Of a DNA stretch of 33,886 nt, positions 1 through 33,886 are shown piece by piece (the stretch's first letter is position 1; each line of letters begins with the position of its first letter). Origin of the DNA: Candidatus Polarisedimenticola svalbardensis (lineage in GTDB: Bacteria; Acidobacteriota; Polarisedimenticolia; Polarisedimenticolales; Polarisedimenticolaceae); contig JACXWD010000036.1 of NCBI GenBank assembly GCA_014764515.1, positions 1 through 33,886 of the forward strand, given 5' to 3'. The position numbers and the translations under genes are program-made. The notes beneath the pieces were generated by a model. The model did not search any database, had not been told where the DNA came from, and worked only from the letters and a program-made list of their open reading frames with translations.

Positions 1-2
1 AC

Positions 3-449
3 CGCCTCCCTCGCCATGACGGCGCAAGCCGCGACGAAGCAAAAGAGTTGGGCACGGCCGTCCATGTCGCCCTGGAGAACTGGAACTCTGCGTCAGGCTC
101 ACCACACTCGAACAACCCGGACGCCCTGAAACTGCTTCAGGATTTCGAAACAGGTCCCCTCGGCAAACTGTTCCGGGAGATCGAAATCGTCGGCCGGGAA
201 GTTCCGATGCTGATGCAGGACGACGGTTTCGCATGGCGAGGCTCCATCGACCTGTTGTACCGGGACGGGGATGAGTTGGTGGTGGCAGACTTCAAGACCG
301 ATGCGGGGATCGAACCGGATGAGGCGAAGGAGCGTTACGGCGGCCAGCTGAAGCGCTACGCGGAAGCGGTGGCGAAGGCGACGGAGAAGCCGGTCCGCAC
401 CGAACTCTGGATGGTCCGCAGCGGCGAGATTATCCGGATTCCACAATGA
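3..449 (+). CDS. RecB/AddA-type PD-(D/E)XK nuclease, C-terminal fragment
   Basis: The gene enters from outside the window, and only its last 148 residues are visible, in the frame starting at base 3. The fragment has the order of motifs of the RecB-like nuclease domain at the C-terminus of UvrD-family helicase-nucleases (AddA, RecB and relatives): LGTAVHVALE early (the conserved His-containing motif), then GSIDLLYRDGDELVVADFKTD (read as the D...DxK metal and catalytic core), then YGGQLKRYAEAV (the QxxxY motif). These enzymes resect double-strand DNA ends during recombinational repair. The TTG at 48 is in frame but lies inside the domain, so it is not a credible start. The last 20 bases overlap the end of the convergent DNA glycosylase gene. 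A stand-alone Cas4/RecB-like nuclease is possible, but the motif spacing and extreme C-terminal position favour a helicase-nuclease. Confidence 0.75.
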   Translation, partial: RLPRHDGASRDEAKELGTAVHVALENWNSASGSPHSNNPDALKLLQDFETGPLGKLFREIEIVGREVPMLMQDDGFAWRGSIDLLYRDGDELVVADFKTDAGIEPDEAKERYGGQLKRYAEAVAKATEKPVRTELWMVRSGEIIRIPQ

Positions 450-969
450 ACCTTCGAGGCGCATCCACCCACTCTCCGGCGTAGTCGATACCGATTCTTG
501 GGGTGACCTCGACCTGGCTGTCCGTCACCGGCTTCCCCTCCTCGACCCACAACCCCGACGCCTTCCGCAACGGTTCTCCGTCCAGGGATCGATCGATCCG
601 GAACACCTTCGTCAATCTCCCCGGTCCCATGGCAGGCTGCTCCTCCCCTTCCAGTTCCACACCACGGAACAGGACAGCCGAGGGGTAGCCCTCCGTGCCG
701 GTTACCACGTTCATGCAGTGGTGCATACCGTAGATCAGGTAGATATAGGCGATACCGCCGGCCCGGAACATCGGTGCGTTCCGCCTGGTTCTTCCGAAAC
801 GGGCGTGGGACGCACCATCCTCAGGACCATCGTACGCCTCCACCTCGACAATCCTCCCTCTCCGGATCGTTCCGTCGTCCAAACGGCGACACAAAATCCG
901 GCCCAGAAGGTCCCGGGCCACCACCAGGCCATCTCGACGGAAGAACGACATCGGGAGAGATTTCATCAT
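430..969 (-). CDS. mpg: 3-methyladenine DNA glycosylase (AAG/Mpg family)
   Basis: The 179-residue protein excises alkylated purines such as 3-methyladenine in base-excision repair. It has the AAG family core: an early DLLGRILCRRL segment, RIVEVEAYDGPEDGASHARFG (containing the catalytic Glu and the SHA motif), RTRRNAPMF, and IYLIYGMHHCMNVV. The C-terminal half has GPGRLTKVF, typical of the family. The start is placed at the ATG pair at 964-969, because the family N-terminus begins just there. The reading frame stays open upstream to 1473, but that stretch is antisense to sfsA. Only 24 bases separate it from the divergent sfsA start, so promoters must overlap. Its 3' end overlaps the incoming nuclease gene by 20 bases. 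Confidence 0.9.
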   Translation of the reverse strand: MMKSLPMSFFRRDGLVVARDLLGRILCRRLDDGTIRRGRIVEVEAYDGPEDGASHARFGRTRRNAPMFRAGGIAYIYLIYGMHHCMNVVTGTEGYPSAVLFRGVELEGEEQPAMGPGRLTKVFRIDRSLDGEPLRKASGLWVEEGKPVTDSQVEVTPRIGIDYAGEWVDAPRRFIVESG

Positions 970-993
970 CGCTATCGTATATAAGAAGTTCCC

Positions 994-1701
994 ATGGCAA
1001 CACTCCCGCTCATCCCTGCAACCTTCGCCCGACGGCCGAACCGGTTCGTGGTGGAGGCGAAACTGAAATCCGGAAAGATCGTCCCGACCCACCTGGCCGA
1101 TCCAGGCCGGTTGCGGGAACTGCTGTTGCCCGGCGCCGAACTGCGCCTGCGGCCGGTGCCCGAGGACAACCCCCGGAAGACCCGCTACACCGTCGCCCTG
1201 GTCCGTTCCCAGGACCCGCCCAATCGTTGGGTGTCTGTGGACACTTCGCTGCCGAACCGGCTGGCCGGCGAGCTGCTGGATGGCAACGGCATAAGCGGTA
1301 TCCGACCGTGCACATCTCTCCGTCGGGAAGTGACCTGTGGGAAAAGCCGTTTCGATTTCCTTCTGGCACACGACGACGACACCGAAACGTGGGTTGAGGT
1401 CAAATCGGTCACCCTGGTGGAAGACGGCGTCGCCAGGTTCCCCGACGCCCCCACGGTGCGAGGCGCCCGCCATGTCCGGGAGCTAACCGAAATCGTCCGG
1501 AACGGTGGCCAGGCTGCCATGCTGTTCGTGGTGCAACGGGACGACGCGGACCATGTGGAGCCGAAGGTCGACACCGACCCGGATTTCGCCGAAGCGCTGA
1601 AGCAGGCGAAAACTGCAGGAGTAAGCCTTCATGCGGTGCGGTACCGGCTGAACGAAGATGGAACAGCCAGGTTCCGGGGGAAACTGCCGGTCCGTTGTTA
1701 A
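994..1701 (+). CDS. sfsA: SfsA family DNA-binding/nuclease-fold protein
   Basis: This 235-residue protein matches the SfsA (sugar fermentation stimulation) family in length and motif order. An N-terminal OB-like part contains PNRFVVEAKL and THLADPGRLRELLLPG. The C-terminal part has the PD-(D/E)XK-like core RFDFLL ... WVEVKSVTLVEDGVARFPDA, followed by RGARHVRELTEIV and AMLFVVQRDDAD. E. coli SfsA was found as a multicopy stimulator of maltose genes and binds DNA, but its physiological role is still unclear. The ATG at 994 gives the expected N-terminus, although no strong ribosome-binding site precedes it. It is divergent from the glycosylase and is followed after 41 bases by the prolidase gene, possibly in one transcript. 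Confidence 0.9.
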   Translation: MATLPLIPATFARRPNRFVVEAKLKSGKIVPTHLADPGRLRELLLPGAELRLRPVPEDNPRKTRYTVALVRSQDPPNRWVSVDTSLPNRLAGELLDGNGISGIRPCTSLRREVTCGKSRFDFLLAHDDDTETWVEVKSVTLVEDGVARFPDAPTVRGARHVRELTEIVRNGGQAAMLFVVQRDDADHVEPKVDTDPDFAEALKQAKTAGVSLHAVRYRLNEDGTARFRGKLPVRC

Positions 1702-1742
1702 CGATGTACAATCTCCGTCCCACAGAAACCTTGGAGATACCG

Positions 1743-3083
1743 ATGATCGACACCGACCTCTATCGTGACCATCTGGCGGTTCTGGACCGTCACCTGACCT
1801 ACAGCCTGGAGCGGGCGGCCGCCGCCGGCCTGAAACTGGACGGTGTCCTTTTTCATTCCGGGCGTCTCGAATATTTTCATGCCGACGACCAGATGGTCCC
1901 GTTCCGTCCCACCCCGCACTTCCTGCGCTGGGTGCCGGAGAACGGCCCGGAAAGCATGGTCCTGGCCCGGCCGGGGAGGAAGCCGCTGGTAGTCCGGGTG
2001 CGCCCGAAAGACTACTGGTACGACATGTCGGCGCCGGAACTGTCGTTCTGGGAAACGGCTGTGGACCTGAAAGAAGCGGTCAGTTTCGAGGACGGCCTCA
2101 AGGCGATAGGCGACCTCACGAACATCGCCTGGATCGGCGGTTGCAAAGCGGCTTCGGAAGCTGCCGGCGTGCCGGCCGACCTGTACGAGCCGGACAGGCT
2201 CATGGCGCCTATGGACTGGCACCGCGGGTACAAGTCCGAGTACGAGATCCAGCAGATCCGTCAGGCGGCGGTTCTTTCCGCCGCCGGTCACGAGGCGGCC
2301 AGGGCTACGTTCCTGGCCGGCGGGTCGGAACGGGAGATCCACTGGGCGTACCTGGAAGGGGCCGATCATCTGGAATTCCAGGTGCCGTACGAGACCATCG
2401 TCGCCCTGAACCCGAAAGGGGCGATCCTGCATTACCAGCACAAGCGGGGGAACGAGGCGGCACCCGGGAAGGCGCTGTTGATTGACGCCGGCGCCGCCAG
2501 CGACGGCTACGCCGCCGACATCACAAGGACCTGGTGCGCTCCCGACGCCGACCCGGTGTTCGTGGAGATGGTCCGGCAGGTGGATACCATCGAGCGCAAG
2601 CTGGTGGATATGGTCACCACAGGACGGCCGTACGGCGAGATCCACGCCGCCTCCCACAGGTTCATTGCCGAAATCCTGGCCGACGCCGGAATCGTGAAAG
2701 GCTCGGCCGACGAGGCTCTTGAGAAAGGGATCACACGGGCGTTCTATCCACACGGTGTTGGGCACCATCTCGGGCTGCAGGTCCATGACGTAGGCGGGCA
2801 CCAGGAAGGACCGGACGGCGGCAAGGTCGCTCCGCCGGAAGAGCACCCTGCGCTGCGGACCACCCGGCCCCTTCACAACGGCCACGTGGTCACCATCGAG
2901 CCGGGTATCTACTTCATCGACATGCTTCTCGAGCCGGTGCGCAACGGCGCCGACGCCGCACTGGTGGACTGGGCCGAGGTCGATCGCCTGTCCGACCATG
3001 GCGGCATCCGGATCGAAGACAACATCGTCTGCACGCCGGACGGTCCCCGGGACCTGACCCGGGACCTGATCGAAGGGCCCTAA
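1743..3083 (+). CDS. pepQ: Xaa-Pro dipeptidase (prolidase), M24 family
   Basis: The 446-residue cytoplasmic metallopeptidase should split dipeptides with a C-terminal proline. The N-terminal creatinase-like domain resembles E. coli PepQ: LDGVLFHSGRLEYFHADDQ, then HFLRWVPENGPES and PKDYWYDM. The C-terminal pita-bread domain has the M24 metal ligands: Asp in LLIDAGAASDGYAADITRTW (two Asp), His in YPHGVGHHLGLQVHDVGG, Glu in VVTIEPGIYF and Glu in GGIRIEDNIV. All five are present, so it should be active. The start at 1743 is chosen because GGAG sits eight bases upstream and the protein then aligns with PepQ; an in-frame TTG at 1695 would overlap sfsA. A secreted-protein gene follows after 26 bases. 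Confidence 0.9.
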   Translation: MIDTDLYRDHLAVLDRHLTYSLERAAAAGLKLDGVLFHSGRLEYFHADDQMVPFRPTPHFLRWVPENGPESMVLARPGRKPLVVRVRPKDYWYDMSAPELSFWETAVDLKEAVSFEDGLKAIGDLTNIAWIGGCKAASEAAGVPADLYEPDRLMAPMDWHRGYKSEYEIQQIRQAAVLSAAGHEAARATFLAGGSEREIHWAYLEGADHLEFQVPYETIVALNPKGAILHYQHKRGNEAAPGKALLIDAGAASDGYAADITRTWCAPDADPVFVEMVRQVDTIERKLVDMVTTGRPYGEIHAASHRFIAEILADAGIVKGSADEALEKGITRAFYPHGVGHHLGLQVHDVGGHQEGPDGGKVAPPEEHPALRTTRPLHNGHVVTIEPGIYFIDMLLEPVRNGADAALVDWAEVDRLSDHGGIRIEDNIVCTPDGPRDLTRDLIEGP

Positions 3084-3109
3084 TCACAGCGAGCTGAAAG
3101 GATCACACC

Positions 3110-3874
3110 GTGAAGAAACTACTGGTCACCACCCTGGCTCTGTTTGTCCTGTGTACACCGTTCGCCCTGGCCGAGCCGACGGAAGTCGTGGTCCGGGTCC
3201 TCAGCAAGGATGCAAAGTTCGTCGGCACCTCCATGGGAGGGGTTCGGATCAATCTCCGGAATGTGGAAACCGGTGAACTGCTGGCCACAGGGTTGACAGC
3301 CGGCTCCACCGGCGACACTTCGAAGATCATGAAGTCGGACCGCAAGCGGAACGTGCCGATCAGCACCGACGGTTCAGCTGCATTCTCCGCCACGCTGGAC
3401 ATCGACCGGCCGGTACTGGTGGAAGCCCGGGCGTTCGGGCCCCTGGGTCAGCGCCAGGCGGCCAATACCGTATCGTCCACCATGTGGGTGGTCCCGGGCC
3501 GTCCGGTGACCGGCGGCGACGGGTGGGTGCTGCAACTGGCGGGATTCTCCGTCGACGTTCTGGCCCCGCCCAGCCACATCAAGCTGACAGGTGCTCCACA
3601 GGACGTTGAAGTACGAGCCAACGTCACCATGATGTGCGGCTGCCCCATCGAACCGGAAGGGCTCTGGGACGCAAACCGTTTTGAGGTCGCCATCCTCCTG
3701 GAGCGCAACGGCAAACCGGCAGGCACCATCCCGATGGAGTACGCCGGCAGTACCAGCCAGTTCCGGGGAACGGTTGCCGTCACCGAACCGGGGGCTTACC
3801 AGGTGACGGTTTTTGCCCATGATCCCGGGAACGGGAACACAGGATTGGACCGGACCACGTTCGTCGTCAAATAA
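3110..3874 (+). CDS. Secreted beta-rich protein of unknown function
   Basis: The 254-residue product starts at a GTG with AAAGGA eight bases upstream. Residues 1-21 form a classical signal peptide (KK, hydrophobic core, ending ALA), so the mature protein is exported. No catalytic motif is recognised. The first half (about 25-120) reads like a transthyretin/carboxypeptidase-regulatory beta-sandwich (VRINLRNVETGELLATGLT). The second half (about 150-254) contains MMCGCPIEPEGLWDANRFEVAILLERN and ends GAYQVTVFAHDPGNGNTGLDRTTFVV, suggesting another immunoglobulin-like sandwich. The Cys-Gly-Cys may form a disulfide or bind a metal. It lies 26 bases after pepQ and could be co-transcribed. Function unknown. 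Confidence 0.7.
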   Translation: MKKLLVTTLALFVLCTPFALAEPTEVVVRVLSKDAKFVGTSMGGVRINLRNVETGELLATGLTAGSTGDTSKIMKSDRKRNVPISTDGSAAFSATLDIDRPVLVEARAFGPLGQRQAANTVSSTMWVVPGRPVTGGDGWVLQLAGFSVDVLAPPSHIKLTGAPQDVEVRANVTMMCGCPIEPEGLWDANRFEVAILLERNGKPAGTIPMEYAGSTSQFRGTVAVTEPGAYQVTVFAHDPGNGNTGLDRTTFVVK

Positions 3875-3924
3875 TGCAGGGTTGCGGATATGCAGCACCG
3901 GTTCTGCAGCCGGATATCGGTTCC

Positions 3925-3953
3925 TTGACCGGTTTCCGGGGGGGGCGTAAACT
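3925..3953 (+). promoter_or_regulatory. Candidate sigma-70-type promoter before the cohesin-like lipoprotein gene
   Basis: TTGACC at 3925-3930, a 17-base spacer and TAAACT at 3948-3953 match the -35/-10 pattern moderately (5/6 and 4/6). The predicted start near 3960 leaves a leader of about 97 bases. This is a pattern match only. Confidence 0.4.
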
Positions 3954-3959
3954 CCAGCG

Positions 3960-4056
3960 GCACGGACGGCTCAAGACCGGCCTTGGCCGGGACTATGTAA
4001 TCGCCAGTTAGTTTTAATAGTTTAAGCGGGCAACCGATACCAGCTTGGAGATTTCG
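3960..4056 (+). other. Structured 5' leader of the lipoprotein gene, possible cis-regulatory RNA
   Basis: The leader has a strong hairpin at about 3987-4000 (CCGGC, CUUG loop, GCCGG) and an AU-rich middle. It then has GCGGGCAACCGAUACC just before the ribosome-binding site. The order hairpin, GGGAC, AU-rich stretch, GGGCAACCGAU recalls c-di-GMP-I (GEMM) aptamers, which end GGGUUACCGAU. However, the conserved GCAAAGC block and GNRA loop are not visible. Treat it as an unassigned structured leader. Confidence 0.3.
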
Positions 4057-4683
4057 ATGATTCGCCATCAGCGGCCGGCCCTGATTCTGTTCACCGCCCT
4101 GATCCTGCCAGCAATGGTGATCTTCGGGTGCGGCGGGAGCAACAGCACGCCTACCAGCTCCCCGGCCTGTATGACGTTTGTCCCTGCCCAGGCGCCGGCA
4201 GCCGGATTTGTGGCTCCGGAAGTCGACGCCAGTTCTACATGCGACATCCTGGTGCTCAACATGATGGTTACCGACGTCAACGACCTGTTCGGCGGCGGCG
4301 CCCTGCTTTCGTTTCCCACCAACCTCATGACTTACACCGGCATCAGTTCGGCCGGGTCCACGCTGGCTCAAAACGGCGTCGCAGTAGAGGTGGCCGGTGA
4401 CCGGGCCTGTCCCGATGCCAGTGGCAACTGGTGCCGGCCCCTGGGCCAGTTTTTCGGAGAGGTCACCATCGGCATCAGCCGCTTCTCCGGAGTCGCGCCC
4501 GGTGTGAATGTAGGGGCTGCGCCGGAGCGCCTGCTGCGCCTGACCTTTACCAAGGGGACCGGAGAGGGCACCACGATCCTCAGCTTCCCGTCGGATACCA
4601 ACCTGTTCAACAGCAATATTCCGCCGAACAACATTATCCAGCCGGCACCGGTATGGATCGGCGGCACCGTAACCGTGAATTGA
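4057..4683 (+). CDS. Lipoprotein with a cohesin-like domain
   Basis: The 208-residue product begins with a signal sequence ending VIFGC, so Cys25 is the probable lipidation site, although Phe at -2 is unusual. It is followed by a polar Gly/Ser linker. Residues about 45-208 read like a type I cohesin fold: LVLNMMVTDVNDLFGGGALLSFP, then LMTYTGIS, FFGEVTIGISRFSG, and RLLRLTFTKGTGEGTTILSF. This is the usual cohesin order: interface strand, bulk-surface strand, then LxLTF followed by GxGxT. The ATG at 4057 has GGAG seven bases upstream; the in-frame TTG at 4045 lies on that site. The next gene, 50 bases on, encodes a dockerin-like C-terminus, which supports a cohesin role. The protein is probably an outer-membrane anchor for the partner. 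The assignment is by pattern, not alignment. Confidence 0.6.
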   Translation: MIRHQRPALILFTALILPAMVIFGCGGSNSTPTSSPACMTFVPAQAPAAGFVAPEVDASSTCDILVLNMMVTDVNDLFGGGALLSFPTNLMTYTGISSAGSTLAQNGVAVEVAGDRACPDASGNWCRPLGQFFGEVTIGISRFSGVAPGVNVGAAPERLLRLTFTKGTGEGTTILSFPSDTNLFNSNIPPNNIIQPAPVWIGGTVTVN

Positions 4684-4733
4684 CCCAAGTCCCGGAACGA
4701 CGATCCATGACACGTCAGGAGGAGAGACCCATC

Positions 4734-7385
4734 ATGAATCCGAAGCGCACAACATACTGCACCCTGCTCGCAGTGATCTTGTTGCTCTCGACGACCGCCT
4801 CGCTATCCTTCGAGGTTCCGTTCGAGGTGGCGAGCACTCTTCCCGAGACTCCCCTGGCACTGGGGGTTCGGATTGTAGATATCGACGGGGATGGGGACAA
4901 CGACATCGTCGCCATCGCCTACGATGAAGCGATCGGATCCCGAGACGCCCTGATGGTCAAGATGTTCGAGAGCAACGGTGCAACCCCGCCGAGTTACACG
5001 GTTCGGGCGGTATCGCCGGGCAACTTCAGCCTGACGCAAAGCGTATTCTGGCCCAAGGGGATCGAGGTCGCGGACATCAACGTCGATGGATCCCCCGATG
5101 TGATCTCCTGTTCCTGGGGCAAGGTATCGTGGCATGAAGCCAACGTCGTACCAGGCGCCATCACCACCTTCCTCAACCATGTGGTGTTCAGCGACAACGT
5201 CGGTATCGATGGAACCGATTTCCTCTCGGTAAGGGTCGCGGACATGAACGGTGACGGCCGCCTGGATCTGATCGCCGCCAACAACACGGCGGACGAGATC
5301 TGGGTGTTCATCAACGAGGAAGACGAGTCCGATCCCGAGGAAATCGTCTGGACCCAGATCGTCGCAGGCACCGGCGCCGGCGAACCGAACATGGTGGCTG
5401 CCGCCGACCTGAACATGGACGGCGCCGTCGACATCGTGGTCGCCGACACCGCAACCAACCGGCTGCTCTGGCTCGAGAACGACGGCGAGACCGCCCCGAC
5501 CTTCGCAGAAACCGAAATCGCCGCCGACGTCATGGGTATTCGCGCCGTTGACGTCATGGACCTGACTGCCGACGGCTACCCCGAGATCTTTTCCGCTTCA
5601 AGCGGCGACAACCGCGTAACCCTGTGGGGGAACGGCGGCGGCGCAGCTCCCGTGTTCACGCCCGCCGACCTGCCCCTGTCCATCGTTGCAGCTTCCATCG
5701 TCATCGTCAGCGATATCGACGGTGACGGCGACATGGATGTTGTGGCAGGCGGCAAGGAAGAAGCCGACCCGTTGATCAACGACCAGCTGACCTGGTTCGA
5801 CAACAACGGCACCATGCCCCTGTCATTCACCCCGTACACCATTTTCGGTTCCTGGCTCCCGATGCAGGGACTGGCAGCCGGCGACCTGGACGGTGACGGC
5901 GATATGGACATAGCCACCGCCAATGACGATGAAGACCTGGTCACCTGGTTCGAGAATCGCAAATGTTCCTCCGTCTTCCTGCTCAAGGACGTACCCTCCA
6001 CAGTGGCTTACGGCGCCAACGACGTGCATATTGCAGACCTGAACGGCGACGGGATCCCGGACGTGGTCTCCTCCGCGTTCTACAACGACCCGGACCCGGC
6101 GATTCCCCCCAGCCAGAGAAGAGACATCACCTGGTACATGAACGACGGCGAAGTCCTTCCTTATCTTGAAGAAGCCGCGACGCCGATCCAGGCCAACGCC
6201 CAGCGCGCCCAGTCGGTGTCCACAGGAGATTTCGACGGTGACGGCGATCTCGACGTGCTGGCCACATCGGAATCGGGCAACTGGATCCGCTGGTACGAAA
6301 ACAGCGGTTCCTCCAACCCGACCTTCGAAGCCCACACTGTAAGCGCCACCGCCTTCAGCGCCCGGGGCGCAGCTGCCGCCGATCTGGACGGCGACGGGGA
6401 TGTGGACGTCGTGGCCGCATCCAGCGCCGAGAACAAGGTCGCCTGGTACGAGAACAGCGGAGGACCGTCACCGGAGTTCACCGAACACCTGATTACCCGG
6501 GCGGCCCTGGGGGCCTGGTCGGTATTCGCAGGCGATCTGGACGGGGACGGCGACATCGACATAGCCTCCTCCTCCCTCAACGACGGCCAAACCGCCTGGT
6601 ACATGAACGACGGCGCCAACCCGCCGGTGTTCATTCCCCAGGTTATCGAGGATCTCCGCGACCTGTTCCGCACCAACGGGCCGCTCAGCATTTTCGGAGC
6701 CGACGCCGACGGCGACAACGACATGGACCTGTTCGTTGCCTCGGTTTACGATGACGGCATCGTCTGGTGGGAGAACACGCCCGCCCTTACACCAGGAGGG
6801 GCGACCATCGAATTCACGACCCTGAACGTCATCGCCATCGACCCGTTCTTCTGGATGGGGGAGGTCAACGCAGGCGGTGATATCACGGACGGATCCAACT
6901 CCGTATTCGTAACCGATGTGGACGGTGACGGTGACGTCGACGTCGTCAACGCTTCGGCCCTGAGCCACCTGGTCTCCTGGTGGGAAAACGATGGACTCCC
7001 CGAACCGACATTCCATGCCCACGTTGTCGACATCAATTTCGGCAGCCGCGCCGCCATCGCCCACGATATGAACGGAGACGGACTGGCGGAGATCGTTTCC
7101 GCCTCGGCGCTGGGCAACACCATCCAGATTTACCTGAACACCGTCGGGGATCTGTGCATCGACTTCGACGCCAGCCTGGACGGCACCATCGACTCCCAGG
7201 AGCTGTCCAGGATCGGCCGGGCATTCGGTCTCATCCGGGACGACGAAACGCCTGAGGATGTCTGGTGGAAGACCATCGACTACGACGACAACGGCGTGGT
7301 GGACGGTGTCGACCTGGCGATCCTGAGCAGCACAGGCGTCTGGGGCCGTTCGGTTCTGGACTGTTCCTACACCTGCGACGAGTAA
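4734..7385 (+). CDS. Secreted FG-GAP/VCBS repeat protein with C-terminal dockerin-like domain
   Basis: The 883-residue product has a signal peptide (NPKRTTYCTLLAVILLL...SLS). It contains 14 regularly spaced calcium motifs of the type DxDGDGDxDI/V, from DIDGDGDNDIVA to DMNGDGLAEIVS. Many are followed by a W-(F/Y)-E/D-N turn, as in WFENR and WYENSGG. Fourteen repeats fit two seven-bladed FG-GAP propellers. The last 80 residues hold two dockerin F-hand-like loops, DASLDGTIDSQELSRIGRAFG (read as one loop plus helix) and DYDDNGVVDGVDLAIL. The start at 4734 has AGGAGGAG upstream at 4717-4724; the ATG at 4707 is in frame but precedes that site. It lies 50 bases after the cohesin-like lipoprotein gene and is closed by a terminator. 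The likely role is a surface or extracellular scaffold that binds calcium; the ligand is unknown. Confidence 0.8.
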   Translation: MNPKRTTYCTLLAVILLLSTTASLSFEVPFEVASTLPETPLALGVRIVDIDGDGDNDIVAIAYDEAIGSRDALMVKMFESNGATPPSYTVRAVSPGNFSLTQSVFWPKGIEVADINVDGSPDVISCSWGKVSWHEANVVPGAITTFLNHVVFSDNVGIDGTDFLSVRVADMNGDGRLDLIAANNTADEIWVFINEEDESDPEEIVWTQIVAGTGAGEPNMVAAADLNMDGAVDIVVADTATNRLLWLENDGETAPTFAETEIAADVMGIRAVDVMDLTADGYPEIFSASSGDNRVTLWGNGGGAAPVFTPADLPLSIVAASIVIVSDIDGDGDMDVVAGGKEEADPLINDQLTWFDNNGTMPLSFTPYTIFGSWLPMQGLAAGDLDGDGDMDIATANDDEDLVTWFENRKCSSVFLLKDVPSTVAYGANDVHIADLNGDGIPDVVSSAFYNDPDPAIPPSQRRDITWYMNDGEVLPYLEEAATPIQANAQRAQSVSTGDFDGDGDLDVLATSESGNWIRWYENSGSSNPTFEAHTVSATAFSARGAAAADLDGDGDVDVVAASSAENKVAWYENSGGPSPEFTEHLITRAALGAWSVFAGDLDGDGDIDIASSSLNDGQTAWYMNDGANPPVFIPQVIEDLRDLFRTNGPLSIFGADADGDNDMDLFVASVYDDGIVWWENTPALTPGGATIEFTTLNVIAIDPFFWMGEVNAGGDITDGSNSVFVTDVDGDGDVDVVNASALSHLVSWWENDGLPEPTFHAHVVDINFGSRAAIAHDMNGDGLAEIVSASALGNTIQIYLNTVGDLCIDFDASLDGTIDSQELSRIGRAFGLIRDDETPEDVWWKTIDYDDNGVVDGVDLAILSSTGVWGRSVLDCSYTCDE

Positions 7386-7408
7386 ACGAACCAACGAGTC
7401 AACGACAA

Positions 7409-7441
7409 CCCCCGGTGGCCTGACGGCTGCCGGGGGTTTTT
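7409..7441 (+). terminator. Rho-independent terminator after the FG-GAP/dockerin gene
   Basis: CCCCCGG at 7409-7415 pairs with CCGGGGG at 7430-7436 and is followed by TTTTT. It lies 24 bases after the stop codon. The last T is also the first base of the convergent aminotransferase stop triplet, so the two genes meet here. Confidence 0.85.
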
Positions 7442-8607
7442 CATGCCTCGCCCATGCTCCGGATCAGGCGGTGCAGGCCGGCGCTGAAATCGCCCGGATC
7501 GGTGAGCAGGCTGACCACCAGGTGAACACCGGTGGCCATGTCGTAAAAGAACCCCGGTTGCACCAGCACCCCGTCACGAAGAACCAGTTGCACCACCCGA
7601 TCTTCCTCTTCCATGACTGCCGGCACACGGACGATGGCGGACCACCCTCCTTCCGCCTGCAATACGGTAACCGACGGTTCCCCGGCAGCGATCCGGAGGA
7701 GGGTCCGGTAGTTCTCCCGCACCCGCGTATGGATCATGGCCTTGCGGGAGCCGCCGTATTCCAGCAAAGCCTCCGCCTGCTCCTGCACCGGCGTGCCGAT
7801 GGAGAGATAGGTGTCGGCCACCAGGTCCAGCCGGGCCAGCGCCCGATCCCGCAATCGGGCCGGTCCGGCCACAACGATCCAGCCCAGTTTCATCTGAGGC
7901 AGCCCGGCCTCTTTGGACAGGCCTCCGAGAGAAAACGTGAGGCATGCATCGGCAGCCGCCAGGCTGCCGGCACGGTCATCCTTTTCTTCCAGCGTGTACG
8001 ACAGGAACACCTCATCGGAGATCACAGGAACGTCGAATTCACCACAGGCGGCGGCGATCGCCTTCCACTCCTCCCGCTTGACGTACGAACCGGTCGGATT
8101 GTTGGGGTGAACCAGGACCAGCGCCCGGGGGTTCTCCACCAGCTGCGCCAGCAGGGCGGGCAGGTCGATACGCCAGCCGTCCTCGTAAACGAGAGCGTAG
8201 GGCGCAGGCTCCACCATCTCCATGCCGGCCAGGAACTCGAACAGCGGGTAGGACGGCGCCGGGACCAGGACCCGGTCCCCGGGATCGCTGAGCAGCTTGA
8301 ACAACCAGGAATAGGCTTCGCTGGTGGAGGCGGTCAGGACAACATGGTCCGGATCCACATCGATACCCTGCCGCCGGTAAGTCGCCGCCACAGCTTCCCG
8401 GGCCGGCCGCAGCCCCCGGGGCAGAGGGCGGTACATCCTGGAAAAGGGCGGCGCCTCAGGTAACGGATCCCCAGGCGCAAGGCCGGCCCGGGTCGGATTG
8501 GTACAGGTCAGGTCCAGGAGTTCCTGCCCGGACCGCCTGCGTTCCTGAACCGCCTGCGAAATCCTGTTCGGATGCAGGTTCCAGCGCGTGAACCTTGAAG
8601 AGAACAT
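7441..8607 (-). CDS. Fold-type I PLP-dependent aminotransferase
   Basis: The 388-residue cytoplasmic enzyme has the class I/II aminotransferase core. HPNNPTG lies at 167-173, SDEV with the ring-nitrogen Asp198, and SLGGLSKEAG with the Schiff-base Lys232. An Arg-containing C-terminal domain ends GVHLVVSLLTDPGDF. It should transfer an amino group from an amino acid to a keto acid with PLP. The substrate cannot be read from the sequence; the relatives I would test first are alanine, aspartate/tyrosine-type and LL-diaminopimelate aminotransferases. The start at 8607 lies only 6 bases from the first possible start of the divergent prenyl synthase gene. It uses an unusually short shared control region or overlapping leaders. 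Confidence 0.8.
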   Translation of the reverse strand: MFSSRFTRWNLHPNRISQAVQERRRSGQELLDLTCTNPTRAGLAPGDPLPEAPPFSRMYRPLPRGLRPAREAVAATYRRQGIDVDPDHVVLTASTSEAYSWLFKLLSDPGDRVLVPAPSYPLFEFLAGMEMVEPAPYALVYEDGWRIDLPALLAQLVENPRALVLVHPNNPTGSYVKREEWKAIAAACGEFDVPVISDEVFLSYTLEEKDDRAGSLAAADACLTFSLGGLSKEAGLPQMKLGWIVVAGPARLRDRALARLDLVADTYLSIGTPVQEQAEALLEYGGSRKAMIHTRVRENYRTLLRIAAGEPSVTVLQAEGGWSAIVRVPAVMEEEDRVVQLVLRDGVLVQPGFFYDMATGVHLVVSLLTDPGDFSAGLHRLIRSMGEA

Positions 8608-8613
8608 GCTGGG

Positions 8614-11822
<3,209 letters not shown>

Positions 11823-12287
11823 ATGGGTAAATTGAACGGCCTGAAAAGACACGCCCTGAACGCGGCGATCCTGGCCGGCATCATTCTTATGACGGTTTCC
11901 GTCGTCAGCTCGGCGGATATGAAACTGACGGTCCAGGTGACCGAGCCGTTTGAAGTCAACGGTGTGGTCCACCCTGCCGGCACCCTGCAGGTCAAGACGG
12001 TGCGGGACTATACCCCGACACAGACGATCAACGAGCTGTGGCTGGCCGGTGATTGCCTCGGCTACATCATCGCCCACAAGGCCGAGGCCGAGGTGACCTA
12101 CCCGGTCCGGACGGACACCATGTTCTTCACCCGCTCTTCAAAGGGCCACCTGGTACTGGCCGGATACGTCCTCATGACAAACGATTCCAGCAAGCTGTTC
12201 CGCTATCAGCATCAAGTGAAGGCTGACGGCTGGAACGCCGGCATCCTCGAACCTGAACCTGTTTTCATCGCTGGCTCCCTTCGATAA
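11823..12287 (+). CDS. Small exported protein of unknown function, sigma-54-driven
   Basis: The 154-residue product has an N-terminal export signal (KRHALNAAILAGIILMTVSVVSSA) with a likely cleavage after Ala31. The mature part begins MKLTVQVTEPFEVNGVVHPAGTLQVKTV. The PFEVNG...PAGT pattern recalls short exported proteins of Acidobacteria in which 'PAG(T/K)Y' repeats occur, but I cannot name a family with confidence. The rest is beta-rich, with one Cys. The ATG at 11823 follows AAGGTGGAAGAA and leaves the signal peptide at the N-terminus; the frame is open upstream to 11712 without reason. It has its own sigma-54 promoter and terminator, so it is a single-gene unit. The function is unknown; an envelope stress or surface role is only a guess. 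Confidence 0.65.
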   Translation: MGKLNGLKRHALNAAILAGIILMTVSVVSSADMKLTVQVTEPFEVNGVVHPAGTLQVKTVRDYTPTQTINELWLAGDCLGYIIAHKAEAEVTYPVRTDTMFFTRSSKGHLVLAGYVLMTNDSSKLFRYQHQVKADGWNAGILEPEPVFIAGSLR

Positions 12288-12310
12288 GGCCCCCCTCTCC
12301 TTCTGCTCTA

Positions 12311-12350
12311 GCCGGTCCAGGTTACCCCCCCTGGGCCGGCGCTTTTTTTT
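12311..12350 (+). terminator. Rho-independent terminator after the small exported protein
   Basis: GCCGGTCCAGG at 12311-12321 pairs with CCTGGGCCGGC at 12330-12340 (11 pairs, one G-U), followed by eight T at 12343-12350. The T run touches the stop codon of the convergent hydrolase gene. Confidence 0.9.
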
Positions 12351-13272
12351 AGAGCCAGTCGGCGATCAACCGGGACACCTTCGGGTGGATCAGGTAGCCG
12401 GCGGAGGAGTGCGGGTTGGACTCTCCATTACGAACCGTCAGGTTGTAGATCCTGTGGTCCTTGATGGACCGGATCGGCAGATCGTACTGCAGCATCTTCC
12501 TGTAATCGTTGGACACCCGCTGGTCATGGGAAATGTAATCGTCTGCAGCGGAGACGTTTTCCCATCGCAGCAGATTGGCCGGGTAGCGCCGTGAACCGGT
12601 AGCCCGTGAACCGATCAGGTTGTCCTTCACCGTTTCGTCCCCCAGGGGGCAGCCCAGGGTCAGGAACAGGTCGACCCTGCGGTTCCGGAGCGGCTGGTAC
12701 TCACCACGGTACGAGAACTTCCACATCGTGTCCCAGGCGATCATCGTCCCCAGGCTGTGGGCCACCACCATCAGCCGGTCGCCGGACTGCAGCCCCCTCC
12801 GCAGCGCCTCGGTGAACCCCCAGCGCACGTCGGAGCCGAATGACGAGTCCAGGTTCCAGTATTCCAGCATGTCCGGCGCCACCATGCCGATCGCCCTCTC
12901 CGAAAGACCGAACCAGTTCAGCGGCCCTGCGGCGACATCGGCGAAGAACTCCCGCAACGATTCCTTGCCGGGCAGCCGGTTGTACCGGGCACGGGTGAAC
13001 TGACCGGAGGTGTAATCCTTCAACGCCGCCAGGGCGGCTCTGCGATCGGCCACATCCGCAGCCGCCTGGTAGGTTTTTCCTTTGGCCCGGAGGAACCGCC
13101 CTGAAATGTCCCCGTAGTAGACGAACTCTTTCCGGGCGGCGTCAAACCGGGCCAGCCGGTCCGGCCGGGATCGGGCGAGACCATGCCTCACCGCCGAAAT
13201 CCACAACTCCCGCAGGACCTTCCGCTCCGGCTTGAAGCTGCGCCCATGGATGAACAGTATCCTGTTGCCCAT
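12349..13272 (-). CDS. Alpha/beta hydrolase, putative esterase/lipase
   Basis: The 307-residue protein opens with MGNRILFIHGRSFKP, where HG marks the oxyanion-hole strand of alpha/beta hydrolases. The nucleophile elbow VVAHSLGTMIAWD places the catalytic serine at Ser173 (AHSLG). Candidate acid and base are Asp244/245 (AADDYISHD) and His288 (NPHSS). There is no signal peptide, so it is probably cytoplasmic. The substrate is unknown. The start at 13272 follows GGGAGGAA at good distance; the open frame upstream to 13785 runs antisense to the methyltransferase and is discarded. The divergent methyltransferase starts 48 bases away. Confidence 0.75.
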   Translation of the reverse strand: MGNRILFIHGRSFKPERKVLRELWISAVRHGLARSRPDRLARFDAARKEFVYYGDISGRFLRAKGKTYQAAADVADRRAALAALKDYTSGQFTRARYNRLPGKESLREFFADVAAGPLNWFGLSERAIGMVAPDMLEYWNLDSSFGSDVRWGFTEALRRGLQSGDRLMVVAHSLGTMIAWDTMWKFSYRGEYQPLRNRRVDLFLTLGCPLGDETVKDNLIGSRATGSRRYPANLLRWENVSAADDYISHDQRVSNDYRKMLQYDLPIRSIKDHRIYNLTVRNGESNPHSSAGYLIHPKVSRLIADWL

Positions 13273-13320
13273 CGGATTCCTCCCTTCCTGTTGGCTCAAT
13301 CCTACCGTATCCTTCTCCTC

Positions 13321-14130
13321 ATGAAACGATTCACAGACGCCAACCGCACTATGTGGGACGCCCGTGTTCCCGCCCACAAGAAGTCGGAGTTCTACGACGT
13401 GGAGTCGTTCAAGGGAGGGGCGCCTGCATTGAAGCCCCTGGAACTGAAAGAACTGGGCGATGTAAAAGGGAAAAGCCTGCTGCACCTGCAGTGCCATTTC
13501 GGCCAGGACAGCCTGGACTGGGCCCGCCGGGGAGCGAAGGTCACCGGGATCGATTTTTCTCCCAGGGCGATAGACACGGCAAAATCGCTGGCACAGGAGA
13601 TGAACCTGCCTGCCACCTTCGTGGAATCGGACATCGACTCGCTGCCGGACAACCTGGGCGGGTCCTTCGATATCGTGTTTACTTCCTACGGCGTAGTGAT
13701 GTGGCTGCCGGACATCCGTCGCTGGGGGGAGGTAGTGGCCCATTTCCTGAAGCCGGGAGGGACGTTCTACATCGTCGAGTTCCACCCGACCTCATGGATA
13801 TTCGACGAGGAGTCCGAGATCCTCAAGGTGAAGTACCCGTACTTCAACGACGGAGAACCGCTGGCACTGCCGTCAACCGGGTCGTACGCCGATCCGGACG
13901 GCAGCACCGGCACGTTCACCGAATACTCCTGGTGCCACAGCCTGGCCGATGTCCTGAACGCCCTGATAAACGCCGGCCTGAAACTGGAGTACGTCCACGA
14001 ATTCCCGTACACCTCCTACCCCCAGTTCCCGAATTTGATGAACCTTCAGGACGACGGCACCTACCGCCTGAAGGAGGGCGACGGTTCGGTGCCGCTGATG
14101 TACAGCATCCGGGCGGTGAAGCCGGTGTAG
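13321..14130 (+). CDS. Class I SAM-dependent methyltransferase
   Basis: The 269-residue protein has the Rossmann methyltransferase motifs. Motif I is LLHLQCHFGQDSLDWARRG (residues about 53-71), the acidic end of strand 2 is VTGIDFS (Asp78), and motif IV is SFDIVFTSYGVVMWLPD. These are followed by LKPGGTFYIVEF. The LQCHFGQDSL form is typical of a group of small-molecule methyltransferases of unknown substrate. No ribosome-binding site is visible before ATG 13321, and a leaderless or weak start is possible. It lies in the same direction as the NtrC-type regulator gene, 52 bases upstream of it. Confidence 0.8.
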   Translation: MKRFTDANRTMWDARVPAHKKSEFYDVESFKGGAPALKPLELKELGDVKGKSLLHLQCHFGQDSLDWARRGAKVTGIDFSPRAIDTAKSLAQEMNLPATFVESDIDSLPDNLGGSFDIVFTSYGVVMWLPDIRRWGEVVAHFLKPGGTFYIVEFHPTSWIFDEESEILKVKYPYFNDGEPLALPSTGSYADPDGSTGTFTEYSWCHSLADVLNALINAGLKLEYVHEFPYTSYPQFPNLMNLQDDGTYRLKEGDGSVPLMYSIRAVKPV

Positions 14131-14182
14131 CCGGAGGTTATTGCACCCTGCCCCTTTTTACCGGATACTTCCGGTTCAGACG

Positions 14183-15526
14183 ATGAATACACCGGGCAAC
14201 ATCCTGATCGTCGACGATGACCTATCCCTGATCGAGTCGCTCACCGGTCTGCTCGAACATGCAGGGCACGCCGTACGCTACGCCTGCAACGGCAAGGACG
14301 CCCTGGCCGCCGTCGGCTCCCATCCTACCGACCTTGTTCTGCTGGACCTGCGTCTCGGCTCCGAGCATGGCCTCGATCTGCTGCCCCGCCTCAAGACACT
14401 CCGTCCGGAGATGTCGGTGATCATGATCACCGCTCTGGGAACGGTGGAAAATGCGGTGGAGGCGATGCGCCTGGGCGCCGACAACTTCATCACCAAGCCG
14501 CTGGACCCGCCCCAGCTCCTGGCAATACTGGCCAAAGGGTTCGAAGCCCGTGAGCTGCGGCACCGCAGCTCCAGGCTGGAACGGCTCAGCGGCGACGGAG
14601 CCCGGGAGATCGTGACCGTGTCCCCTGCCATGGAGCAGGCGCTGAACATGATCGATACGGTGGCGGACCGGGACACCACCGTCCTGCTGCTGGGAGAGAC
14701 CGGCACCGGCAAGGGGATGATGGCTCGCAGGATCCACCACACCTCCCGTCGCAGCGAACAGCCGTTCGTGGAATTGAACTGCGCCGGCCTGCAACCGGAG
14801 CTGACCGAGTCGGAACTGTTCGGCCACGAACGCGGCGCATTCACCGGCGCTGCCGAAAGGAAACTCGGCCTGTTCGAGGCGGCCCATCACGGCACCCTGT
14901 TCCTGGATGAGATCGGCGAGATGGATCCGGCGGTTCAAGCCAAGCTGCTCCACGTCCTCGAAGAGCAGCACTTCCGCCGCCTCGGCGGCGTCACGGAAAT
15001 CGAGGCGGACGTCCGGGTCCTGGTGGCGACCCACCGCAACCTGGAGGCGTTGGCTGCCGAGGGAACTTTCCGGCAGGATCTGTTCTACCGGCTCAACGTG
15101 TTCGCCGTCCCGATCCCGCCCCTTCGAGAGCGGCCTGAAGACATCCTTCCCCTGGCCATCCGCTTCCTGGCCGAATACCGGGGCGGCGACGGGAGTTCCG
15201 CCGGCCTGTCCGATGATGCTGCCGCAATCCTGCAATCGTATCGCTGGCCGGGGAATGTAAGAGAGCTGCGGAACGTCATGGAGCGGGCGGCGATCCTGTG
15301 CCCGGCTGACGCGGCGATCCAACCGTCCCACCTGCCCCCGCTTCCTGCCGGCGGTTCACCGCAGCAGCAGCCCCAGCCCAGCTCGGCCGTCACCATGGAC
15401 GACGCGGAACAGAGGGCACTGGAACAGGCGCTGCAGGCTCACGACGGCAACATCCAGGCCGCCGCCCGGCAGCTGGGGGTTTCCCGGGGCACCCTGTACC
15501 GCAAGATCCGGAAGTACGGACTGTAG
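14183..15526 (+). CDS. NtrC-family sigma-54-dependent response regulator
   Basis: The 447-residue activator has three domains. The receiver (1-120) has the acidic pocket at 11-13, phosphoacceptor Asp55, Thr83 and Lys105. The AAA+ domain (about 140-375) has Walker A GETGTGKG at 171-178, GAFTGA at 218-223 for contacting sigma-54, and Walker B TLFLDEIGE near 238-246. A Fis-type helix-turn-helix ends the protein (GNIQAAARQLGVSRGTLYRK). A Gln/Pro linker (QQQPQPSS) precedes the last domain. When phosphorylated it should oligomerise and open sigma-54 promoters. Start ATG 14183 gives the usual receiver N-terminus. A perfect palindrome and a sigma-54 promoter follow within 90 bases of its stop, so the downstream peptide operon is its most likely target. 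The convergent histidine kinase is its probable partner. Confidence 0.92.
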   Translation: MNTPGNILIVDDDLSLIESLTGLLEHAGHAVRYACNGKDALAAVGSHPTDLVLLDLRLGSEHGLDLLPRLKTLRPEMSVIMITALGTVENAVEAMRLGADNFITKPLDPPQLLAILAKGFEARELRHRSSRLERLSGDGAREIVTVSPAMEQALNMIDTVADRDTTVLLLGETGTGKGMMARRIHHTSRRSEQPFVELNCAGLQPELTESELFGHERGAFTGAAERKLGLFEAAHHGTLFLDEIGEMDPAVQAKLLHVLEEQHFRRLGGVTEIEADVRVLVATHRNLEALAAEGTFRQDLFYRLNVFAVPIPPLRERPEDILPLAIRFLAEYRGGDGSSAGLSDDAAAILQSYRWPGNVRELRNVMERAAILCPADAAIQPSHLPPLPAGGSPQQQPQPSSAVTMDDAEQRALEQALQAHDGNIQAAARQLGVSRGTLYRKIRKYGL

Positions 15527-15545
15527 CGAAACGGACCAGCCCGAC

Positions 15546-15562
15546 TGTTCCGTAACGGAACA
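15546..15562. promoter_or_regulatory. Perfect 17-bp palindrome, likely activator site (UAS)
   Basis: TGTTCCGT, one base, ACGGAACA is a perfect inverted repeat. It lies about 50 bases upstream of the -24 box of the sigma-54 promoter and 20 bases after the stop of the NtrC-type regulator gene. A related half-site (ACGGACCA, one mismatch) lies at 15531-15538. Position and symmetry fit an enhancer for a Fis-type dimeric activator. Confidence 0.65.
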
Positions 15563-15610
15563 CCCTTTCCTGCACACATCCATAAAAGACCGGCCCGTGT
15601 GTCTTTACCA

Positions 15611-15627
15611 CCGGCACACCCCTTGCT
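15611..15627 (+). promoter_or_regulatory. Sigma-54 (-24/-12) promoter of the peptide-receiver operon
   Basis: CCGGCAC, ACCCC, TTGCT matches TGGCAC-N5-TTGCW with exact spacing: GG at 15613-15614 and GC at 15625-15626. Transcription should begin near 15638, about 66 bases before the ATG at 15704. The activator gene and a palindromic site lie just upstream. Confidence 0.75.
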
Positions 15628-15646
15628 GTTCCCTTCCCAGAACCAG

Positions 15647-15677
15647 GAAGCGAGACGTCCCGCTTCGTACAGAAGCG
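15647..15677 (+). promoter_or_regulatory. Near-perfect 20-bp palindrome with a third repeat arm in the operon leader
   Basis: GAAGCG (15647-15652) and CGCTTC (15661-15666) enclose a palindromic GACGTC core, with a single mismatched pair in 20 bases. A third arm GAAGCG lies at 15672-15677. In RNA the middle arm can pair with either flank, giving two exclusive hairpins before the ribosome-binding site. In DNA it could be a repressor operator just downstream of the start. Confidence 0.45.
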
Positions 15678-15703
15678 GCAGCACAACCGGGAGGGGTCAG
15701 GTC

Positions 15704-15871
15704 ATGAACGGCAAACGGTTCTCGGGGTTCACAGCGGCGATATTCGTCCTTCCAGCCCTGCTCCTCCCGGCTCTGGCAGGTCCACCGCCTGCCAGCTGCA
15801 CACCCGCCGGCGGCAACGGCTGCGACCTGGCCTCCGACCTGATCATGTTCGGGGAAGGGCTCTGCCCATGA
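15704..15871 (+). CDS. 55-residue secreted peptide with three cysteines
   Basis: The product has a clear signal peptide (MNGKRF, then a hydrophobic core FTAAIFVLPALLLPALA) with predicted cleavage near residue 26. The mature peptide of about 30 residues is Pro/Gly-rich, contains three Cys and ends GLCP. GGGAGGGG lies upstream of ATG 15704. The stop codon overlaps the start of the receiver gene (ATGA at 15868-15871), which is strong evidence that it is truly translated. It is the first gene behind a sigma-54 promoter. I do not recognise a family. Possible roles are a signalling peptide read by the neighbouring propeller kinase, a small envelope protein, or a leader whose translation sets receiver levels. 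Confidence 0.65.
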   Translation: MNGKRFSGFTAAIFVLPALLLPALAGPPPASCTPAGGNGCDLASDLIMFGEGLCP

Positions 15872-16266
15872 GTCTGAGGGTCAAGAAGGTCCTGATCGTG
15901 GACGACGATGCGGCGGTGCTCCTGGGCCTGCCGGCGGTTCTGGAATCGCCGGCGGTTCAGGTCGCCACTGCCGCCAGTCTTCATGAGGCCTGCACCCTCC
16001 TTACTTCCCAGTCAGTGGACCTGGTGATCACCGACCTCCGCCTCCGCGGCCAGACCGACACCGACGGCATGGAACTGATCAGCTGGATCAAGGAACGGTA
16101 CCCGGAGACCGAGGTCGCCCTGATCACAGGACTCGGATCGGTTGACCTGCGGGATGAAGCGCTCCGCCGGGGCGCCTCCGCCTACTGGGAGAAATCGATT
16201 TCCATGCCCGACCTGGTGGCCCGGGTCAACGCTCTGGGGATTCCGGCAGGTGGCACGGGATCGTAA
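15868..16266 (+). CDS. Stand-alone response-regulator receiver domain
   Basis: The 132-residue protein is a single CheY-like receiver without an output domain. The acidic pocket Asp12-Asp14, phosphoacceptor Asp56 (VITDLRLRG), Thr87 (VALITGLGS) and Lys109 are all present, so it should accept phosphate. The usual Pro after the Lys is a Ser (EKSIS). It is translationally coupled to the 55-residue peptide by an ATGA overlap. Its last 41 bases overlap the end of the convergent histidine kinase gene. A single-domain receiver made only when the sigma-54 promoter fires would be a natural phosphate sink or feedback element for that kinase; this is inference. Confidence 0.85.
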   Translation: MSLRVKKVLIVDDDAAVLLGLPAVLESPAVQVATAASLHEACTLLTSQSVDLVITDLRLRGQTDTDGMELISWIKERYPETEVALITGLGSVDLRDEALRRGASAYWEKSISMPDLVARVNALGIPAGGTGS

Positions 16267-19200
16267 TCCGGAACACGGTGCCGCTTCCGCCGTTGTCACC
16301 GACCCGGATCGACCCGCCGTGGTCTTCCACCACCCGTTGCACTATGGACAGACCCAGGCCGGTCCCTTTCCCCCCGGTGCGGAACGGCTCGAAAATGTGG
16401 GGCCGGATCTCGTCCGGGATCCCGGCGCCGTCGTCTGCTACTCCGATAATGACGGCGCCATCCTGAGCCTCGGCAGCCAGGGTGATGGTGGTTAGCCCCT
16501 CCGCGTGGCGCTGGGCGTTTTCCATCAGGTTGATCAACACCTGCAGCATCCGGGCCGGATCCAGGTTCACCCGACCGATGCCGTCTTCGATATCAAACGC
16601 CACCGCAGCAGGACTATCGCCCTGGTGGGCCACGGCGAACTCTTCAGCAGCTTCGTGAAGCAGTCGCGCCGGGTCGGTCTCGGCCGGCGCCAGCTCCGGA
16701 GGCCTTGCAAACTCCAACAGGTCGTCCATGAGCGCGGACATCCTCTTCGTCTCCCGGTCCAGGATTCGGAGCTGGTCGTCCAGTTCCCGGTTCCCCTTCA
16801 GCCGCTCCATAAGGACATAGGCAGCGATCTTGAGGGAGAAGATCGGATGGCGGACCTCATGGGCCACGCTGGCCACCATGGTGCCATAAGCCGCCATCCG
16901 CTCCGCTTCCCGCAGCGCTTCGGCGTGCCTGCGAACACCGGCCATCCGTATCCGGTGAGCCGTAACAGCTGCTGCCGCCACAGCCAGCACTACCAGTGTC
17001 AGGAACCACCATCGTAGCCAGAGAGGCGGAACCACGGTAAACCGGACACTGGCCGGCGACAGGCACTCTGCTCCGTCCTGGCCGACAGCCAGCACCTGGA
17101 AGTTGTAGACACCGGAAGCCAGCCCGGCCAGGTGAACGGTGCGTTGGTCGCTGAGTTCACTCCATTCGCCCTCAGCTCCATCCAGCCGGTAGCGGTAGTG
17201 CATCCCTTCCCCCGGGGCGAGGAAGCTGATTTCAACCGGACCGGACCCGGCTGTCATGTTCGCCAGCTCGACGGCCGTCTCCCCCAATGCGGAGACCGGC
17301 TGGGGGCGCCCGGCGATCCGAAGGCTGGTGATGAACACCGTGGGCACCGCCTGCGCCGGGTCCTCTCCAGGTGTGAGCCGGGCCACACCCCCCAGCGTCC
17401 CGAACCAGAGCCGGCCGTGCCGGTCCCGCATGGCAGCGTTGACGAAACTGTTGGGGAGGCCATCTGCGGTTGTGAAATGCCGAATCGACCCGGTGTCCGG
17501 ATTCAAACGGTCTACACCCCTGCTGGTGCCGATATAGATCCTGCCCTCAAGGTCCTCGGTGACACAGGAGATCAGGTCGCTGGACAGGCCGTCATCCATG
17601 GAATAGCTCCGGATCAACGGCACGTCCGCACCCGGCTCATCGATCCTGCCAAGCCCTCCGGCAGCGGCGATCCACACCCGCCCCTTGCTGTCCAGGTGGA
17701 GACCGCGTCCAGCTCCCGGGGGAGCGCCATGTTCCACGCCGAACTGCTGGAAGACCCCGTCCCGGTAGCGGCTCACTCCTCCGTTGTACAACCCGATCCA
17801 GATCGCACCGTGGCGATCCTCTACGAAGCCGGTCTGTGAGTTGAACGGAAGCCCTTCCTGGGGCATGTACGGGTGGAATTTCCCGGTGGCCCGCTCCCAG
17901 CGCACCAGGTTGGGAGGCTCAGCCGTCGACAACCCGATCCAGATGTCATGAGCAGAATCTTCAAAAAGCCGGAAGATATATGAGCCGGGCAAGCCGTCCC
18001 GTTCGGTGTACACCGCCTTAGGTCGCACCTGTTCCAGGCGGAACGGATCATAGACGGCGGGGTATCGAACCAGGCCCTGCCCGGTGGCGATCCACCACTC
18101 GCCGGCATGATCCTGGAAACTGATCTGTCCCCAACCCCAGGTCCCCTTGCCGACACCAGGCGGCAGATTCGGTTTCAAAAGTTTGAACCCGTCCCCTGCC
18201 AGGCAGCTGATGTGGTTGGGGAGGATACCGGTGAGAGCGCAAACGGTGCCGTCCTTCGCTTCCACCAGCGCGGCGATCCGGGGTGTAACCAGACCTTCCG
18301 ACTCGGCCCAGGAGACCAGGCCGCTCTGCGCCACCTTCCACACACCGGAGCTGGTGGTGCCGAGCCACAGGTTGCCCCGGGCATCTTCCGCCATGGCGCC
18401 GATCTCCGTAGTCGGGAGGCCGTGGGCGGAGGTCAGGACCCGGGGTGGGACAAAACCGCCACGACCGTCAGGCAGGATATGAGCCAGCACGCCGTCGATG
18501 GCGACCCAGATACTGCCGTCCCTGGATTCCAGCATGGCGTGCACCCAAGGGTCGTTGATATCGATCGGCACCGCCTCGATCCGGACAGCAGGGTTCCGGG
18601 TCAGTCGCGCCACGCCCAGGGTGGTTCCAACCCAGAGCGTGCCGTGCCGATCCTCCAGCAGGCAGATGACATCGTCGTGGGGAAGTCCGTCGGAACGGCC
18701 GTACCGTGTGGTGCTACCGTCCGGGTGCAGTCGGGTCAATCCTCCCTTGTGGCCGATCCAGAGGTTGCCGTCCCGATCTTCCTCCATGGCGAACGCTGTA
18801 CGCTCCTTCGGTGTACCGGGAGGGTACAAATCCAGATCGATCTTCCGGAAGCGGTAGGACCCGTTCTCCGACAGCAGCACGAACAGCCCGCTGCTGCCTG
18901 CCACATAAATCTTGCCGTCCCGGCTGCGGTGCATGACGTTGACGTCAACCGGTGTGTCGGAGGCCGGTTCGATCGGTTCGAACTGTTCTGAATCGGATCG
19001 GGGGTCGAAACGGACCAGGCCGTCCCTGCCCTGCAGCAGGAAAGTGCCGTCACCCACCTCCAGCATGTCCTGGAGTGACGGATGTGTCAGCCCTTCCCGC
19101 ACGTCGTAGTTGGTAAACGAACGGCCGTCGAAACGGCTCAGGCCCTGCCGGGTGCAGAGCCAGACGAACCCCCTTGAGTCGCACAGGATGCCCCGGACGC

Positions 19201-19315
19201 TATCGTCGCCCAGTCCGTCAATGACGGTATAGGTTCGCACCGGCAGCTTCTCGGCCACAGCAGGGGCCGCGGCCAGTACCAGGACGACGAAAATCAGGAA
19301 GACGCACCTTTTCAC
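16226..19315 (-). CDS. Histidine kinase with periplasmic two-component propeller sensor
   Basis: The 1029-residue membrane kinase starts with a signal peptide (KRCVFLIFVVLVLAAAPAVA). A long periplasmic region (about 25-690) of Reg_prop repeats follows (SRGFVWLCTRQGLSRFDG, DGNLWIGHKGGLTRL, GTLWVGTTLGVARLT and others), enough for two seven-bladed propellers. A Y_Y_Y domain (about 690-765, MHYRYRLDGAEGEWSEL) and a membrane segment near 770-788 come next. The kinase core has His819 in AHEVRHPIFSLK, Asn933 in NLMENAQRH, then VADDGAGIPD and GKGTGLGLSIV. The H-box resembles the NtrB type, fitting the NtrC-type regulator beyond the peptide operon. Unlike Bacteroides HTCS proteins, it carries no fused receiver or AraC domain. 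The start is a GTG without a clear ribosome-binding site. The gene end overlaps the receiver gene by 41 bases. Confidence 0.9.
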   Translation of the reverse strand: MKRCVFLIFVVLVLAAAPAVAEKLPVRTYTVIDGLGDDSVRGILCDSRGFVWLCTRQGLSRFDGRSFTNYDVREGLTHPSLQDMLEVGDGTFLLQGRDGLVRFDPRSDSEQFEPIEPASDTPVDVNVMHRSRDGKIYVAGSSGLFVLLSENGSYRFRKIDLDLYPPGTPKERTAFAMEEDRDGNLWIGHKGGLTRLHPDGSTTRYGRSDGLPHDDVICLLEDRHGTLWVGTTLGVARLTRNPAVRIEAVPIDINDPWVHAMLESRDGSIWVAIDGVLAHILPDGRGGFVPPRVLTSAHGLPTTEIGAMAEDARGNLWLGTTSSGVWKVAQSGLVSWAESEGLVTPRIAALVEAKDGTVCALTGILPNHISCLAGDGFKLLKPNLPPGVGKGTWGWGQISFQDHAGEWWIATGQGLVRYPAVYDPFRLEQVRPKAVYTERDGLPGSYIFRLFEDSAHDIWIGLSTAEPPNLVRWERATGKFHPYMPQEGLPFNSQTGFVEDRHGAIWIGLYNGGVSRYRDGVFQQFGVEHGAPPGAGRGLHLDSKGRVWIAAAGGLGRIDEPGADVPLIRSYSMDDGLSSDLISCVTEDLEGRIYIGTSRGVDRLNPDTGSIRHFTTADGLPNSFVNAAMRDRHGRLWFGTLGGVARLTPGEDPAQAVPTVFITSLRIAGRPQPVSALGETAVELANMTAGSGPVEISFLAPGEGMHYRYRLDGAEGEWSELSDQRTVHLAGLASGVYNFQVLAVGQDGAECLSPASVRFTVVPPLWLRWWFLTLVVLAVAAAAVTAHRIRMAGVRRHAEALREAERMAAYGTMVASVAHEVRHPIFSLKIAAYVLMERLKGNRELDDQLRILDRETKRMSALMDDLLEFARPPELAPAETDPARLLHEAAEEFAVAHQGDSPAAVAFDIEDGIGRVNLDPARMLQVLINLMENAQRHAEGLTTITLAAEAQDGAVIIGVADDGAGIPDEIRPHIFEPFRTGGKGTGLGLSIVQRVVEDHGGSIRVGDNGGSGTVFRITIPCHLPESPER

Positions 19316-19399
19316 GTTTGATAATGATACGAGGGACCGTCTTCCTGATTCTCCCGCTATCCGATCTATTTGGTCGAGTATGGGCTTTGTTCGAGAAGG

Positions 19400-19942
19400 C
19401 TAGGGGCAGACCGTTCCTCCCCTGGCCGAGCCGGCACTGTCGGACCCTTTGGCGCCCTCCTCCTGGATCCTGTTCTCCACCGTCACCAGGTAGAAATACC
19501 CCTCGCCGGTTGCCGTTACATCCGTATCGGTAGCCGACGCTCCGGAAACCCCCTGCTGATGGCAAGCGCCATACCCTCCGGCAGCGCTTATCAGGTCCCG
19601 GTACAGGTTGTACGTTCCGGCCGATCGCTCCGGATCCCAGGCCAGGATGTCGGTGGATTCAAAACGCAGTCCCCGGACCTCTCCAGGAGGAAGGTAGGCC
19701 GAGCCGAAGCCGGAATTGATGTTGTAGGACGGGCCGGTCATCGGTGGACCGACCAGGCCCTCGCCCAGCGAGTCCAGCCGGATCTGGTAACTGGTGGAAG
19801 CCAAGACTGTCCCCTGGCTCGGGTGGCCACCGCTGTTGAAGACAGCCTCGTCCAACCGGTAGCTTGCGCTGGTCTGGGCAATCACGGTGGTGACGCCCAA
19901 CAGCAGCAGGCCAAGCGTTACAAGTATCCTTCGCCGGTTCAT
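19400..19942 (-). CDS. Small secreted protein with Cys-Pro C-terminal module
   Basis: The 180-residue product has a signal peptide (MNRRRILVTLGLLLLGVTTVIAQ). The next part, SYRLDEAVFNSGGHPSQGTV (residues about 27-46) and SYNINSGFGSAYLPPGEVRG, is a repeat-poor beta pattern seen in exported proteins next to large surface proteins. The last 90 residues match the end of the 1341-residue FG-GAP protein at 27708 in layout: LxFxxTxI, TYNLYRD, a central Cys, YFYLVTVEN, then S-x-G-x-x-R and a terminal VCP. The start overlaps the stop of the upstream 966-residue gene (ATGA at 19939-19942), so the two are translated together. It may be processed or anchored with that protein. Its function is unknown. 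Confidence 0.65.
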   Translation of the reverse strand: MNRRRILVTLGLLLLGVTTVIAQTSASYRLDEAVFNSGGHPSQGTVLASTSYQIRLDSLGEGLVGPPMTGPSYNINSGFGSAYLPPGEVRGLRFESTDILAWDPERSAGTYNLYRDLISAAGGYGACHQQGVSGASATDTDVTATGEGYFYLVTVENRIQEEGAKGSDSAGSARGGTVCP

Positions 19943-22839
19943 CGCATCATCACCAGGACCTGGATCGTTCCGGTCCCAGCTTCAAGCGGTTCCAGCGCTT
20001 TTCCTAGCACCGTACCCTGGGGCGCCGGATCGGCGGCCCGCATGGCATGACCTGCGGTGGGTGAAACGGTCAACAGGTCGCCGACTTCGATGGCGCCGTA
20101 ACCTGCATCCACCTTGCACGGCACGGTGCCGGACAGGGCGATGGCGGCGTGGGTCCGGCTGAAACGACTTTCCAGCTCGGCCCAAAGCCTGGCCTCTTCG
20201 CCATCGGCGCCGGCGGTCCGGGCGATCTCAAGAGCAGCAGCCATATCCGGATCTGCATCGGCGATCCGCCTTAGCCCGCTTCCCAGCAGGATGCCGGGTT
20301 CGGTGGAGACGATGCCGATTACCGCCGGATCGGCGGCGAGCCGGCCAAGGGCCATGTGACCGGGCTGATCACGATCGATCACCAGCACATCCCCCACCCC
20401 GACCGGCTCGCTCACCAGGTGGAACTCCGCCACATCCATGGCGGCAGGGCGGAAGGAGCCTGTAGCAAACACATTCCCCTGTTCGTCCACCCGGAATACT
20501 TCCGACGACAGCCCATTCCCGCCGTTCTTGTGCACCGAGAACCGGGAGCGATCGTTGGCGTCACGATCAAGAACGATCTCGAGGCCTGATTCCATGGTCT
20601 GGACTTCAGCAATCACCGAGGCAGGTTCTTCTTCCACCGATTCCCCATCGGTATCCACCGTTCCGCCGTACCAACCCTTGCTCAGAAATACCAGGACCTC
20701 CCCGGTGCCGGCCGTCAACTCGTCCATGGCGATCCCCAGGTACGGCCCGGGAACGTCCAGCCTCTGTGCATGACCCGGTGTTGTGCTGGTGGTCAGGTAA
20801 TCCCCCTTCAGGATCGGACCGTAGGATGCGTCCACCTTCACCGGCACACGGCCGACCAGGGCGACGGCAACATTTCCACGCTCCCAGGTGTCCAGCTCCA
20901 TTTCGAGATCGGACGCACGCTGTTCCAGGGAACGGCGCTGAGCCAACAGATCGGCGCTTTCATCATCGAGGGCCAGGATCTCGCCTTCGCCGGATTCGTC
21001 CAAAACCGTTTCGGATTCCGGGGGAAGAGCCGCCAGCCTCTCACCGATCTGTTCCAGTTCCTCCCAGACCGGGTAGGCATCGGCGGAAGGACCGCTGAGC
21101 AGAACCCCCGGCCGGGTGGTGACCACACCGGCAACAGCTCCGTCATACGCCCTGTAAGATTCACGAACACCTTCCGGACGATCGGGATCCAGAACCACCA
21201 CCGTACCGGCGGTCAGACCGGACGGGCCGAAAAACGTCTCCGCAAGATCACACGATCCGGACTGATGCAGGGATCCGTCGATCTCCAGGTTCCCCAGCTC
21301 GTCAATAACCGCTTCATTGTCGGTCCCGTTGGCGAACGCCCATCCGCTATCGATGTTGTCGGCAATGTTCCACCTGAAGCCGGAGGCGATGTTCCCGATG
21401 GTCCCACAGGTTATGGCGGAGACATCGTCCCATTGGATGAAGGCGCTGGTCGGTGACCCGGCATCGTAAAAATAAATCGCCTGATCCCCGTCGGCGCCTG
21501 CGGTTTCCTGGGCCTCCATCCGGATCACCTTGCTCAACGCCAGCTCGCCCCCGACTTCCACGTCGTCGCTGACGAACAGGTCATTACTAGCCTGTATATC
21601 CGCCCATATCGGAACGTTGGACCCTAGGCGATTGTAGGCGGCCGTGTTCAATCCAATACTTCCCGTCTGCAGTGGACCGGATATCGCAAGCTCATCGCTG
21701 ATCTCGAATCGGGTCTTGGAGTTATTCCATTGCAGGTTTTCGGCAAGCTGATCGAAATACAGGTAGTCGTTGTCACTACCTTGTCCCTGGCCAATGAGAA
21801 GGTCACCGTAGAATTGACCGGAGATCCCCGACGCGGCCGGGTCGACCCAATACGCCACATTGTCATCGTCCTCAAACCTGGTTGACCTGATGATAGCCGG
21901 AACCCGCAACTTGTGGCTGAACTCAAACTGGACGCTGGAATCGTTCCAGAACATCCGGGCGCCGGTGGGTGTGCCTTCATGGAAGTAGATACTGCTGTCG
22001 GCATCCGGTCCGTTTTGGTTCAGGTACAGATCGGAGCTGTTGACGTTCAGCCTTTGGACGTAGCTGGTTCCACTCACTTCGAGATCGCCGCCGGCCCGTA
22101 TGCGGCCCAATGCGTGGACACCGCCGTTCGTATAAAACCCTTCGGAACCAAAGGCCGTATAAGCCCAGACCCCGCTATCAGTATCGCTGAAAAATCCTCC
22201 AGCATTGCTGCCGGACGCATTGATGCCCCGGTCACCGTACCCGACTCTGGCGACGCCGGTATTGTCCGAGTCCTCAAACAATCCTCCACCGGAGGGCCCA
22301 CTCCCTTCAATTCCGTAAGTTAGGCTCGCCGTGGACTCCACTGAAAGTGTGCTCCGCTTGGTCTGGGCCGTGTAGGACGTGTCCAGGAAATCGGTGGGCG
22401 GTCTCCCATCCAGGTAGGCAGTGTTCAGGGAGTAGCCGGCTCCCCGCACCTGGGTTCGCGGCGCCAGAATTTCTGTTCCTACCTGAACCTCCAGCCATAC
22501 GTCCGGACGGATAAACGCCCCGCTGAAATATACGCTCCAGCTCTCCTGCATCCGAAAACCTGTCCCCAGGGCAACGTTGAACAGACCGCCGGTGACCATC
22601 ACCTGCCCGGTGCCGCCGGAGCCCGGATCCAGGTGTTCTTCCCCCCACGTGAGATCGCCCCCGGTCTCTGCGTTATATAGGCGGAACACCATATCGAACG
22701 ACCCGTCAAGCGGGTTGCCGGCAGCATCTCGTAGCACCCCCTGGTAATTCATATGCTCCGGCGGGATCTCCGCGTTGGTTACCCCGGAAAATACGGTGAT
22801 CAGGACCGCCAGAACAACAATCATCAACTCTCTTTTCAT
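19939..22839 (-). CDS. Large exported surface protein with two tail-fibre/chaperone-like repeat domains
   Basis: The 966-residue product has a signal peptide (KRELMIVVLAVLITVFSGVTNA). The first 150 residues, from MNYQGVLRDAAGNPLDGSFDM, resemble the N-terminal domain common in bacterial surface proteins with tail-fibre-like C-termini. A long region of short repeats follows (YLDGRPPTDFLDTSY, GSNAGGFFSDTDSGV). The C-terminal 430 residues contain two diverged copies of one domain, near 535-745 and 795-966. Each runs DLAE or DVAE, GVV(T/S)T(R/E)PG(V/I)LL, (V/I)AL(V/S)G(R/T)VP(V/C)KVDA, YG-I, GD-LT-S-T-GHA and AGTG. This motif set resembles intramolecular chaperone or peptidase G2-type ends of phage fibres, but catalytic residues cannot be assigned. 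AAGGAG precedes the ATG. It is divergent from the ECF sigma gene and coupled to the 180-residue gene. Confidence 0.7.
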   Translation of the reverse strand: MKRELMIVVLAVLITVFSGVTNAEIPPEHMNYQGVLRDAAGNPLDGSFDMVFRLYNAETGGDLTWGEEHLDPGSGGTGQVMVTGGLFNVALGTGFRMQESWSVYFSGAFIRPDVWLEVQVGTEILAPRTQVRGAGYSLNTAYLDGRPPTDFLDTSYTAQTKRSTLSVESTASLTYGIEGSGPSGGGLFEDSDNTGVARVGYGDRGINASGSNAGGFFSDTDSGVWAYTAFGSEGFYTNGGVHALGRIRAGGDLEVSGTSYVQRLNVNSSDLYLNQNGPDADSSIYFHEGTPTGARMFWNDSSVQFEFSHKLRVPAIIRSTRFEDDDNVAYWVDPAASGISGQFYGDLLIGQGQGSDNDYLYFDQLAENLQWNNSKTRFEISDELAISGPLQTGSIGLNTAAYNRLGSNVPIWADIQASNDLFVSDDVEVGGELALSKVIRMEAQETAGADGDQAIYFYDAGSPTSAFIQWDDVSAITCGTIGNIASGFRWNIADNIDSGWAFANGTDNEAVIDELGNLEIDGSLHQSGSCDLAETFFGPSGLTAGTVVVLDPDRPEGVRESYRAYDGAVAGVVTTRPGVLLSGPSADAYPVWEELEQIGERLAALPPESETVLDESGEGEILALDDESADLLAQRRSLEQRASDLEMELDTWERGNVAVALVGRVPVKVDASYGPILKGDYLTTSTTPGHAQRLDVPGPYLGIAMDELTAGTGEVLVFLSKGWYGGTVDTDGESVEEEPASVIAEVQTMESGLEIVLDRDANDRSRFSVHKNGGNGLSSEVFRVDEQGNVFATGSFRPAAMDVAEFHLVSEPVGVGDVLVIDRDQPGHMALGRLAADPAVIGIVSTEPGILLGSGLRRIADADPDMAAALEIARTAGADGEEARLWAELESRFSRTHAAIALSGTVPCKVDAGYGAIEVGDLLTVSPTAGHAMRAADPAPQGTVLGKALEPLEAGTGTIQVLVMMR

Positions 22840-22974
22840 GGCTCCGCTCCTTAGGTCCTGCCACCGGATTACGCGCTCTTCGGTCCGGCGGCTCCAACCA
22901 GTAAGGCGACAAAATTAAAAAAAGCGTGCCATTCGGACGAAAAAATCCTAAGTTACTTGGTGGGAAAGGTTTAC
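22840..22974. promoter_or_regulatory. Divergent control region between surface-protein operon and ECF sigma operon
   Basis: The 135 bases must hold both promoters. The strand toward the sigma gene has an A-rich patch (22913-22924) and GGGAAAGG as ribosome-binding site before ATG 22975. The other side has AAGGAG before 22839. I see no convincing -10/-35 pair. Confidence 0.4.
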
Positions 22975-23538
22975 ATGGTTGACCAGGACGTCACAGCGCT
23001 GCTGCACAGCCTGAAAGAGGGTGACCGGGACGCTCTGGACCGGCTGCTGCCCCTGGTTTACCAGGAGATGCGCGCCCTGGCCGCCCACCACATGAAACAG
23101 GAGCGCAGGGAACACACCCTCCAGCCGACCGCCCTGGTCCACGAGGCGTACCTTCGGCTCGTGAAGCGGGACAGCCCCAACTGGGAGAACCGGGCCCATT
23201 TCATGGGGGTCGCTTCCCAGGTGATCCGCCGCACCCTGGTGGAGCACGCCCGGGCGAGGAAGCGGGACAAGCGTGGAGGCGGCGCGATCAAGGTCACCCT
23301 GACCGAACAGGCTCTAAGCGGCCCGGCCATGGATCTCGATGTTCTCGCTCTGGACGAGGCATTGACCCGGCTGGGCCAGGAAGATGATACGGCCCAGCAG
23401 GTAGTGGAACTGCGGTTCTTCGGTGGCATGACCACGGAGGAAACCGCCAAGGTTCTCGGCCTCGCCGAACGGACCGTCCACCGGCGCTGGGCGTACGCCA
23501 AGGCCTGGTTGTTCCAGGAACTGAAGGCCGGCTCTTGA
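22975..23538 (+). CDS. ECF-type RNA polymerase sigma factor
   Basis: The 187-residue protein is an extracytoplasmic-function sigma factor of the group common in Acidobacteria and Planctomycetes. Region 2 covers about 8-90 (ALDRLLPLVYQEMRALAAHH, LVHEAYLRLV, NRAHFMGVASQVIRRTLVEH). Region 4 covers about 125-180 (QQVVELRFFGGMTTEETAKVLGLAERTVHRRW), a helix-turn-helix for the -35 element. GGGAAAGG lies five bases before ATG 22975; the TTG at 22957 would add six residues across it. No anti-sigma gene is present. Instead the next gene, overlapping by four bases, encodes a membrane Ser/Thr kinase, so control by phosphorylation is likely. Confidence 0.92.
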   Translation: MVDQDVTALLHSLKEGDRDALDRLLPLVYQEMRALAAHHMKQERREHTLQPTALVHEAYLRLVKRDSPNWENRAHFMGVASQVIRRTLVEHARARKRDKRGGGAIKVTLTEQALSGPAMDLDVLALDEALTRLGQEDDTAQQVVELRFFGGMTTEETAKVLGLAERTVHRRWAYAKAWLFQELKAGS

Positions 23539-26495
23539 GCACTCCCCGTTCGCAGCAGGTTCGGGAGATCTTCGAACAGACCCTGGACCTGCCGCCGGAA
23601 CAAAGACCCGCTTTTCTTGATGAAGCCTGCGCCGGCGACACGGCGCTGCGGGCCAAGGTGCAGGCCCTGCTGGACGCCCATGAAGAATCAGGCGACTTCC
23701 TCAGCCCTGGCTCCATCGGAGCCGCGCTGGGCGACATCGTCACCGGCGAAGAGGACACGCTGGTCGGCCGGACCATCGGGCGATACCGCATCCTGTCGTT
23801 GATCGACCGGGGCGGCATGGGCGCCGTCTACCGGGCGGAGCAGGATCGGCCCCGGCGCCAGGTGGCAGTGAAGCTGATCGACCGGGTGTTCGCGTCGGAG
23901 GAACTGCTGCGTCGGTTCGAGTTCGAGGCGGAAGTCCTGGGACGACTGCAGCACCCGTCCATCGCCCAGATCCTGGAAGCAGGCAGCACCGCCATGGGCG
24001 GCGGCAACCGGCCCTACTTCGCCATGGAACTGGTGGAAGGGTTGCCCCTGGATGAGTACGCATCCGAACACCAGCTATCCACCCGGGACCGGCTGGTGCT
24101 GATGATCCGGCTCTGCGAGGCGGTGCAGCACGCCCATCGCAGCGGTGTGATCCACCGGGACCTGAAACCGGCCAACATCCTGGTAACCGCCGATGGCGTC
24201 CCGAAGATCCTGGATTTCGGTGTGGCCCGGGTCAACGACCCGGACATGAAGTCGGGAGCGGCGCCTACCGCCGACGGCACGGTGATCGGAACCTTGCCGT
24301 ACATGAGCCCGGAACAGCTCCGGGGCACACCTGGCGATGTGGACACCCGCTCCGACGTCTACGCCCTGGGCGTGGTCTGCTACGAACTGCTCACCGGCAA
24401 CCTGCCGAGAGTATTGAAAGGTTTGTCGCTGGTGGAGGCGGCCGCAGCGGCATCAGACAGAACCGCGCTGCCTCTGGAGGCGCCGGGACAGACGTTCCCG
24501 ATGGACCTCAAGACCATCGTCGCCAAATCCCTGGAGGGCGATCCGGACCGGCGGTACGGCTCTGCTTCCGAATTCGCCGGTGACCTGAGACGGTTCCTGG
24601 ACCACCAGCCGATTGCGGCCCGGCCGGCCAGCGGGTTCTACCAGGTACGGAAACTGATGAGCCGTCACCGACTGGCCACCGGCCTCCTGGCTGCGCTGAT
24701 CGGAGTGCTGGCGGTATTCGGGATCGTCATGGGGGTGCAGGCCAACCGGATCGCCGAGGAGCGGGACCGGGCCGAGCTTGAAGCCGGTACGGCTCGACAG
24801 GTCTCGGAATATCTCCAGGATCTGTTCGTGGCGCCGGACCCGTGGTCGTCCGCAGGATCCGACCTGTCCGCCCGGGAACTGCTGGACCGGGGGCGGGAGA
24901 AGATCGACCAGGAACTGGACGGACAACCGGAGCTGAAGACCCGGATGCTGACGATCCTGGGGCGAACCTACCACGGCCTGGGGGACCAGGAAATTTCGGG
25001 TGAGCTGCTGGAAGAAGCGCTGGAGTTGTCGGCAGCCGACAATACCGTCGGCAGGATGGAAGCCTTGCGGGCGCTGTCCCGGTGGCACCGCAGCGAAGGC
25101 TCCAATGACCAGGCGATCGACACTGCCCGGCAGGCCCTGGCGCTGAGCGAATCGGAGTACGGACCGGACTCCACGGAAGCTGCAACCGATCTCGTTTACC
25201 TGGGCTCCGCCTTGAGGGATTCGGGAAGGCATGAAGAGGCCGGTCCTTACCTTGAGCGCTCCGCTGCGATTCGGGAACAGGTCCTGGGACCGGACCATCT
25301 GGCGCTGGGATGGTCGCTGTACCACCTGGGATGGCTGCGCCACAAGGAGGAACGGGACGAGGACGCCGACGCCCTGTACCGGCGCGCCTGCAGCATCATG
25401 GACAAAAACCTCGGTTCGGATAATCCGACCTACGCCGTCTGCCTCGGGGACTGGGCCAAGGTGCTGGCTACCATCGGAGAACTGGAACCTGCCCGGGAGA
25501 AACTGGAGCAGTCCCTGGCGATCCGGAACACCGTATTCCCGGAAGGCCACCCGGAGACGGCCAATGGCGTCACCGACCTGGGATACCTGCTGTGGCGGAT
25601 GGGCGATATCCCGGCAGCCGCCGAGCAGTACGAGACGGCGTATCGCATGCGGCTGGCCCTGTTCGGAGAATCTCATCCGGTGACCCTGGAATCGATGATG
25701 AGCATGGCGCTGGTCCACGAGCGTCAGAACCGGCCGGATGAAGCGGACCGGGTCGCCCGGGAACGAATGGAACTTGCACGGCAATATGACGGACCGGACG
25801 GTCCGGTGTTCATCAAGGGGTTGTACGGCTACGGTTCCCTGCTGGTCCGGATCGGCCGGTTCAACCAGGCCAGGGCGATCCACCGGGAACTGGTTGCTGT
25901 GCTGCCCATCGATACGGGTGATGCGAGAAGGGCCGCCGGAATCCGGTACTCCCTGGTATCCCTGCTGGTGGGACCCGGGGATGCGGAAGAGGCGCTACGA
26001 CTGATCGATGAAATCGAGACCGCGCTTTCCGACCGTCCAGAACTGCAATACCCGCCGAAAGCCGGTGTCGCGTTCTATGCCGGTCGGGCGTTGATGGAAC
26101 TGAATCGGGATCAGGAAGCGAGAACCCGCCTGGAAGCTGCCCTCGAAACCCAACTGGCCGAGACCGGTGAAGACCACCGCCGGGTGGCCGACTCGTCATG
26201 GCTCCTCGGCATGTGCCGCTGGCGGCTGGGAGACCGGGAAGCAGGCCTTACGGCCATGAACCGGGCCGCAGGGATCTACCAACGGATACAGGGCGAAGAC
26301 GGCCTGGAATATAACCTGTTCCAGGCCCAGCTGCTTGCAGGAGATGGCAAGGCCAACGAGGCGGAAACGGCCCTTGCGAAGGCGGTGACCGCCGGGCTGT
26401 CCTCATGGAAAGTGGAACTGCACCTGCGGCTTCATCCGTTGGGAAGCGACCCGGCTTTCCGGCGGCTGAAAGAGGTTGTGGCCCAACGCCTGTAA
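23535..26495 (+). CDS. Membrane Ser/Thr protein kinase with TPR sensor region
   Basis: The 986-residue protein starts at TTG 23535, overlapping the sigma-factor stop (TTGA). An N-terminal helical part (1-65) contains [20 protein letters not shown], typical of this kinase group. The kinase domain (about 82-355) has the Gly-rich loop [10 protein letters not shown], Lys113, HRDLKPAN at 207-214 and DFG at 227-229. It also has [10 protein letters not shown], so all catalytic residues are present. A membrane helix spans about 380-402. The remaining 580 residues are tetratricopeptide-like helices ([43 protein letters not shown]) on the other side of the membrane. The layout suggests a transmembrane receptor that phosphorylates the partner sigma factor. 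A start further in is possible but would lose the helical part. Confidence 0.92.
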
Positions 26496-26526
26496 TCGTA
26501 CCCTTGATGCTCATCAAGGAGGCGTC

Positions 26527-27711
26527 GTGAACGATCCTGGACAGTCGGCCAAAGGCCTCGGCTTCTTCGAACGATACCTGACCCTGTGGGTGTTCCTGTG
26601 CATCATCATCGGCTGCGTCATGGGGGCCCAGGCGCCGGGAGTGGCCAAGTACCTGGACGGGCTGACCTTGAACGTCGGCGACGCCCCGGTGGTGTCGATC
26701 CCCATCGCCGTCTGCCTGTTCTTCATGATGTACCCGATCATGGTGAAGATCGATTTCACCGAGGTGCTCAGGGCCGGCAAAAACGTCAAGCCGGTGGGGC
26801 TGACCCTGGTGGTGAACTGGCTGATCAAGCCGTTCACCATGTACGGCATCGCACTGCTGTTCCTGGGCTACCTGTTCCAAGGACTGATCGGACCGGAAGC
26901 GACTGACCTGGTAAGGCTCCCCCTGGGGGTCGATCTGCTGCCTGGCGCCGAGTACGGCTCCGGCACCGTCGTCCTCCAGGATGGCATCCGGATGCTGGAG
27001 GTGCCTCTCTGGAGATCGTACCTGGCCGGCTGCATCCTGCTGGGGATCGCTCCGTGCACTGCGATGGTCCTGGTGTGGGGGTTCCTGGCCAAAGGGAACG
27101 ACGGCCACACCCTGGTGATGGTGGCGATCAACTCCCTGGTGATGCTGTTCCTGTACGGCCCCCTGGGCGGTTTCCTGCTGGGGGTCGGCCGTCTGCCGGT
27201 GCCGTGGGAGGCGCTGCTGCTCTCCATCGGGATCTACGTGGCGCTGCCGTTGGTGGCCGGGTTCATTACACGGAAGCTGCTGCTGAAGACCAAGGGCGAA
27301 GCCTGGTTCAACGACAAGTTCCTCCATGTCCTGACGCCGATCACAATCACCGCCCTGCTGTTGACCCTGATCCTGTTGTTCTCGTTCAAGGGTGAAGTGA
27401 TCCTGAACAACCCGTTGACGATCCTCTGGATCGCCATCCCGCTGTTCATCCAGACCGTCCTGATCTTCGGCCTGACCTGGTACGCGGCCAAGGCCCTCAA
27501 GCTCCCGTATGAAGACGCCGCCCCTTCCGCCATGATCGGCGCCTCGAACCATTTCGAGGTGGCCATCGCCACGGCGGTGATGCTGTTCGGGCTCAGCTCA
27601 GGGGCAGCTCTGGCTACCGTGGTCGGCGTCCTGATCGAGGTCCCGGTGATGCTGATGCTGGTGAAATGGTGTTTGCGGGGAAGGGCGATGTCACAAGGAT
27701 CCTTGAGCTAA
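26527..27711 (+). CDS. acr3: Acr3-family arsenite efflux permease
   Basis: The 394-residue membrane protein belongs to the Acr3 family, which exports arsenite (and in some members antimonite) with the proton gradient. About ten hydrophobic segments are visible. Key signatures are [21 protein letters not shown], and [16 protein letters not shown] with the conserved essential Cys177. A C-terminal block [18 protein letters not shown] is also typical. Start GTG 26527 has AAGGAGG five bases upstream. No arsR or arsC is nearby, so its arsenic context is incomplete. Its last codons overlap the convergent FG-GAP gene by four bases. The final 55 bases are repeated, in diverged form, at 31834-31974. 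Confidence 0.93.
27625..27680 (+). repeat. 3' segment of acr3 with a diverged copy at 31834-31950
   Basis: The segment from GGCGTCCTGATCGAGG to GTGTTTGCGGGG, encoding [19 protein letters not shown], recurs about 4.2 kb away. The other copy has several synonymous changes and an expanded CTG-GTG/CTG-ATG tract. The two copies are in the same direction and bracket the FG-GAP gene. Confidence 0.85.
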
Positions 27712-30700
27712 GGACATGATCGTCCGGTCCTGGGAACCCCATCAGATGAATTGCCCAGGCTTCCTGGACCACACCCGTTTCTCGCTCTCGACAGATAGAA
27801 AACCACAATGCCTGCCGGGGGATCCGTCGGATCAGCAGCAACCGGTGACGTCACGTTCTGGTTGATACAGATCGCTGCGGATTCGAAATTGCCCGCCTCG
27901 CCGGAACGAAGTGTGTCGTAGGTCACGGCCGAAGGCAGCGACCCCGGGAATGGGGGCGGATCGTAGGTGATCCAGACTTTCGTATCGTCGAATTGCAAAT
28001 TGACCGTCTCACCGGGCACTCCCCAAAGCCCTGGATTGCTTTCATCACAGTCCAGCGTTTCATCGAATCCGTCCCCGTCCATATCCTGAGGGTTCCCTGG
28101 TTTCAGGGTTCGGATGACGGACTCGTACTGCCCCACACCGGTCAGTCGGCGCCAGGGGCCATGCGGGAACAAAGGAGTTTCGGTTGCAACGCGCAAGCGC
28201 CAATGGAACGAACTGTCGGAGGCCAACGGGCCTGTGTTCTCCGCCAGAGCCACAACGCTGCCGGTGGTCCCCGGGGGGCCGGAATCCGCTACCAAGCCCC
28301 CCCGCTGAATGCCCAATCCGGAATAAACCTCTCCAGGCAGCCTGAGTTCCCACTCAAGAAGGACCGGCTGCCTGCCTGATGCACTGAAGCCGTCGGCTCT
28401 AAGTTGAAACGAGTCTACGGAATCGGAGCGCCCCCAGGGAAGAACGGCAGATCCGTCTCCAAGCCGACCCTGGAATACGAGCCGGGTGCGGCCCGCATCT
28501 CCACCACCGTGGAACAGCCATGCTGCACCGACATCGGTAGTGAACAGATTGATGTCATAGCGCGAAGCGCCCACCATAAGGTCCGGGTAGCCGTCGGCAT
28601 TGACGTCCATACTGCCGGCGATTTCGTTTTCAGCGCCCAGAAAACTCCAGTGTTCTCCATAGAATACCCAGGCCGATTCCGGAGAGGGGCCGGATTCCGA
28701 TCCGAGATGGAGGGTGACCTGTCCCGCCCTCTCGACGAGATATGGATTGTAGTAGTCAATAAAAGGCGTCCCCACAGCAATGTCATCGTATCCGTCCCGG
28801 TTGATGTCTCCAGCGGAAGCGACCGAGGACCCCAACTGATCGCTACTCCACACCCCGACGAGAATCCAGGCAGGATTCTCCGCCAATCCATCCGGGGTTC
28901 CGAAGTAAAGGAATGCTGCGCCCTGGTCAAACTGCCCTTCGTCGTACCTGGGCGCGCCAATGATTACGTCGCCGTATCCGTCGCCGTTGACGTCACCGGC
29001 CGCTGCCAGGGCTTCTCCGAAACTCGTGCCAAAAGGTTCCACGCCGATATTCGACTCGGCGGTCCAGGCCGACGTTTGTGACAGGCCTGCGGGAGAGCCC
29101 AGGTAGAGATAGACCTTACCCTCTCTGAAGTTGCCGTTCTCGTACCAGGGCGCGGCCACCAGAACGTCTGCAAAACCATCTGCATTGACATCCCCGGCCG
29201 ACGATACCGTCCGTCCATAGACGCTGCCGGGCTGTTCCGATTCGACCATCCACGCAGGCGAAGAGTTCAACCCTCCTGCGCTTCCCAGGAACACGTACGC
29301 GCGCCCAAGACCGTTCCCAAGATTGCCGAGGTGCTCCTCCCCGACAATCACATCGGCAAAACCGTCACCGTTGACATCACCTGCCCCGGCCACTGAACTG
29401 CCGAACTCTCCTTTCGTCAGCGTGCCCACGACCATCCAGTCCGGTGTACCTCCCGGACCTGTCGGCGAGCCAAGGTACAACTGGACCCGGCCGACATCCT
29501 CCCTCGCCGTGTCGTGCCCTGGATCGCCAATCACAATATCGGAGAATCCGTCGCCATTGACGTCACCAGCGCCTGCATGCTCGTTGTAGAGAGCCAGGCC
29601 TGCAACTGTCCACAAAGGAGAAGGAGCAAGACCCTCTGTCGACCCGGGATATAGACGGACTTCACCTCTCTTGCCGATGAGCACATCATCAAAGCCGTCA
29701 CCGTTCGCGTCTCCGGCATGTGCAACCTTACCGAGTGACCCTCCACTCGAAGCACCGATCACACTCCAGTCGGCCGTATTATCAATTCCATACGGCGAAC
29801 CGAAATACACCTGCACCGAGCCTTCATGAGCGTTTATATCCCCGTAACCGGGAGAGCCGACAGCCACATCGCTCAGACCATCCCCGTTGACGTCTCCTGC
29901 CGTCCCAACCGAGTTACCGAACTTCCCCCCGCTCTGCGCACCCTTCTGATTCAAGGCCGGCGACAGGGCGAGCCCATCCGGTGTGCCTTCATAGACCCAT
30001 ATGGCCCCGGCATCTTCTCCCGCAACAGCGACATACGACGGTGTGCCGACAATCACATCGGCGTATCCGTCGCCTCCTACATCTCCTGCGGTAGCCACCG
30101 AAGAGCCGAACCTGGCTCCGATCTTGTCGCCGTAGAGAATCCGGGTGGCCGCTGTGGGAGGGCCGGATGCCGAACCGGGAAAGATAAATGCCGCCCCCTC
30201 TTCTGCCTGACCGTCCGTTATGCCAGGTCCACCAACAAGCAGATCGGCATAGCCATCGCCGTCAATATCACCGCCACCAGCTACAGAGGCACCCATTTCC
30301 GCGCCTGCCTGACCACCGAACACCTCCCACACCGGATCCGCGCCCAGACCAGCGCTCCCTCCCAGAAACAGAACAACCCTGCCTTCACCGGAGTACGTCG
30401 ATGTTGCACCTGGAGCACCCAGGACAACGTCATCGAAGCCGTCGCCATTGACATCCAGTGCAGTGGATACCGCCGTCCCAAGTTGTTCACCTGGCTGAAC
30501 CCCGATGATGGTTCGATGGGGACCAGGTTCGATGCCGGCGGGACGGCCACGGTGCACGCTTACTCTACCGATATCCGCGGCTCCTCCATCGTAGCCCGGC
30601 TCGGCAATGAGAACGTCCGCGAAACCATCTCGATCGACATCTCCCGCCCAGCTCACAGCCGCTCCCAGCCGCGCACCGGCCTCGGTGCCGGTCCATTCAT

Positions 30701-31733
30701 GGTCCGCCGTGCTAGAAGGGCCTTCGGGACCTCCGCGATAGAGGAATGCGCGTCCGGCGCCGTTCAGACCGCCCGGTGCCCCTACAAGGATATCGTCGTA
30801 CCCGTCACCGTCGACATCGCCGGCGGAGGCCACCGAAAAGCCATACTCGCTTCCGGCTTCCACCGGATTGCTGATCCAGACTGGAGTCGATGAGAGGCCA
30901 TCGGGACCTCCCGGATACAGCTCGGCACGCCCGGAGTCGACAAAGCTGCCATCGTACGAAGGGGAGCCGACGAGCAGGTCGCTGAAACCATCTCCGTTGA
31001 CGTCACCTGCCGTTGCCACGCTGAACCCCAGTTTCATCCCATCCTGCTCTCCACGCATTCCCCAGGTGGGAGAAGAAACGAGGGGATCAATGACAACCGG
31101 ATAGGTCGCATCGGAGTCGTCGACTTCAATGACAAGCAGCCGCCTGTCGATCCTCATCCTCGCCGGCAGCTCTTTGCCGGACGCATCCTGAGCCGACAGC
31201 CCTGTGTACAGCAGAACAGGGGTTCCGTCCGGCCGGGAGAAGGTAACTCCTGAACCGCCCTCGTGCATTCGGGCGAGCAGATTGCCGGACAAGTCGAGTT
31301 CGATCCACAGGGAAACATCACCCATGCCCGGCAGTGGTTTACTGGGTACTGTAAAGCCGTGATCGATTCCACCGGGAAGCAGAAGCATCCACTCCAGGAT
31401 GTCACCGCGATCGTATTGCACCTGATCGTCCAGTACGAGCGGGTTGCAAGGCCCGATCGATGACCCTGAATTCCCACGACCGTACCGGGTAGCAGTGACG
31501 CCCCATTCCCAGGCCAATCCCGGACTTTCATTCGGCACGACACGGAGACCTTTGCGCGTGAACTGCCCTGTCCAGTCGCGATCGGGATGGGACGCCAGCC
31601 AGATTGCGTCCGAGTCGGACGGTTCCGAAGCCGGAGACGGTTTCAGTTTCCAACCGAATCTATCGGAGGCCGCCGCTCCGGTCAGCAGACAAAAGCATAG
31701 CGGCACCACTACCCAAAAGCGCTTTGCGCTCAT
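27708..31733 (-). CDS. Giant exported FG-GAP (integrin-alpha-like) repeat protein
   Basis: The 1341-residue product has a signal peptide ([20 protein letters not shown]). An N-terminal domain (about 25-225) ends [16 protein letters not shown], a link often seen before such repeats. Fourteen FG-GAP repeats follow, each with a calcium loop such as [34 protein letters not shown] and [17 protein letters not shown]. This is enough for two seven-bladed propellers. Near the C-terminus [17 protein letters not shown] adds another calcium loop. The last 100 residues form the module shared with the 180-residue protein: YDTLRSG, a central Cys, [30 protein letters not shown] promoter and AAGGGGG site fit the ATG at 31733. 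It lies between acr3 and a decayed acr3 end. Probable calcium-stabilised surface adhesin or scaffold; ligand unknown. Confidence 0.85.
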
Positions 31734-31754
31734 GGCATCCCCCTTGTTCCTGTT

Positions 31755-31783
31755 CCTATACCCCGCTATTCCCTTGCCGTCAA
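31755..31783 (-). promoter_or_regulatory. Candidate sigma-70 promoter of the giant FG-GAP gene
   Basis: On the minus strand TTGACG, a 17-base spacer and TATAGG (read at 31783 to 31755) match the vegetative consensus well. The leader would be about 14 bases and contains AAGGGGG before the ATG at 31733. Confidence 0.5.
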
Positions 31784-31827
31784 GACGAGCAATGGATCTG
31801 CTGCGCCGCTTTCATGCGCCGGCAAGG

Positions 31828-31974
31828 GTAATGGGTGTCCTGATCGAAGTGCCTGTGATGCTGGTGCTGGTGCTGGTGCTGGTGCTGGTGCTGATGCTGA
31901 TGCTGATGCTGATGCTGATGCTGATGCTGGTGAAATGGTGTTTACGGGGGCGACAGGCGGCGGCCTCAGCTTAG
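31828..31974 (+). pseudogene. Decayed 3' end of a second acr3 gene
   Basis: Read in frame, this stretch gives GVLIEVPVM, a Leu-Val/Leu-Met run, then LVKWCLRGR and a stop at 31972-31974. It matches the C-terminus of the intact Acr3 at 26527-27711. Several third positions differ without changing the residue (GGC/GGT, GAG/GAA, CCG/CCT, TTG/TTA), so it diverged as coding DNA before losing its body. No homology to Acr3 is seen upstream of about 31828; the sequence there is the promoter region of the FG-GAP gene. The tail overlaps the end of the convergent ABC-F gene by nine bases. The ATG at 31831 has AAGGG only two bases in front, so translation of a 47-residue hydrophobic peptide is possible but unlikely. 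Confidence 0.75.
31861..31932. repeat. In-frame hexanucleotide array, 12 units
   Basis: Five CTGGTG, six CTGATG and a final CTGGTG follow each other without interruption. They replace the short ATGCTGATGCTGGTG core of the intact acr3 copy. The units keep the reading frame and encode alternating Leu-Val and Leu-Met. Slippage during replication is the natural origin. Confidence 0.95.
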
Positions 31975-33774
31975 GCTCTGCTTCTCCTCAAGCTCCGCCC
32001 ACCGGGCGTATAGCCGGTCGACCTCGGCCTGGGCGGCATCGACTTCCTTCATCCGCTCCTGCAGCTTCGTTGCGTTGGCGGAGATGGTCGGATCGGCCAG
32101 ACGGACCTTGGCTGCATCAAGGACCTCATCGGCCTTCAGGATCGCTGCGTCCATGGCGTCCCATTCCAGCTTTTCCTTGTAGGACAGCTTCTTCGGTTTC
32201 GGCGCGGCGGCCGTTTTGCCCTGAACCGCTTTCGCCTTCCTCCCCTGCGTCGGCTTCTCCCGGTTGGCGACCCACTGGTAGTAGTCGGCGAACCGCTCCA
32301 CCTTCCCTTTGCCGTCGAGAGCCAGCACTTCGGTGGCGACCCGATCGTTGAGGTGGCGATCATGGGTTACCAGAACAAGGGCCCCGGTAAACTCCAGGAG
32401 CGAGTCCTCCAGCACCTCCAGGGTCGGGATGTCCAGGTCGTTGGTCGGCTCGTCCAGGACCAGGAGGTCGGCGGGCTGCAGCATCATCCTGGCCAGGACG
32501 ATCCGGGCGCACTCACCACCGGACAGGTTGGATACCTGGGTCTCCAGCTGCTCCTTCCGGAACAGGAACCGCTTGGCCCAGGAGATGACGTGGATCGACC
32601 GGCCGCGATAGAGAACGCTGTCCCCTTCCGGCGCCAGGGCCTGCTTGAGGGTCAACGAGGGATCGAGACTTTCCCGTTTCTGGTCGAAGTACACGACCTT
32701 CAGCCCTTCGGCCGGCTTGATGGTGCCGGCGTCCGGCTCCAGGTCACCGGTGATCATCTTCAGGAACGTCGTCTTGCCGGTGCCGTTGTACCCCAGCACA
32801 CCGAGGCGCATCCCCGGCTTGAGCAGCAGTTCCAGGTCATCCACGATCCGGGTCTCCCCGAACCGCTTGCTGAGACCTTTGCAATACCACAGCCGCTTGG
32901 ATTTCCTGCCTGAAGCTGACAGGTCGATCCCGGCGGAACGAACCACGGACCGCTCCCGGACCTCCCCCAGCTCCTCGATGCTCTTCTCGGCAGACTGGAT
33001 CCTGGACCGGGACTTGGTGGTCCTGGCCTTGACGCCGGCCCGCAGCCAGGCGACCTCCCGCCGGACCTTGTTGGCGAGAGAATCCTGGTACGAAGCCTGA
33101 CTGGAAACAACCTGATCCCGTTTCTCAAGGTGGTCGGCGTACGTTCCGTACACCGAGAGGATGCCCTCCGGGAAGATCTTGTCCACTTCCAGCATCCGGG
33201 TGGCGACGTTCTGGAGGAAGTAGCGATCGTGGCTGATGACGACAAAAGTCCCGATTTCCGACTTCATAAATGACTCGAGCCACAGAATTGATTCGATGTC
33301 CAGGTGGTTGGTCGGCTCATCCAAAAACAGGATGTCCGGATCCTGGACGAAGGCACATGCAACCGCCAACCGTGTCCGCCAGCCACCGGAGAGGATGCCG
33401 GTCGCAAGGTCATGGTCCTTGAAACCGGTCTTGGTCAGAGCAACAGCAGCCTTCTGCCAGGCCTGATGATCTTCCACCCGACCGTCCTGAGCTGCCGCAG
33501 CGTAAACCGTTTCAATCGCCGTTGAATCCGCCTCGAACTCCGGATGCTGGGGCACATACCCGATCCGCAGATTCTTCCTGCGGATGACATCCCCACTGTC
33601 CGCCACCTCCACCCCGGCCAGGATCTTCAGCAGCGTCGACTTCCCCGCGCCATTGGGACCAATCAGCCCAACCCGCTCCCCTTCGTGGAGAGTGAACGAC
33701 AGATCCCGAAACAGCGGCTTCTCCCCATACGTCTTGGAGATCGCCTGGCAGGTGATGATGGTTATTGGGGGCAT
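31966..33774 (-). CDS. ABC-F family ATPase, Uup-like
   Basis: The 602-residue soluble protein has two ABC domains and no membrane part. The first domain has Walker A GPNGAGKST at 39-47, signature LSGGW at 128-132 and LDEPTNHLD at 151-159. The second has GYNGTGKTT at 328-336, LSGGE at 417-421 and DEPTNDLD at 441-448. The linker between them (about 210-290) is basic. A Lys/Ala-rich stretch and a coiled-coil C-terminus (KKLSYKEKLEWDAMDAAIL onward) place it with Uup rather than EttA. ABC-F proteins act on ribosomes; Uup is also linked to replication and transposon-excision phenotypes. ATG 33774 gives the family N-terminus, although no clear ribosome-binding site is seen. The remaining 112 bases to the window edge show no gene. 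Confidence 0.9.
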   Translation of the reverse strand: MPPITIITCQAISKTYGEKPLFRDLSFTLHEGERVGLIGPNGAGKSTLLKILAGVEVADSGDVIRRKNLRIGYVPQHPEFEADSTAIETVYAAAAQDGRVEDHQAWQKAAVALTKTGFKDHDLATGILSGGWRTRLAVACAFVQDPDILFLDEPTNHLDIESILWLESFMKSEIGTFVVISHDRYFLQNVATRMLEVDKIFPEGILSVYGTYADHLEKRDQVVSSQASYQDSLANKVRREVAWLRAGVKARTTKSRSRIQSAEKSIEELGEVRERSVVRSAGIDLSASGRKSKRLWYCKGLSKRFGETRIVDDLELLLKPGMRLGVLGYNGTGKTTFLKMITGDLEPDAGTIKPAEGLKVVYFDQKRESLDPSLTLKQALAPEGDSVLYRGRSIHVISWAKRFLFRKEQLETQVSNLSGGECARIVLARMMLQPADLLVLDEPTNDLDIPTLEVLEDSLLEFTGALVLVTHDRHLNDRVATEVLALDGKGKVERFADYYQWVANREKPTQGRKAKAVQGKTAAAPKPKKLSYKEKLEWDAMDAAILKADEVLDAAKVRLADPTISANATKLQERMKEVDAAQAEVDRLYARWAELEEKQSLS

Positions 33775-33886
33775 AGGCGGGAAAGCTTAGGCTAAGTTGG
33801 AAGTGGGCGCTACTTATGAACGATTTGTTCCGCTTCGGACACAACAATAATCGCCATATCCTATTTCACGCGCTGGAACGGATATA

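Follow-up and report, generated by a model that had tools for sequence, protein, structure and literature searches.

A candidate two-gene cassette for tethering dockerin-tailed secreted proteins to single-cohesin lipoproteins in Candidatus Polarisedimenticola svalbardensis

Cohesin–dockerin systems and the present locus

Cohesins and dockerins form a plug-and-socket module known from the cellulose-degrading machines termed cellulosomes. In archaea, including ANME archaea, non-cellulosomal cohesin- and dockerin-containing proteins have been described, and the authors of the ANME study propose that functional proteins are attached to the outer cell layer (PMC9012536). These archaeal systems rely on S-layer anchoring or on multi-cohesin scaffoldins and have ABC binding proteins among their passengers (PMC9012536). 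For freshwater Planctomycetes, a “planctosome” has been proposed, i.e., a non-cellulosomal cohesin–dockerin complex tethered to the outer membrane (PMC6461901). It is anchored through a 2,210-aa lamin-tail protein, an adaptor carries both domains, and peptidases serve as dockerin partners; the portions of that report considered here describe neither a small lipoprotein anchor nor repeated gene pairs (PMC6461901).

The locus reported here lies in the window (the whole stretch of DNA that was analyzed, 33,886 nucleotides in length) and consists of a gene for a lipoprotein with a single cohesin domain followed, after a gap of 50 bases on the same strand, by a gene for a secreted FG-GAP repeat protein ending in a dockerin-like tail. 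It resembles the cell-surface anchoring scaffoldins of cellulosomes in that a membrane-side cohesin would receive a dockerin-bearing protein, but the anchor is a lipid here and an SLH domain or a sortase-attached segment there, and the genome contains no multi-cohesin scaffoldin, its cohesins being single-cohesin lipoproteins plus one secretin. In contrast to cellulosomes, no carbohydrate-binding module was found in the dockerin proteins, and, as the initial annotation had stated for the locus, no glycoside hydrolase was found among the window proteins or among the dockerin proteins of the genome scanned with Pfam. With neither a scaffoldin nor a glycoside hydrolase among the dockerin proteins, a cellulosome was rejected. 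The archaeal systems share with this locus the cohesin fold, the dockerin partners, and the lack of cellulose degradation, whereas here a bacterial lipoprotein carries one cohesin, and its gene and that of the passenger make up the cassette; the planctosome shares the non-cellulosomal character, peptidases among the dockerin partners, and, as proposed there and predicted here, an outer-membrane tether. In the literature covered, which does not extend to the main survey of such modules (Peer 2009), two-gene cassettes with single-cohesin lipoproteins are not described for Acidobacteriota, although a prior mention is possible.

The lipoprotein and its cohesin domain

The first gene of the pair has the following features, its cohesin domain being assigned by family homology and by an AlphaFold2 (AF2) model.

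4057 to 4683, + strand: gene for the lipoprotein with a single cohesin domain, 208 aa (ATG at 4057, stop at 4683)
Residues 1 to 24, + strand: predicted lipoprotein signal peptide, followed by the putative lipid-carrying Cys25 (codon 4129 to 4131)
CGGSNSTPTSS, + strand: short Gly/Ser/Thr linker preceding the folded domain
4162 to 4680, + strand: cohesin domain, about residues 36 to 208

Read by eye, the signal peptide closes with IFGC (lipobox IFGC-GG); the counterpart in the genus-mate G001 has ISGC, and many relatives have ACGGG. The lipobox Cys is present and an Asp at position +2 is absent, which, by a sorting rule that derives from Escherichia coli and is the sole basis for the membrane assignment, suggests sorting to the outer membrane. 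Docking might alternatively take place inside the envelope, with the lipoprotein facing the periplasm and the passenger held at the inner side of a membrane instead of at the surface. Facing the periplasm is the default for lipoproteins, no surface-export signal was identified in this one, and its sequence gives no proof of surface exposure. Against this placement, large passengers bearing FG-GAP, beta-helix, Fn3, or TSP3 parts, as well as metalloproteases, are typical of extracellular proteins, and we regard docking at the inner side as rather unlikely, if still deserving of attention.

The window lipoprotein matched no Pfam family, the cohesin model (PF00963) included, so the cohesin profile search proposed at the outset failed for the protein itself and succeeded for most of its relatives. 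A genome-wide search with the Pfam cohesin model returned three matches elsewhere, namely, one lipoprotein each on contigs C80 and C33 and, on contig C38, a secretin. The two lipoproteins exceed the Pfam cut-off, and the window lipoprotein aligns with them over nearly its full length (BLASTP E = 7e-6 and 1e-5). Within the lipoprotein family, 24 of 34 members match PF00963 individually, and a profile of the family matches cohesins of the PDB with E = 7e-8. The AF2 model, computed from the window sequence and an alignment of related lipoproteins, has a mean pLDDT of 83.2, a pTM of 0.75, and 116 residues at or above 90. In a Foldseek comparison with the PDB, all 50 matches listed are cohesins, and the top match among these is 2xdh, a non-cellulosomal cohesin of Archaeoglobus fulgidus. 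Homology to Pfam-positive lipoproteins, the family profile, and the predicted fold thus make a firm case for a cohesin domain in the lipoprotein despite the Pfam miss, and the cohesin-like fold that had been read behind the lipidation site is borne out by the model, the cohesin-only PDB matches listed, and the homologues.

The FG-GAP protein and its dockerin-like tail

The second gene begins within reach of a ribosome-binding site located in the intergenic gap.

4717 to 4724, + strand: ribosome-binding site AGGAGGAG of the FG-GAP gene
4734 to 7385, + strand: gene for a secreted, beta-propeller-like FG-GAP repeat protein (by Pfam) with a C-terminal dockerin (ATG at 4734, stop at 7385)
7137 to 7382, + strand: dockerin-like tail of the window (WW) type, with the Cys-containing extension VLDCSYTCDE
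7167 to 7202, + strand: first calcium-loop motif DASLDGTIDSQE, 12 residues, from the sequence
7278 to 7313, + strand: second calcium-loop motif DYDDNGVVDGVD, 12 residues, from the sequence

The protein matches Pfam FG-GAP repeats with E = 5e-80, including 15 FG-GAP_3 stretches; its signal peptide lacks a lipobox, and it has no anchor of its own. Adhesion or ligand binding is a common role of FG-GAP propellers. A second large FG-GAP protein with a signal peptide is encoded in the window (27708 to 31733, − strand; 1,341 aa); it is without a dockerin tail, and its C terminus is a different Cys-containing domain.

The tail comprises 80 aa with two calcium-loop motifs. A short helix-like stretch comes after each 12-residue loop, which makes up a duplicated F-hand, and this is common to the tails of the three cohesin-neighbor proteins of the genome (window, C80, and C33). 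In the WW type, a WW motif separates the two F-hands, and cysteines are present at the end. As a whole, the FG-GAP protein has no dockerin match in Pfam, and the tail alone scores 14.6 bits against Dockerin_1 (PF00404), below the Pfam threshold of 22.9; the tail of C80 exceeds that cut-off. Compared profile to profile (hhalign), the window type and the remaining dockerins of the set match with E = 2e-17, and 17 of those 24 remaining dockerins match Dockerin_1 individually. A search of the PDB with the profile of the other dockerins ranks dockerins first, whereas the window-type profile ranks calmodulins first. Since the tail is weak alone, yet its type profile matches bona fide dockerins, we classify it as a divergent dockerin, dockerin-like and not a standard Pfam member. 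The two dockerin-like F-hands of the initial annotation were accordingly recovered, both as loops and through the hhalign match; of the dockerin profile search that it proposed, the type profile succeeded and the single tail fell short.

A different reading of these scores is that the tail with its F-hands serves as a calcium-binding structural cap, that the lipoprotein binds a polysaccharide or another protein, and that the two genes are neighbors only through operon copying. The weak match of the window tail to Dockerin_1 is about equaled by its matches to EF-hand models, which, together with the calmodulins found first by its profile, favors a cap; the profile match to bona fide dockerins speaks against it, as do the persistence of the pairing through a complete change of passenger and the co-variation of the two domains beyond passenger relatedness (both below). 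On balance, a cap beside a lipoprotein with another ligand seems improbable to us.

Gene pairing, passenger exchange, and tethering

Profile searches of the genome, seeded with the three lipoproteins and the three tails (these three seeds being found by construction), returned exactly three cohesin lipoproteins, plus the secretin, and exactly four dockerins, that is, three besides the one in the window, which supplies the count of other dockerin proteins that had been called for. All three cohesin lipoproteins adjoin a dockerin gene on the same strand, against a chance expectation of 0.013 pairs. The fourth dockerin, of the WW type, is on a metalloprotease at C54 and has no cohesin gene beside it; this orphan protein (L019:4171-5907) contains HEAT repeats, a metalloprotease-like HEYGHNTGLGH motif, and a MopE motif, and its dockerin may share the socket of the window. 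Directly upstream of the window's cohesin gene, the gene at 3110 to 3874 (+ strand) encodes a secreted protein of 254 aa in which no Pfam family exceeds the cut-off; none of the other pairs fetched has a homologue of it alongside, and on that basis the gene was rejected as a cassette member.

The secretin (PF00263; L003 / G000:C38:125173-128451), a type II-like outer-membrane gate with a C-terminal cohesin-like domain, raises the further option that this domain reads the dockerin as a tag for export, with the lipoprotein as an accessory. Besides having the domain, the secretin adjoins pilin-like proteins with N-methylation motifs. It is, however, unlinked to dockerin genes, whereas every cohesin lipoprotein of the genome is linked, and long-frame cohesin matches of similar size that resemble it (Pfam-checked in its own genome only) occur in many relatives, several of them without a detected dockerin, leaving the export tag a very improbable reading.

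The comparison set comprised 149 genomes of the phylum Acidobacteriota, the present genome included, of which 62 have cohesin-like matches and 55 have dockerin matches. Within this set, 42 cohesin matches have E < 1e-10; for 34 of them, a dockerin lies on the same strand at a distance of up to 4 kb, where about 0.006 such pairs would be expected by chance. The dockerin gene usually comes first and ends 0 to 140 bases upstream of the lipoprotein gene, with several ATGA-type overlaps; the order is reversed (cohesin first) in the window and in G001. The cohesin partners of these pairs carry lipoboxes. About two thirds of the dockerins found have no adjoining cohesin match, which we count against tethering, and around three unpaired cohesin lipoproteins the nearby same-direction open reading frames show no F-hand pattern.

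Two loci of genome G005 depart from the common arrangement. On C241 (L056:1-2581), the roles are swapped: the dockerin is on an 87-aa secreted protein with little else in it, and the partner is large, lacks a lipobox, and combines cohesin, lipase-like (LCAT), and TSP3 parts. On C87 (L084:3514-8379), a single 1,622-aa protein contains FG-GAP repeats and Ig-like parts, with a dockerin and, immediately after it, a cohesin-like domain, possibly a natural dockerin–cohesin fusion.

What the dockerins are attached to varies widely, and the same paired arrangement is common to unrelated passengers across the class. FG-GAP repeats are the passenger in the window and on C212 of G005. The C80-type passenger is, by eye, a right-handed beta-helix (DUF1565/Beta_helix by Pfam in G009), and the C33-type passenger is Fn3, as read on the G001 counterpart (L053), the dockerin gene of C33 being partly masked as N (L021, about 5960 to 6070) and its passenger incompletely readable. 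Further passengers are Kelch, PQQ/BNR, or sortilin-like propeller repeats, a GDSL lipase, and metalloprotease/MopE/HEAT parts; a glycoside hydrolase was not found among any of these passengers. Even a single dockerin type changes its passenger, the WW type bearing FG-GAP repeats at some loci and metalloprotease parts at others.

Distances among the cohesins and among the dockerins of 39 adjacent pairs are correlated (Mantel r = 0.61). Shuffling partners within genomes reduced the correlation to 0.31 +/- 0.08, and 0 of 2,000 shuffles reached 0.61; the correlation exceeds genome relatedness, which is compatible with cognate partners. When passenger distance is controlled for in the 12 pairs with an Fn3 passenger, a small sample, a partial correlation of 0.48 (p = 0.0006) is left. 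The raw distance correlation owes a part to the cassette being copied as a unit, and such copying could also produce it.

A structural model of both domains was obtained for the C33 pair, which, with its genes in frame across the stops, can be read through as one chain of dockerin, linker, and cohesin; the genes of the window are in different frames. The AF2 fold used five paired and 38 unpaired rows, and the linker includes the signal peptide. Individual domains are predicted well (pLDDT about 97 for the cohesin and about 83 to 92 for the dockerin), but the pTM of the chain, at 0.56, is near the value for the cohesin alone (about 145 of 287 residues), and the relative placement of the domains is without a confident interface. 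With another pair than that of the window, few paired rows, and a linker that includes a signal peptide, this is a weak and indirect version of the complex prediction that the initial annotation had proposed; it neither confirms nor refutes docking, and we list it against tethering and on the side of a calcium-binding cap.

Cohesin fold, dockerin homology, gene pairing, passenger exchange, and domain co-variation together point to the lipoprotein and FG-GAP genes as a tethering cassette of two genes, the cohesin of one product holding the other product, a secreted passenger with a dockerin tail, a reading to which we assign a probability of roughly 0.75. The lipoprotein would be exported, lipidated on Cys25, and anchored in an envelope membrane, most likely the outer membrane, with its single cohesin domain as the socket. 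The FG-GAP protein would be exported as a soluble protein, its C-terminal calcium-binding dockerin would plug into that socket, and the propeller would thereby be held on the cell envelope instead of being lost. The same cassette occurs with other passengers at C80 (beta-helix) and C33 (Fn3) and across the class. Binding, its calcium dependence, the membrane and its side, and the function of the passenger are features that we infer. The non-cellulosomal docking of the initial annotation is thus upheld in its components (a cohesin, a dockerin, a recurring pairing with unrelated passengers, and no glycoside hydrolase), with physical docking and placement on the outer membrane standing as predictions.

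Reports of non-cellulosomal cohesin–dockerin modules go back years, for the most part with no clear function or partner assigned. The gene pairing names a likely partner at each locus, gives a lipoprotein anchor, and reveals an exchangeable passenger, such that the role of non-cellulosomal cohesins becomes directly testable through the pairs; were the pairs mutually specific, they would also provide orthogonal protein plugs from a new source. More tentatively, and with the odds somewhat against it, each type of cohesin lipoprotein may recognize its own dockerin type, together making up a set of addressable surface sockets. If so, passengers would be exchanged while plug and socket stay together, and a Gram-negative cell would keep several different secreted proteins, each on a lipid anchor of its own, free of cross-talk.
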